A stretch of 53,354 nucleotides of DNA from Roseococcus sp. (GTDB taxonomy: Bacteria; Pseudomonadota; Alphaproteobacteria; Acetobacterales; Acetobacteraceae), in the NCBI RefSeq assembly GCF_019747315.1, contig NZ_JAIEQY010000046.1, positions 1-53,354 on the forward strand, read 5' to 3'. The number at the start of each line of letters is the position of its first letter. Within the stretch, counting starts at the first letter, position 1. Under the pieces are notes generated by a model, which saw nothing but the letters and a program-made list of their open reading frames with translations, had not been told where the DNA came from and did no database searches. Shown here piece by piece: positions 1 to 53,354 of the stretch. The position numbers and the translations under genes were made by a program.

Positions 1-1212
1 TTCGCCATCTACCTGCGCGCCATCCAGCGCGTGGAGATCGTGGATCCGCTGACGCTGCGCTTCCACACCGAGCGCCCGCACCCGGCAATGCCGAGCGACC
101 TCAGCTTCATCGCCATCATCGCCCGCCACGCGGCCACCGGCGCCGCGACGGAGGATTTCAACGCAGGCCGCGCCGCCATCGGCACCGGCCCTTATCGCTT
201 CGTCTCCTTCCGCGCGGGCGACCGGATCGAGCTGGCGCGCCACGACGCCTATTGGCGCGGGCCCCAGCCCTGGGCGCGCGTCAGTACGCGCATGATCACC
301 AATGACAGCGCGCGCCTTGCCGCCCTGCTGGCGGGCGATGTGGATGTGATCGACCAGGTTCCTTCCGCCGATCTGGCGCGCCTCAGGCGCGAGGCGCGGG
401 TTGCGATCGCCGAGGCGCCGAGCCTGCGCCTCATCTTCCTCTCGCCCGATTTCTCCCGCCGCGACAACCCGGTCTTTGTCGCGGACAATGAAGGCCGCCC
501 GCTGCCCACCAACCCGCTTCAGGATGTGCGGGTGCGCCGCGCGCTCTCCATCGCGATCGACCGCGAGGCGCTGTCGGCCCGCGTCATGGAGGGCACGGCG
601 CGGCCGGCCGGGCAATGGCTGCCGCCCGGCATCTTCTCGTACAACCCTGAGGTCCCGCCCCCCGCCCATGACCCCGAGGCCGCCCGCCGCCTGCTGGCCG
701 AGGCGGGCTTCCCGCAGGGCTTCCGCCTGACCCTGCACACGCCCAATGACCGCTACCCGAATGACAGCCGCACCTGCCAGGCGGTGGCGCAGATGTGGAC
801 GCGCGTCGGCATCCGCACCGAGGTGGTGGCGCTGCCCTGGGCAGCCTTCCCCGCCCGCGCGGCGCGCCAGGAATTCGCCATGCACCTGATCGGCTGGGGC
901 TCCTCGGCCGCGGATTCCTTCGGCGCGTTGATGAGCGTCATCGGCACCTTCAGCCGCGAACGGCGCCTGGGCACCTTCAACCACCATCGCTACAGCAACC
1001 CCGCCATGGATTCCCTGGTGGAGCGCGCGCTGATCACGACGGATGACGCGGCGCGCGAGGCGATGCTGCGCGATGCCGTGCGCATGGCGGCGGACGACGT
1101 GGCGGTGATCCCGCTCTACAACCTGGTGAATGTCTGGGCGACGCGCCCCGGCCTGCGCATGGATGCGCGCATGGATGAGCGGACGCTCGCCATGGGCATC
1201 CGTCCCGCATGA
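1..1212 (+). CDS. Peptide-type ABC transporter substrate-binding protein (family 5), N-terminus cut off
   Basis: The frame is open from base 1, so the gene begins left of the window; 403 codons are visible. The protein has features of family 5 solute receptors (DppA/OppA type): a GTGPYRF segment near residue 61, the stretch [15 protein letters not shown] in the middle and a C-terminal half with VIPLYN. Such proteins deliver peptides or other small solutes to an inner-membrane ABC transporter. The signal peptide would lie outside the window. The stop overlaps the next start by 4 bp, so it is co-translated with the dehydrogenase and sulfatase genes downstream. Its permease and ATPase genes, if linked, are to the left. 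The substrate cannot be read from the sequence; the neighbours suggest a sulfated or hydroxylated compound, which is inference. Confidence 0.88.
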
Positions 1213-1955
1213 GCCGCCTGGCCGCCCTTTTCGCGCTGGAGGGCCGCACCGCCTTCGTCACCGGCGGCAATTCGGGCATCGGCCTCGCCATCGCCCGCGC
1301 GCTGGGGTTGGCGGGCGCGCGGCTGATCCTCTCCGCGCGGCGCGAGGCGGAATTGGCGCGGGCCGTCACGGACCTCGCCGCCGAGGGCATCGCAGCGGAG
1401 GCGGTCCCGCTCGATCTCACCCAATCCGATTTCAGCGCGTTGGATGCCGCGCCCGATATCCTGGTGAACGCGGCCGGCGTGAATCTCCGCCAGCCCTTCG
1501 CCGAAGTCACCGCCGAAGCCTTCGACCTGCACATGGCGCTGCACCTGAGGGCACCCTTCCTGCTGACGCAGCGTTTCGCGCCCGGCATGGCGGCGCGCGG
1601 CTGGGGGCGCATCCTCAACATCGGCTCGCTGCAATCCTTCCGCGCCTTCCCCGACAGCGCGCCCTATGGCGCGGGCAAGGGCGGCATCGCCCAACTCACG
1701 CGCGCCATGGCCGAGGCCTGGTCCCGCCAGGGCATCACCTGCAACGCCATCGCACCCGGCTTCTTCCCGACCCCGCTGACCGCGCCCGTCTTCAACGATA
1801 CCGCGCGCGCAGCGACGCTGGCCGAGCGCACCTGCATCGGCCGCAACGGACAGCTGGAGGATCTGCACGGCAGCGCCGTATTCCTCTGCTCCGACGCCAG
1901 CGCCTATGTGACCGGCCAGATCCTGGCCGTGGATGGAGGATTTCTCGCCAAATGA
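1209..1955 (+). CDS. SDR-family NAD(P)-dependent oxidoreductase
   Basis: A 248-residue classical short-chain dehydrogenase/reductase. The cofactor motif TGGNSGIG is at residues 18-25, NAAG at 87-90, the catalytic Ser at 140 and the YxxxK pair at Tyr153/Lys157. The C-terminus ([12 protein letters not shown]) is typical of the 3-oxoacyl-ACP reductase/sugar-alcohol dehydrogenase type. It should oxidise or reduce a secondary alcohol/ketone in the cytoplasm. The ATG overlaps the upstream receptor stop, and its own stop overlaps the next start, both by 4 bp, so it belongs to a coupled catabolic operon. The substrate is unknown; a hydroxy compound released or imported by the neighbouring sulfatase or receptor is a reasonable guess. 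Confidence 0.9.
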
Positions 1956-2941
1956 AGGCACTTGTTCAGACCGCCCCCAACACGCTGGTCTATCGCGAGG
2001 AACCGCAGCCGGAACCCCGCGCGGGCGAAGCGCTGATCCGTGTGGAAGCGGTGGGCATCTGCGGCTCGGACATGCATGCCATCCATGGCCATGATTCGCG
2101 CCGCCCCACGCCGATCATCCTCGGCCATGAGGCGGCGGGGCGCGTGCTGGACGGGCCTCTCGCGGGCCAGCGCGTGGCGGTGAACCCGCTCTGGGTGCCC
2201 ATGGACTGCGCCTTCGCACAGGAGGGCCGGCCGCATCTCTCGCCGCGCCGCGAAATCCTCTCCATGCCGCCGCGTCCCGGCGCCTTTGCCGAGTGGGTGC
2301 GCGCGCCGGTCGAGAACCTGGTCCCGATCCCCGAGGCGATGCCCGCCGCACATGCCGCGCTGGCCGAGCCCATCGCCGTTGCCTACCACGCCGTTCATCA
2401 CGGCGCGCGGCTGCTGGGCCAGCCCTTGCCCGCTGCACGTTGCGTCGTGCTCGGCGGCGGCGCCATCGGTCTCGCTTGCGCTTTGGTGCTGCGCCAGGCG
2501 GGCGCCGGAGAGATTGTCCTCGTCGAACCCAATGCCGCGCGTCGCGAGACGGCGATGCGCGCCGGCATCACCCTGGCCTGCGCGCCCGAGGAAGGGCCCG
2601 AGGATGGCAGCGCCGACCTCATCCTGGACGCGGTCGGCAGCGCCGCGACGCGCGCCGCCTCTTGCCGCATCGCGCGGCCGGGCAGCGTCATCGTGCATGC
2701 CGGGCTGCTGCCCGGCGCCGAGGGCCTCGATGTGCGTCGGCTGACGCTGCAGGAGATCACCTTCACCGGCACCTATTGCTACACGCCCGCGGAGTTCCGC
2801 ACCGTGGTGCGCCTGCTCATCGGCGGGCGCTTCGGTGCGCTGGACTGGCTGGAGGCGCGGCCGCTGGCCGAGGGCGCCCAGGCCGTTGCCGACATCGATG
2901 CCGGCCGCGTCGCCGCCGCCAAGATCATCCTCATCCCATGA
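1952..2941 (+). CDS. MDR-family (zinc-type) alcohol/polyol dehydrogenase lacking the structural zinc lobe
   Basis: A 329-residue medium-chain dehydrogenase of the threonine/L-idonate dehydrogenase type. The catalytic-zinc region is present: GICGSD with Cys37, and GHE with His59-Glu60. A Rossmann motif (GGGAIG) lies near residue 168. The segment that usually carries four cysteines for the structural zinc has none in this protein: the stretch after VNPLWVPM contains only one Cys. The ATG overlaps the SDR stop by 4 bp and the stop overlaps the sulfatase start. Paired SDR and MDR enzymes often act in sequence on a polyol, sugar or hydroxy acid; the substrate here is not evident. The downstream-shifted start and the missing cysteines make it shorter than usual (about 340-350 residues). 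Confidence 0.88.
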
Positions 2942-4515
2942 CCGAGCAGGACCGCCCCATGCGCAAGCCCAACATCCTCCTGGTCATGGCCGACCAGCTG
3001 ACGGCCGGCGCGCTTCCCGCCTATGGCAACAAGGTCGCGAAGACGCCGCACATCAACGCGCTCGCCGCGCGCGGCACGGTCTTCGGCAACACCTATTGCA
3101 ACTTCCCGATCTGCGCGCCGTCGCGCGCCTCCATGCTGACGGGCCAGCGCGCCACCAGCATCGGCGCCTTCGACAATGGCGCGGATTTCCCCTCCTCCAC
3201 GCCCACGCTGATGCACCACCTGCGGCTGGAGGGGTATCGCACCATCCTCGCGGGCAAGATGCATTTCGTGGGGCCGGACCAGTTGCATGGCTATGAGGAG
3301 CGGATCACCACCGACATCTACCCCTCCGACTTCACCTGGACGCCGGATTGGCAATCCAACCCGCCCGTCTCCGGCGCGCGGATGAGCCTGCTGGGGGTGG
3401 TGGAAGCCGGGCTGTGCAGCCGCAGCCTGCAGCTCGATTTCGACGAGGAGGTCGCCTACGCGGCCGAGCGCAAGCTCTATGACCTGGCGCGGGACGAGGA
3501 TAAGCGGCCCTTCTTCATGACCGTCTCCTTCACCCATCCGCACAATCCCTTCGTCACCACGCAGGAATACTGGGACCGCTACGACCCGTCCGAGATCGAC
3601 ATGCCCGCGCTGGGGCCGATCCCTTTCGACGAGCAGGATGGCCGCAGCCAGCGCCATTACCTGCTGACCCGCTGCGACGAGCACGACATCACGCCGGACC
3701 GGCTGCGCGACGCCCGCCACGCCTATTACGGGATGACGAGCTACATCGACGACAAGCTGGGCCAGCTGGTCGCCACGCTGAAGGCCGCGGGCCTCGATGA
3801 GAACACCATCATCATCTTCACCTCGGACCACGGCGAAATGCTCGGCGAGCGCGGCATGTGGTTCAAGATGTGCCTCTTCGAGGGCTCGGTCCGCGTGCCG
3901 CTCATCATCGCGGGTCCCGGCTGGCCCGAGGGGGCCGCGCGCGAGGAAAACACCTCCCTGCTCGACCTGGCACCCACCATCCTCGCCCAGGCGGCCGAGG
4001 GCCCGCGCGTGACCGCCTTCGAGGGGCATGACCTCAAGCCGCTGGCCCTGGGCGAGGCGGTGGACTGGCCCACGGATGTGCTGTGCGAATACACCGCCGA
4101 GGGCTGCGACGAACCCTGGCTGATGCTGCGGCGCGGCCATCGCAAGATGATCTGGAGCGAGACGCACGGCCCCCAGCTCTTCGACCTCGCGGCCGATCCG
4201 CATGAGGCGCGGGACCTGGCGCGCCTGCCGGAACATGCGGCGGAAGTCGCGGCGATGATCGCGGCGATCCGCACGCATTGGGATGTCGAATGCGTGAACC
4301 AGGCCGCGCTTGAGAGCCAGAAGCGCCGCCACATGCTGCGCGATGCGCTCGGCCATGGCCAGCGCCCCCCCTGGGACTGGCAGCCGCCCAGCAACGCCGC
4401 GAGGCAGTACGTCCGCAGCGGCGACAGCCCGACGCTCACCAAGATCCGCTCACGCCTGCCCTACCGCGCACCCGTGCCGCCCGACCATCCCCGCGAACCC
4501 GAGGACAAGACATGA
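2938..4515 (+). CDS. betC: Choline-sulfatase-like type I sulfatase
   Basis: A 525-residue arylsulfatase-superfamily enzyme. The formylglycine signature CAPSR places the catalytic cysteine at residue 59. Metal-ligand motifs are visible: MADQ near the N-terminus and TSDHGEMLGERG in the middle. Residues 100-120 (GKMHFVGPDQLHG, then TTDIYPSDF) closely match what I know of choline-sulfatase BetC, as does the C-terminal segment with PPWDWQPP. BetC hydrolyses choline-O-sulfate to choline and sulfate in the cytoplasm; no signal peptide is visible here. I chose the start at 2938 (4-bp overlap with the dehydrogenase stop); a second ATG at 2959 is possible. A formylglycine-generating enzyme would be needed and is not in the window. 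Related sulfatases act on other sulfate esters, so the exact substrate is not proven. Confidence 0.8.
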   Translation: MTEQDRPMRKPNILLVMADQLTAGALPAYGNKVAKTPHINALAARGTVFGNTYCNFPICAPSRASMLTGQRATSIGAFDNGADFPSSTPTLMHHLRLEGYRTILAGKMHFVGPDQLHGYEERITTDIYPSDFTWTPDWQSNPPVSGARMSLLGVVEAGLCSRSLQLDFDEEVAYAAERKLYDLARDEDKRPFFMTVSFTHPHNPFVTTQEYWDRYDPSEIDMPALGPIPFDEQDGRSQRHYLLTRCDEHDITPDRLRDARHAYYGMTSYIDDKLGQLVATLKAAGLDENTIIIFTSDHGEMLGERGMWFKMCLFEGSVRVPLIIAGPGWPEGAAREENTSLLDLAPTILAQAAEGPRVTAFEGHDLKPLALGEAVDWPTDVLCEYTAEGCDEPWLMLRRGHRKMIWSETHGPQLFDLAADPHEARDLARLPEHAAEVAAMIAAIRTHWDVECVNQAALESQKRRHMLRDALGHGQRPPWDWQPPSNAARQYVRSGDSPTLTKIRSRLPYRAPVPPDHPREPEDKT

Positions 4516-5471
4516 GCCTGCACCGCCGCGGGCTCATGCTCGCCACAGCCACCCTTGCCGCCGCCGGAGGGGCCCGCGCGCAGGGCCTGCAGAACCGCCC
4601 GGTGAGGATCATCATCCCCTTCCCGCCGGGCGCCGCGATGGATGTGACGGCGCGCATGATCGTCACCCCCCTGGCCGAGGCGCTGGGCCAGGCCGTGGTG
4701 ATCGAGACACGCCCGGGCGCCGGCTCCACCATCGGGACCGCCGCAGTGGCCAGTGCCGCGCCGGATGGCCACACCATCCTCTTCACCTCGGCCGCGATCG
4801 CCTCGGCGCCGGCGGTGATGCCGCAGCTCAGCTTCGATCCGCTGCGGGATTTCGCGCCGCTCAGCCTGCTGGGCCATGTGCCGCTGGTGCTGACCACAGG
4901 GCCGCAGGGCCGCCTGACCGACATGGCCGCGCTGCTGGCGGCGGCACGCGCCGCACCGGGCAGCCTGACCTATGCCACGCCGGGCAATGGCACGCCGATC
5001 CATCTGGCGATGGAACTGTTGCAGCGCGAGGCCGGGATCCGCCTGGTCCATGTGCCCTATCGCGGCACGCCGGTGCCCGATCTCATCGCCGGACGCGTGG
5101 ACCTGCACCTCGACAGCGCACATGCGGCCATCGCGCGCGCGCGCCAGGGGCAGGTGCGGCTGCTGGGCATCTCCACGCCGCGGCGCCTCGCTGCCCTGCC
5201 CGACCTGCCCGCCATCGCGGAGACGGTGCCGGGCTATGACGCCAGCACCTGGTTCGCCTTTTTTGCGCCCGTACGTGTGCCAGCCCCGATTCTCGCGCAG
5301 CTGAGCGAGGCGCTGGTCAACGTCACTTCCCGCCCGGCCCTGCGCGCCGCCCTGGCCGAGCAGGGGGTGGAGGTGCAGGCCACCGGGCCCGAAGTGCTGG
5401 GCCGGCTGATGCAGTCGGATACCGAGCGTTGGGGCGCGCTGGCGCGCTCAGTCGGCGCGCGGTTGGAATAA
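4512..5471 (+). CDS. Bug-family (TctC-like) tripartite tricarboxylate receptor
   Basis: A 319-residue periplasmic receptor. The N-terminus (MSLHRRGLMLATATLAAAGG, then ARA|Q) is a signal peptide with an early arginine pair. The mature start NRPVRIIIPFPPGAAMDVTA and the later blocks VIETRPGAG and ASAAPDGHTILF are the hallmark of the family, whose members bind carboxylates or other small acids and hand them to TctAB-type permeases. No TctA/TctB genes are nearby, which is common for this expanded family. The ATG overlaps the sulfatase stop by 4 bp, so it is the last gene of the operon. Ligand unknown. Confidence 0.9.
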   Translation: MSLHRRGLMLATATLAAAGGARAQGLQNRPVRIIIPFPPGAAMDVTARMIVTPLAEALGQAVVIETRPGAGSTIGTAAVASAAPDGHTILFTSAAIASAPAVMPQLSFDPLRDFAPLSLLGHVPLVLTTGPQGRLTDMAALLAAARAAPGSLTYATPGNGTPIHLAMELLQREAGIRLVHVPYRGTPVPDLIAGRVDLHLDSAHAAIARARQGQVRLLGISTPRRLAALPDLPAIAETVPGYDASTWFAFFAPVRVPAPILAQLSEALVNVTSRPALRAALAEQGVEVQATGPEVLGRLMQSDTERWGALARSVGARLE

Positions 5472-5496
5472 GCCGCGCGGCAAGGCGCGGGCGAGA

Positions 5497-5525
5497 TTGA
5501 CAGGCGGCGGTGAAACCGCTTGAAC
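5497..5525 (+). promoter_or_regulatory. Candidate sigma-70 promoter of the tRNA/tuf/secE/nusG block
   Basis: A perfect -35 hexamer TTGACA (5497-5502) is followed after 17 bp by TTGAAC (5520-5525), a weak -10, 48 bp before tRNA-Tyr. The position fits a strong stable-RNA promoter, but the poor -10 keeps this uncertain. Confidence 0.45.
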
Positions 5526-5572
5526 CCGCCCGCTTCCATCGGACGCGCGTGCCTCGGTTCGTGCGCTACTAC

Positions 5573-5655
5573 GGAGGGGTGCCCGAGTGGCTAAAGGGGA
5601 CGGACTGTAAATCCGTTGGCTTGCGCCTACGCTGGTTCGAATCCAGCCCCCTCCA
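5573..5655 (+). tRNA. tRNA-Tyr (GTA)
   Basis: A class II tRNA of 83 nt. The acceptor 5' strand GGAGGGG pairs with CCCCTCC (5648-5654), followed by discriminator A. The anticodon loop reads CTGTAAA, giving anticodon GTA. A long variable arm and the T-arm GCTGG/CCAGC around TTCGAAT are visible. The 3' CCA is not encoded. It heads the tRNA-Tyr/tRNA-Gly/tuf block seen in many proteobacteria. Confidence 0.96.
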
Positions 5656-5745
5656 TATTCCCCGGTGGCAGTGGGCCTCTCCCGCCCGCGACCTTTTGGT
5701 CGTGCGTGCGGGGGGCTCTTCGGTTATCCTCACCACCGCTGCGGC

Positions 5746-5819
5746 GCGGGTGTAGCTCAATGGTAGAGCACCAGCCTTCCAAGCTGGCTACGGGGGTTCG
5801 ATTCCCCTCACCCGCTCCA
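5746..5819 (+). tRNA. tRNA-Gly (TCC)
   Basis: Acceptor strands GCGGGTG and CACCCGC pair, with discriminator T and an encoded CCA (5817-5819). The anticodon loop CTTCCAA gives anticodon TCC. The T-loop is TTCGATT. It lies between tRNA-Tyr and tuf, 88 bp before the tuf start. Confidence 0.96.
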
Positions 5820-5907
5820 GCCCATCCAGGCATGGCGGGGTGGTGCTCCCACCGGGCTGGCCCCGCTCCCATGCGGCTTCTGGAACGATCATTCTCGGAG
5901 CTTTACA

Positions 5908-7095
<1,188 letters not shown>

Positions 7096-7136
7096 GCTGC
7101 GTTGACGCGGGCTTCGGCCTGCGGCAATCAGGGATC

Positions 7137-7165
7137 GGGCCGGGTTGGTGAATCCACCCCGGCCC
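7137..7165 (+). terminator. Hairpin between tuf and tRNA-Trp
   Basis: GGGCCGGG (7137-7144) pairs perfectly with CCCGGCCC (7158-7165), 5 bp before tRNA-Trp. There is no T-run, so it may be a processing or stabilising hairpin at the tuf mRNA 3' end rather than a terminator. Confidence 0.4.
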
Positions 7166-7169
7166 ATGC

Positions 7170-7246
7170 AGGGGCGTAGCTCAATTGGCTAGAGTGCCGG
7201 TCTCCAAAACCGGAGGTTGTGGGTTCGAGACCCTCCGCCCCTGCCA
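7170..7246 (+). tRNA. tRNA-Trp (CCA)
   Basis: Acceptor strands AGGGGCG and CGCCCCT pair, with discriminator G and an encoded CCA (7244-7246). The anticodon loop CTCCAAA gives anticodon CCA. The T-arm has GTGGG before TTCGAGA. It sits between tuf and secE, the usual alphaproteobacterial place. Confidence 0.96.
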
Positions 7247-7387
7247 CTCTTTCTTCACATCAGGCGGTCCCGAGCGGAAGCCGGATGCCCTCCCCTCACC
7301 CCCGCGATGTGGCAGGCACGTTGCAAGACGGCCGCCGACATGCTTTCAGGGGGCACCGCCTTCGGCACACATCAGGAAACCGGAATT

Positions 7388-7579
7388 TTGGCCAAGATCG
7401 ATCCCGTCCAGTTCACCCGGGAAGTGCGTCAGGAAGTCGCGAAGGTCACCTGGCCCTCGCGGCGCGAGACGCTGATCACAACCGGGCTGGTCCTGGCCCT
7501 GTCGTCACTCGCGGCGATCTTCTTCCTGGTGGTGGACCAGATCATCCAGTTCGCCATGAGCTGGATCTTCGGGTTCTAG
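7388..7579 (+). CDS. secE: Preprotein translocase subunit SecE (TTG start)
   Basis: A 63-residue SecE, the small essential subunit clamping SecY. The conserved amphipathic helix VRQEVAKVTWPSRRET is followed by one membrane segment (about residues 30-55: LVLALSSLAAIFFLVVDQII). I chose the TTG at 7388 because the family normally begins MAK-x-(D/N/S)P, and an AGGA at 7374-7377 sits 10 nt upstream. An in-frame ATG at 7340 would give 79 residues with an N-terminus unlike the family. It lies between tRNA-Trp and nusG, as expected. Confidence 0.93.
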   Translation: MAKIDPVQFTREVRQEVAKVTWPSRRETLITTGLVLALSSLAAIFFLVVDQIIQFAMSWIFGF

Positions 7580-7698
7580 GCCCTTGTCGAGAGGCTGATT
7601 CGTGCTTTTGGCGATTTCACCAGAAGCGATCAGGCTCTAACATCTAACGGATTTGACCGCGCCCGCGGGCGCCGGATTGTGAAGCGAGGTTCTGGCCG

Positions 7699-8235
7699 AT
7701 GGCCGATAAGCGTTGGTACGTCGTGCATGTCTATTCGGGCTTCGAGAAGAAGATCGCCGAGCAGATTCGCGCGCAGGCCGCCCAATCGGGTCTCGCCGAC
7801 CGGATCGAGGATATCCTCGTCCCCACCGAGCAGGTCGTCGAAGTCCGACGCGGCCAAAAGGTGGATGCCGAACGCAAGTTCTTCCCCGGCTACGTCCTGG
7901 TGAAGATGGAAATGACCGACGACACCTGGCACCTGGTGCGGGATACGCCCAAGGTCACGGGCTTCCTCGGCGCGCGCAACAAGCCCCAGCCCATCACCGA
8001 GGCCGAGGCGATGCGCATCGTCAACGCCATGGTCGAGGGTGCCGAGAAGCCGCGCCGCCCCGCCGTGCTCTTCGAGGTGGGCGAGCAGGTGCGCGTCTCG
8101 GACGGCCCCTTCACCAGCTTCAACGGCACGGTGGAAGAGGTGGACGAGGAGAAGGGCCGCCTGAAGGTCAGCGTCTCGATCTTCGGCCGTTCCACGCCGG
8201 TCGAGCTCGAATACGGGCAGGTCGAGAAGCTCTGA
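7699..8235 (+). CDS. nusG: Transcription termination/antitermination factor NusG
   Basis: A 178-residue NusG. The NGN domain (RWYVVHVYSGFEKK, then FPGYVLVKM and TPKVTGFLG) covers about residues 1-118. The KOW domain follows (GEQVRVSDGPFTSFNGTVEEV). It binds RNA polymerase and couples transcription to Rho or the ribosome. A GCGAGG (7684-7689) provides a ribosome binding site. It is 119 bp after secE. rplK/rplA do not follow; the next gene is on the opposite strand. Confidence 0.98.
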   Translation: MADKRWYVVHVYSGFEKKIAEQIRAQAAQSGLADRIEDILVPTEQVVEVRRGQKVDAERKFFPGYVLVKMEMTDDTWHLVRDTPKVTGFLGARNKPQPITEAEAMRIVNAMVEGAEKPRRPAVLFEVGEQVRVSDGPFTSFNGTVEEVDEEKGRLKVSVSIFGRSTPVELEYGQVEKL

Positions 8236-8240
8236 GCCCC

Positions 8241-8255
8241 CGCCCCTGAGGGGCG
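8241..8255 (+). terminator. Short hairpin just after nusG
   Basis: CGCCCC-TGA-GGGGCG lies 6 bp after the nusG stop. It has no T-run. It could end the secE-nusG transcript, which here has no ribosomal protein genes after it. Confidence 0.35.
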
Positions 8256-8372
8256 CCGGGCATCCGCCTTGGAGCCCGGATGACCAAGCCAGCTGCAGGA
8301 AGCCGGGAAAGCCAGGCAGGCTTTCGCTCAGCCAGCGAGATCAAGGGGCTGACCCCTCGCCCCCATGCGGAA

Positions 8373-8396
8373 CCGGCGCCCCTTTCGGGACGCCGG
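8373..8396. terminator. Candidate terminator of the manganese catalase gene
   Basis: A 10-bp stem with one mismatch (CCGGCGCCCC against GGGACGCCGG, loop TTTC) between the convergent nusG and manganese catalase genes, 10 bp past the catalase stop. No clear T-run on either strand. Confidence 0.4.
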
Positions 8397-8406
8397 CACC
8401 GTCGCA

Positions 8407-9204
8407 TCATTCGCGGCTATTGCGCTGACTGCCGATCGCGACCAACGGGTCCATGGGCGCCACGCCCGGCTTCTCGTCATCCAGGTTCACGAAGGATGGT
8501 GCATCGCCCAGGGTGATGAGGGTGGCCGGATCGCCCGTGATGCGCATGTCATCGCCCACCAGCGCGGGGCCGGGTTCCTCCGCATCCTTGCCGCCGAGCT
8601 GCGACATGTTGAAGTAGATGTCCACCGTTTCGTCCGGCGCCACCGCGCCGAAGAGCGGGACATCCAGCTTGCCCAGGTCATCCAGGGCCTTCATGAACAT
8701 GGCAGTGTGGGTGACTTCGCGCGTGTAGAGGAAGTGCAGCGCGCGCAGCGTGCCCTCATCGGGCGCCATCTTCATCAGCGCCTCATAGGTCTGCCGCGCG
8801 CCGGCCTCGGCGCCGATATTGGCCCGCAGGTCGCGCACCACATTGGCACCTTCATGCACATAGGCGCCGGTCCAGGCGGTGCCGCAGGAATCGAGCAGAT
8901 GCGGCCCCACCCCACGCACGGCAAACAGGGTGGACCGCCAGGCCTGCTCCTCCACCGCGCCGGCGGAGTGCTGCTGGATGATCATGCCGACGACCTCGAG
9001 GTGGCTGAATTCCTCCACCGCGATGTCCTGCAGCATGTCGCGGATGGCGGGATCCTCCACATGGAAGGATTGCACCCAGTATTGCAGGGCTGCGGTCAGC
9101 TCGCCGGTCGCGCCGCCGAACTGCTCCAACATGAACTGGGCGAAACGCGGGTCCGGCCGGGTGACCTCGACGGGCGTCATGAGGGTTTTTGTGTGACGGA
9201 ACAA
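8407..9204 (-). CDS. Manganese catalase (TTG start)
   Basis: A 265-residue non-haem dimanganese catalase, converting H2O2 to water and oxygen in the cytoplasm. The predicted metal ligands are all visible: Glu35 (GATGEL), Glu65 and His68 (EEFSH), Glu133 (GAEAGARQ) and His166 (REVTH). These positions match the known ligand pattern of the family. I chose the TTG at 9204 because the family typically begins MFxHxKxL and a GGAGGA lies 8 nt upstream of it; the ATG at 9180 would remove this conserved start. It is convergent with nusG and 93 bp from a tRNA-Pro on the same strand. The gene stands alone and may have been inserted between nusG and the rest of the ribosomal locus (inference). Confidence 0.93.
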   Translation of the reverse strand: MFRHTKTLMTPVEVTRPDPRFAQFMLEQFGGATGELTAALQYWVQSFHVEDPAIRDMLQDIAVEEFSHLEVVGMIIQQHSAGAVEEQAWRSTLFAVRGVGPHLLDSCGTAWTGAYVHEGANVVRDLRANIGAEAGARQTYEALMKMAPDEGTLRALHFLYTREVTHTAMFMKALDDLGKLDVPLFGAVAPDETVDIYFNMSQLGGKDAEEPGPALVGDDMRITGDPATLITLGDAPSFVNLDDEKPGVAPMDPLVAIGSQRNSRE

Positions 9205-9296
9205 GGCGGATCTCCTCCGGGTGAGATCCTTGAACCTTCGTCACGCAATCGGGTTGCGAATTCCGCTGCCGGCCCGGAAGGGAGAATTTGGGGGAT

Positions 9297-9373
9297 TGGT
9301 CGGAGCGGCGGGATTCGAACCCACGACCCCCAGTCCCCCAGACTGGTGCGCTACCAGACTGCGCTACGCTCCG
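9297..9373 (-). tRNA. tRNA-Pro (GGG)
   Basis: Read on the minus strand, acceptor strands CGGAGCG and CGCTCCG pair, discriminator is A and CCA is encoded (9299-9297). The anticodon loop CTGGGGA gives anticodon GGG. The T-loop is TTCGAAT. Confidence 0.96.
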
Positions 9374-9488
9374 ACGCGGAAGGCCTTACCACCCGTGGCG
9401 CGCTTGTCCAAGGGGGGCAGGGCGCCGGTTGAACTTCGTCACGACATGGCGCCTCGCGCCCAGGGCGTGGCTTGCCTATAGGGGGCGC

Positions 9489-10019
9489 ATGCTCGCATCC
9501 CAATGGCGCTTCGGAACATTCTGGCTGTTGGCGGCGTTCCTCGCCGCCTCGCCCGCCCTGGCGCAGGCGCCGGCGCCGCCCAACGTCACCACGGCGAATT
9601 TCGGCGATTGGGTGCTGCGCTGCGAATCGCGCGCCGAGACACCGCGCGCCTGCGAGATCCTGCAATCCCTGCAGGACCAGCGCCGCCAGCCGGTGGCGCA
9701 ATTCGCCTTCGGTCGGGCGCAGCGCGGGCAACCGATGCGGCTGATCGTGCTCATCCCCGCCAATATCACCGTCCTCGCGCCCATGGTGATCCAGCTGCCC
9801 GACCGCGGCGCGCCGATTCCCATCACGCTGCGCGCCTGCGGCCCGCGCGGCTGCGTGGCCGAGGCGGAGGTCACCGCGGCGCAGCTCGCCAGGCTGCGTG
9901 CGCGCGAGGCGCAGGGGCGGCTGGAATATCGCGATGCGCTGAATGCGGAGGTGGCGCTGCCCTTCTCCACCCGCGGCTTTGGCGCGGCGCTGGACGCCCT
10001 GGCGCGCGAAGGCCTGTGA
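9489..10019 (+). CDS. Invasion-associated locus B (IalB) family periplasmic protein
   Basis: A 176-residue protein with a signal peptide (residues 1 to about 27, ending SPALAQA). The mature part starts with NFGDWVLRCE and continues with RACEILQSLQD and LRACGPRGCVAEA. This pattern of two Cys pairs around a GDW start is what I know of IalB-like proteins of alphaproteobacteria. They are small periplasmic beta proteins first linked to erythrocyte invasion in Bartonella but widespread in free-living species, with unknown biochemical role. No operon partner: tRNA-Pro is upstream on the other strand and the sensor kinase begins 246 bp later. Confidence 0.8.
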   Translation: MLASQWRFGTFWLLAAFLAASPALAQAPAPPNVTTANFGDWVLRCESRAETPRACEILQSLQDQRRQPVAQFAFGRAQRGQPMRLIVLIPANITVLAPMVIQLPDRGAPIPITLRACGPRGCVAEAEVTAAQLARLRAREAQGRLEYRDALNAEVALPFSTRGFGAALDALAREGL

Positions 10020-10265
10020 GGCTGCGCGCCTTCCGCAATCCCTGAAGCATGTCCAGCAAAAGGTTGTTGAAGCGCGGTTTCCGTTGTCGAATCACACCAA
10101 TGCGGATAAATTCTTGATTCGAAGACATTTCCCATGCCAGGATAATATTTTGCAGCGTGAGGCTTTCCCTGCGCGCCGCCTCGGTCGCCTTGCTCCCGGT
10201 GCCCGCCGCGGCCTGCACCGCGGCCGGCGCGGCAGACAACCACGCGCGCCGGAGGCATCGCCACC

Positions 10266-13079
10266 GTGACCCGCTCGCTCCGCCGCACGGTCCTGGGCGC
10301 TGCCATCGCCGTCCTGCTGGTTCAGGCGCTGGCGACCTTCCTGCTGGTCGAGCGTGGCCGGCAGGAGGCCCTGGCCCAGGCCCACCAGACGGTGGAGCGC
10401 ATCGCCCGCGCGGTGGAGGCCAATATCAACCGCCACTTCACCCAGGTGGAATCGCTGCTCTTCGGCCTGCCGGTCATCCTCGGCCCGGCCCGCGATGGCC
10501 GCTTCGACTCGAACCGCGCGAGCGAGGTGCTGCAGGAACTGAACAACCAGAACCTGATCTATCGCGACATCCTGGTGCTGGATGGCAGCGGCCAGGCGGT
10601 GGCCACCGCCCTCAGCGTCTATCGCCGCCGCCGCCTGCCGGTGCCGAGCGGGCCGAGCTTCAACGAATCGGGGCTGCATGAGGGGGGCCTGCGCATCGGC
10701 GGGCCCCTGCGCAACCCAGCCTCACGCGAATGGGGCCTCTTCTTTGCCCATCCCGTGGCCATCGGCGGCCTGCCCAATGCCACCGCCATGGCGGAAATCC
10801 CGCTGGCGCATCTGAGCCAGCTGCTCGCCTCGGGCGGCGATGCGCCGGGGCTGCGCATCACGCTGATGCGCAATGACGGAATGCTGCTGGCCGCCCTGCC
10901 ACATGAGGAAGGGCAGATCGCCACCAGGCCGGACCCGGCGGCCGAACCCCCCGTCCTGGCGCTGACGCGCCCCACCCTCTACGGCACACTGACCATCCGC
11001 GTGACCATGACGCGCGAGGCAGCGCTGGCCGCCTGGTCGTCGGACCGCTGGCCCGCCCTGCTCTTTTCCGGCGCCTTCGGGCTGCTGATCATCACCCTCG
11101 CCGGCCTGCTCTCCATCATGCTGCGCCAGCGCGAGCGGGCGGAGGGCGACCGGGACCGCTGGCGCAGCACGCTCGCCAGCGCGCTGGACAGCATGACGGA
11201 TGGCTTCGTGCTCTTCGGCCCGGATGACCGGCTGGTGATCTGCAACCAGCGCTTCCGCGAGATGTACGCCCTCTCCGCCCCCTTCATCCGCGAGGGCGCC
11301 TCCTTCCGCGACATCATGCGCGAGGGCGCTTTGCGCGGGCAGTTCCCGCAGCTGACGGGCGATATCGAGGCCGCGATCGACGAGATGGTGCGCTGGCGCC
11401 GCTCCAAGGGCCAGCCGCTCGAATCCCTGCTGCCCGATGGCCGCTGGATCCTGATCACCGAGCGCATGACGCCCGATGGCGGCACCATCGGCATCCGCAC
11501 CGACATCACCGAGCTGAAGCGCGCCAATGAGGAGCTGGCCCGCGCACGCGACGCCGCCCATGCCGAGGACGAGGCCAAGGGCATGTTCCTCGCCCGCATG
11601 TCGCATGAGCTGCGCACGCCCTTGAACTCCATGCTCGGCTTCGCCCAGGCGCTGATGCAGGACAACAACCTCGGCCACACCCAGCGTGACCAGCTGCGCC
11701 TGCTGCATGATGCGGGCGGCCACCTGCGCGAGCTGGTGAACCGCCTGCTGGACCTGACCAAGATCGAGGCCGGGCAGCTCGACCTCGATTTGCGGCCCGT
11801 CGCGCTGCGGCCGCTCTTCGAGGCCTGCGTCGGGCTGATGGCGCCGGATGTGGACCGCAAGCGCCTGCGCCTCGCCCTCGACCTCGCCCCCTCCATGCCG
11901 GAGCTGGTCGAGGCGGATGCGATGCGGCTGCGGCAGATGCTGCTGAACCTGCTCTCCAACGCGGTGAAGTTCACGCCGGATGCCGGCCGGGTGGATCTGC
12001 GGGTGCGCCGCAGCGGGGCTGGCCGGCACGGCATCCGGATCGAGGTGCAGGATAGCGGGCCGGGCGTGCCGCTGGACAAGCAGCACCTGCTGTTCCGGGA
12101 CTTCACCCAGATCGCGCCCCATGCCGCGGCCGAGGGGATGGGCACCGGCCTCGGCCTTGCCATCACGGCGCGGCTGGCTTCGGCCATGGGCGGCGGCATC
12201 GGTTGCGAGAGCGAGCCCGGCGCGGGCGCGCTCTTCTGGCTGGAATTGCCGCTGCGCGAATTGGCCAACCGCCCTGCCCCCGCGCCCATGCCGGCGGCGC
12301 CCCCGGCCGCCATGGCCCTGCCGCCCGGGCTGCGCGTGCTGGTGGCCGATGACCTGGCGCCCAATCGGCTCGTGGTGCAGGCGCTGCTGGCCCCGGCCGG
12401 GCATCAGGTGGATTTCGTCAACAGCGGCGGCGCCGCCGTCAGCGCCGTGACGCGCGAGGCCTATGATATCGTGCTGATGGACATGCACATGCCAGGCATG
12501 GACGGGCTGGAGGCAACGCGCCGCATCCGCACCCTGCCCATGCCGGCGGGCGGCGTCCCGATCCTGGGCGTCACCGCCTCGACCCTGCCCGAAGAGGTCG
12601 CCGCCTGCTACGAGGCGGGGATGGATGGCCACCTGGCCAAGCCGATCGACCGGGACGCGCTGCTGGCCGCGATGGCAGAGCTGGTGGGCGGGCATTCCTG
12701 GCGGTCGGCCCTGCCACAGCCCGACCCCTTGCCGCCGGAAGACCCGCCCTGGGTGAACGAAGCGACGCTGCGCCACGCGCTGGGCGAACTGGGCCTCATG
12801 GCCGCCCATGCGATGCACGATATGGTGGAAGAGATCGGCCAGGGCTGCGACGTTCTGGCCGAGCCGCATATCGCCCGGGATGTCGGCCGCATGCGCCAGG
12901 CCGCGCATCTGGTGATGGAGCCTGCCCGAAGCCTGGGTTGCGAGCGCCTGGTGGACGGGATTGACCGCCTGCAGCGCGCGATCCGCGCCGGGCAGGATGT
13001 GGCGCCGCATCTGCGCGCCCTGCCCGCCCTGCGGGAATCGACCCTGCCCCTGCTGGAGCGCGTTGCGGTCAGCGTCTGA
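10266..13079 (+). CDS. Hybrid sensor histidine kinase with receiver and degenerate HPt-like domain (GTG start)
   Basis: A 937-residue membrane kinase. Order: transmembrane segment 1 (about 10-30), a periplasmic sensor region (about 31-255), transmembrane segment 2 (about 262-285, LLFSGAFGLLIITLAGLL), a PAS-like domain (about 305-420, DSMTDGFVLFGPDDR), HisKA with MSHELRTP and phospho-acceptor His447, HATPase with NLLSNAVKF, DSGPGVP and GTGLGLAI, a receiver (acidic residue Asp695, acceptor Asp739 in LMDMHMPGMDG, Lys in AKPIDRD), and a C-terminal helical part with His881 in AAHLVMEPARSLG. The last segment resembles an HPt domain, but the residues after the His differ from the usual xxKG pattern. 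The signal and output partner are unknown; no separate response regulator is adjacent. The 246 bp upstream are AT-richer and probably hold the promoter. Confidence 0.93.
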   Translation: MTRSLRRTVLGAAIAVLLVQALATFLLVERGRQEALAQAHQTVERIARAVEANINRHFTQVESLLFGLPVILGPARDGRFDSNRASEVLQELNNQNLIYRDILVLDGSGQAVATALSVYRRRRLPVPSGPSFNESGLHEGGLRIGGPLRNPASREWGLFFAHPVAIGGLPNATAMAEIPLAHLSQLLASGGDAPGLRITLMRNDGMLLAALPHEEGQIATRPDPAAEPPVLALTRPTLYGTLTIRVTMTREAALAAWSSDRWPALLFSGAFGLLIITLAGLLSIMLRQRERAEGDRDRWRSTLASALDSMTDGFVLFGPDDRLVICNQRFREMYALSAPFIREGASFRDIMREGALRGQFPQLTGDIEAAIDEMVRWRRSKGQPLESLLPDGRWILITERMTPDGGTIGIRTDITELKRANEELARARDAAHAEDEAKGMFLARMSHELRTPLNSMLGFAQALMQDNNLGHTQRDQLRLLHDAGGHLRELVNRLLDLTKIEAGQLDLDLRPVALRPLFEACVGLMAPDVDRKRLRLALDLAPSMPELVEADAMRLRQMLLNLLSNAVKFTPDAGRVDLRVRRSGAGRHGIRIEVQDSGPGVPLDKQHLLFRDFTQIAPHAAAEGMGTGLGLAITARLASAMGGGIGCESEPGAGALFWLELPLRELANRPAPAPMPAAPPAAMALPPGLRVLVADDLAPNRLVVQALLAPAGHQVDFVNSGGAAVSAVTREAYDIVLMDMHMPGMDGLEATRRIRTLPMPAGGVPILGVTASTLPEEVAACYEAGMDGHLAKPIDRDALLAAMAELVGGHSWRSALPQPDPLPPEDPPWVNEATLRHALGELGLMAAHAMHDMVEEIGQGCDVLAEPHIARDVGRMRQAAHLVMEPARSLGCERLVDGIDRLQRAIRAGQDVAPHLRALPALRESTLPLLERVAVSV

Positions 13080-13486
13080 ACCGGCGCGGAGCGGCATGCG
13101 TGGCGATCCATCGCGGAGCCCGGGATTGGGCGCGTCGAACGGCGACCGGCGTGCTCGTTAACGCCTTGTTTCCACACGCGGAAACAAACTCGTGACGCCT
13201 TGCAGCGCACCATCCTGGCCAAGCCGGCGCAAGCCGCCCCGCGACTTGGTACAGGGCCCTGGATCGAATTGTCTCAAAATTAGTTATTTTAGTCAGGTTT
13301 TACGATTTCACTTGCTTCATTACCCAAATCTGTCCAATCTTCAGCTACCCCCTCAGGATTTGCCTCTTCATGGAGGCGAATCTCAAAAAGAGATCGTTTG
13401 ATGTTCGCCCATCTTCGTCCCGCAGCGCCTCCAGCCTCGTGGATCCCACCACGCGGCGCGCAGCACGCCTGAGCGCGAGACCCGCC
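13080..13486. other. 407-bp intergenic region, no gene recognised
   Basis: No convincing coding sequence. The first half contains a perfect dyad (13165-13186, listed separately). Bases 13265-13345 are strikingly AT-rich for this genome and probably hold the promoter for the small secreted protein downstream, but I see no clear -35/-10 pair. Confidence 0.5.
13165..13186. promoter_or_regulatory. Perfect dyad, possible operator or short hairpin
   Basis: TTGTTTCC, six spacer bases, GGAAACAA. The symmetry suits a dimeric regulator; it is 86 bp past the kinase stop and 301 bp before the next gene start. It is not followed by a T-run, so a terminator role is less likely. Confidence 0.4.
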
Positions 13487-13744
13487 ATGCGCAACGCCTT
13501 TCCCCTGCTGCTCGCCGGCACCTGCCTGGCCTTCCTGCCGCTGCTCGGCCCGGCCGCCTCCGGCCTGCCCGCCGGGCTGGAGCGCGGACGCGCCTGCCTC
13601 GCGCGCGAAGCGACGCCGATCACCACCACACGGGATTGGTTGGGAAGCCTGCATGGCTGGCAGGACAGCGCGCTGGTCCTGGCGTGGCGCTCCAGCCTGG
13701 CCATCGCCAAGGGCAAGCCGGCCCCGCTGGCCTGCCAGGAATAG
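13487..13744 (+). CDS. Small secreted protein of unknown function
   Basis: An 85-residue protein. Residues 1-24 (MRNAFPLLLAGTCLAFLPLL and on) look like a signal peptide. The mature part has two cysteines (GRACLAREA and PLACQE at the very end) that could form a disulfide. No family recognised. The ATG at 13487 was chosen because it gives the signal peptide; the frame is open further up to 13370, but that part is compositionally unlike protein. It stands alone between the sensor kinase and convergent genes. Coding status is moderately supported only. Confidence 0.5.
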   Translation: MRNAFPLLLAGTCLAFLPLLGPAASGLPAGLERGRACLAREATPITTTRDWLGSLHGWQDSALVLAWRSSLAIAKGKPAPLACQE

Positions 13745-13819
13745 ACAAGACCCCGCACCGCCCGAGGGCGGCCGGGGCCTCGCATCATGTCATCTTATGG
13801 GGGGCCGGTCGGCCCGGCC

Positions 13820-14218
13820 TCAGACCTTGCGGGCCAGGGTCGGGATTTCCTCGCGAAGGCGGAAGCGCAGCGCCGACCAGGTCGCGTCCAGCGCCACCTG
13901 CGTGACCGGCAGCAGCCCGGCCTGGGTCAGCGGCTCCCACCCATGGTCACGGTCGAGGTCGGAGCGCACGGGCCCGGTCTTCTTCGGATAGGCGAACCAC
14001 AGGCGACCGCCGACGCCATAGAGGTCGAGCGCGCGCGCCGCCACGCGGCCCAGCGCCGCACGATCCGGCGCGAAGGCCAGGATCAGCTCCGGCTCCGAGG
14101 CCGAGGTGGCCGGCAGGCCGTGCTTGAGCCCGGCGGGCGGTTCCAGGACGGCGCAAACCATGCCTGGCTTGAAGCCGAGCTTGCGGGGAATGGTGGCTTG
14201 AATGGCAACGTCAGTCAG
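13820..14218 (-). CDS. DUF3052-like protein with no conventional start codon
   Basis: The C-terminal half has the blocks GGRLWFAYPKK, DLDRDHGWEPL and QVALDATWSALRFR, which I associate with DUF3052-type small proteins of unknown function. Family members usually begin with a KLGIKPG-type segment. Here the matching KLGFKPGMVCAVL starts upstream of the first ATG (14161). Reading back in frame, no ATG, GTG or TTG occurs before an in-frame stop at 14224-14222. The only near-cognate candidates are CTG at 14218, which overlaps the upstream receptor stop by 8 bp, and ATT codons. I therefore give 14218 as the start (132 residues); the conservative alternative is 14161 (113 residues, lacking the conserved N-terminus). 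Probably translationally coupled to the receptor gene. Confidence 0.65.
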   Translation of the reverse strand: MTDVAIQATIPRKLGFKPGMVCAVLEPPAGLKHGLPATSASEPELILAFAPDRAALGRVAARALDLYGVGGRLWFAYPKKTGPVRSDLDRDHGWEPLTQAGLLPVTQVALDATWSALRFRLREEIPTLARKV

Positions 14219-15242
14219 CGGTCAATCCAGCGGCGCGAGCCACTGGCCCCCAAATGGAATCCTGCGCGCGAATGGTGGCCGCGAGCTCCGTTCGCGTGCC
14301 CCCGATGGGTTCCGCTGAAAGCGCCCGCAACCGATGAACCACCCCAGCGTCACGAGCCACTGCGATGGCCGCTGCCTCCAGCTTCGCCAGGACGGATTCG
14401 GGCAATCCACGAGGCCCCATGAGCGCCAGCCAGGTCTCGGCTTCGTAGCCGGCAACTGTCTCGCCCACTGTCGGGGTCTCAGGAAGCGCCGCCGAACGGG
14501 TCCGTGACGTCACGGCAAGCAAACGAACCCGGCCTTCCCGCACCAATGGCAAACCAATGACAACGCCTTCCACATAGACCTGGATGCCGCCGTTAAGCAA
14601 TTCCGGAAGCGCACCGGCCAGGCCGCGGAAATGCACGAAATCACACCGCGCGCCGAGCGATCGGACCAGCAATTCCAGCGCCAGATGCTGCGCCGTCCCG
14701 GCCCCTGGCGTCCCGCAAGTACTTGGTCTCGCTTTCAAAATCTCCGCAAGGTCGCCGATGGTACGCATGCCCTGGCCCGGGGGCGCCAGCACCAGGAAGG
14801 GCAGGCTCGCAAAGCGGCTGATGGGGGTCAGGTCTGCTTGTGGATCATAGCCCATCTGTCTTGAAAGGTGCCGGCTCAGCAGCAGGGTCGGTGCGGTCAC
14901 GACTCCCAGCGTGTTTCCGTCAGGCGTGGCGCGGGCCACCTCCTCCGCCGCGACATTGCCGCGCGCCCCGGTGCGGTTCTCTGCCAGGACGGGGCGGAAC
15001 AGGCGCTGGCCCAGCGCCTCGGCGAAGATGCGGGAGACCTGGTCCACCCCGCCACCCGGCGGCAGGCCGATCAGCATGCGGATCGGCTGGCGACCATCGG
15101 TGGTGGGGGCAACGGGCGGGGCGGCTGGCGCTGGCTGGGCCCGCAGGCCCGGGGCAACGCAGACCAGCCCCAGGGCCAGGGCCCCGCGGCACAGCATGTT
15201 TCGGAGTGAGATCACGCGGACACCCTGGACGAACCACTCCAT
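14211..15242 (-). CDS. Bug-family (TctC-like) tripartite tricarboxylate receptor
   Basis: A 343-residue periplasmic receptor. A signal peptide ends near ...VAPGLRA|QP. The mature part has the family blocks RMLIGLPPGGGVDQVSRIF, LAENRTGARGNVAAE and ARATPDGNTLG. It binds an unknown small acid or related solute. The start is uncertain: ATG 15242, GTG 15215 and ATG 15197 are all in frame and all keep a hydrophobic signal; none has a clear ribosome binding site. The stop overlaps the possible CTG start of the DUF3052-like gene. No transporter membrane subunits are linked. Confidence 0.88.
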   Translation of the reverse strand: MEWFVQGVRVISLRNMLCRGALALGLVCVAPGLRAQPAPAAPPVAPTTDGRQPIRMLIGLPPGGGVDQVSRIFAEALGQRLFRPVLAENRTGARGNVAAEEVARATPDGNTLGVVTAPTLLLSRHLSRQMGYDPQADLTPISRFASLPFLVLAPPGQGMRTIGDLAEILKARPSTCGTPGAGTAQHLALELLVRSLGARCDFVHFRGLAGALPELLNGGIQVYVEGVVIGLPLVREGRVRLLAVTSRTRSAALPETPTVGETVAGYEAETWLALMGPRGLPESVLAKLEAAAIAVARDAGVVHRLRALSAEPIGGTRTELAATIRAQDSIWGPVARAAGLTAD

Positions 15243-15558
15243 TCCCCGGCCGGACCGATGCGTCGCCGCGGAAGATTTTGAAACGAAGGACGGCACACTC
15301 GCGGCAGAGACCAAGCGGGTCAATCCACTTTTTGAGGCCGGCGCCGATCGATACGATCGAAGATTGATCCAGCGGGGCGAGGCGCCGGGAAACCCAGGGC
15401 TGGCCGCGGGCAAAACCAAGCCAGGGGGTGGGACGCTTGGATTGACGCAACTGCGAAGAGGCGCCAAAAACGCCCCCAAGAACGAAGTTGAGGTCGAGGT
15501 TGATGGACGCCGCACCCGCCGCGCTGGCACGCGCATGAAAGATCCGCGCGAAGCCGGC
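15243..15558. other. Divergent intergenic region upstream of sdhC
   Basis: About 316 bp with no recognised gene. It should contain promoters for the receptor (-) and for the sdh operon (+). TTGACG at 15442-15447 is a possible -35 for sdh, but the -10 at the right distance (CAAAAA) is poor. A duplicated CGATCG (around 15347-15360) is visible. Confidence 0.4.
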
Positions 15559-15972
15559 ATGATGGCCCGCCGCTCGGACGGCACGCTGGTCCGCCGCCCG
15601 CTTTCCCCGCATCTGCAAGCCTATGACATGATGCAGTTGACGAGCGCACTCTCGATCATGCACCGCATCACGGGCGCCGCCTGGTCGGCCGGCACGGTGC
15701 TGCTGGTCTGGTGGCTCATGGCCGCCGCGACGGGCGAGGCCGCCTTCGCCACGGTGCAATGGTTCCTCTCCTCCTTCCTCGGCCTGCTCATCCTCTTCGG
15801 CCTCACGGTCGCCGCCTGGTACCATACCCTGGCCGGCATCCGGCACCTGGCCTGGGATGCCGGGCATGGCTTCGACATCCCGACCGTCTATCGGACCGGC
15901 CGCCTGGTGCTGATCGGCACGGCGGTGATGACCATCCTGACCTGGGTTCTCGCCCTGGTCTTCTGGGGCTGA
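15559..15972 (+). CDS. sdhC: Succinate dehydrogenase cytochrome b556 subunit
   Basis: A 137-residue membrane anchor of respiratory complex II. The N-terminal signature [10 protein letters not shown] and SIMHRITG (His35-Arg36) are followed by three membrane segments. [13 protein letters not shown] contains the probable haem-ligand His89. With SdhD it binds haem b and quinone. I chose ATG 15559 because GAAG lies 6 nt upstream; ATG 15535 would add 8 residues. It is the first gene of sdhCDAB, 5 bp before sdhD. Confidence 0.95.
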
Positions 15973-15977
15973 CGGGC

Positions 15978-16382
15978 ATGGCCAAGGACAGCGTTTCACA
16001 GACCGCATTGCGCAGCCCGCTGGGCCGCGTGCGCGGCATGGGCTCGGCCAAGTCGGGCACGCATCACTGGTGGATGCAGCGCGTCACCTCCATCGCCCTG
16101 CTGCCGCTGACGCTGTGGTTCGTGGTCAGCATGATCAGCCTGGCCGGCGCCTCCTATCTGGAGACGCTGCTCTGGATCGCCCAGCCGGTGAATGCCGTGC
16201 TGATGCTGGTGCTGATCGGCCTGACCTTCCACCACATGGCGGCGGGGCTCCAGGTGGTGGTCGAGGATTACGTGCGCGACGAGTTCAAGCGCATCGCCTT
16301 CGTGCTCATCATCAAGGCGGCTTCGCTGCTGATGGCGCTGGCCAGCGGCTTCGCAGTGCTGCGCATCGCCTTTGCCCTGTAG
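15978..16382 (+). CDS. sdhD: Succinate dehydrogenase hydrophobic membrane anchor subunit
   Basis: A 134-residue protein with three membrane segments. The motif [17 protein letters not shown] (His85-His86) is the usual SdhD quinone/haem site. The N-terminus ([20 protein letters not shown]) is typical of alphaproteobacterial SdhD. It starts 5 bp after sdhC and ends 125 bp before sdhA; that gap is filled with hairpins. Confidence 0.95.
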
Positions 16383-16403
16383 GGCGCCACAAAAAGGGCT
16401 TGC

Positions 16404-16484
16404 GGTTCCGGCGGAACCACCAAGCTCACCTTCTGAGGCCGGGTTGCCCGGCCAGACACATCGCCCGGGCAGCGCGCCCCGGGC
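16404..16484 (+). repeat. Three consecutive hairpins between sdhD and sdhA
   Basis: Perfect inverted repeats: GGTTCC/GGAACC (16404-16418), GGCCGGG/CCCGGCC with loop TTG (16437-16453), and GCCCGGG/CCCGGGC with an 8-nt loop (16463-16484). None is followed by a T-run. They could stabilise or be processed to set the relative levels of the anchor and catalytic subunits. Confidence 0.6.
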
Positions 16485-16507
16485 CTGAGCGGAGCGGACC
16501 GGGTCGC

Positions 16508-18319
16508 ATGAACGCCATCAGCAAGCCATCCTTCGGGGCCTATCGGGTCGTCGATCACACCTATGACGTGGTGGTGGTCGGCGCCGGTGGCGCCGGGTTG
16601 CGCGCCACCTTCGGCATGGGGGCTTCCGGCCTCAAGACGGCCTGCATCACCAAGGTCTTCCCGACGCGCAGCCACACCGTGGCCGCCCAGGGCGGCGTCG
16701 GCGCGGCCCTGGGCAACATGGGCGAGGATGACTGGCGCTGGCACATGTACGACACCGTGAAGGGGTCGGACTGGCTGGGCGACCAGGACGCCATCGAATA
16801 CATGTGCCGCGAGGCCATTCCCGCCGTCATCGAGCTCGAACACTACGGCGTGCCCTTCAGCCGCACCGAGGATGGCCGCATCTACCAGCGCCCCTTCGGC
16901 GGCCACATGCAGGATTACGGCAAGACGCCCGCCATGCGCGCCTGCGCCGCCGCCGACCGCACCGGCCATGCCATCCTGCACACGCTGTATCAGCAGTCGC
17001 TCAAGCATGGCTGCGAGTTCTTCGTGGAATACTTTGCGCTCGACCTCATCATGGATGATGAGGGCGTCTGCCGGGGCGTGACCGCGTGGAATCTGGAAGA
17101 CGGCACGATCCATCGCTTCCGCGCGCAGAAGGTGGTTCTCGCCACCGGCGGCTATGGCCGCGCCTGGTTCTCCTGCACCTCGGCCCATACCTGCACCGGC
17201 GATGGCGGCGGCATGGTGCTGCGCGCGGGCCTGCCCCTGCAGGACCAGGAATTCGTGCAGTTCCACCCGACCGGCATCTATGGCGCGGGCTGCCTCGTGA
17301 CGGAAGGTGCCCGCGGCGAAGGCGGCTACCTGACGAACTCCGAGGGCGAGCGCTTCATGGAGCGCTACGCGCCGACCGCGAAGGACCTCGCCTCGCGCGA
17401 CGTCGTCTCCCGCGCCATGTCGGTGGAAATCCGCGAGGGCCGCGGTGTCGGCCCGCTCAAGGATCACATCCACCTGCACCTGGAGCATCTGGGCGCCGAC
17501 ATCCTGCATGAGCGCCTGCCCGGCATTTCCGAGACGGCGCGCATCTTCGCCGGCGTGGATGTGACGAAGGAGCCGATCCCGATGCTCCCCACCGTCCACT
17601 ACAACATGGGCGGCATTCCCACGAACATCCACACCGAGGTGCTGCGCCCCACACGCTCCGACGAGGACGCGATCGTCCCCGGCCTGATGGCCGTGGGCGA
17701 GGCCGCCTGCGTCTCGGTGCATGGCGCGAACCGCCTGGGCACCAACTCCCTGCTCGACCTCGTGGTGTTCGGCCGCGCCGCCGCGCATCGTGCGTCCGAG
17801 ACGGTGAAGCCCGGCGCCTCGCAGCCGCCGCTGCCGCCGCGCGCGGGCGAAGGGAGCCTCGATCGCTTCGACCGCATCCGCCATGCCAAGGGCAGCACCG
17901 GCACGGCCGAGCTGCGCCTGGCCATGCAGCGCACCATGCAGACGCATGCCGCCGTCTTCCGCACCTCCGAGTTGCTGAAGGAAGGCGTGGACAAGATGAA
18001 GGGCGTGCATGCCGGCATGAGCGACCTCAAGGTCGCCGACCGCAGCCTCGTCTGGAACACGGACCTGGTGGAGGCGCTGGAGCTGGACAACCTCGTCGGC
18101 AATGCGATGACGACCATCGTGGGTGGCGAGGCGCGCAAGGAAAGCCGCGGCGCCCACGCGCAGGAAGACTATCCGGACCGCGATGACGCGAACTGGATGA
18201 AGCACACGCTGGCCTGGATGAATGAGAAGGGCGAGGTGAGCCTCGATTATCGTGGCGTGAAGATGCGGACCCTCACCAACGAGGTCCAGGTCTTCCCGCC
18301 CAAGGCACGGGTGTACTAG
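16508..18319 (+). CDS. sdhA: Succinate dehydrogenase flavoprotein subunit
   Basis: A 603-residue catalytic subunit that oxidises succinate to fumarate. The FAD-binding [12 protein letters not shown] is near residue 20. SHTVAAQGG contains His56, the expected site of covalent FAD attachment. [23 protein letters not shown] and SREIREGRG-type active-site blocks follow, and the C-terminus has the usual [18 protein letters not shown]. Normal length. The stop codon lies within the left arm of a strong stem-loop, described separately. It belongs to complex II of the TCA cycle and respiratory chain. Confidence 0.98.
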
Positions 18320-18367
18320 GCCATGCGCCGCTCGCATGCGCTCGCGGCACCTGGCCTAGCCTTTTTT
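18316..18367 (+). terminator. Intrinsic-type terminator between sdhA and sdhB
   Basis: CTAGGCCA (18316-18323) pairs perfectly with TGGCCTAG (18352-18359), with a further inner GCCGC/GCGGC stem. A run of six T (18362-18367) follows after two bases. The sdhA stop codon is part of the left arm. This is the clearest intrinsic-terminator structure in the window, yet it lies inside the sdh gene set. Confidence 0.75.
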
Positions 18368-18424
18368 GCGAGGCCGATTCACGGCTTCGGTTGCAAGCAA
18401 CCCCAGCCGATCGGACTCTGAACG

Positions 18425-19207
18425 ATGGCCACGTTTACTCTTCCCAAGAACTCCACGATCACGAGCGGCCAGACGCATAAGGCGCCCGACGGCGCGACCA
18501 ACGTCAAGGCCTTCAAGATCTACCGCTGGGATCCGGATGATGGGGCCAATCCCCGCACCGATACCTTCGAGCTCGATCTCGACAAGTGCGGGCCGATGGT
18601 CCTGGACGCGCTCATCAAGATCAAGAACGAGGTGGACAGCACGCTCACCTTCCGGCGTTCCTGCCGCGAGGGCATTTGCGGCTCCTGCTCGATGAACATT
18701 GACGGGCTCAATACCCTCGCCTGCCTCAAGCCGATTGATGAGGTGAAGGGCGATGTCCGCATCTCCCCCCTGCCCCACCTGCCGGTGGTGAAGGATCTGG
18801 TGCCGGACCTGACGCAGCTTTACGCGCAGTATCGCAGCATCGAGCCCTGGCTGAAGTCCGAGACGCCGCCGCCGCCCGATGAGGAGCGCCGCCAGTCGAA
18901 GGAAGAGCGCGCCAAGATGGACGGCATGTGGGAGTGCATCCTGTGCTTCTGCTGCTCCACCTCCTGCCCCAGCTATTGGTGGAATGGAGACCGCTATCTG
19001 GGCCCCGCCATCCTGCTCGCTGCCTATCGCTGGATCAGCGACAGCCGCGATGACGCGACGGGCGAGCGGCTGGACAATCTGGAAGATCCCTTCCGGCTGT
19101 ATCGCTGCCACACCATCATGAACTGCACGCGGACCTGCCCGAAGGGGCTGAACCCGGCCGAGGCGATCGGCAAGATCAAGACGATGATGGTGGCGCGGCA
19201 GGGGTAG
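18425..19207 (+). CDS. sdhB: Succinate dehydrogenase iron-sulfur subunit
   Basis: A 260-residue electron-transfer subunit. The [2Fe-2S] cysteines are in [15 protein letters not shown] and the following LAC. The [4Fe-4S]/[3Fe-4S] motifs are [13 protein letters not shown] and [14 protein letters not shown]. It passes electrons from the SdhA flavin to the membrane subunits. It is 105 bp after sdhA, across a terminator-like hairpin, so it may also be read from its own promoter. A short GGTTGC-AA-GCAACC repeat lies just upstream of its start. Confidence 0.98.
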
Positions 19208-19212
19208 CTCTC

Positions 19213-19319
19213 GGGGGCCTTGCCCTCGAACCCCCAGCAGGAAACTCAGTTTCCTGCACCTTCGACAGATATGGGTGCAGGGAACGTGTTCCCTGCTGGG
19301 GGGTTCGGGGGGCAAAGCC
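19213..19319. repeat. Composite palindromic repeat after sdhB
   Basis: Two arms of about 47 bp (19213-19260 and 19273-19319) are imperfect reverse complements. Each arm also contains its own perfect 9-bp hairpin: GCAGGAAAC/GTTTCCTGC (19237-19257) and GCAGGGAAC/GTTCCCTGC (19277-19296). It lies just past the sdhB stop and looks like a REP/BIME-type intergenic element. It may terminate or protect the sdh transcript. No second copy was seen in this window. Confidence 0.7.
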
Positions 19320-19445
19320 GCCCGCTGCCTGAAACACAGGCACCCGGCAACTCAACGCGGCCGTCCCCTGTCCAAATCCTATAGACACACCCCTAAACGC
19401 TTCGTCATGCTGCGGCACCAACCACAGCATTCCGGGATATTCAGC

Positions 19446-21029
19446 ATGGATCGTCGCAGTTTCCTGGGCGCCACCGCCGCCGTCGCGGCCGCGCCCTCCA
19501 TCGCGCAGTCGCAGGCCGCGCGCACCCTCAAGATGGTGCCGCACGCCAATTTGACCGTGATGGATCCGGTCTGGACCACCGCCTATATCAGCCGCAACCA
19601 CGGCTTCATGGTCTGGGACACGCTCTACGGCCTGGACAGCGAGTATCGGCCGCAGCCGCAGATGGTCGAGGGCCATACCGTCGCGAATGACGGCAAGCTC
19701 TGGACCTTCACGCTGCGCGACGGGTTGCGCTTCCACAATGGCGAACCCGTCCGCGCCGCGGATTGCGTCGCCTCCCTCGCCCGCTGGGGCCGGCGCGATG
19801 CCATGGGCGCCCGCCTCGCCGCGCTGACCGAGGAGATGGTGGCGCTGGACGACAAGCGCTTCACCATCCGCCTGAGCCGCCCCTTCGGCCTGATGCTGGA
19901 CAGCCTCGCCAAGCCCACCAGCAACGCGCCCTTCATCATGCCCGCCAGCATCGCGGCGACCGACGCCTTCACCCAGATTCGCGCCGACCAGGTGATCGGC
20001 AGCGGGCCCTTCAGCTTCAAGCGCGACGAACTCGTCTCCGGCAGCCGCGTGGTCTATGAGCGATTCGCCGGCTACCAGCCGCGCCAGGGCGGCGCGCCAT
20101 CCGGCACGGCCGGCCCCAAGGTCGTGCATTTCGACCGCGTCGAGTGGCACATCATGCCCGACTTCGCGACGGCGGCCGCCGCCCTCTCCTCCGGCGAGAT
20201 GGACTGGTGGGAGACGGTGACGCCCGACCTCGCCCCCATGCTCGCGCGCAACCGCAACGTCGCCGTGGTGCAGCCCGATCCGCTCGGCTCCATCGCCGTG
20301 ATGCGCCCCAACCACCTGCATGCGCCCATGAACAACCCCGCCTTCCGCCGCGCGCTGCTGCGCGCCGTGGACCAGGCGAGCTACATGACCGCCTTCATGG
20401 GCACCGACCCCGCCGGCTTCAAATCCGGCGTCGGCGCCTTCACGCCGGGCACGCCGCTGGCCAGCACCGCCGGCCTGGAAGTGTTCGAGCGCAACATGGA
20501 CGTGGCGCGCCGCATGATCCGCGAGAGCGGCTACGCCAATGAGCGCATCGTGCTGCTGGGTACCACCGACATTGCGAGCCTCGCCGCCTGGTCGCAGGTG
20601 GCGGCGGACATGTTCCGGCGCCTCGGCGTCAACATCGACTTCCAGTCCATGGATTGGGGCACCGTCGTGCAGCGCCGGGCGCAGCAGAACCCGATCGAGC
20701 AGGGCGGCTGGAGCGCCTTCTGCACGAACTGGGGCGGCCTCGATCACCTGAACCCCGCCGGGCATCTGATGCTGCGCGGGCAAGGCCGGGCGGGCTTCAT
20801 TGGCTGGCCGGAGAGCGCCCGCCTGGAATCGCTCCGCGACGCCTGGTTCGAGGCGCCCGACCTCGCGGCCCAGCAGCGCATCTGCGCCGACATGCAGCGC
20901 CAGATGGTGGAGGACGTGCCCTACATCCCGCTCGGCCAGTTCTTCCAGCCGCTGGCGCATCGGCGGAACCTGACGGGCGTGATGCAGCCCGGCGGCATCC
21001 CGGTCTTCTGGAACGTCCGCCGCACCTGA
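19446..21029 (+). CDS. Peptide-type ABC transporter substrate-binding protein (family 5)
   Basis: A 527-residue periplasmic receptor. MDRRSFLGATAAVAAAPSIA is a Tat-like signal (RRSFLG). The mature part has the family order: VWDTLYGLD, LRDGLRFHNGEPV, IGSGPFSFKRDE and NNPAFRRALLRAVDQ. Members bind peptides, nickel, glutathione or various other solutes. No permease or ATPase is adjacent, so it must share a transporter encoded elsewhere. A GGGA lies upstream of the ATG. It is followed 69 bp later by an esterase gene on the same strand. Confidence 0.9.
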   Translation: MDRRSFLGATAAVAAAPSIAQSQAARTLKMVPHANLTVMDPVWTTAYISRNHGFMVWDTLYGLDSEYRPQPQMVEGHTVANDGKLWTFTLRDGLRFHNGEPVRAADCVASLARWGRRDAMGARLAALTEEMVALDDKRFTIRLSRPFGLMLDSLAKPTSNAPFIMPASIAATDAFTQIRADQVIGSGPFSFKRDELVSGSRVVYERFAGYQPRQGGAPSGTAGPKVVHFDRVEWHIMPDFATAAAALSSGEMDWWETVTPDLAPMLARNRNVAVVQPDPLGSIAVMRPNHLHAPMNNPAFRRALLRAVDQASYMTAFMGTDPAGFKSGVGAFTPGTPLASTAGLEVFERNMDVARRMIRESGYANERIVLLGTTDIASLAAWSQVAADMFRRLGVNIDFQSMDWGTVVQRRAQQNPIEQGGWSAFCTNWGGLDHLNPAGHLMLRGQGRAGFIGWPESARLESLRDAWFEAPDLAAQQRICADMQRQMVEDVPYIPLGQFFQPLAHRRNLTGVMQPGGIPVFWNVRRT

Positions 21030-21098
21030 CCGCCCCCCTCTGGCCTCGGGGCCATCGGGGTGGCCAAATGCCGGGCTCAGCAGATGGAGCCCGGCCGC

Positions 21099-22070
21099 AT
21101 GGCGCAAGACCCCCGCATGGACCCCGAGATGGCGGCGTTCAACGCCTTCATGGCGCAGCAGATGGCGGGCTATCCGCCCATCATTTTGCCGAATCCGCCC
21201 CGCAGCGCAGCCTTCGACGAGCCCCGCCGCATCAATGACGGCCCGCAGGTTCCCCTCAGCGAGGGCGGCCCCGTCATGGCGGAGAGCCGTGACATCCTTC
21301 TCCCGATTCGCGGCCGCCGGATGCAGCTGCGCTTCCACCGCCCGAGCCTCGATCCGAACCTGCCGGTGGTGATCTACCTGCATGGCGGCGGCTGGGTCTG
21401 GGGCAGCATCGACACGCATGACCGGCTGATGCGCAGCTATGCCGCCGCCAGCGGCTGCGCCGTGCTCGGCCCCGATTACGCGCTCAGCCCCGAGGCGATC
21501 TTCCCCCAGGCCATCGAGGAATGCGCCGCCGTGCTGCGCCATGTGGCGACCCGCGGGAATGAACTGGGACTCGATGGAAGCCGCATCATCCTGGGTGGCG
21601 ACAGCGCCGGCGCGAACCTGGCCACCGGCCTCGCCCTGCTGAATGCCGAGCAGCCCGAGCCGGTGAAACTCGCCGGCCTGCTGCTGAACTACGGCGTCTT
21701 TGACCACAAGCTGGACACGCCGAGCTACCGGGAATTCGCCGATGGCTATGGGCTGACGCTGGCCAAGATGCGCTTCTACTGGGACGCCTATTGCCCCGAC
21801 CTGGTCGCCCGCGCCTCACCCTTCGCCTCGCCCATGCGCGGCGACCTCTCCGTGCTGCCGCCCACGCTGCTGCACATCGCGGAGCTGGATGTGCTCTGCG
21901 CCGAGAACCTGGCCTTCGCCGAGAAGCTGCGGCAATCCGGCGTGAGCCTGGAGATGCAGAGCTTCCCGGGCACGGTGCATGGGTTTCTCCGCGCCCTGGG
22001 CCGGGTGGGGGCGGCGGACCGGGCGGTGGAGGCGGCGGGGGCTTGGCTGCGGGCACGGTTCGGGACGTAG
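21099..22070 (+). CDS. Alpha/beta hydrolase, hormone-sensitive-lipase (HSL) family esterase
   Basis: A 323-residue cytoplasmic esterase. The oxyanion motif HGGGW is at residues 95-99, the nucleophile Ser169 in GDSAG, and Asp264 (ELDVLC) and His294 (TVHGF) complete the triad. These mark bacterial HSL (family IV) esterases acting on short acyl esters. The ATG at 21099 was chosen because GGAG lies 9 nt upstream; ATG 21084 and GTG 21060 are alternatives. It may form an operon with the ABC receptor before it. A bidirectional terminator follows. Confidence 0.9.
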   Translation: MAQDPRMDPEMAAFNAFMAQQMAGYPPIILPNPPRSAAFDEPRRINDGPQVPLSEGGPVMAESRDILLPIRGRRMQLRFHRPSLDPNLPVVIYLHGGGWVWGSIDTHDRLMRSYAAASGCAVLGPDYALSPEAIFPQAIEECAAVLRHVATRGNELGLDGSRIILGGDSAGANLATGLALLNAEQPEPVKLAGLLLNYGVFDHKLDTPSYREFADGYGLTLAKMRFYWDAYCPDLVARASPFASPMRGDLSVLPPTLLHIAELDVLCAENLAFAEKLRQSGVSLEMQSFPGTVHGFLRALGRVGAADRAVEAAGAWLRARFGT

Positions 22071-22082
22071 AAAGACGCCTCC

Positions 22083-22112
22083 GGCGGCTGGGGCCGAGAG
22101 GACCCAGCCGCC
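22083..22112. terminator. Bidirectional terminator between convergent genes
   Basis: A perfect 10-bp stem GGCGGCTGGG/CCCAGCCGCC with a 10-nt loop, followed on the plus strand by TTTT a few bases later and on the minus strand by a short T-run. It separates the convergent esterase and Bug receptor genes. Confidence 0.75.
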
Positions 22113-22129
22113 TGAGGCCCTTTTCTCAT

Positions 22130-23122
22130 CTACCCCGTGATGTCCATCCGCCGCAGCAACGGCCCCCACCGCTCACTTTCCGTGCGCAGGAAGCTCGCGA
22201 ATTCCTCCGGGCTGCTGCCTATGGCGAAGATGCCCTCGGCCAGCAGCCGCGTGCGGAACTCCTCGGTGCGGATGGCGGCGACGGCGGCCGCGTTGAGCCG
22301 TTGCACCATGGCGGCGGGCGAGCGCGCCGGGACCAGCAGCCCAAACCAGGTCTGCGCCACGGTGCCGGGGCGCAAATCCGCCACCAGGGGCACTTCCTCA
22401 TTGCCGGGCATGCGGCGATCGCCGGTCCAGGCCAGGATGCGGCCGGTGCCCGCGCGGTGATGCTGCAGGCCGGTGCTGCCGCCCACCATCAGCAGGTCCA
22501 GCCGCCCGCCCAGGAAATCCGCGACCTGCGCCGCATCGCCGCGATAGGTGATGTCCTGCATGCGAACGCCAAAGGCCTCGTTCACCAGCAGCATGGCGAT
22601 GTTGTTGAAGCTGGAGGGCCCGTTCGTGCCGTAGGTGATGGCGCCCGGATTGGCCCGGGCGCGGGCCATCAACGCCTCCAGCGTGGCTGGCCCATCGGGC
22701 CGGGCGACGATGGCGAAGGGCAGCGTCGAGATCAGCGTGACCGGCGCGAAATCCTCGGCCCGGTAGGGGATGTTGCGGACGATATGCGGGTTGATCGTCA
22801 ACGTGGAACCGGAGGCGATCAGCACCGTGTGCCCATCCGGCGCCGAGCGGGCCACGAATTCGGCGCCGATCACGGTGGCCGCCCCTGGCCGGTTCTCCAC
22901 CTGCACCGGCAGGCCGAGCGGGCCTGCCATCCGCTCGGCCAGGATGCGGGCGGTGACGTCGGTCGAGCCGCCCGGCGGGAAGGGCACGGTGATGGTGACA
23001 GGCCTCGCCTGCGCCTGGGCCAGCCCAGGCAACAGGACGGGCGCAGCCAGCAGCGCGCGGCGATTCACGACGCGACCTGGCCCGCGCATCGTCACGACGC
23101 GACCTAGCCCGCGCATCGTCAC
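22130..23122 (-). CDS. Bug-family (TctC-like) tripartite tricarboxylate receptor
   Basis: The mature protein starts at about ARPVTITVPFPPGGSTDVTA, followed by VENRPGAATVIGAE and ARSAPDGHTVL, the family hallmarks. The signal peptide core is RRALLAAPVLLPGLAQA. Three GTG codons in the same frame (23122, 23095, 23068) each sit in one copy of a 27-bp tandem repeat. The first overlaps the stop of the upstream alcohol dehydrogenase as GTGA. The full form has 330 residues; starting at 23068 gives 312 and the most typical signal peptide. Likely co-transcribed and translationally coupled with the dehydrogenase. Confidence 0.87.
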   Translation of the reverse strand: MTMRGLGRVVTMRGPGRVVNRRALLAAPVLLPGLAQAQARPVTITVPFPPGGSTDVTARILAERMAGPLGLPVQVENRPGAATVIGAEFVARSAPDGHTVLIASGSTLTINPHIVRNIPYRAEDFAPVTLISTLPFAIVARPDGPATLEALMARARANPGAITYGTNGPSSFNNIAMLLVNEAFGVRMQDITYRGDAAQVADFLGGRLDLLMVGGSTGLQHHRAGTGRILAWTGDRRMPGNEEVPLVADLRPGTVAQTWFGLLVPARSPAAMVQRLNAAAVAAIRTEEFRTRLLAEGIFAIGSSPEEFASFLRTESERWGPLLRRMDITG

Positions 23123-23131
23123 GACGCGACC
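23065..23131. repeat. 27-bp tandem repeat, about 2.5 copies, at a gene junction
   Basis: Units 23065-23091 and 23092-23118 differ at one base; 23119-23131 is a partial third unit. Each contains the end of the dehydrogenase (codons for V-A-S and TGA) overlapping a GTG of the receptor. The period is nine codons, so the receptor frame is kept. Confidence 0.85.
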
Positions 23132-24180
23132 AGAATGGTGCGCCCCGTCACCTTGCCGTCCCGCAGGCGCATCAGCGCGGCATTGGCGTTTTCCTGCTTC
23201 TCCAGCGTGATGGGGATGCCGGGGATCTTGCCCTTCTGGGCCAGCGTCACCAGCGCCTTCAGCTCCTTCAGGCTGCCGACATAGCTGCCCTGGATGGTCA
23301 GCGCCTTGATGGGCATGAAGGGCAGCGGCACGCGCATCTCGCCGCCAAACAGCCCCACCTGGATCAGCTTGCCGCCCTTGGCCAGCGCGTCGAAGGCGGC
23401 CATGGCGGTCTTGGTGCCGTTGACCAGGTCAATGATGCCCAGCACCGGCCCGCCACAGGCCTTGATGATGTGCTGCGCCGTATCGCCGCCGGCCAGCACC
23501 GTCTCCGTCGCCCCCTGCTCGCGCGCAGCGGCGAGCTTCGCCTCGTCCAGATCCACCGCGCAGATCCGCTTGTGGCCCATCGCCTTCAGGATCGCGATGG
23601 CGTTCAGCCCAAGCCCACCCGCGCCGATGATGACGATGGGGTCGCTCTTGCCGATCGGCGCCAGCTTGCGGATCGCCGAGTAGACCGTGACGCCGGAGCA
23701 GGCATAGGTGGCGGCCAGCGCTGGATCGAGGCCATCAATCGGGATCAGGTGCTTCCAATGGGTGGCCAGGACATGCGTGGCGTAGCCGCCATTCTGGTAG
23801 ACGCCGAGCGCGCGCGGCTTCACGGCGCAGAGATTCTCCTCATCCGCCTTGCAGCGCGCGCAGGCACCGCAGCCGACCCAGGGGAAGACCAGCCGGACCT
23901 GCCCCTTCTTCAGCCCCTGCCCCTTCGCGCCCGGCCCCCATTTCACGACGCGGCCGACGATCTCATGCCCCATGGCCAGCGGCAGCTTCAGGCCACGATC
24001 GGCCATCTTCAGCTTGCCCCGCGTGCCGAGGTCGTATTCACCCTCCCAGATATGCAGGTCGGAATGGCAGACGCCGGCATGGGTGACTTCCAGCAGCACC
24101 TCATCGCCCGTGGGTTCAGGCGTCGGAAGCTCGATCTCCTCGAGCGGCTTGCCCAATTCAGTGACGGCCCAGGCGCGCAT
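23119..24180 (-). CDS. Zinc-dependent alcohol dehydrogenase
   Basis: A 353-residue medium-chain dehydrogenase oxidising alcohols with NAD(P). GVCHSDLH and GHE supply the catalytic zinc ligands. The segment GCGACARCKADEENLC holds the four structural-zinc cysteines. The Rossmann motif GAGGLG lies near residue 186. The N-terminus MRAWAVTELGKPLEE is typical of AdhP/AdhA-like enzymes. It precedes the Bug receptor in a two-gene unit whose junction has been duplicated. Physiological substrate unknown. Confidence 0.93.
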   Translation of the reverse strand: MRAWAVTELGKPLEEIELPTPEPTGDEVLLEVTHAGVCHSDLHIWEGEYDLGTRGKLKMADRGLKLPLAMGHEIVGRVVKWGPGAKGQGLKKGQVRLVFPWVGCGACARCKADEENLCAVKPRALGVYQNGGYATHVLATHWKHLIPIDGLDPALAATYACSGVTVYSAIRKLAPIGKSDPIVIIGAGGLGLNAIAILKAMGHKRICAVDLDEAKLAAAREQGATETVLAGGDTAQHIIKACGGPVLGIIDLVNGTKTAMAAFDALAKGGKLIQVGLFGGEMRVPLPFMPIKALTIQGSYVGSLKELKALVTLAQKGKIPGIPITLEKQENANAALMRLRDGKVTGRTILVAS

Positions 24181-24314
24181 AAGCTCTCTCCCTGTTGTCT
24201 TGTTGGTGTCATGGGAAACCCTTGCCGCCCGGCGGTCAATCGCTCATTGGATGGCCGGTTGGACATGAAGCCGCCATATTGCCGCCGTCTGCGGGCGGCA
24301 CATCGCTGGCACCC

Positions 24315-26561
24315 ATGGAGTTTTCCGCGCCGATGACACGGCTGATGGTCGCTTTCTTCTGCTCGGGCTTCGCGGCCCTGCTCTGCCAGATCATCTGGCA
24401 GCGCATGCTGGGCGTCTTCGCGGGGTCCGACACGGTCTCGGCCGCGCTGGTGGTAGGCGCCTTCCTGGCGGGGCTGGGGCTTGGCTCCATCATCGGGGCC
24501 AAGCTGGCGGACCGGCTATCGCCGCACCGCGCCCTGCTGGGCTTCGCGCTGTGCGAGGCAGGGGTCGCGGTTTGCGCGCTGCTCTCGAAATTCTTCCTCT
24601 ATGACCTCATCGCCATGGGGCTCTCCGAATCGGTGGAGCAGCCGGCGGCGATCTTCGCCCTGTGTTTCGCGGGCCTGGTCATCCCCACGACGCTGATGGG
24701 CGCCTCGCTGCCGCTCCTCGCGCGCGCGGTGGCGACGGACCTGGCCAGCGTGGCCAGCCGCATCGGCACGCTCTACAGCCTGAACACGCTGGGCGCGGGG
24801 CTCGGCGCGCTGATCGGCGGCTGGTTCATCGTGGGCAGCCTGGGCTTCGTGGCCGCCCTCATCTTCGCCGCGGGGCTGGACCTGATCGCCGCCGCCCTGG
24901 CGCTGACCCTGCTGCCCGGCCTCTCGCGCGATGTGCCCCCGCCGCCGGAGCAACGCGCCACCGCGGCGGCCGAACCCTTCGGCGGCCTGGCCCTCTGGTG
25001 CCTGCTGGTGTTTCTCTCGGGCTATGTGATCGTGGCGCTGGAGATCATCTGGGTCCGCATGCTGGGCCAGGTGGGGCAGTACCATGCCTACCTCTTCCCC
25101 ACCGTGCTCGGCGTATTTCTGCTGGCCGATGGCCTGGGCATGTCGCTCGCCTCCCGCATGGTCCGCAACATGCCCGATCCGCGGCCGGCCTTCTTCCTGA
25201 CCCAGGGGGCAGGCTTCGTGCTGGGTGTCGCCCTGCTCGGCCTGCTCTGGTGGATGATGGGCGTGGCGCCGCTGAAGGACGTGATGGCGGTGGATTTCGA
25301 CCGCTTCGGCCCGCGCGAGATCGCCATCTCCACCGCCATCATCGTGGCGGTGGTGGCCCCGCCCTCCTTCATCATCGGCATGACCTTCCCCTTCGTGCAG
25401 CGCGCCGTGCAGCAGGACCTGGCGAGTGTGGGTGCCCGCGTCGGCTGGGTGCAGCTGGCGAACATCCTGGGCAATGCGGCGGGCTCCATCGCGACAGGGC
25501 TGCTGACCTTCCACTTGTTCGGCACCATGGGGACGCTGCTGCTGCTGGCCATCCTCTCCCTCGCGCTGCTGGGCTTCTGGGTGATGAAGGCCCGCGCCTC
25601 GCGCCCCGCCACTCTCGCACTGGCCGGCCTGACGGCGCTCATCGCCATCGCGGTGCCGAGCAACCAAGCCTTCTGGTCCCGCATGCATGGCCTGCCCGCC
25701 AACACCGAATCCGCCTGGGGCGAGGACCGCTCCGGCATTGCCTTCTGGCGGGAGCGCGGGGAGGGCGAAGGGCGCGCCCCCGGCCGCTTCTTCATCATGG
25801 GCCATGGCCAGGGCTTCGTGCCGTTCCTCGACACGCATATCCTGCTGGGCATGCTGGGGCCGATGATCCACCCGGATCCGCAGCGGGTCCTCACCATCGG
25901 CGTGGGCTCGGGCGGCACCCCCTATGGCGCCACGGTGAACCCGGCCACGCGCGAAATCCGCTCCATCGAGCTGATCAAGCCGGTGCTGGACGCGCTGGAG
26001 GAAATCGCGCGCGAGCGGCCGCAATCCGGCGTGGCGGCCCTGATCGCCGACCGCCGGGTCAGCCTGGAATATGGCGATGGACGCCGCGCGCTGACCCGCG
26101 GCACCGGCCTCTATGACGTGATCGAGGCTGACGCGATCCGCCCGCAATCCTCGCATTCCGGCCTGCTCTACAGTGCGGAATTCCTCGAGCAGGTGCGCGG
26201 CCGCCTGGCGCCGGCCGGGCTCTATGTGCAATGGGCGCCCACCTGGCGCGTGGTGGACACCTTCGCCGCCGCCTTCCCGCATGCCGTGCTGCTGCGCCCG
26301 GTGAATGTCATGATCGGCAGCGACCGGCCCATCCCGCTCGACCAGCCGGCCCTGCTGGCCGCCCTGCGCCGGCCGGAGATCATCGCCTTCGCCCGGCGCG
26401 GCAACCCCGAGGCCACCGACCTGACGAAGCTGGTGAATGGCGAGGTGACGGTCTGGACGCCCGAAACGCCTCGCGTCGCCCCACCCCTGACCGACATGTT
26501 CCCGCGCGACGAGTTCTTCCTCAACCATGCCCAGCTCAACAGCTGGGCGCCGCGGCGCTGA
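24315..26561 (+). CDS. Multi-pass membrane protein fused to a spermidine-synthase-like domain
   Basis: A 748-residue protein. About residues 1-450 hold a dozen or more hydrophobic segments in two similar halves (for example IIWQRMLGVFAGSDTVSAA and EIIWVRMLGQVGQYHAYLFP), resembling a transporter-like module. The C-terminal 250 residues resemble an aminopropyltransferase/SAM-binding fold: RVLTIGVGSGGTPYGA, then IRSIELIKPVLDAL and YDVIEADA. Such fusions are widespread and mostly uncharacterised; real polyamine synthesis is not established. ATG 24315 was chosen; ATG 24333 is an alternative. It is divergent from the alcohol dehydrogenase and ends 10 bp from the convergent paoC. Confidence 0.85.
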   Translation: MEFSAPMTRLMVAFFCSGFAALLCQIIWQRMLGVFAGSDTVSAALVVGAFLAGLGLGSIIGAKLADRLSPHRALLGFALCEAGVAVCALLSKFFLYDLIAMGLSESVEQPAAIFALCFAGLVIPTTLMGASLPLLARAVATDLASVASRIGTLYSLNTLGAGLGALIGGWFIVGSLGFVAALIFAAGLDLIAAALALTLLPGLSRDVPPPPEQRATAAAEPFGGLALWCLLVFLSGYVIVALEIIWVRMLGQVGQYHAYLFPTVLGVFLLADGLGMSLASRMVRNMPDPRPAFFLTQGAGFVLGVALLGLLWWMMGVAPLKDVMAVDFDRFGPREIAISTAIIVAVVAPPSFIIGMTFPFVQRAVQQDLASVGARVGWVQLANILGNAAGSIATGLLTFHLFGTMGTLLLLAILSLALLGFWVMKARASRPATLALAGLTALIAIAVPSNQAFWSRMHGLPANTESAWGEDRSGIAFWRERGEGEGRAPGRFFIMGHGQGFVPFLDTHILLGMLGPMIHPDPQRVLTIGVGSGGTPYGATVNPATREIRSIELIKPVLDALEEIARERPQSGVAALIADRRVSLEYGDGRRALTRGTGLYDVIEADAIRPQSSHSGLLYSAEFLEQVRGRLAPAGLYVQWAPTWRVVDTFAAAFPHAVLLRPVNVMIGSDRPIPLDQPALLAALRRPEIIAFARRGNPEATDLTKLVNGEVTVWTPETPRVAPPLTDMFPRDEFFLNHAQLNSWAPRR

Positions 26562-26571
26562 CCGCGCTGCG

Positions 26572-28788
26572 TCACGCCATGTGGGGCAAGTGCGGCAGCA
26601 GCTTGTCCAGCCGGATCGGGTAGTCGCGAACCCGCGCGCCGGTCGCGTTGTGGATGGCATTGGCGATGGCGGCGCCCACGCCGCAGAGGCCCAGTTCGCC
26701 CACGCCCTTGGCCTTCATGGGCGAGGAAATCGGGTCCACCTCGTCCAGGAACACCACCTCCTGGCGGGGGATATCGGCATGGACCGGCACCTCATACCCC
26801 GCGAGGTCATGGTTTACGAAGAAGCCATGGCGGTGATCCACCGAAAGCTCCTCCATCAGGGCGGCGCCCAGCCCCATGGTCATGGCGCCGATCACCTGGC
26901 TGCGCGCCGTCTTGGGGTTGAGGATGCGCCCGGCGGCGCAGACGGCCAGCATGCGGCGCACCCGCGTCTCGCCGGTGGCCACATCCACCGCCACCTCCAC
27001 GAAATGCCCGGCAAAGGTGGATTGCTGATAGCGCTTGGCGAGATCGCCGTACTCGATCTTGTCCTCCGCCATCAGGCCCTCCGGCCCCGCGGCATCGCGC
27101 AGCAGCGCGGCGCGCTGGCCGGCGCGCACCTCGCCCTCCACGAATTCCGCCTCGCCCGAATTGAAGCCCAGGCGCTGCGCCACAGCCTCGCGCAGCTTCA
27201 CGCAGGCGGCATAGACGCCGGCCGTGGCGCTGTTGCCGCCCCATTGCCCACCCGAGCCCGCCGAGACGGGGAAGCTGGAATCGCCCAGGCGCACCTCCAC
27301 CTGGTCCATCGGCACGCCCAGCATTTCGGCCACGGTCTGCGCGATGATGGTGTAGCTGCCGGTGCCGATATCGGTCATGTCGGTCTCGACCGTGACGCGG
27401 CCGCGCTCATCCAGCCGGACACGCGCGGCGGAGGGCATGACCAGGTTGTTGCGGAAGCCCACTGCCATGCCCATCCCCACCAGCCAGCGCCCCTCGCGCC
27501 GCTGGGCAGGCGTGGCGCTGCGGCGGCTCCAGCCGAAGCGCTCGGCGCCCAGCCGCAGGCATTGCACGAGTTGCCGCTGCGAGAAGGGGCGCTCGGGATC
27601 CTCGGGGTCCACCTGTGTGTCGTTCACGATGCGGAATTCGACGGGGTCCATCCCCAGGCGCTCGGCCATCTCATCCATCGCCACTTCAAGGGCCATCATG
27701 CCCGGCGCCTCGCCCGGGGCGCGCATGGAATTGCCCTCGGGCAGGTCGAGCTCGGCGAGGCGCAGGGAGACGAGCCGGTTGGCGCCGGCATAGAGCAGCC
27801 TGGTCTGCGCGACGGCGGTTTCCGGCTGCCCCTCCGGCAGGTCGCCCGAGAGGCTCTCATGCGCGATGGCGGTGAGGCGGCCATCAGCACTGGCGCCCAG
27901 GCGGATGCGCTGGATGGTGGCGGGGCGATGGGTGGTGTTGTTGGCGACCAGCGGGCGCGGCAGCGCGAGCTTGACCGGGCGTCCCGCCTGCAGCGCAGCC
28001 AGCGCGGCCAGCACCGCATCGGCCCGCAGGAAGAGCTTCCCGCCGAAGCCGCCGCCGATATAGGGCGATTCCACCCGCACATTCTCCGGCGCGAGGCCCA
28101 GCGCCGTGGCGATGTCCTCCCTCTGCCACGCCACCATCTGGGTGGAGGTCCAGAGGGTGAGCTTCCCGCCCTCCCAGGCCGCGATGGAGGCGTGCGGCTC
28201 CATCATCGCATGGCTTTCATCCGGCGTGGTGTAGGTGGCGTCCAGCGTGACGGGAGCGGCGGCGAAGGCGGCCTCGAAATCACCCAGCCGCTCCTCCTGC
28301 GGGGCGCCGCTGCCCTCGCTGTCGGCGGCGGCGAGTTCCGCCTTGGGGCCCTCGGCCGCGAGGTCGAAGCGGCCCTCCTCGCGTGCATATTCCACGCGGA
28401 TCATCTCGGCCGCGTCCCGCGCCTGCTCGAAGCGCTCGGCCACCACCACGGCGATGGCCTGGTGGTAGTGCTGGATCTCCGCGCCCCCGAACAGGAAGGC
28501 CGTGTTCTTCTTGCCCTTCGGCAGGCGCAGCATGTCGAGCGTGGTGATCACTTCCAGCACGCCCGGCGCGGCGCGCGCAGCCGCCGCATCCATCGCGACC
28601 ACCCGCCCCTTGCCGATGCCGGCGCCAAGAACATGGCCATAGGCCTGGTTGGGGGCGACATCGTGCCGCTCATAGGCATAGGGCGCGAAGCCGGTGGTCT
28701 TCAGCTTGCCGTCAATGCGGTCCAGCGGCTGGCCGATGAAGGCCAGGCGATCAATCGGATTGGCCGCGGCGGGGGTGTCGAATTTCAT
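26572..28788 (-). CDS. paoC: Molybdenum aldehyde/xanthine-type oxidoreductase, large subunit
   Basis: A 738-residue molybdopterin-binding subunit of the xanthine oxidase family. Visible blocks include IGQPLDRIDGKLKTTG at the N-terminus, SPYIGGGFGGK, RAPGEAPGMMALE, DIGTGSYTIIAQ, GQWGGNSATAG and, near the C-terminus, GVGELGLCGVGAA with the probable catalytic Glu. With the two following genes it matches the three-subunit periplasmic aldehyde oxidoreductase PaoABC (YagTSR) in order and subunit type. It would oxidise aldehydes to acids using water as oxygen source. It starts 4 bp after the medium subunit stop. Substrate not determined; aromatic aldehydes or N-heterocycles are possible. Confidence 0.9.
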   Translation of the reverse strand: MKFDTPAAANPIDRLAFIGQPLDRIDGKLKTTGFAPYAYERHDVAPNQAYGHVLGAGIGKGRVVAMDAAAARAAPGVLEVITTLDMLRLPKGKKNTAFLFGGAEIQHYHQAIAVVVAERFEQARDAAEMIRVEYAREEGRFDLAAEGPKAELAAADSEGSGAPQEERLGDFEAAFAAAPVTLDATYTTPDESHAMMEPHASIAAWEGGKLTLWTSTQMVAWQREDIATALGLAPENVRVESPYIGGGFGGKLFLRADAVLAALAALQAGRPVKLALPRPLVANNTTHRPATIQRIRLGASADGRLTAIAHESLSGDLPEGQPETAVAQTRLLYAGANRLVSLRLAELDLPEGNSMRAPGEAPGMMALEVAMDEMAERLGMDPVEFRIVNDTQVDPEDPERPFSQRQLVQCLRLGAERFGWSRRSATPAQRREGRWLVGMGMAVGFRNNLVMPSAARVRLDERGRVTVETDMTDIGTGSYTIIAQTVAEMLGVPMDQVEVRLGDSSFPVSAGSGGQWGGNSATAGVYAACVKLREAVAQRLGFNSGEAEFVEGEVRAGQRAALLRDAAGPEGLMAEDKIEYGDLAKRYQQSTFAGHFVEVAVDVATGETRVRRMLAVCAAGRILNPKTARSQVIGAMTMGLGAALMEELSVDHRHGFFVNHDLAGYEVPVHADIPRQEVVFLDEVDPISSPMKAKGVGELGLCGVGAAIANAIHNATGARVRDYPIRLDKLLPHLPHMA

Positions 28789-28792
28789 GGTG

Positions 28793-29740
28793 TCAGCCTT
28801 TCGCCTCGGCGAGGACGGAGGCGAGCGTGCGCTCCGCCAGCCTGACCTTGAACGCATTGTCGGCGCTCGGCCGCGCCCCCTCCAGGATGGCTGCCATGGC
28901 CGGGACCGCGCCGTGGGGCAGCAACGCCTCCGCCGCCTCCACCCGCCAGGGCCGGTGCGCCACGCCACCCAATGCCACGCGGCCGCTGCCACCCCGCTGG
29001 ATGACCGCCGCCACCGAGACCAGGGCAAAGGCGTAGGAGGCGCGGTCGCGCACCTTGCGGTAGATCTGCACGCCGCCGATGGGCGGCGGCAGGATCACGG
29101 CGGTGATGATTTCGCCGGGTTCGAGCGCGGTCTCGATATGCGGGGTGTCGCCCGGCAAGCGGTGGAATTCCGCCATGGGGATGCGCCGCGTGGTGCCCTC
29201 CGGACGCAGCGTCTCCACCACGGCATCGAGGACGCGCATGGCCACCGCCATGTCGGAGGGGTGGGTGGCGATGCAGGCCTCGCTCCCGCCGATCACCGCC
29301 AATTGCCGCGTGACGCCGCCGATCGCAGCACAACCGCTGCCCGGCGCGCGTTTGTTGCAGGGCTGCGCAGTGTCGTAGAAATAGGGGCAGCGGGTGCGTT
29401 GCAGCAGGTTGCCGGCCGTCGTCGCCTTGTTGCGCAACTGCGCCGTGGCGCCCGCCAGCAGCGCGCGGGAGAGCACGGCATAATCCCGCCGGATGCGCCC
29501 ATCGGCGGCGAGATCGGCATTCGTCACCAGGGCGCCGATCCGCAACCCACCCTCGGGCGTCGGCTCGATGCGGTCGAGCTCCAGGGTGTTCACGTCGATC
29601 AGCCGCGCCGGCGCCTCGATCTGCAGCTTCATGAGGTCGAGCAGGTTGGTCCCGCCGGCGATGAACTTCACGCGCGGGTTCGCGGCAGCGGCAGCGGCGG
29701 CTTCGGGGGTCGCCGCCCGCTCATAGGTGAAGGGCTTCAT
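28793..29740 (-). CDS. paoB: Molybdenum aldehyde/xanthine-type oxidoreductase, FAD subunit
   Basis: A 315-residue FAD-binding subunit. [15 protein letters not shown] and [13 protein letters not shown] are the FAD motifs. The insertion [20 protein letters not shown] carries extra cysteines like those binding an additional [4Fe-4S] cluster in PaoB; this supports the PaoABC type over ordinary xanthine dehydrogenase. The ATG overlaps the small subunit stop by 4 bp. Confidence 0.9.
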
Positions 29741-30369
29741 GCAGCACTCCCCGCGACTTCGCTGATCGCGTCCAGGATGTTGGAATAGGCGCCGCAGCGG
29801 CAGATATTGCCGCTCATCCGTTCGCGGATTTCCTCGGGCGTGACCTGGGGCGGGGCCAGCAGATCGGCCGTCACATGGCTCGGCATGCCGGCGGCGATTT
29901 CCTCCAGTGCCGCGACGGAGGCGCAGATCTGGCCGGGCGTGCAGTAGCCGCATTGGTAGCCATCATGCTTGATGAAGGCGGCCTGCATGGGATGCAGCGC
30001 ATCGGGCTGGCCCAGCCCTTCGATGGTGGTTACCGCATCGCCGTCATGCATCACGGCGAGCGTCAGGCAGGCATAGATCCGGCGCCCATTCAACAGCACC
30101 GTGCAGGCCCCGCATTGCCCGTGGTCACAGCCCTTCTTGCTGCCGGTCAGGCGCAGATGCTCGCGCAGGGCATCAAGCAGCGTCGTGCGGGGGTCCAGCT
30201 CAAGCCGGGCGTCGCTGTCGTTCACCCGGAGCGAGACCTTGACCAGGTCGGCCTCGCGCAGGGCGGGGGCGGGAGGGGCCTGGGCCATCGCCTCAAGCCC
30301 GGTCGCCGTGGCCGCCGCGGCGGCGGCGAGGACGCGCCGGGTCAAGGCAAAATCCGCGGAGCCTGTCAT
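29737..30369 (-). CDS. paoA: Molybdenum aldehyde/xanthine-type oxidoreductase, [2Fe-2S] subunit with Tat signal
   Basis: A 210-residue iron-sulfur subunit. The N-terminus has [20 protein letters not shown], a Tat-type signal suggesting export of the folded complex, as in PaoA. The plant-type [2Fe-2S] cysteines are in [16 protein letters not shown] plus a later Cys; the second cluster is in QCGYCTPGQ and ICRCGAY. It is the first gene of paoABC and is divergent from marC. The molybdenum-cofactor insertion factor PaoD usually seen at the end of such operons is not present here. Confidence 0.92.
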
Positions 30370-30524
30370 GATCCATGATCCTCATTCCCTGCGCAGGATG
30401 GCGCCCTGGGTGCCCCACCTTGCCGAAGGACCACCTCCGCCAGCGAATGCTTGGGAAGGGTTTCGGTTGCAGGCCTGGGCGCTTCGCTTGCCTCCGCGGC
30501 GGCTTTCGGTGCAAGGCGGAGGGC

Positions 30525-31232
30525 ATGGCCCTTTCGCTTCCCCTTCTCGCCTGCCTCCTGCTCTGGCCCGGCCTGGCTGCCGCGGAGACGGCGAACAGCC
30601 TCCAGCACGCCGTGCCGGCCCGGAAGATCTTCGCCCTGCTCTTCCTGATGATCGGGCCGATGAAGATCCTGGCGCCCTTCGCGCAGATGACGCGGGGCGC
30701 CGATCCGCGCTTCCGCCGGCAGCTTGCCACCCGCGCCATACTCTTCTCGGGCGCGGCGCTGCTCCTCGCCGGACTGCTCGGCCAGCGCATGCTGCAGAAC
30801 TTCAACATCCCGCTCCAGGTTCTGGCGCTGACCGGGGGCCTCGTGCTCTTCCTCGTGGCACTCCAGACCGTGCTGGAGCAGTTCAAACGCCCCGATGCCG
30901 CGCGCGGCGAGGCGCCCAAGCCGGACCTCGCCATGGCGATCAACCCGCTGGCCTTTCCCACCATCGTGACACCCTATGGCATCGCGGCGATGATCATCTT
31001 CGTGACGCTGGTGGAGGGCGACCCGGCGGCGCAACTCACCATCGCGGGGCTCGTGGCGCTCATCCTGGCCCTGAACTGGCTGGCCATGCTCTATGCCCAT
31101 GTGATCCTGAAATACGCCGGCACCGCGCTGCAGGTCTTCGCTGTGGTGCTGGGGGTCACGCAGGTGGCGCTGGGCCTGATGATCATCCTGCAAAGCCTGA
31201 GCAATCTCGGTGTCTTCGCGCTGCGCGTGTAA
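30525..31232 (+). CDS. MarC-family integral membrane protein
   Basis: A 235-residue protein with about six membrane segments. FALLFLMIGPMKILAPFAQMT, the NPLAFPTIVTPYGIAAMI block and a final segment LGVTQVALGLMIILQSL match the MarC (UPF0056) family, whose function is unknown despite the multiple-antibiotic-resistance name. It has an N-terminal signal-like segment (MALSLPLLACLLLWPGLAAA). A GGAG-type ribosome binding site lies just before ATG 30525. It is divergent from paoA and 63 bp before the enolase-superfamily gene. Confidence 0.88.
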   Translation: MALSLPLLACLLLWPGLAAAETANSLQHAVPARKIFALLFLMIGPMKILAPFAQMTRGADPRFRRQLATRAILFSGAALLLAGLLGQRMLQNFNIPLQVLALTGGLVLFLVALQTVLEQFKRPDAARGEAPKPDLAMAINPLAFPTIVTPYGIAAMIIFVTLVEGDPAAQLTIAGLVALILALNWLAMLYAHVILKYAGTALQVFAVVLGVTQVALGLMIILQSLSNLGVFALRV

Positions 31233-31295
31233 GCGGCTTGTCGCCTTGGGACGCCGCGCCTAGCCTCCCCAAAAGCCAACTGGGGGAACGGCCGC

Positions 31296-32435
31296 ATGAA
31301 GGTCACCGATGTCATTTGCCACGTGGTGCAGTCCAAGGTGGAGAAGCCCTTCACCTCGGCGCGCGGCTGGCTCTACACCACCCGCGCCTCCTGCCTCGTC
31401 GAGATCCGCACCGATGAGGGTGTCACCGGCTGGGGCGAGTGCTACGGCCCGGCCATGGTCAACAAGACCATCATCGAGACGCAGTATCGCAGCCGCGTCA
31501 TCGGCCGCGATCCCTTCGACGTGGAGGTGATCTGGGAGGATCTCTACAACCGGATCAAGGATTACGGCCTGACCGGCATGACCATCTGCGCGCTCTCGGG
31601 CATCGACATCGCGCTGTGGGACGTGATGGGCCGCGCGGTGAACAAGCCGATCCACAAGCTGATCGGCGGCGCGCACCGCACCGAACTCGTGGCCTATGCG
31701 ACGGGCCTCTACTTTATCGACATGAACCGTCTGGTCGAGGAGGCGGTGGAGGAGGCGCTGCACTACAAGGAGCAGGGCTTCCGCGCGGTGAAGATGAAGA
31801 TCGGCCTGGGCGACCCCAAGCTCGACATCCGCCGCATCGCCGCGGTGCGCGAGGCGCTGGGCGAAGGCGTGCAACTCGCGGTCGACGCCAATCACTGCTT
31901 CACCGTGCCCCAGGCCATCAAGCTCGGCCGCGAGATGGAAAAGCTCGACCTGCTCTGGTTCGAGGAGCCGATCAGCCCCGAGGATCATGAGGGCTATGTC
32001 GAGGTCTCCCGCGCGCTCGATCTCGCTGTCGCCGGTGGCGAGAACGATTTCACCCGCTGGGGCTTCCGCGACGTGATCGCGAAGAAGGCGATGGACATCG
32101 TCCAGCCCGATGCCTGCGCTGCCGGCGGCATCAGCGAATGCCGGAAGATCGCGGCACTCGCCAGCGCGCATGGCGTGGAATGCGTGCCGCATGCCTGGGG
32201 CTCGGCCATCGGGCTCGCCGCCACCGTGCAGTTCCTGGCCGCCCTGCCCGACACGCCGCCCGCCTTCCGCCCCATGCCGCCCATGCTGGAATTCGAGCAG
32301 ACGCCCAACCCGCTGCGTGACTACCTGGCGAAGGAGCCCATCGTGCAGGTGAACGGCATCGTCCGAGTCCCTGACGGGCCGGGCCTGGGGATCGAGGTGG
32401 ATCTCGCCGTGCTGGAAAAATACCGCGTGGCCTGA
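31296..32435 (+). CDS. Mandelate racemase/muconate lactonizing enzyme family protein
   Basis: A 379-residue enolase-superfamily enzyme. The N-terminal capping domain (1-125) is followed by the barrel with the KxK motif Lys166/Lys168 (VKMKIG), metal ligands Asp197 (VDANH), Glu223 (WFEEP) and Glu249 (AGGEN), and the catalytic His299 (VPHAWGS). A Lys/His pair is typical of the mandelate racemase subgroup, which includes racemases and sugar-acid dehydratases; the specific reaction cannot be assigned. A GGGGGAA is upstream of the ATG. The Bug receptor gene follows in the same direction after 112 bp, and may supply the acid substrate. Confidence 0.93.
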   Translation: MKVTDVICHVVQSKVEKPFTSARGWLYTTRASCLVEIRTDEGVTGWGECYGPAMVNKTIIETQYRSRVIGRDPFDVEVIWEDLYNRIKDYGLTGMTICALSGIDIALWDVMGRAVNKPIHKLIGGAHRTELVAYATGLYFIDMNRLVEEAVEEALHYKEQGFRAVKMKIGLGDPKLDIRRIAAVREALGEGVQLAVDANHCFTVPQAIKLGREMEKLDLLWFEEPISPEDHEGYVEVSRALDLAVAGGENDFTRWGFRDVIAKKAMDIVQPDACAAGGISECRKIAALASAHGVECVPHAWGSAIGLAATVQFLAALPDTPPAFRPMPPMLEFEQTPNPLRDYLAKEPIVQVNGIVRVPDGPGLGIEVDLAVLEKYRVA

Positions 32436-32547
32436 CAAGCTGATCATCAGGCCATCCCGGAGCAACCGGGAGGCCAATCCGAGCCTGATCGCCTTTGGCG
32501 GCACCGCCAAAGGCGTGAATCAGTCTCGCAGAAAGGGAGGAATGACG

Positions 32548-33498
32548 ATGCGGCGAATCCTGCTGCTCTTGCTGGCACTGACTGCACCCGCTGCGGCGCA
32601 GGACTACCCGACGCGGGATATCCGCTTCCTCAACGCCTTCGCGCCCGGCGGCACCTCGGACCTGTTGGGCCGCGTGCTGGCCGAGCAGCTGTCCCAGCAG
32701 ATGGGCCGGCGCGTCGTGGTGGATAATCGCACGGGGGCGAGCGGCGCCATCGCGGCCGGCGAACTCGCCCGCGCCGCACCGGATGGCTACACGCTGCTCC
32801 TCGTCTCGATGAGCATGATGGCCGTGCTGCCGCAGATGCAGCGCCTGCCCTACGACACCGACCGCGACATCACGCCCATCGTGAACGTGGCCAATGTCTA
32901 CAACATTCTGGTGGCGTCACCGGCCTCGGGCATCCAGACCTGGCAGGATGTGCGGCGCATGGCGCAGGAGCGCCCCGGCGGGCTGCGTTGCGCGACGGTC
33001 GGCCCCGGCTCCAGCCAGCAATTGTCCTGCGCGCTCTTCATGTCGCTCACCAATACGCGGCTGGAGCAGGTGGGCTATCGCGGCGGCGCGCCCGCCATCC
33101 TCGACATCGTGGCAGGGCGGGTCGAGGTGATGTGGGGCAACATGCCGGAATACCTGGCCCAGATCCGCGGCGGGGGCCTGCGCGCCATCGCCTATGGCGC
33201 GGCCAGCGCCTCGCCTTTGCTGCCGAACCTGCCGGTGATGTCGCAGGATGGGCTGCCCAACTTCGTCATCCCCAACTGGTTCGGCGTGGCCGGGCCGGGC
33301 GGCATGGCCCCTGCCCTGGTGCAGCGCCTGAACACCGAGATCAACCGCGCCATGCAGGCGCCCGAGGTGGCCCGCCGCTTCGAGGAGAATGCGATGCTGC
33401 GGGTCGGCGGCTCACCGGCCGACATGATCCGCCAGATCGCCCAGGATCGCGAGCGCTGGGGGGCCGTGATCCGCGATCACGACATCAAGCCGGAGTAG
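32548..33498 (+). CDS. Bug-family (TctC-like) tripartite tricarboxylate receptor
   Basis: A 316-residue periplasmic receptor. The signal peptide MRRILLLLLALTAPAAAQ is followed by DYPTRDIRFLNAFAPGGTSD, VVDNRTGASGAIAAGE and ARAAPDGYTLL. ATG 32548 was chosen because GGAGG (32536-32540) lies 7 nt upstream; ATG 32542 is too close to it. It likely forms an operon with the mandelate-racemase-type enzyme, which suggests a sugar-acid or hydroxy-acid ligand (inference). Its 3' end overlaps the convergent CNNM/CBS gene by 14 bp. Confidence 0.92.
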   Translation: MRRILLLLLALTAPAAAQDYPTRDIRFLNAFAPGGTSDLLGRVLAEQLSQQMGRRVVVDNRTGASGAIAAGELARAAPDGYTLLLVSMSMMAVLPQMQRLPYDTDRDITPIVNVANVYNILVASPASGIQTWQDVRRMAQERPGGLRCATVGPGSSQQLSCALFMSLTNTRLEQVGYRGGAPAILDIVAGRVEVMWGNMPEYLAQIRGGGLRAIAYGAASASPLLPNLPVMSQDGLPNFVIPNWFGVAGPGGMAPALVQRLNTEINRAMQAPEVARRFEENAMLRVGGSPADMIRQIAQDRERWGAVIRDHDIKPE

Positions 33499-34810
33499 GG
33501 GCCTGGGGGGCCGGGAGGCTCTCCTCCCGGACCGCCAGCACCTTGTCCACGCGCCGTCCGTCCATGTCGAGGATCTCGAAGCGCCAGCCGGCATGGGCGA
33601 TGCGGTCGCCCTCGCGCGGGATGCGCTGCAACAGGGCCAGCATGAGGCCGGCCACCGTGTGATAGGCGCCGGATTGCGGTGGCAATTCGAAGGAATCCAG
33701 CCGCTCGCGCAGCTCATCCAGCGCCATCATCCCATCGAGCAGCAGCGAACCGTCATAGCGCTGCACGGCCGAGGGCTTGCCCGATTCCGGCGCGGGGCCG
33801 AGCTCACCCACGATCGCCTCCAGCAGGTCGGAGGCGGTCACGATGCCCTCGAAGCTGCCATATTCGTCCAGCACCAAAGCCAGGCCCAGCGCATCCGTGC
33901 GCAGGCGTTCCAGCGCGTCCAGGGCGGAAAGGCTGTCCGGCATCACCAAGGGCTGGCGGAGCGCGGCGCCGATATCCAGCGGCGCGCCCTCCAGCATCTG
34001 GTCCAGCAGGTCCTTGGCGGCGACGACGCCCAGCACATTGTCCACCCTGCCATCGGCCACGACGAAGCGCGTCAGCGGCTCAGCCCGCAGGGCGGCGGCG
34101 ATATCGGCGGGCGAGGCGTTGCGGTCCAGCCAGCCGACCTCGGGGCGCGGCGTCATCAGCGCCCGCACCGGGCGGTCCGCCAGGCGGAGCACGCGCTCGA
34201 TCATCTGGCGCTCATTGTGCTCCAGGGCGCCGGCCTGGGCGCCCTCGGCCACCACGGCCTTCACCTCCTCTTCCGTCACGCTCTGGTCGGTCGGCTGATA
34301 GGCGCCGAAGAGGCGGAGGATGAGGGCCGAGGATTGGGAAAGGAACCAGATGAAGGGCGCCGTGATGCGGGCCAGCGCCGTCAGCGGCAACGCAAGCGCG
34401 GAAGCCACCTTCTCCGGGTTGCGCAGGGCCAATTGCTTCGGCACCAGCTCGCCCAGGATGAGATTGCAATAGGTGATGGTCATGACGACGAAGAAGAAGG
34501 CCAGCTCATGGCCCAGATTGACCATGAAGGGGTAGGTCTCCAGCCAGTCCCCGAAGGGCCCGGCAATGGCGGCACCGCCAAAGACGCCGGCCAGGATGCC
34601 GACCAGCGTGATACCCACCTGCACGGTCGGCAGGAAGCGCTGCGGGTCCTCCTGCAGGGCGATGGCTGCTGCGGCGCCCAGGCTGCCCTGGCGCTCCATG
34701 GCCAGCAGCCGCCCCTTGCGCGAAGAGACGACCGCCAGCTCGCTCATGGCAAAGATGCCGTTGAGCAGTGTGAGGAGAAGGACGAAGATGATTTCCAGGC
34801 TGACACCCAT
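33485..34810 (-). CDS. CNNM/CorC-type membrane protein with CBS domains (hemolysin family)
   Basis: A 441-residue protein. An N-terminal DUF21/CNNM membrane domain (about 1-160: MGVSLEIIFVLLLTLLNGIF, GITLVGILAGVFGGA, ILGELVPKQLAL) is followed by two CBS domains (about 205-330: MTPRPEVGWLD and LDEYGSFEGIVTASDLLEAI) and a CorC_HlyC domain at the end. Such proteins are linked to magnesium/cobalt efflux; haemolysin is a historical name. It follows the ABC receptor gene on the same strand after a 53-bp gap and converges on the Bug receptor with a 14-bp overlap. Confidence 0.92.
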   Translation of the reverse strand: MGVSLEIIFVLLLTLLNGIFAMSELAVVSSRKGRLLAMERQGSLGAAAAIALQEDPQRFLPTVQVGITLVGILAGVFGGAAIAGPFGDWLETYPFMVNLGHELAFFFVVMTITYCNLILGELVPKQLALRNPEKVASALALPLTALARITAPFIWFLSQSSALILRLFGAYQPTDQSVTEEEVKAVVAEGAQAGALEHNERQMIERVLRLADRPVRALMTPRPEVGWLDRNASPADIAAALRAEPLTRFVVADGRVDNVLGVVAAKDLLDQMLEGAPLDIGAALRQPLVMPDSLSALDALERLRTDALGLALVLDEYGSFEGIVTASDLLEAIVGELGPAPESGKPSAVQRYDGSLLLDGMMALDELRERLDSFELPPQSGAYHTVAGLMLALLQRIPREGDRIAHAGWRFEILDMDGRRVDKVLAVREESLPAPQAPTPA

Positions 34811-34863
34811 GGAGGATCATCTAGCAGGCAGCGGCCAAACTCCCAAGAACGGTAGCGGGGTGG

Positions 34864-36486
34864 TCAGCCCCAGTTCCAGCTGTGCACGTTCCACGTGATA
34901 TCCGTCACGTACTGGTTGGGCTGCGGCCCCTGCAATTGCCGCCGCTTCAAATGCCCTTGCACCGAGCCACCCTGGGCCGCGAAGGGCACCTCCTCATGGA
35001 TGATTTCCTGGATGCGGCCATAGGTCACCTTGCGGTCCGCCTGGTTCATCTGCGTGACGCCCAGTTCCAGCAGGCGGTCCACCTCGGCATTTTCATATTG
35101 CACGAAGTTGGAACCCTGGCGGTGCTTGACCGGGATGAAGCGCGAATGCAGGCGGGCGGTGTAGTCAGGGTCGAGCCCAAGCGTCGGGTCCCAGGCGACC
35201 AGCAGCGTGTCGAAGCGCGACTGGGTGGTGAATTCGCCCCAGACGACCGAGGCCGGCATGTTGCGGATTTCCATCGCCACACCGATGCGCCGCCAATTCT
35301 GCTGGAACAGCGCCTGGGTGCCCTGGCGCGCCACATTGCCAGCGGTGGTGGACATGGTGAAGGAGAGCTTGATGCCGTCCTTCTCGCGAATGCCATCGGC
35401 GCCGACACGCCAGCCGGCGGCATCCAGCAGCGCAGCCGCGCCCACCGGATCGGCCGTATAGTCGCGCAGGTCGTTGTTGTAGGCCCAATGCGTCGGCTGG
35501 AGGTAGGAGAGGGTGCGCGGCCAGGTGCCAAGATAGATGTCATCCAGGCTCTTTTGCATCTCGACCGCCATGGTCAGCGCCTTGCGCACGCGCGGGTCGG
35601 AGAAGCGGGGATTGCCGCAGTTGAAATAGATGAACTGCACGTTCGGCGTGGGATAGACGAGGAAATCGCGGTCCGGGAAGGCACGCGCCTCGCCCCAGCG
35701 GTCATTGGGCACGCCGGCCAGCGCCATGTAGTCGATCTCGCCGGTGCGGGCCTGGCCATAGGCCACCATCTGGTCCGGGATGAAGCGATGGATGAATTGC
35801 CGGATGCGCGGCGCGCCGCGGTGGTAATTCGGGTTGCGCTCATAGACCATATGGCTGCCGGCCACCCGGGTGCGCAGGATATAGGGCCCGGTGCCGATCG
35901 GGTTGCTGTTGAAGGCGGAGGTCTGGATGCTCGCCTGCCCTTCCAGGATGTGGCGCGGCACGATGTGCATGTTCTGCCAGGCCCACATAAAGGGGGCGAA
36001 GGGCCGCTCCAGCCGCATCTCGATCGTGTGGGCGTCGAGCACGCGGAAATCGCTGATCAGGTTGAAGCCGCCGCGATTCCGCACGGCGACGGAGGGGTTC
36101 ATGATGGTGCGGAAGGTGAATTCCACATCACGCGCGGTGAAGGGCTGGCCGTCGGTCCAGCGCACATCACGGCGGAGATTGACCTTCCAGGTCAGTCCAT
36201 CGGCCGAAACCCCGCCATTGGCCGGCGTCGGCACCTCGACCGCCAGATTGGGGATGAAGTTGCCGCTGGCATCCACATCCCAGAGCGCGTCGAACATGCA
36301 GGCTTCCGGCACGTTCTCGGTGCCGGCATTCACGAAGAGCAGCGGGTTGAACTGCACCGGCTCCTGCGTCATGCCGAGGATGATGCGCTCGCGGTTCAGG
36401 CTTTGCGCATGGACGGTGGGGGCCGCCAAGGGGGCCGAGATGATGGCGGCACCGGCGCCCAAGGCGCCACGACGGGTCAGTTCCAT
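34864..36486 (-). CDS. Peptide-type ABC transporter substrate-binding protein of the sox-linked transporter
   Basis: A 540-residue periplasmic receptor (family 5). MELTRRGALGAGAAIISAPL is a Tat-like signal. Later blocks include VNLRRDVRWTDGQPFTARDV, NPIGTGPYILRTRV and ALTMAVEMQKSLDDIYLG. GGAG lies 7 nt before ATG 36486. It is the last gene of the five-gene transporter (ATPase, ATPase, permease, permease, receptor) that directly follows soxBDAG. The ligand may be an N-methylated amino acid derivative or peptide (inference). Confidence 0.92.
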   Translation of the reverse strand: MELTRRGALGAGAAIISAPLAAPTVHAQSLNRERIILGMTQEPVQFNPLLFVNAGTENVPEACMFDALWDVDASGNFIPNLAVEVPTPANGGVSADGLTWKVNLRRDVRWTDGQPFTARDVEFTFRTIMNPSVAVRNRGGFNLISDFRVLDAHTIEMRLERPFAPFMWAWQNMHIVPRHILEGQASIQTSAFNSNPIGTGPYILRTRVAGSHMVYERNPNYHRGAPRIRQFIHRFIPDQMVAYGQARTGEIDYMALAGVPNDRWGEARAFPDRDFLVYPTPNVQFIYFNCGNPRFSDPRVRKALTMAVEMQKSLDDIYLGTWPRTLSYLQPTHWAYNNDLRDYTADPVGAAALLDAAGWRVGADGIREKDGIKLSFTMSTTAGNVARQGTQALFQQNWRRIGVAMEIRNMPASVVWGEFTTQSRFDTLLVAWDPTLGLDPDYTARLHSRFIPVKHRQGSNFVQYENAEVDRLLELGVTQMNQADRKVTYGRIQEIIHEEVPFAAQGGSVQGHLKRRQLQGPQPNQYVTDITWNVHSWNWG

Positions 36487-36515
36487 GCTTGCTCTCCGGA
36501 CTTTGGTTGGGGGGA

Positions 36516-37361
36516 TCATGGGTCCATGCGCAGCCGCGGATCAAGCGCATCCCGCAGCCCGTCGCCCAGGAAGTTGAAGCCCATGACGGTGAGCGTGATC
36601 ATCAGCCCCGGCAGGATGGCGAGCCAGGGGACGGTATCGAGATAGCCCTGCGCATTGGTGAGCATGTTCCCCCAGCTCGCCAGCGGCGGCTGCACCCCAT
36701 AGCCGAGATAGGAGATGTAGCTCTCCATCAGCACCGCACTCGCGACCTTCAAGGTCGCGGCGACGAGGATGGGCGCGGCAGCATTGGGCAGCAATTCGCG
36801 GAACATGATGCGGGAGCGCGAGGCACCGAGCGCGCGGGCGGCGGCGACGAAATCCTGCTCCTTCAATTGCAGGATTTCGGCCCGGACGATGCGCGACACC
36901 TCCATCCAGGAGGTGAGCCCGATGACGAGCGAGATGGAGAGCAGCGTGGGCGGCACGAAGGCCGCCACCACCAGCAGCAGGAACACCTGCGGAAAGCACA
37001 GCATGGTGTCCACGAAGCGCATCAGTAGCGTGTCCACGATGCCGCCGAGATAGCCAGCCGCGATGCCGACCAACGCGCCGGTCAGCACGGTGGTGATCAT
37101 CGCCACCAGCCCCACGGTGAGCGAGACGCGCCCGCCATGGAGCAGCCGCGAAAGCGTGTCCCGCCCCAGCTCGTCACTGCCCAGCGGCAGATCGGCATTC
37201 ACGAAGGGGGCGAGGAAGCGCAGCTGGGTTTCGATCAGCGTCGGGTCGCGCGGGGCGAGGAGCGGCGCCAGGATGGCCGCCAGCAGCAGGGCGGTGACGG
37301 TGACGAGGCCCGCGACGGCCAGGCGATGCGTGCGGAAACGCTGCCAGACGCGGCCCTTCAT
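36516..37361 (-). CDS. Dipeptide-type ABC transporter permease (DppC-like)
   Basis: A 281-residue inner-membrane subunit with an N-terminal OppC_N segment (FRTHRLAVAGLVTVTALLLA) and about five more membrane helices. The EAA-type loop VAAARALGASRSRIMFRELLPN contacts the ATPase. LPLGSDELGRDTLSRLLHG is typical of the DppC/OppC group. Its start overlaps the DppB-like stop by 4 bp; 29 bp separate it from the receptor. Confidence 0.95.
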   Translation of the reverse strand: MKGRVWQRFRTHRLAVAGLVTVTALLLAAILAPLLAPRDPTLIETQLRFLAPFVNADLPLGSDELGRDTLSRLLHGGRVSLTVGLVAMITTVLTGALVGIAAGYLGGIVDTLLMRFVDTMLCFPQVFLLLVVAAFVPPTLLSISLVIGLTSWMEVSRIVRAEILQLKEQDFVAAARALGASRSRIMFRELLPNAAAPILVAATLKVASAVLMESYISYLGYGVQPPLASWGNMLTNAQGYLDTVPWLAILPGLMITLTVMGFNFLGDGLRDALDPRLRMDP

Positions 37362-38311
37362 GACAGCCGCACGCGCGGATCCATCGCCGCGATGGCGATG
37401 TCGGCCAGCAGGTTGCCGATGATGACGAAGAGGGCGGTGAACATCATCAGCCCCATCAGGATCGGGTATTCCTTCATGTTCAGGCTGTCCACGAAAAGCC
37501 GCCCCATGCCGGGCCAGCCGAAGATGGTTTCCGTCACCAGCGCGCCGCTGAAGAGGAAGGGGAGTTCCACGCCCAGCAGCGCGATCAGCGGCTTGGCCGC
37601 ATTGGGGAAGGCATGGCGGAACAGCCGCGCCGATTGCGGCTCGCCCTTGGCGCGGGCGGTGCGCATGAAGTCCTGGTTCATCACCTCCAGGAAGGCGCTG
37701 CGGGTGTAGCGGCTCCAGGTCGCGGTGATCACCAGGGCCAGCACCAGGGTGGGCAAGACGAGGTGCCGCAGCAGGGAGAAGATGTTCCCCTCCTCGCCGA
37801 ACTCATACATCCCGCCCGAGGGCAGCCAGCGCAGATTGATGGCGAAGATGAAGATCGCCATCAGCCCGAACCAGAAGGTCGGGAAGGACAGCGCCACCAG
37901 CGCGCCGGATGTGGCCAGCGTGTCGAAGATGGAATAGCGCTTCACCGCGCCCAGGATGCCGACGCCAAGGCCCAGGATGATGGCGACGGAGAGCGCGCTG
38001 CCCATCAGGATCAGCGTCGCCGGGAAGCGCTCCAGGATGATGTCCAGCACCGGGCGGCCGCCAAAGAACGAAAAACCCCAATGGCCGGTGAGCATGCCCG
38101 TCGCCCATTTCCAGTATTGGATATGCAGCGGCTGATCGAGGCCGAGGATGATCTTGATGCGCTCCACATCCTGCGCCTGGATGGTGGGGTTCAGCGTATA
38201 GACGGCAAGCGGCCCGCCAGGCGCCAGGTGCATCAGCGCGAAGGCGATGAGCGAGACGCCGATGACGAGTGGCACGGCCTGGAGGAGGCGGCGGAGGATG
38301 AAGCCGATCAT
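37358..38311 (-). CDS. Dipeptide-type ABC transporter permease (DppB-like)
   Basis: A 317-residue inner-membrane subunit. MIGFILRRLLQAVPLVIGVS at the N-terminus, the periplasmic stretch with LGLDQPLHIQYWKW, the EAA-type loop FMRTARAKGEPQSARLFRHA and ETIFGWPGMGRLFV identify the DppB/OppB group. It overlaps the ATPase gene before it and the DppC-like gene after it by 4 bp each. Confidence 0.95.
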   Translation of the reverse strand: MIGFILRRLLQAVPLVIGVSLIAFALMHLAPGGPLAVYTLNPTIQAQDVERIKIILGLDQPLHIQYWKWATGMLTGHWGFSFFGGRPVLDIILERFPATLILMGSALSVAIILGLGVGILGAVKRYSIFDTLATSGALVALSFPTFWFGLMAIFIFAINLRWLPSGGMYEFGEEGNIFSLLRHLVLPTLVLALVITATWSRYTRSAFLEVMNQDFMRTARAKGEPQSARLFRHAFPNAAKPLIALLGVELPFLFSGALVTETIFGWPGMGRLFVDSLNMKEYPILMGLMMFTALFVIIGNLLADIAIAAMDPRVRLS

Positions 38312-39300
38312 GGGTCCACCAGATGGCAGGCGACGCTGTGCGTGGCCGAGACGCCGCGCGGCATGGGCATGACCTGCGCGCAAATGGCCATGGCGTGCGG
38401 GCAGCGTGGATGGAAGCCGCAGCCGCTGGGCGGCTTGGCCGGATTGGGCACGTCGCCGGTCAGGACCTGGCGCTGGCGGCGGCCGCCCGGCCCTGCCTGA
38501 GGAACCACGGGCTCCGGCACGGCGGAAAGCAGCGCCTGCGTATAGGGGTGGCGCGCGTCGAAGAAGAGCTCCTCGCGCGAGGCCGTCTCCACCACGCGCC
38601 CCAGATACATCACCGCCACCCGGTCCGCGATGTGCGAGACCACGGCCAGGTTGTGCGAGATGAACAGGAAGGAAAGCCCCAGCTCCGCCCGCAGCCGCGC
38701 CAGCAGGTTGATGATCTGCGCCTGGATGGAGACATCCAGCGCACTCACCGGCTCATCGCCGATGATCAGCTCCGGGCTCAAGGCCAGCGCGCGGGCGATG
38801 CCGATGCGCTGGCGCTGGCCGCCGCTGAACTCATGCGGGTAACGCCGCGCGGCCTCGGGCGGCAGGCCGACCGTCTTCAGCAGCGCGGCCACGCGGTCCG
38901 CGTGATCCGACTTGTCGCCGATGCCGTGGATCTCGAAGGGCGCAGTGAGGATGGAGCCCACGGAAAGTCGCGGATTGAGGCTGGCATGCGGGTCCTGGAA
39001 GATGATCTGCATGCGCCGCCGGAAGGGTGCCAGGCGCTTCGCATCATGCCGGGCGATATCCTCGCCACCCAGCCGGATCGCACCTTCGGTCGCATCCACC
39101 AGGCGCATGATGGCCTTGCCCGTGGTGGTCTTGCCGCAGCCGCTTTCGCCCACCACGGCCAGCGTCTCGCCGCGCGCCACGGTCAGGTCCACGCCATCCA
39201 CCGCGCGCACCGTGCCGATCTGCCGGCGCAGCAGCGCCGAGCGGATGGGGAAATGGACGCGCAGCCCCTCGACGCTCAGCAGAATCTCAGCCATCGGCAT
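38308..39300 (-). CDS. Dipeptide-type ABC transporter ATP-binding protein (DppF-like)
   Basis: A 330-residue ATPase. Walker A is GESGCGKTT, the signature motif is FSGGQRQR, Walker B is LIIGDEP, and the switch His follows in FISHNLAVV. The C-terminal oligopeptide-type extension (HPYTQALLSAVPEP, then GCGFHPRCPHA) has the cysteines often linked to an iron-sulfur site in this group. ATG 39300 overlaps the preceding ATPase gene by 14 bp; ATG 39294 is an alternative. Confidence 0.95.
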   Translation of the reverse strand: MPMAEILLSVEGLRVHFPIRSALLRRQIGTVRAVDGVDLTVARGETLAVVGESGCGKTTTGKAIMRLVDATEGAIRLGGEDIARHDAKRLAPFRRRMQIIFQDPHASLNPRLSVGSILTAPFEIHGIGDKSDHADRVAALLKTVGLPPEAARRYPHEFSGGQRQRIGIARALALSPELIIGDEPVSALDVSIQAQIINLLARLRAELGLSFLFISHNLAVVSHIADRVAVMYLGRVVETASREELFFDARHPYTQALLSAVPEPVVPQAGPGGRRQRQVLTGDVPNPAKPPSGCGFHPRCPHAMAICAQVMPMPRGVSATHSVACHLVDP

Positions 39301-40261
39301 GGCGCCAGCAGGCGACGAGATGGCCGGGCCCGGCCGGGTCGAGCGCCGGCGGATGCTCCCAGCAATGGGGCACGGCGCGCGGGCAGCGGGCGGCGAAGGC
39401 GCAGCCGGCGGGGCGCTCCGCCGCATTGGGCACCATGCCGGGGATTTCGTGCAGGCTCTGCGCCCGCTGGCGCTCGATGCGCGGAATGCTGGCCAGCAGC
39501 CCCTGGGTGTAGGGATGGCGCGGGTTGGCGAAGATCACGGCGACAGGCCCCGTCTCGATGATCCGGCCGGCATACATCACGGCCACGCGATGCGCCGTCT
39601 CCGCCACCACGGCCAGGTCATGGGTGATGAGCAGCATGGCCGTGCCGAAATCGCGCTGCAGCCCGGCCAGCAATTCCAGAAGCTGCGCCTGCACCGTGAC
39701 ATCCAGGGCCGTGCTGGGCTCATCGGCGATGAGCAGCGCCGGCCGGCAGGCAAGTGCGATGGCGATCATCGCGCGCTGCCGCATGCCGCCCGAGAGCTGG
39801 TGCGGATAGCCACCCGCCACGCGCGCGGGCTCGGGGATGCCGACCAGTGCCAGCATCTCCTCCGCGCGGCGCAAGGCGGCCGCACGGCCGAGCTTCATGT
39901 GGCGCCGCAACGGCTCGGCGATCTGCTGGCCCACGGACATCACCGGGTTCAGCGAGGTCATCGGCTCCTGGAAGACCATGGAGAGCGCGCGGCCGCGCAG
40001 CCCCGACATCTCGCGCTCCGAGAGGCGCATGAGCTCCTGGCCTTCCAGGCGAACCTCGCCGGTCGGCAAATCCGACAGCGGCGGTTCCAGCAGGCGCATC
40101 AGGGCGAGCGCCGTCATGGTCTTGCCGCTGCCGCTCTCCCCCACCAGGCCGAGTGTCTCGCCGCGCGCGAGGTCGAAGGAGACACCATCGACGGCGCGCA
40201 GCACATGCGGCGGCACCGGGATATGCACCGAAAGCCCGCGGACTTCGAGGAGGTTGCTCAC
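39287..40261 (-). CDS. Dipeptide-type ABC transporter ATP-binding protein (DppD-like, GTG start)
   Basis: A 324-residue ATPase. Walker A is GESGSGKT, the signature is LSGGMRQR, Walker B is LLIADEPST. The C-terminal part has [15 protein letters not shown] and [13 protein letters not shown] chose GTG 40261 because it begins the conserved [10 protein letters not shown] segment; the longer form from TTG 40297 would run into the hairpin after soxG. It is the first transporter gene after soxG (40 bp). Confidence 0.93.
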
Positions 40262-40283
40262 GCGCAGATGCTGCCAGAAGGCC

Positions 40284-40313
40284 GCTTCCGCGTGCAAGTT
40301 TTCACGCGGAAGC
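40284..40313 (-). terminator. Strong hairpin between soxG and the ABC transporter genes
   Basis: A perfect 11-bp stem GCTTCCGCGTG/CACGCGGAAGC with an 8-nt loop. It contains the soxG stop codon. On the minus strand it is not followed by a T-run, so it may be a partial terminator or an mRNA-stability element. Confidence 0.6.
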
Positions 40314-40787
40314 CGTTGCGTGGCCGAGCCATTCCGCGATGTGCCGCGCGAAGCTGCTGAAGACGATGATGCGGAATTGCGGCTGGTCGCTGGTCTGCTG
40401 GATCAACGCATTCACATGCGCGAGCAGGGCGCCGGCGGCGCGCCCCGGGCCGAAGGCGCGCGGGTGGAAATCCAGCCGGCAGCCTTGGGCCAGGACCTCC
40501 CGCGCGCGCGGGCCGCTGAGGGTGAAGGCGCTGCGCCCATCGGATTGCTCCACCAGCGCGGCGAAGGGGGCCAGCGCGCCCAATGCCGGCATGGTGCCGC
40601 GCGGGGCGGCGAGCAGATAGGTGTTGGGTTGCAGCCAGATCAGGTCCAGCCCATTGCCGCTCCGCGCCTCGCCCGGTTCGGGTGGGCTGAGGCCCAGGGA
40701 TTGCAGCGCGCCCGCGAATTCCAGGGCCGCGCCGCGCCGCACGCCGATCTGCACGAGGTCCAGCGCTTCAGCCACGAACACGGGCAT
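40302..40787 (-). CDS. soxG: Sarcosine oxidase gamma subunit
   Basis: About 161 residues. It has the usual small-subunit features: LIWLQPNTYLLAAP in the middle, QSDGRSAFTLSGPRAREVLA and a C-terminal ...RIIVFSSFARHIAEWL. The gamma subunit is the most variable part of heterotetrameric sarcosine oxidase. ATG 40787 was chosen; ATG 40799 is an alternative. It overlaps the soxA 3' end by 20 bp. Its stop lies in the hairpin before the transporter genes. Confidence 0.88.
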   Translation of the reverse strand: MPVFVAEALDLVQIGVRRGAALEFAGALQSLGLSPPEPGEARSGNGLDLIWLQPNTYLLAAPRGTMPALGALAPFAALVEQSDGRSAFTLSGPRAREVLAQGCRLDFHPRAFGPGRAAGALLAHVNALIQQTSDQPQFRIIVFSSFARHIAEWLGHATASA

Positions 40788-43665
40788 TCTCCGGATCATG
40801 CATGTGCGGGCTCACGATCATCGCCTCGATGCTCTCGCCATGCAGGGGGGATTCGACGCGGATGCTCTCGCCGATGCGCTCATGCCCCTGGCGCAGCATG
40901 GCGAGCGCGATCCAACCGCCGAAGACGACGGAGCGCGTGGCGCTGGTCACCCAGCCCTGGCTGGTCCCGTTGACGGTGAGATGCGCCCCCGCCCGCAGTT
41001 GCGCCTCGCTGCGCAGCCCGACGAGGGCGGGCCGGTCAGGGTCCACCATGCCCGGGCGCTGCGCGAGGACGCGGCCGATGAAGTCCCCGCGCTTCTTGAA
41101 CATGCGCTCCAGGCCGAGATCCTGCGCGGTGGTCTGGCCGTTCAGCTCCGGCCCGGCGACATGGCCTTTCTCGATGCGCAGAATGCCCAGCGCCTCCATG
41201 CCGTAGGGCATGGCGCCGGCGGCCACCAGCGCCTCCCACACCGGCAGCGCGCGGCTGGCCGGCAGCGCGATTTCATAGGCCTGCTCGCCCGAGAAGCTGA
41301 TGCGGAAGAGCCGCCCGGGAATGCCCATCACCTGGCATTCCCCCACCGCCATGAAGGGGAAGGCGGCATCCGAGATGTCGAGGCCCGTGATGAAGGGCGC
41401 GATCAGCGCGCGGGCGCGGGGGCCCGCGATGGACATGGCGGCCCATTGATCCGTCACGCTGGCGAGCGAGACATCCAGCTCCGGCCAGCATGTGGCCAGG
41501 TGGAATTCCATGTGCTGCATCACCGGGCCCGCCTGGGCGGTGGTGGTGGTGACGAAGAAGTGATCCGGCCCGAAGCGGGAGGTGGTGCCGTCATCCATGA
41601 CGTTCCCATCCTCGCGCAGCATCAGCCCATAGCGCGCGCGGCCCACCGGCAGGCTGGAGAAGGTGTTGGTGTAGAGCCGATCGAGCAGCATCGCCGCGCC
41701 CGGCCCCTGCACATCAATCTTGCCCAGCGTCGAGACATCGCAAATGCCCACATCCTCGCGCACCGCGCGCGCCTCGCGCAGCACGCTGGCCCAAGGGTCG
41801 GCGTCGCTCGCGCGGGGGTAATAGGCGGGGCGCTTCCACAGCCCGGCATCCAGCCAGACGGCGCCGTTGGCCGCGTGCCAGTCATGCATCGCCGTGCGGC
41901 GCGTGGGGTGCATCTGCTGGCCCACCGCATGGCCCGCCATGGCGCCCCAGGTGAGCGGCGTCGCATAGGGGCGGAAGCGCGGCAGGCCGACTTCGGCGAG
42001 GGGTTCGCCGCGCGCCTCGGCCAGCACGGCGGCGCCGACGATGGCGCCGGACTTCCCTTGGTCCGTGCCCATGGCGTGGGTGGTGTAGCGCTTGGCGTGC
42101 TCGATATGCCGGAAGCCTTCCTGGTGCGCGCGGCGGATGTCATCGGCCGTCACGTCATCCTGGATGTCCACGAAGGATTTTCCGCGCGCCTTCACCTCGT
42201 AGAGCGGCATGACGCGGTGATCGGCGTCGGGCGCCTCCAGCAGATCAAAGCCCGCGCCTGGCTTGAAGCCAGCGGCGGTGACGGCGGCCTGGCCCGCGGC
42301 AAGGCCATCCTGCGCGGCGGCGGCGAGGCCGAACAACCCGCGGCAGGCGCCGGCGCTGCGCTCGCGCTGATGCGGCGCGCCGGGGATGAAGGCGGCATGC
42401 GCTTCATCCCACTGGAGCGGCGCGCCGGAATGGCTCGCCAGATGCACCATGGGGTTCCAGCCGCCGGAGATCATCAGCAGGTCGGCGGCGACATCGGTGG
42501 TCACGCCCCCCTGGCGGAAGGTCACGCCCTTCAGCGCCTTGGTGCCTTCGGTGGCGATGACCTCGGCGCCGGCATGCACGGAGAAACCGGCCTCACGCGC
42601 GCGCTGCAAGCCAGCGCTGTCGGCGCGCGGGTCCACGATCGCGGCGATGGTGGAACCGGCCTCGGCCATGGCGAAGGCGGCGTCATAGGCGGCATCATGC
42701 GTGGCGAAGAGCACGGGGTTGTCACCCGCGCGCACGGCCCAGCGGCGGGCATAGGCGGCGGCACTGGCGGCGAGCATCACGCCGGGGCGGTCATTGTCGG
42801 GGAAGGCGATCAGGCGCTCATAGGCACCGGTGGCCAGCACCACTTCCCTGGCGCGGATGGTCCAGCGGCGCTGGCGCGGCGTATGCGCGGGGGATTGCGG
42901 CAGATGGTCCGTCACGCGCTGCACCGCGCCCAGCACATTCTGGTCGTAGAAGCCAAAGACCGTGGTGCGGTTCCAGATCGTCACCTCGGGCATGGCTTGG
43001 AGGGCCGCGATCTGCGCCTGGCGCCAGGGCTCGTGCTCCGGCTCGCAGAGCAGCCAGCCGCCGAGTGCGAAATCCTGCTCGGCGAGGATGACGCGCGCGC
43101 CGCTCTCGCCCGCCGCGCGGGCCGCGGCCAGGCCGGCGGCGCCGCTGCCCACCACCAGCACGTCGCAATGGATATGGGCGTCCTCGTAGAAATCCGGATC
43201 GGGCTCGCCACTGGCGCGGCCCAGGCCGGCGGCCTTGCGGATCAGCGGCTCATAGACCCGCTCCCAGAAGGCGGCGGGCCACATGAAGGTCTTGTAGTAG
43301 AAGCCCGCACCCAGGAAGGGCGCCAGCGCGCCGGTCACGGACTGGATGTCGAAGGCGAGCGAGCCGCGGCGGTTCTGGCTGGTGGCCTGCAAGCCTTCAA
43401 AAAGCTCGGCCACGGTGGCGCGGGTGTTGGGCTCGGTCAGCGCGCCGGAGCGCAGTTGCACCAGCGCATTGGGCTCCTCGGGCCCGGCGGAGAAGATGCC
43501 GCGCGGCCGGTGATACTTGAAGCTGCGGCCGACGAGCTTCGTGCCGGAGGCGAGCAGCGCGCTGGCGAGCGTATCGCCCTCGAAGCCTTGCAGCGGCTTG
43601 CCGTCGAAGCTGAAGTTCAGCGGCTTGTTGCGCGCGATATGCCCGCCCTGCGAGAGGCGCGTCAT
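40768..43665 (-). CDS. soxA: Sarcosine oxidase alpha subunit
   Basis: A 965-residue subunit. Domains in order: an N-terminal ferredoxin-like part (NFSFDGKPLQGFEGDTLASA), an NAD-binding Rossmann region (CDVLVVGSGAAGLAAARAAG, about residue 165), and a C-terminal aminomethyltransferase-like half that binds tetrahydrofolate (EDVGICDVSTLGKIDVQGPG and MGALGILRIEKGH-like blocks). The complex oxidises sarcosine to glycine, passing the methyl group to THF or releasing formaldehyde, with H2O2 as product. Its start overlaps the soxD stop by 4 bp. Length matches the family (about 960-1000). Confidence 0.97.
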   Translation of the reverse strand: MTRLSQGGHIARNKPLNFSFDGKPLQGFEGDTLASALLASGTKLVGRSFKYHRPRGIFSAGPEEPNALVQLRSGALTEPNTRATVAELFEGLQATSQNRRGSLAFDIQSVTGALAPFLGAGFYYKTFMWPAAFWERVYEPLIRKAAGLGRASGEPDPDFYEDAHIHCDVLVVGSGAAGLAAARAAGESGARVILAEQDFALGGWLLCEPEHEPWRQAQIAALQAMPEVTIWNRTTVFGFYDQNVLGAVQRVTDHLPQSPAHTPRQRRWTIRAREVVLATGAYERLIAFPDNDRPGVMLAASAAAYARRWAVRAGDNPVLFATHDAAYDAAFAMAEAGSTIAAIVDPRADSAGLQRAREAGFSVHAGAEVIATEGTKALKGVTFRQGGVTTDVAADLLMISGGWNPMVHLASHSGAPLQWDEAHAAFIPGAPHQRERSAGACRGLFGLAAAAQDGLAAGQAAVTAAGFKPGAGFDLLEAPDADHRVMPLYEVKARGKSFVDIQDDVTADDIRRAHQEGFRHIEHAKRYTTHAMGTDQGKSGAIVGAAVLAEARGEPLAEVGLPRFRPYATPLTWGAMAGHAVGQQMHPTRRTAMHDWHAANGAVWLDAGLWKRPAYYPRASDADPWASVLREARAVREDVGICDVSTLGKIDVQGPGAAMLLDRLYTNTFSSLPVGRARYGLMLREDGNVMDDGTTSRFGPDHFFVTTTTAQAGPVMQHMEFHLATCWPELDVSLASVTDQWAAMSIAGPRARALIAPFITGLDISDAAFPFMAVGECQVMGIPGRLFRISFSGEQAYEIALPASRALPVWEALVAAGAMPYGMEALGILRIEKGHVAGPELNGQTTAQDLGLERMFKKRGDFIGRVLAQRPGMVDPDRPALVGLRSEAQLRAGAHLTVNGTSQGWVTSATRSVVFGGWIALAMLRQGHERIGESIRVESPLHGESIEAMIVSPHMHDPENARVRG

Positions 43666-43910
43666 GGCACGGCTTCCACGGCAGAGATCTCATGCGTCAC
43701 GGTGTGGCGCGTGACCTTCAACCACTGCCGGCAACCGGCGGAATGCTGCCACCATTCGGTGTGCCAGCCGCGCGGATTCTTGCGGCTGTAGACGTAATCC
43801 ACGAAGGCGTCGGGATCGTCGCTGGTGGGGCGCATCACCGTCGCGTCGCCCCGATAGCTGAACTCGGTTTCATCGCGCACGCCACAGTAAGGGCACTTGA
43901 TCTGGAGCAT
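43662..43910 (-). CDS. soxD: Sarcosine oxidase delta subunit
   Basis: An 82-residue zinc-binding subunit. CPYCG at residues 6-10 plus later Cys and His residues (WWQHSAGC) are the usual zinc ligands. FVDYVYSRKNPRGWHTEWWQ is strongly typical of SoxD. It lies between soxB and soxA, the standard position, and is 103 bp after soxB. Confidence 0.96.
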   Translation of the reverse strand: MLQIKCPYCGVRDETEFSYRGDATVMRPTSDDPDAFVDYVYSRKNPRGWHTEWWQHSAGCRQWLKVTRHTVTHEISAVEAVP

Positions 43911-43974
43911 CGCTAGCGTCCGATCCGCTGAGGGAGCCTGCGACCGAAGCGGTTGATCGGCCGCTCAACCAAGG

Positions 43975-44019
43975 CAATGACCAGCGCCGCGAACGCATGT
44001 GAGTGGCGCATGGTCATTG
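43975..44019 (-). repeat. Imperfect inverted repeat at the soxB 3' end
   Basis: CAATGACCAGCGC (43975-43987) is nearly the reverse complement of 44006-44019 (one extra base). The right arm includes the soxB stop codon. It may form an mRNA hairpin in the soxB-soxD gap. Confidence 0.4.
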
Positions 44020-45267
44020 CATCCAGAAGAAGGGGCCGGCGCCCTTCTCATCCAGCATGCGGCCCTCCTTGAAGCGGGTGAGCGTATAGGCGGCGTTGAG
44101 CCGATGCGGTTCCTGCTTCGCCATGGTCCAGGCGTGGCACCAGCCGGAGCCGGGCGTGGCCTTGAACCCCCCGTAATTCCAGCCCCCCGTGAGCGTCAGC
44201 CCCTTGATCGGCGTGAGGCAGATATAGGGCGAGGCATCGGGCGTCATGTCCATTACCCCCGCCCAGGAGCGCAGCGCGCGCACCCGCTTCAAACCCGGCA
44301 TGAGCGAGGCGCCGGCGGCGAAGATATGCTCCGCCTCCGGCAGCGTGCCGCGCTGTCCGTAGGAGCTGTAGCCATCCAGGCCGCCGCCAAAGACCAGCCC
44401 GCCCTTGTCGGATTGGCTGATGTAGAAATGCTGCGCGCCGAAGGTGATGACGTGGTCGATCAGCGGCTTCAGCCCCTCGCTGACGAAGGCCTGCATCAGG
44501 TGGCTTTCCACCGGCACGGTCAGCCCGGCCATGGCGCAGAGCACGGAGGTGTTGCCCGCCACCGCCAGCCCCACCTTGGGCGCCATGATGTCGCCGCGCG
44601 TGGTGCGCACGCCCATTATCGCGCCGCCCTCGATGATCATGGAAGTGACTTCGCAATGCTCGATGATGTCCACGCCGCGCGCATCGGCGGCATGGGCGAA
44701 GCCCCAGGCCACGGCGTCATGCCGCGCCGTGCCGCCGCGCCGCTGCAACAGGCCGCCCATCACCGGGTAGCGCGCATTGTCGAGGTCGATCAGCGGGCAC
44801 ATGGCCTTGACCTCCGCCGGGCCGATCAGCTCGGCATCGATGCCGGCCAGGCGCATGGCATTGCCGCGGCGGGTGAAGGCGTTGCGCTGCGCGTCGCTGT
44901 GAAACAGGTTCAGCACGCCGCGCTGGCTCATCATCACATTGTAGCCGAGCGACTGCTCCAGCCCTTCCCAGAGCTTCAGCGAATGCTCGTAGAAATGATG
45001 GTTCTCGGGCAGCAGGTAGTTGGAGCGCACGATGGTGGTGTTGCGCCCGGTATTGCCCATGCCGATGGGCCCGCGCTCCAGCACCGCCACATTGGTGATG
45101 CCGTGGATGGAGGCGAGGTAGAAGGCCGTGGCCAGACCATGCCCGCCGCCGCCGATCACGATGGCGTCATAGGCGGGCTTGGGCTCGGGCTTGCGCCAGG
45201 CGGGGCGCCAGCCGGAATTGCCGGTGAGCCCTTCGGTCAGGATGCGAAAGCCGGAATAGGACGCCAT
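44014..45267 (-). CDS. soxB: Sarcosine oxidase beta subunit
   Basis: A 417-residue flavoprotein carrying the active site. DAIVIGGGGHGLATAFYLA (about 34-52) binds FAD. GMGNTGRNTTIVRSNY follows, and RGGTARHDAVAWGFA contains His183, which aligns with the His that covalently holds FMN in this family (my alignment by eye). The C-terminus has GGWNYGGFKATPGSG. It is the first gene of soxBDAG. No good ribosome binding site is visible before ATG 45267, but the N-terminus fits the family. The divergent esterase gene shares the 126-bp upstream region. Confidence 0.96.
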   Translation of the reverse strand: MASYSGFRILTEGLTGNSGWRPAWRKPEPKPAYDAIVIGGGGHGLATAFYLASIHGITNVAVLERGPIGMGNTGRNTTIVRSNYLLPENHHFYEHSLKLWEGLEQSLGYNVMMSQRGVLNLFHSDAQRNAFTRRGNAMRLAGIDAELIGPAEVKAMCPLIDLDNARYPVMGGLLQRRGGTARHDAVAWGFAHAADARGVDIIEHCEVTSMIIEGGAIMGVRTTRGDIMAPKVGLAVAGNTSVLCAMAGLTVPVESHLMQAFVSEGLKPLIDHVITFGAQHFYISQSDKGGLVFGGGLDGYSSYGQRGTLPEAEHIFAAGASLMPGLKRVRALRSWAGVMDMTPDASPYICLTPIKGLTLTGGWNYGGFKATPGSGWCHAWTMAKQEPHRLNAAYTLTRFKEGRMLDEKGAGPFFWMQ

Positions 45268-45315
45268 GGAAGGGAAGCCTAGGGCCGCGCTGGCAAGGCT
45301 GGCAACCCACCGGGC

Positions 45316-45361
45316 TGCAATCCGTTCAGCCTGCAAAACCAGGCTGATCATCATGCAATCC
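45316..45361. promoter_or_regulatory. Candidate operator in the sox/esterase divergent region
   Basis: A perfect dyad TCAGCCTG-N6-CAGGCTGA (45326-45347) is flanked by two direct copies of TGCAATCC (45316-45323 and 45354-45361). It lies 49-94 bp upstream of soxB, suiting a regulator of sox expression. Confidence 0.55.
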
Positions 45362-45393
45362 TTCCTCGTCACGCCCGAAGCGCGCCATCGCTG

Positions 45394-46446
45394 ATGCGCT
45401 TCTCGACAGCCCGCGCCACCTTGCGCCTCATACGGCGGCTGGGGCGCGTGGCGAAGCGCGTGATGGCGCCTGCGCCCAACCGCCCGCGCGCGGCCAAGCC
45501 TTCGCCCCGACCCGCCCCCGCCAAGCCCACCGCCTTCCCCCTGCGCCCCGGCGCGATCACCGAGGTCACGGCCTTCGGCTCAAACCCCGGCGCGCTCACG
45601 ATGCGGCTCTACACGCCCCGGCGCGTGCCTCTGGAGGGTGCGCCGCTGGTGGTGGTGCTGCATGGCTGCGGCCAGGATGCGGCCGGCTTCGCACAGGATA
45701 GCGGCTGGGTGGACTGGGCCGAGCGGAGCGGCGTGCCCCTCGTGCTGCCCGGGCAGCGCATCGCCAATCACCGCCATGGCTGCTTCAACTGGTATCGCAC
45801 GGCCGATGTCACACGCGGTCAGGGCGAGGCCATGTCCATCCGGCAGATGGTGCGCCTGGCCAGCCTGCGCTTCGGCTCAGACCGCAAGCGCGTCTTCATC
45901 GTGGGGCTCTCGGCCGGCGGCGCGATGGCGGCGGCGATGCTGGCCGCCTATCCCGCGGTCTTCGCGGGCGGGGCCGTCGTCGCGGGCATGCCGGTGGGCG
46001 CGGCCAGGACCTCGCCCATGGCGCTGCTGCGCATGTCCCGCGCTGACCCCTTGGGGACCCGGCTCGGCCTGGTGGCAGCCGCGCGCGCCGCCGCACCTAC
46101 GCGGCAGGGCAATACCTGGCCGCGCATCTCCATCTGGCAGCCGGAGGGGGACCAGGTGGTGGACCCCGCCAATGCCGAGCTGCTCGCCACGCAATGGGGC
46201 GGGCTGCATGGCTGTGACCCGGCGCCGATCGAGGATTCGCATCCCACGCCCGGGGTGCGGCGCCGCAGCTGGGGCAAGCCGGGCCGGCCGGCGGTGGAGC
46301 TCTGGACGCTGGCCGATCTGGGCCACGGCTTTCCCATCGCGGCCGGGGCGGGGCGGGTGGCGCCCTGGGTGCTGCGGGCGCCCGTTGGGGCCGTGCCGCG
46401 CATCGCCGCCTTCTGGGGCCTGCCGGATGGCGTGAGCGCGGGTTGA
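45394..46446 (+). CDS. PHB-depolymerase-family (alpha/beta hydrolase) esterase
   Basis: A 350-residue protein. The oxyanion region LHGCGQDAAGFA, the nucleophile motif GLSAGG, then WQPEGDQVVDP and LGHGFP complete a Ser-Asp-His triad. This matches the esterase/PHB depolymerase (LpqC-like) family. The first 50 residues are rich in Arg, Lys, Pro and Ala, without a clear signal peptide; it could be an intracellular depolymerase or general carboxylesterase. Divergent from soxB. A 9-bp palindrome after the stop may end transcription. Confidence 0.87.
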   Translation: MRFSTARATLRLIRRLGRVAKRVMAPAPNRPRAAKPSPRPAPAKPTAFPLRPGAITEVTAFGSNPGALTMRLYTPRRVPLEGAPLVVVLHGCGQDAAGFAQDSGWVDWAERSGVPLVLPGQRIANHRHGCFNWYRTADVTRGQGEAMSIRQMVRLASLRFGSDRKRVFIVGLSAGGAMAAAMLAAYPAVFAGGAVVAGMPVGAARTSPMALLRMSRADPLGTRLGLVAAARAAAPTRQGNTWPRISIWQPEGDQVVDPANAELLATQWGGLHGCDPAPIEDSHPTPGVRRRSWGKPGRPAVELWTLADLGHGFPIAAGAGRVAPWVLRAPVGAVPRIAAFWGLPDGVSAG

Positions 46447-46577
46447 GCCGGGGGTATCGGTCAGGTGCAGCGCATGATGGGGATGACGGGCAAGCGCCAG
46501 CCTGCTCCCGGCGCGAAGGAAACCTTTCTCCGGCGGGCGGAGAATAGCAGGAACCGCCGCGGCAGAGGGAGGGGGGT

Positions 46578-46596
46578 GGTGGAGCCTGGCTCCACC
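46578..46596. terminator. Palindrome downstream of the esterase gene
   Basis: GGTGGAGCC-T-GGCTCCACC; a realistic hairpin would have 7 bp and a 5-nt loop. It has no T-run. It is 131 bp past the stop. Confidence 0.4.
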
Positions 46597-47126
46597 GAAA
46601 CACCCATTCGGGGCATTTCATCGAACGTCAGCGCACCCCGCTAATCCCTCTGTAAACAAACGCGTGATGACGATCCCGATTCACGGCGTTTGATGTTGCA
46701 TCACGCCAACCCCTCGCGTCTGCTGGGAACGGACCCAGCACCGCCTCGCTTCGGCAGCTGCGCGAGGGTTGTCGGGACATGGGTGGAAGGCTGACGGCAA
46801 AGCCCGCTGGTATCGCTGATCCAGCCAGTGCCGGGGCGCGCGCCTGAACCGGTGCAGATCGCGGGTGTTGAGGCAGAAGCCAAAGAAAAGTGAATGAATT
46901 TGCCCCGTTTCCACGTCCTCAAGGCTGCAAAGCTGTCGGGGCCTGACATGCCGCGGATCTGTGTCGTCATGCCCTGTGTGAAACACCGCACGGCTATGCC
47001 ATTCGGGATGTCCCATGACGTTCATGCGCAATTCCATGAACCAAGACAGTCGTTGTTTCGCACATGGCCGGTTAACCCTTGACCGACGCCATCCGTGCCG
47101 TGTGGCCTCAACGGTCACCGCGCGCT

Positions 47127-47159
47127 GCTTCGTCGATTTTCTCGTCCGCTTCGTCGATT
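47127..47159. repeat. Two 12-bp direct repeats 21 bp apart
   Basis: GCTTCGTCGATT occurs at 47127-47138 and 47148-47159. The 21-bp spacing equals two helical turns, as for cooperative protein binding. Confidence 0.55.
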
Positions 47160-47490
47160 ACGCTTAGTCGTCGCGCAGATTGACGGCTATCCCTCCGGCC
47201 GGGCCAATTCCTTGGATGTTCCTGATCAGGCCGGGAGAGGCCAAGACGCGGGATCGGAAGCCTTGGCAGTCCCCTCCACCACGTGATCGCGGCGCGGCCC
47301 GGATCGACCGACATGTGCCTTCGCGCGGGATTTATCCCTTTGGCATCCGAACTCGGTGAGCGCCCAGCAGGGCTAAATCCGGATCACTTGGAGCAGCAAC
47401 GCAATCATATTCGATTAAGTTCACGTTCAGGTTGATTTACAGACGCTTATGCTGCTGCCTTTATTCGCGAAACATCCACCACGTTGCTAC

Positions 47491-47522
47491 AATTTTCATT
47501 GGCTGAAATTTTCATTGCCTGA
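47491..47522. repeat. 16-bp tandem repeat upstream of the autotransporter
   Basis: AATTTTCATTGGCTGA (47491-47506) is repeated immediately with one mismatch (47507-47522), 108 bp before the autotransporter start, within the most AT-rich part of the region. Confidence 0.7.
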
Positions 47523-47629
47523 TCAGAATTCATGACAAGGCTCGGATATTTTTGATGCGGCATGGCCTCCCTGGCAATGCCCCTGCAACGCCCAGCGGCC
47601 GCCCCGCGAGGCCCAGACGAAAGCGCCCC

Positions 47630-50600
47630 ATGAAGAAGCCGACATCGCACAAGGCCACCCGCCGCCGGACGAAGAATATCCGTCGGGCCATGCTTGCGGG
47701 TGCCGCATTGATGCTGGCACCGCAGGGAGGGGCTGCCCTGGCGCAGGCCTGCACGACCAGCCCCTGCAACATTCCCGCGGGCAACCTGACCATCCCCTTC
47801 AACGCCACGGTGGTGACCGCCAACAGCTTCGACTTCACCAATGGCGCCGCCTTCACGATCCAGTCCGGCGGCACGGCCTTCGCGGGTGCCATCCAGATGA
47901 TCGTCAGCGGTGGCGATGGAGCGGATTCCACCTCGGGCGCCGCGGCCGGCTCGGGCGGCAATGCGGGCTCACTCACGTTCAACAATGGCGGCGCGGTCTC
48001 CCACACCGTGCCCAGCACGACGCAGTCTTCGTCCTCGCTGTTCAGCGTCTATGGCGCGTCCTCGGGCGGCAATGGCGGCAACTACACGAACTTCGATCAA
48101 AAACATGATGCAGGCGTAGCCGGCGGAGCCTCCTCCGCCACCCTGGTGAACACCGGCGGAATCATGGTGTCGACGGTATCGCCAGCGCCCGCGGCCTTCA
48201 CCGTGCAAACCGGAGCCGCGCTGCTGGTAGAAAGCCGCGGCGGCAATGGCGGGAGCGTCGCGTCCTCAGGCAATGACGAAAACACCGGCAACCCGGTCTA
48301 TCAGGGGGATGGCAAAGGCCATTCCGGTGCGAATGGAGCCACGGCGCGCCTGACCAACTCTGGCGCGATCAACGTGACGCTGAGCCAGCCGCAGGTGGCC
48401 CTTTGGTATTGGGGTGCGGCGGCGCGGTCCGTGGGCGGTGATGCGGGGATGAGCAGGCTGGGGCGCAACGGGGGCGCGGGCGGGGCCGCCTTCGTCACCA
48501 ATTCGGCGGATGTGTCGGTGAGCCTGGGCTGGGCCGCCCAGGCATCGCCGCCACCACCGATGACGCCCGAGCCGCAGCCGCAACCGGTGCCACCGCCGGC
48601 CGCCTTGGGCGCCTTCGCAGTCGCTGCGATCAGTCAGGGCGGAAATGCGACCATGTCGGTCGATGGAAAAAAAGTTGAAAACGGCACGAATGACGGCGGC
48701 ACGGGTGGGAGTGCGACATCCGCTACCGTCAGCATCCCGGGCCAGACGACGCCCACCAACATCCGGCTCTCCACTTCGAACCCCCTGAACCTGGGCACCA
48801 CGCCCTACTCCGCGGCCGTGGCCGCCATCGGGCTTGGGGGCGCGGGCGGCGCGGGCTGGGATGGCTCGCCCGGCGGGCCTGGCGGCATGGGGGGCCTGCC
48901 CAGCATCGCGGTGGGTTCGAATGTCGTCATCACCGCCAGTGGAGACCGAACGCGCGGTGTTTTCGCCCTCTCGCAGGGCGGCATCGGCGGGGGCAGCGGC
49001 GTGGACCAATATGCCGGCGTGGCCGGCTCAGGCGGCAGCACGCCGTCCAGCCCCACAGGCGCCGACTGGATCAACCTGACCAATACCAGCATCACCACCA
49101 GCGGCGCGTCCTCGGCCGGCGTGATGGCGGCGAGCCTGGGCGGCCATGGCGGCACCGGCGAGGCGTATATCAGGACAGGCATCTTCGACTTTGCCGAGGG
49201 CGGAACCGCCGGCGCGGGCGGCGCTGCCGGCACCATCAACCTCACCATCACTGGCGGTTCCATCACGACATCGGGGGCGGCATCGTCCGGCGTCTTGGCC
49301 CTGGCGCAGGGCGGCGTTGGCGGCAATGGGGGTGACGCGCAGGGCGGGCTTGGCGCGGGATCGGGCACCGGGGGTGCTGGCGGGGCTGCCGGGAGCGTGA
49401 CGGTAACCATCAATGGCGCCGCCAGCATCAACGTCCGGGCAGGCAGCGGCGCGGCGGGCTTCGGTGTCCATGCCGCTTCCCTGGGCGGGGCGGGCGGCAC
49501 GGGCGGGACGGCCACCACAGACGCTGTGGCAGGGCGTGGCAAGGGCGGCGCGGGTGGCCATGCCGGGGATATTCAGATCACGCTGAACCCGGGCGCCAGG
49601 GTGACCATGGGCGGTGCAGGCGCCGCAGCCGACCGGGCAAGCGCCATCATCGGGCTCAGCCATGGCGGGCAGGGTGGAGCGGCGAGCCTCTTGAGCGATG
49701 GAGTCGCCGGCAACAAGGATGGCGAAGGCGGCCGGGGCGGCGACGCCGGGAAGGTCACCATCACCAGCGCGGCTGCGCTGACCACCTTCGGTCAGACGGC
49801 GCATGGCATCCTGGCGCAGTCCATCGGCGGTGTGGGCGGGAACGGCGCCGACGGAGCAGGTGTGGGGGACAGCGCCGGCGGGGGCGGCGGCGCGAGCGGC
49901 GCGGCAGGCGCCGTTGCCGTTACCAATACGGGCAGCATCACAACAAGCGGCTTCGCCGCGCTGGGCATCCTTGCGCAGTCCATCGGTGGCGCGGGCGGCC
50001 TTGGCGGCTCCGGCGGCGGATCGAGCGGCACGATCGACGGCTCGGGCGGCTCCGGCGGCGCGGCCAGTGGCGGCGGTTCGGTCAGCGTCACGCATGGGGG
50101 CAGCATCACCACGCGGGGTGATTTCGGGCTGGGAATCCTGGCGCAATCCATCGGCGGTGGGGGTGGCAGCAGCGGCGCGTCACGCGGCATCGGCGCCGTG
50201 GGCGGCGGGGCCGGCAGCGGTGGGGATGGTGCCGACAACACCATCACGCTCCAGCAGAACAGCAGCATCAGCACCACGGGGCGGCTGGCGCATGGCGTGG
50301 TGGCGCAATCCATCGGCGGCGGCGGCGGAAATGCGGGCGATGCCTCTTCCACCGGGGTCGTGCTCACGCTTGCCATCGGCGGCAGCGGCGGGGATGGCGG
50401 GGCGGGCGGCGCGGTCACATTGATCGCGAATGGCGGGATGATCAGCGCCTCCGGCTCCAACGCGCAGGGGATCATCGCGCACAGCATCGGCGGCGGCGGC
50501 GGCACGGGCGGTTCGGCCTATACGGTGAGCGGCGGCGCGCTTTTCGCGGCCGCCGTCTCCCTCGGCGGATCGGGGGGGAAGGGCAGCGCAGGCGGCGCAG

Positions 50601-53354
50601 TGACGGCAACGCTGAACGGCCTCACCATCTCGACCGGCCAGGTGACCCTGCGCGGCACCAATCTCAATCCCGTGGATGCCCATGGCATCAACCTGCAATC
50701 CATCGGTGGTGGCGGTGGCGTGGGCGGCTCGGCCTCGGCGCAGGCTCTGGCGGTCGGGCTGGTCATTCCCACCGGCGCGGCCAGCACCGTGGCGGGGAGC
50801 GGCACCTGGGCCACGGGCGGGTCTGGCTCGTCGGGCGGTGATGCATCCCTCGTGAAACTGACGCTGGGCTGGGCCATGGGCGCGGCCACGAGCAACATCA
50901 CCACCCAGGGGCAGGGCTCGCACGGCATCCTGATGCAATCCATCGGCGGTGGCGGCGGCGCGGGGGGCGATTCCTCCGCCATGGCGACGACCACCTCCTT
51001 TGGCCGCGCATCCTCCGCCGGCGAAGCCAACTCCTTCAGCCTCGAACTCAGCGTGACCCAGGGGGGCAGTGCCGGAGCCGGCGGCAACGGCGGCGCCGTG
51101 ACCGCCTTGCTGGACCGGAGCAACATCACGACCTTCGGCGACTATTCGAACGGCCTCGTGGTGCACAGCATCGGCGGCGGCGGCGGCAATGCGGGTGTCG
51201 GCTCCAGCACCACCCTGGCCTTCGGCAGCACGCGGGACCTCGGCCTCGCCCTCAACCTCGGCTCCACCGGTGGCGCGGGCGGCAATGGCGGCGGCCTGGA
51301 CCTGACCCTCAACCCCGACCTCGTGATCCAGACCTACGGCGCGAGCGCGATGGGCCTCGTCGGGCAGAGCATCGGTGGCGGTGGCGGCACCTCCCAGGGT
51401 GGCACCATCAATCTCGGTGCGACCTACTCGGTTTCGGTGGACGGGGTTCCCACCAGCATAACGCCCACAGGGAGCCTCACGGTCGGGCTGGGTGCCACGG
51501 GTGGCGCCGCGGGCGATGGCGGCTCGATCAAGACCGTCATGCAGGGCCGCATCACCACATCGGGCAGCGATTCGGCGGGCGTGGTGTTGCAGAGCATCGG
51601 CGGGGGCGGCGGCATCGCCGGCTCGGCCGGTGCGGAAGCCTCTTCCGACAATCCCGTCCAGCCCCTCTCCAGGGCGCGAGAGGTGATCAGCAACATCGCG
51701 GAACGCAGCAATTCCCTGCCGATTTCCGCGAAGACCCAGGTGGGTCAGATCGTGGACGGCACATCGGGCACGGGCGGCACCATCACCTACAGCCAGGCCG
51801 GCGCAATCACCACCCGGGGCGACTGGTCGCACGGCGTGGTGGCGCAGACCATCGGCGGTGGCGGCGGCCTCGCGGGTGTTGCGTCCTCGCTCAGCAGCAA
51901 TATCGCGCTTGCCTCGACCATCACGGTCGGCGGCGCGCGCGGCAACGGCGGCGATATCAGCCTGACCTTCGGGGCCGCCAGCCGAATCACGACAGGCATG
52001 ACGAGCGACAGCACGCGGTCGGGCTACGCCGCCTTCGGGGTGCTGGCGCAGAGCATCGGCGGCGGCGGCGGGATCGGCGTCGACGGCTCCACCTCCTCCA
52101 ACCTGACCTTGACCCTTGGCGGTGCGGGCGCGAGCTTCGGGATTGGAGGCACTGTCAAGATCGACGGAGTGGCCAATATCGTCACGGAGGGCGATGTCGC
52201 GGTGGGCATGGTGCTGCAATCCATCGGCGCTGGCGGTGGCGTCGTGGGCTCCGGCAACTCGGCTTCAGCGACGGTGGCGCCCGGCTCCATCCCGGGGGAG
52301 ACCAAATTGCAGGTCGGCGGTACGGTCAGTGCCGGCGGCTCTGGCGGGGCCGTGCTGATCGACAATGCGAGCCTGTCCATCACGACCGCGGGTGCGCATG
52401 CCTACGGCGTTCTCGCGCAGAGCATCGACAGCGGCGGTGGCTTCGGTTTCACGCCCGACGTCACCACATCGGTCAGCAATGCGCTGGGAGCACGGATTTC
52501 CGGGCAAACCTTCGCCGGCAGTGGCGGGCCCGTCACGGTGAACATCGCGGGCGGGGCCATCACCACCAGTGGCTTTGGCGCGCATGGCATTGTCGCGCAG
52601 AGCATCGGCGGCGGTGGCGGCATCGCCGGGCTGCCCACGCGCGGCGCGACGCTGGTGATCCAAGGCGTTGGCAACACCCCGGGCGCTGCCTCACCGAACG
52701 GCTTCGGGGGCGCTGTGCTGATCAACTCCAACGCGCCCATCAGGACAACGGGCGAATTCGCCCATGGCATTTTCGCGCAGAGCATCGGCGGTGGCGGTGG
52801 CGTCCTTGTGCAGGGGAACCAGGTCTTCACCGGCACCACCAATGCTGGCGCGGCAGGGGCCGTCGGCCCGGGTGGAAGCGTCACCATCACGCAGAGCGCA
52901 CCGATCACGGTCTCGGGCGCCAATTCCGTTGCGATTTTTGCCCAATCCGCCGGGGTGCCGCCGGGGGCGCCGGTCTTCATCACCGTCTCCTCGACAATCC
53001 AGGGGGGGGCCGGCGCGAAAGGCGTTGGCATCTGGTCGGAAAGCACGGACCCGAACAGCCTCATCACCATCACCTCAACCGGCATTGTTTCGGCGTTGTC
53101 GGGGATGGCGCTACAGGCCGCGGCAGGAAACGTGGATAACTTCGGGACGGTCACATTTTCCTACAACCTGTCCAATGCCAGCACCTTCAACAATGCGGGC
53201 ACGCTGCTCGCCGGCCCTTCGCTGATCGCGGGCGAGTTGGTGAATACCGGCCTCGTTGCCATTGCCTCGCACACTGACTTCGGCGTGACCGCGGTCAGCG
53301 GCAATTTCACGCAGCGCGCCAGCGGCCGGCTTCTGTTCAACGCCGATTTCACCA
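47630..53354 (+). CDS. Giant Gly-rich autotransporter (type V secretion), C-terminus beyond the window
   Basis: An open frame of at least 1908 codons runs off the right edge. The first 40 residues form a long signal peptide with a basic n-region (KKPTSHKATRRRTKNIRRA), a hydrophobic core and cleavage near ALAQA|C. The passenger is made of beta-helix-like repeats rich in Gly, Ser, Thr, Asn and Ala, with at least 16 in-frame copies of a GI(L/V)AQSIGGGGG-type unit between 49823 and 52784, and more degenerate copies before (for example GVMAASLGGHGG). A proline-rich stretch (ASPPPPMTPEPQPQPVPPP, about residue 305) interrupts it. The last codons (SGRLLFNADF) resemble the junction to an autotransporter outer-membrane barrel, which should follow. 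Likely role: a surface fibre, adhesin or aggregation factor. The ribosome binding site is weak. Confidence 0.88.
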   Translation, partial: MKKPTSHKATRRRTKNIRRAMLAGAALMLAPQGGAALAQACTTSPCNIPAGNLTIPFNATVVTANSFDFTNGAAFTIQSGGTAFAGAIQMIVSGGDGADSTSGAAAGSGGNAGSLTFNNGGAVSHTVPSTTQSSSSLFSVYGASSGGNGGNYTNFDQKHDAGVAGGASSATLVNTGGIMVSTVSPAPAAFTVQTGAALLVESRGGNGGSVASSGNDENTGNPVYQGDGKGHSGANGATARLTNSGAINVTLSQPQVALWYWGAAARSVGGDAGMSRLGRNGGAGGAAFVTNSADVSVSLGWAAQASPPPPMTPEPQPQPVPPPAALGAFAVAAISQGGNATMSVDGKKVENGTNDGGTGGSATSATVSIPGQTTPTNIRLSTSNPLNLGTTPYSAAVAAIGLGGAGGAGWDGSPGGPGGMGGLPSIAVGSNVVITASGDRTRGVFALSQGGIGGGSGVDQYAGVAGSGGSTPSSPTGADWINLTNTSITTSGASSAGVMAASLGGHGGTGEAYIRTGIFDFAEGGTAGAGGAAGTINLTITGGSITTSGAASSGVLALAQGGVGGNGGDAQGGLGAGSGTGGAGGAAGSVTVTINGAASINVRAGSGAAGFGVHAASLGGAGGTGGTATTDAVAGRGKGGAGGHAGDIQITLNPGARVTMGGAGAAADRASAIIGLSHGGQGGAASLLSDGVAGNKDGEGGRGGDAGKVTITSAAALTTFGQTAHGILAQSIGGVGGNGADGAGVGDSAGGGGGASGAAGAVAVTNTGSITTSGFAALGILAQSIGGAGGLGGSGGGSSGTIDGSGGSGGAASGGGSVSVTHGGSITTRGDFGLGILAQSIGGGGGSSGASRGIGAVGGGAGSGGDGADNTITLQQNSSISTTGRLAHGVVAQSIGGGGGNAGDASSTGVVLTLAIGGSGGDGGAGGAVTLIANGGMISASGSNAQGIIAHSIGGGGGTGGSAYTVSGGALFAAAVSLGGSGGKGSAGGAVTATLNGLTISTGQVTLRGTNLNPVDAHGINLQSIGGGGGVGGSASAQALAVGLVIPTGAASTVAGSGTWATGGSGSSGGDASLVKLTLGWAMGAATSNITTQGQGSHGILMQSIGGGGGAGGDSSAMATTTSFGRASSAGEANSFSLELSVTQGGSAGAGGNGGAVTALLDRSNITTFGDYSNGLVVHSIGGGGGNAGVGSSTTLAFGSTRDLGLALNLGSTGGAGGNGGGLDLTLNPDLVIQTYGASAMGLVGQSIGGGGGTSQGGTINLGATYSVSVDGVPTSITPTGSLTVGLGATGGAAGDGGSIKTVMQGRITTSGSDSAGVVLQSIGGGGGIAGSAGAEASSDNPVQPLSRAREVISNIAERSNSLPISAKTQVGQIVDGTSGTGGTITYSQAGAITTRGDWSHGVVAQTIGGGGGLAGVASSLSSNIALASTITVGGARGNGGDISLTFGAASRITTGMTSDSTRSGYAAFGVLAQSIGGGGGIGVDGSTSSNLTLTLGGAGASFGIGGTVKIDGVANIVTEGDVAVGMVLQSIGAGGGVVGSGNSASATVAPGSIPGETKLQVGGTVSAGGSGGAVLIDNASLSITTAGAHAYGVLAQSIDSGGGFGFTPDVTTSVSNALGARISGQTFAGSGGPVTVNIAGGAITTSGFGAHGIVAQSIGGGGGIAGLPTRGATLVIQGVGNTPGAASPNGFGGAVLINSNAPIRTTGEFAHGIFAQSIGGGGGVLVQGNQVFTGTTNAGAAGAVGPGGSVTITQSAPITVSGANSVAIFAQSAGVPPGAPVFITVSSTIQGGAGAKGVGIWSESTDPNSLITITSTGIVSALSGMALQAAAGNVDNFGTVTFSYNLSNASTFNNAGTLLAGPSLIAGELVNTGLVAIASHTDFGVTAVSGNFTQRASGRLLFNADFT
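49823..52784 (+). repeat. Coding repeats of the autotransporter passenger (16 SIGG units)
   Basis: The Ile codon of each S/T-I-G/D unit starts at 49823, 49982, 50150, 50312, 50486, 50702, 50942, 51170, 51371, 51596, 51851, 52055, 52223, 52424, 52604 and 52784. Spacing is 159-255 bp and always a multiple of three. One copy has TIGG, one SIGA and one SIDS; a last decayed copy follows near 52940 (FAQSAG). Confidence 0.9.

Follow-up and report, generated by a model that had tools for sequence, protein, structure and literature searches.

Based on sequence comparison, the feature between sdhA and sdhB is almost certainly a composite REP-like insertion of about 102 bp, consisting of a hairpin (module A), a U tract and a second hairpin (module B), which together occupy the space between the sdhA stop codon and the sdhB start codon. 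Module B is a member of a dispersed, often high-copy family of palindromes in the Acetobacteraceae. A fuller reading, in which this composite REP-like insertion additionally has a partial polar effect on sdhB, appears rather probable to us.

Two hairpins at the sdhA-sdhB junction

In the window, by which we mean the whole stretch of 53,354 nt that was analysed, sdhA (flavoprotein subunit, 603 aa; Pfam FAD_binding_2 and Succ_DH_flav_C) occupies positions 16508-18319 of the plus strand and ends in a TAG stop codon at 18317-18319. The ORF of sdhB (iron-sulphur subunit, 260 aa; Pfam Fer2_3) follows on the same strand at 18425-19207. Module A (18316-18359, plus strand) has a perfect 8-bp outer stem, CTAGGCCA/TGGCCTAG, at 18316-18323/18352-18359, the 5' arm of which includes the sdhA TAG, and an inner stem GCCGC/GCGGC. 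The hairpin is followed by CC (18360-18361) and by a T6 tract (18362-18367, plus strand), which is a T5 tract in one related genome, G009. The original prediction had described the perfect 8-bp outer stem, the inner stem, the six T and the placement of the sdhA stop codon within the stem, and inspection of the letters together with folding confirmed each of these elements.

A 56-nt stretch containing module A folds with -28.3 kcal/mol, compared to -17.8 +/- 2.5 kcal/mol for shuffled sequences (z -4.2; 0 of 200 shuffles as low), and in a second run, over 55 nt, z was -4.1 and 1 of 300 shuffles reached as low an energy. Module A therefore offers the stable GC-rich hairpin and the U tract 3' of the stem that are expected of a terminator, and, as modelled, it could terminate transcription in the window's own genome (G000 in the genus comparison). 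Like intrinsic (Rho-independent) terminators, it has, at the end of a gene, a GC-rich stem and then a U tract; it differs from these in being large, mismatched, located inside an operon and lineage-specific, and in that its copy at the sox locus has no U tract. A mechanical terminator scan did not list the sdhA/sdhB site, probably because the scan permits loops of at most 8 nt. The second hairpin, at 18370-18418, has z -3.0 (2 of 200 shuffles as low) and ends 6 nt 5' of the sdhB ATG; it lies within the copy of module B at 18365-18422 (plus strand), which scores 68.7 bits with the module B model R1.

A search for sdhB succeeded in 20 of the 21 genomes of the genus, including the window's own. 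The gap between sdhA and sdhB is 105 nt in four of these 20 loci (G000, G009, G012 and G015), and at most 15 nt in 14 loci; in G007 and G010 it contains other ORFs and measures 316 and 359 nt, respectively. By comparison of junctions, sdhA runs almost directly into sdhB in most relatives of the clade. Two species that fall within the clade of the four insert carriers read TAG-GCC-ATG (G014) and TAA-GCC-ATG (G005) at this position, and these junctions look like exact empty sites. The existence of two relatives without the insert suggests that it may be dispensable. Our sdh tree comprised 19 of the 20 loci (G003, with a gap of 12 nt, was left out) and gave no firm root for the six-species clade, so one gain followed by two losses is not separable from repeated gains. 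The original prediction of an attenuator in the sdh operon had proposed comparison with close relatives as a check, and this went against it: the insert is missing from 16 of the 20 congeneric loci, the two apparent exact empty sites among them, and the hairpin has decayed in one of the four loci that contain the insert. An assembly error is an unlikely source of the insert, because four genomes carry it, one of which is a single 4.9-Mb contig.

The sdhA-sdhB junction resembles an insertion hot spot. Among the sdh loci of 80 named relatives, the gap is at most 20 nt in 34, 21-60 nt in 33, 61-200 nt in six and more than 200 nt in seven; model R1, which represents module B only, had no match at E 0.01 in these loci. 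Three relatives (L020, L037 and L057) contain Cas2-like ORFs (Pfam PF09827) within the gap, with two matches above the cut-off and one below, L037 and L057 having been scanned as partial sequences. We take these ORFs to be VapD-like. A weak MqsA-like ORF, below the cut-off, was seen in the gap of L078.

A dispersed palindrome family in the Acetobacteraceae

When the insert was used as a query across the genus, module B turned up at numerous unrelated positions, and soxB/soxD of G014 proved to have a complete copy of both parts. We built the covariance model of module B from 46 chosen copies, which were picked by a script that required partial pairing together with a portion of the bulge sequence and that tolerated a pair at the position of the purine mismatch. 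As modelled, module B is 56 nt long in 52 of 84 copies, 7 nt of these flanking, and its structure comprises 18 pairs, a UCA bulge and a mismatch. The bulge reads UCA in 79 of 84 copies, and 92.3% of cells in the model are paired compared to 79.0% in shuffles; these bulge and pair figures overstate the support, because the seeds were selected for such features and the hits are biased towards the model. The two segments of the lower stem are separated by a purine-purine mismatch in 82 of 84 copies (GG in 35, GA in 35, AG in 11 and AA in one). The covariation score of the stem is 0.303 compared to 0.091 in shuffles, with 0 of 500 shuffles as high. Two other counts, of pairs with both partners changed (9 versus 7.4; 50 of 500 shuffles as high) and of further pair types (21 versus 21.2; 325 of 500 shuffles as high), are not distinct from shuffles.

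At E 0.01, module B has matches in all 21 genomes of the genus, from a single match in G008 to at least 152 in G019. There are 46 matches in the window's own genome, and at least 149-152 in G003, G019 and G020, which come close to the limit of about 150 candidates scored per genome; seven of the 21 have just 1-18. The covariance model search found four copies above 40 bits in the window. In addition to the copy at sdh, these are located at 43912-43969 (minus strand, 62.5 bits), at 32477-32532 (minus strand, 61.9 bits) and, in a divergent form, at 7586-7641 (plus strand, 41.3 bits). An Rfam scan of the window gave only four tRNA matches above the gathering threshold and none at the insert; sub-threshold miRNA matches marked an inverted repeat at 19213-19322, directly 3' of sdhB. 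Beyond the genus, module B was found in 48 of 150 sampled genomes of the family, representing 35 of 102 genera, with three of the 48 from the same genus as the window. In a class sample of 190 genomes it was found in two, namely the window's own and, as one weak match, among the 189 others. These family and class searches scored up to 37 and 29 candidates per genome, respectively, with filters stricter than those of the genus search.

The genomic context of module B was derived from an ORF heuristic, without annotation, for the top-scoring hits of four genomes. Among 68 places, 27 have converging genes on either side, 22 and 14 have genes of the same direction (in either orientation) and three have divergent genes, with two unclassified; module B falls inside a heuristic ORF at seven places. 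Using 56 of these 68 places, after tandem places were dropped, we observed a hairpin with z < -2 in the 60 nt directly 5' of module B at 16 of 56 single-copy places, compared to five of 56 directly 3'; the sdh place, with z -1.9 in this survey, is outside the 16. Modules A and B are a recurring pair, though not an obligatory one. The paired unit is also present at soxB/soxD in the window (43911-44020, minus strand) and in G014, and in G012 with tandem copies of module B. At this junction in the window, the second module A (43974-44020, minus strand; stem GCAATGACCA/TGGTCATTGC) contains the soxB TGA and has no T tract, and module B is positioned directly 5' of soxD (ATG at 43910), the product of which was confirmed by Pfam. 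A further unit, in G017 (L153, 1434-1532), is located between sdhD and sdhA and has a perfect 15-bp stem that holds the sdhD stop codon. The stop codon of the upstream gene is thus inside the module A stem at sdh, at sox and at sdhD/sdhA of G017. The stop at L175 closes a coding-like frame truncated by the end of the contig; at L170, the frame leading up to the TAG does not resemble coding sequence. Template-switch correction of quasi-palindromes can yield a stop codon in a stem. Stop codons supplied by the element, such correction and selection all predict this arrangement, so the position of the stop codon is not proof of selection.

Module B agrees with the generic description of REPs in being palindromic with a common consensus, in its many dispersed copies and in its extragenic position between same-direction or converging genes, and it exceeds the generic size of 20-40 bp. 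According to the passages of the RepRanger paper (PMC12306157) cited here, REPs and module B are alike in being extragenic, palindromic and multi-copy with a common consensus and in lying partly within operons; some REPs of E. coli separate two genes of one operon, and some are at most 15 nt from the upstream stop codon, a further likeness to module B and the insert. By contrast with the REPs of 14-40 nt described in those passages, module B measures about 56 nt as modelled, 7 nt of which are flanking, and has a conserved UCA bulge, a purine mismatch and, at part of the places, a second hairpin A before it (PMC12306157).

Two tagged REP superfamilies were compared with module B. The cited part of PMC3733652 describes the CGTC REPs of Alphaproteobacteria as having no dedicated transposase and as lying mostly between converging or same-direction genes, near 3' ends; module B is likewise alphaproteobacterial and mostly found between such genes. 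In the same part of that survey (Di Nocera 2013; PMC3733652), the Acetobacteraceae are among the families in which CGTC repeats are missing. CGTC is present at the expected end in just 23 of 84 module B copies, and the structure of 18 pairs, UCA bulge and mismatch does not fit the stem and loop part of the rule given there, which asks for an 8-9-bp stem, a 4-5-nt loop and a CCA tail (PMC3733652). GTAG REPs, as that part of the survey presents them, resemble the insert in that they are dispersed palindromes able to abut or supply stop codons (PMC3733652); GTAG, on the other strand, is near the end examined in just nine of 84 module B copies. We class module B as a REP-like variant that falls outside the CGTC and the GTAG superfamilies. 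A RAYT-driven REP was considered as well and found no support: Y1_Tnp (PF01797) occurs in one of the 21 genus genomes, and the loci of its three matches contain no module B. The Rickettsia palindromic elements RPE-4 and RPE-6 are similar to the insert as palindromic inserts that can be read within a reading frame; in the account cited they reside inside ORFs, whereas the sdh insert is located between two complete ORFs (PMC3733652). In the open-licence literature, searched by subject terms, we found no REP-like family of the module B type in the Acetobacteraceae.

Constancy of module B and expression of sdhB

Across the four sdh inserts, module B is variable at 1 of 54 sites. Module A, with 16 variable sites out of 42, differs from it (p about 3e-6) and resembles the third codon positions of the adjacent ends of the coding regions, of which 73 of 200 vary (p about 2e-8 for module B against these positions); the constancy of module B is weaker against all coding sites, of which 92 of 600 are variable (p 0.004). 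The six pairs of sdh copies of module B have 0-1 differences in 54 positions, whereas four other comparisons of corresponding copies, two of them at sox, show differences at 5, 7, 5 and 8 out of 56-58 positions. Judging from these substitutions, the conserved part of the sdh insert is module B rather than hairpin A. The near-invariance of the sdh copy suggests a role in the expression of sdhB since the insert was gained. Alternatively, repeated recent insertion combined with a hypermutable palindrome A could produce uniform copies of module B, and the insert would then be a neutral, selfish one without effect on expression. The high copy number in several genomes, the lack of the insert, with what looks like a clean junction, in two close relatives and the unrelated inserts at the sdhA-sdhB junction of other species are all consistent with such neutrality; the conservation of the sdh copy relative to third codon positions and to module B copies elsewhere argues against it, and we regard it as unlikely.

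If the composite insertion is partially polar on sdhB, as we prefer, its two hairpins would most likely behave as an intercistronic REP within the sdhCDAB transcript. Hairpin A with its U6 would cause partial termination or a 3'-end block past sdhA, and hairpin B would fold directly 5' of the sdhB start. Ribosomes that end translation of sdhA would sit on the 5' arm of hairpin A and could restart at an ATG 3 nt further on, a spacing from stop to ATG that equals that of the empty sites. Restarted ribosomes would read through both modules to a TGA 3 nt before sdhB, probably melting both hairpins. Because of this restart and read-through, sdhB would stay expressed, probably below sdhA. The possible coupling ORF (18323-18421, plus strand, ATG to TGA) spans modules A and B, and it starts 3 nt past the sdhA stop, has 32 codons and ends 3 nt short of the sdhB ATG in all four sdh copies. 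In all three sox copies, an ORF starts 2 nt past the upstream stop and ends 2 nt short of the next ATG; these ORFs have 32, 32 and 64 codons, the tandem module B units at soxB-soxD of G012 (L143) still forming one open frame of 64 codons. Frames are equally open in 69% (sdh) and 79% (sox) of shuffles of the same sequences, so this openness is not above chance.

A more far-reaching proposal is that a copy of the REP-like family has been exapted as the sdhB leader, with module A as a terminator opened by ribosomes and module B as a constrained initiation hairpin, the two forming a translation-gated attenuator. We consider this doubtful. If it is true, the stoichiometry of SdhB would be set by the insert, and the copy at soxB/soxD would act likewise there.

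We are sceptical, too, of a dedicated intrinsic terminator or attenuator that sets the SdhB:SdhA ratio, for which the end of sdhA could form an antiterminator fold. The strong hairpin with its U6 points in this direction, and in the minimum-energy fold of 18300-18430 the sdhA end pairs with the 3' arm of module A, forming a competing fold. The best fold of 60 nt including the sdhA end likewise joins this end to the 3' side in G000, in G009 and, through another partner, in G012. G015, which keeps the hairpin without a competing fold, counts against such an attenuator. The intrinsic-type terminator of the original prediction was borne out as far as the hairpin and the U tract are real and G000 and G015 have a strong hairpin A; it is weaker in G009 (z -2.8), and in G012 it is no better than shuffles (z -0.3). 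Compensatory changes, which had been named as a check, offered limited support, since in G009 both partners of two base pairs are altered but two further pairs are broken. The presence of the insert in just four of the 20 congeneric loci and the lack of a T tract in the sox copy also speak against a dedicated attenuator.

It is improbable that the insert carries a promoter or leader from which sdhB is transcribed apart from sdhCDA. Module B is nearly invariant directly 5' of sdhB, and a full terminator alone would starve sdhB, which has one match in the window's own genome at E 1e-60; on the other hand, a simple consensus scan of 18200-18500 found no sigma-70-like site, and copies of module B elsewhere are often 3' of converging genes, as at the 27 places counted above. 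That the insert ORF encodes a functional small protein common to the sdh and sox copies is highly improbable: it is open in all seven copies and its C-terminal reading (RPIxxxG..IGx) is similar in both, but this candidate is weakened by the openness of shuffles and by the substitution pattern (nine amino-acid-changing and two silent variable codons in module A, with free amino acid change in the N-terminal half), the ORF has no Pfam match up to E 1, and the frame is not kept across the module B family because the lengths of the copies differ by non-multiples of three.

Implications for the sdh operon and the family

In conclusion, a puzzling terminator in a core metabolic operon is explained here as the footprint of a repeat insertion. 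We describe a dispersed palindrome family in the Acetobacteraceae, a family of bacteria listed, in the cited part of the 2013 survey, as being without CGTC repeats (PMC3733652). The main interest lies in this repeat family, in the filled and empty junctions and in the unusual constancy of module B at sdh. Closely related species with filled and with empty sdhA-sdhB junctions provide a natural test of the effect of an intercistronic REP on an operon that must supply its products in equal amounts.
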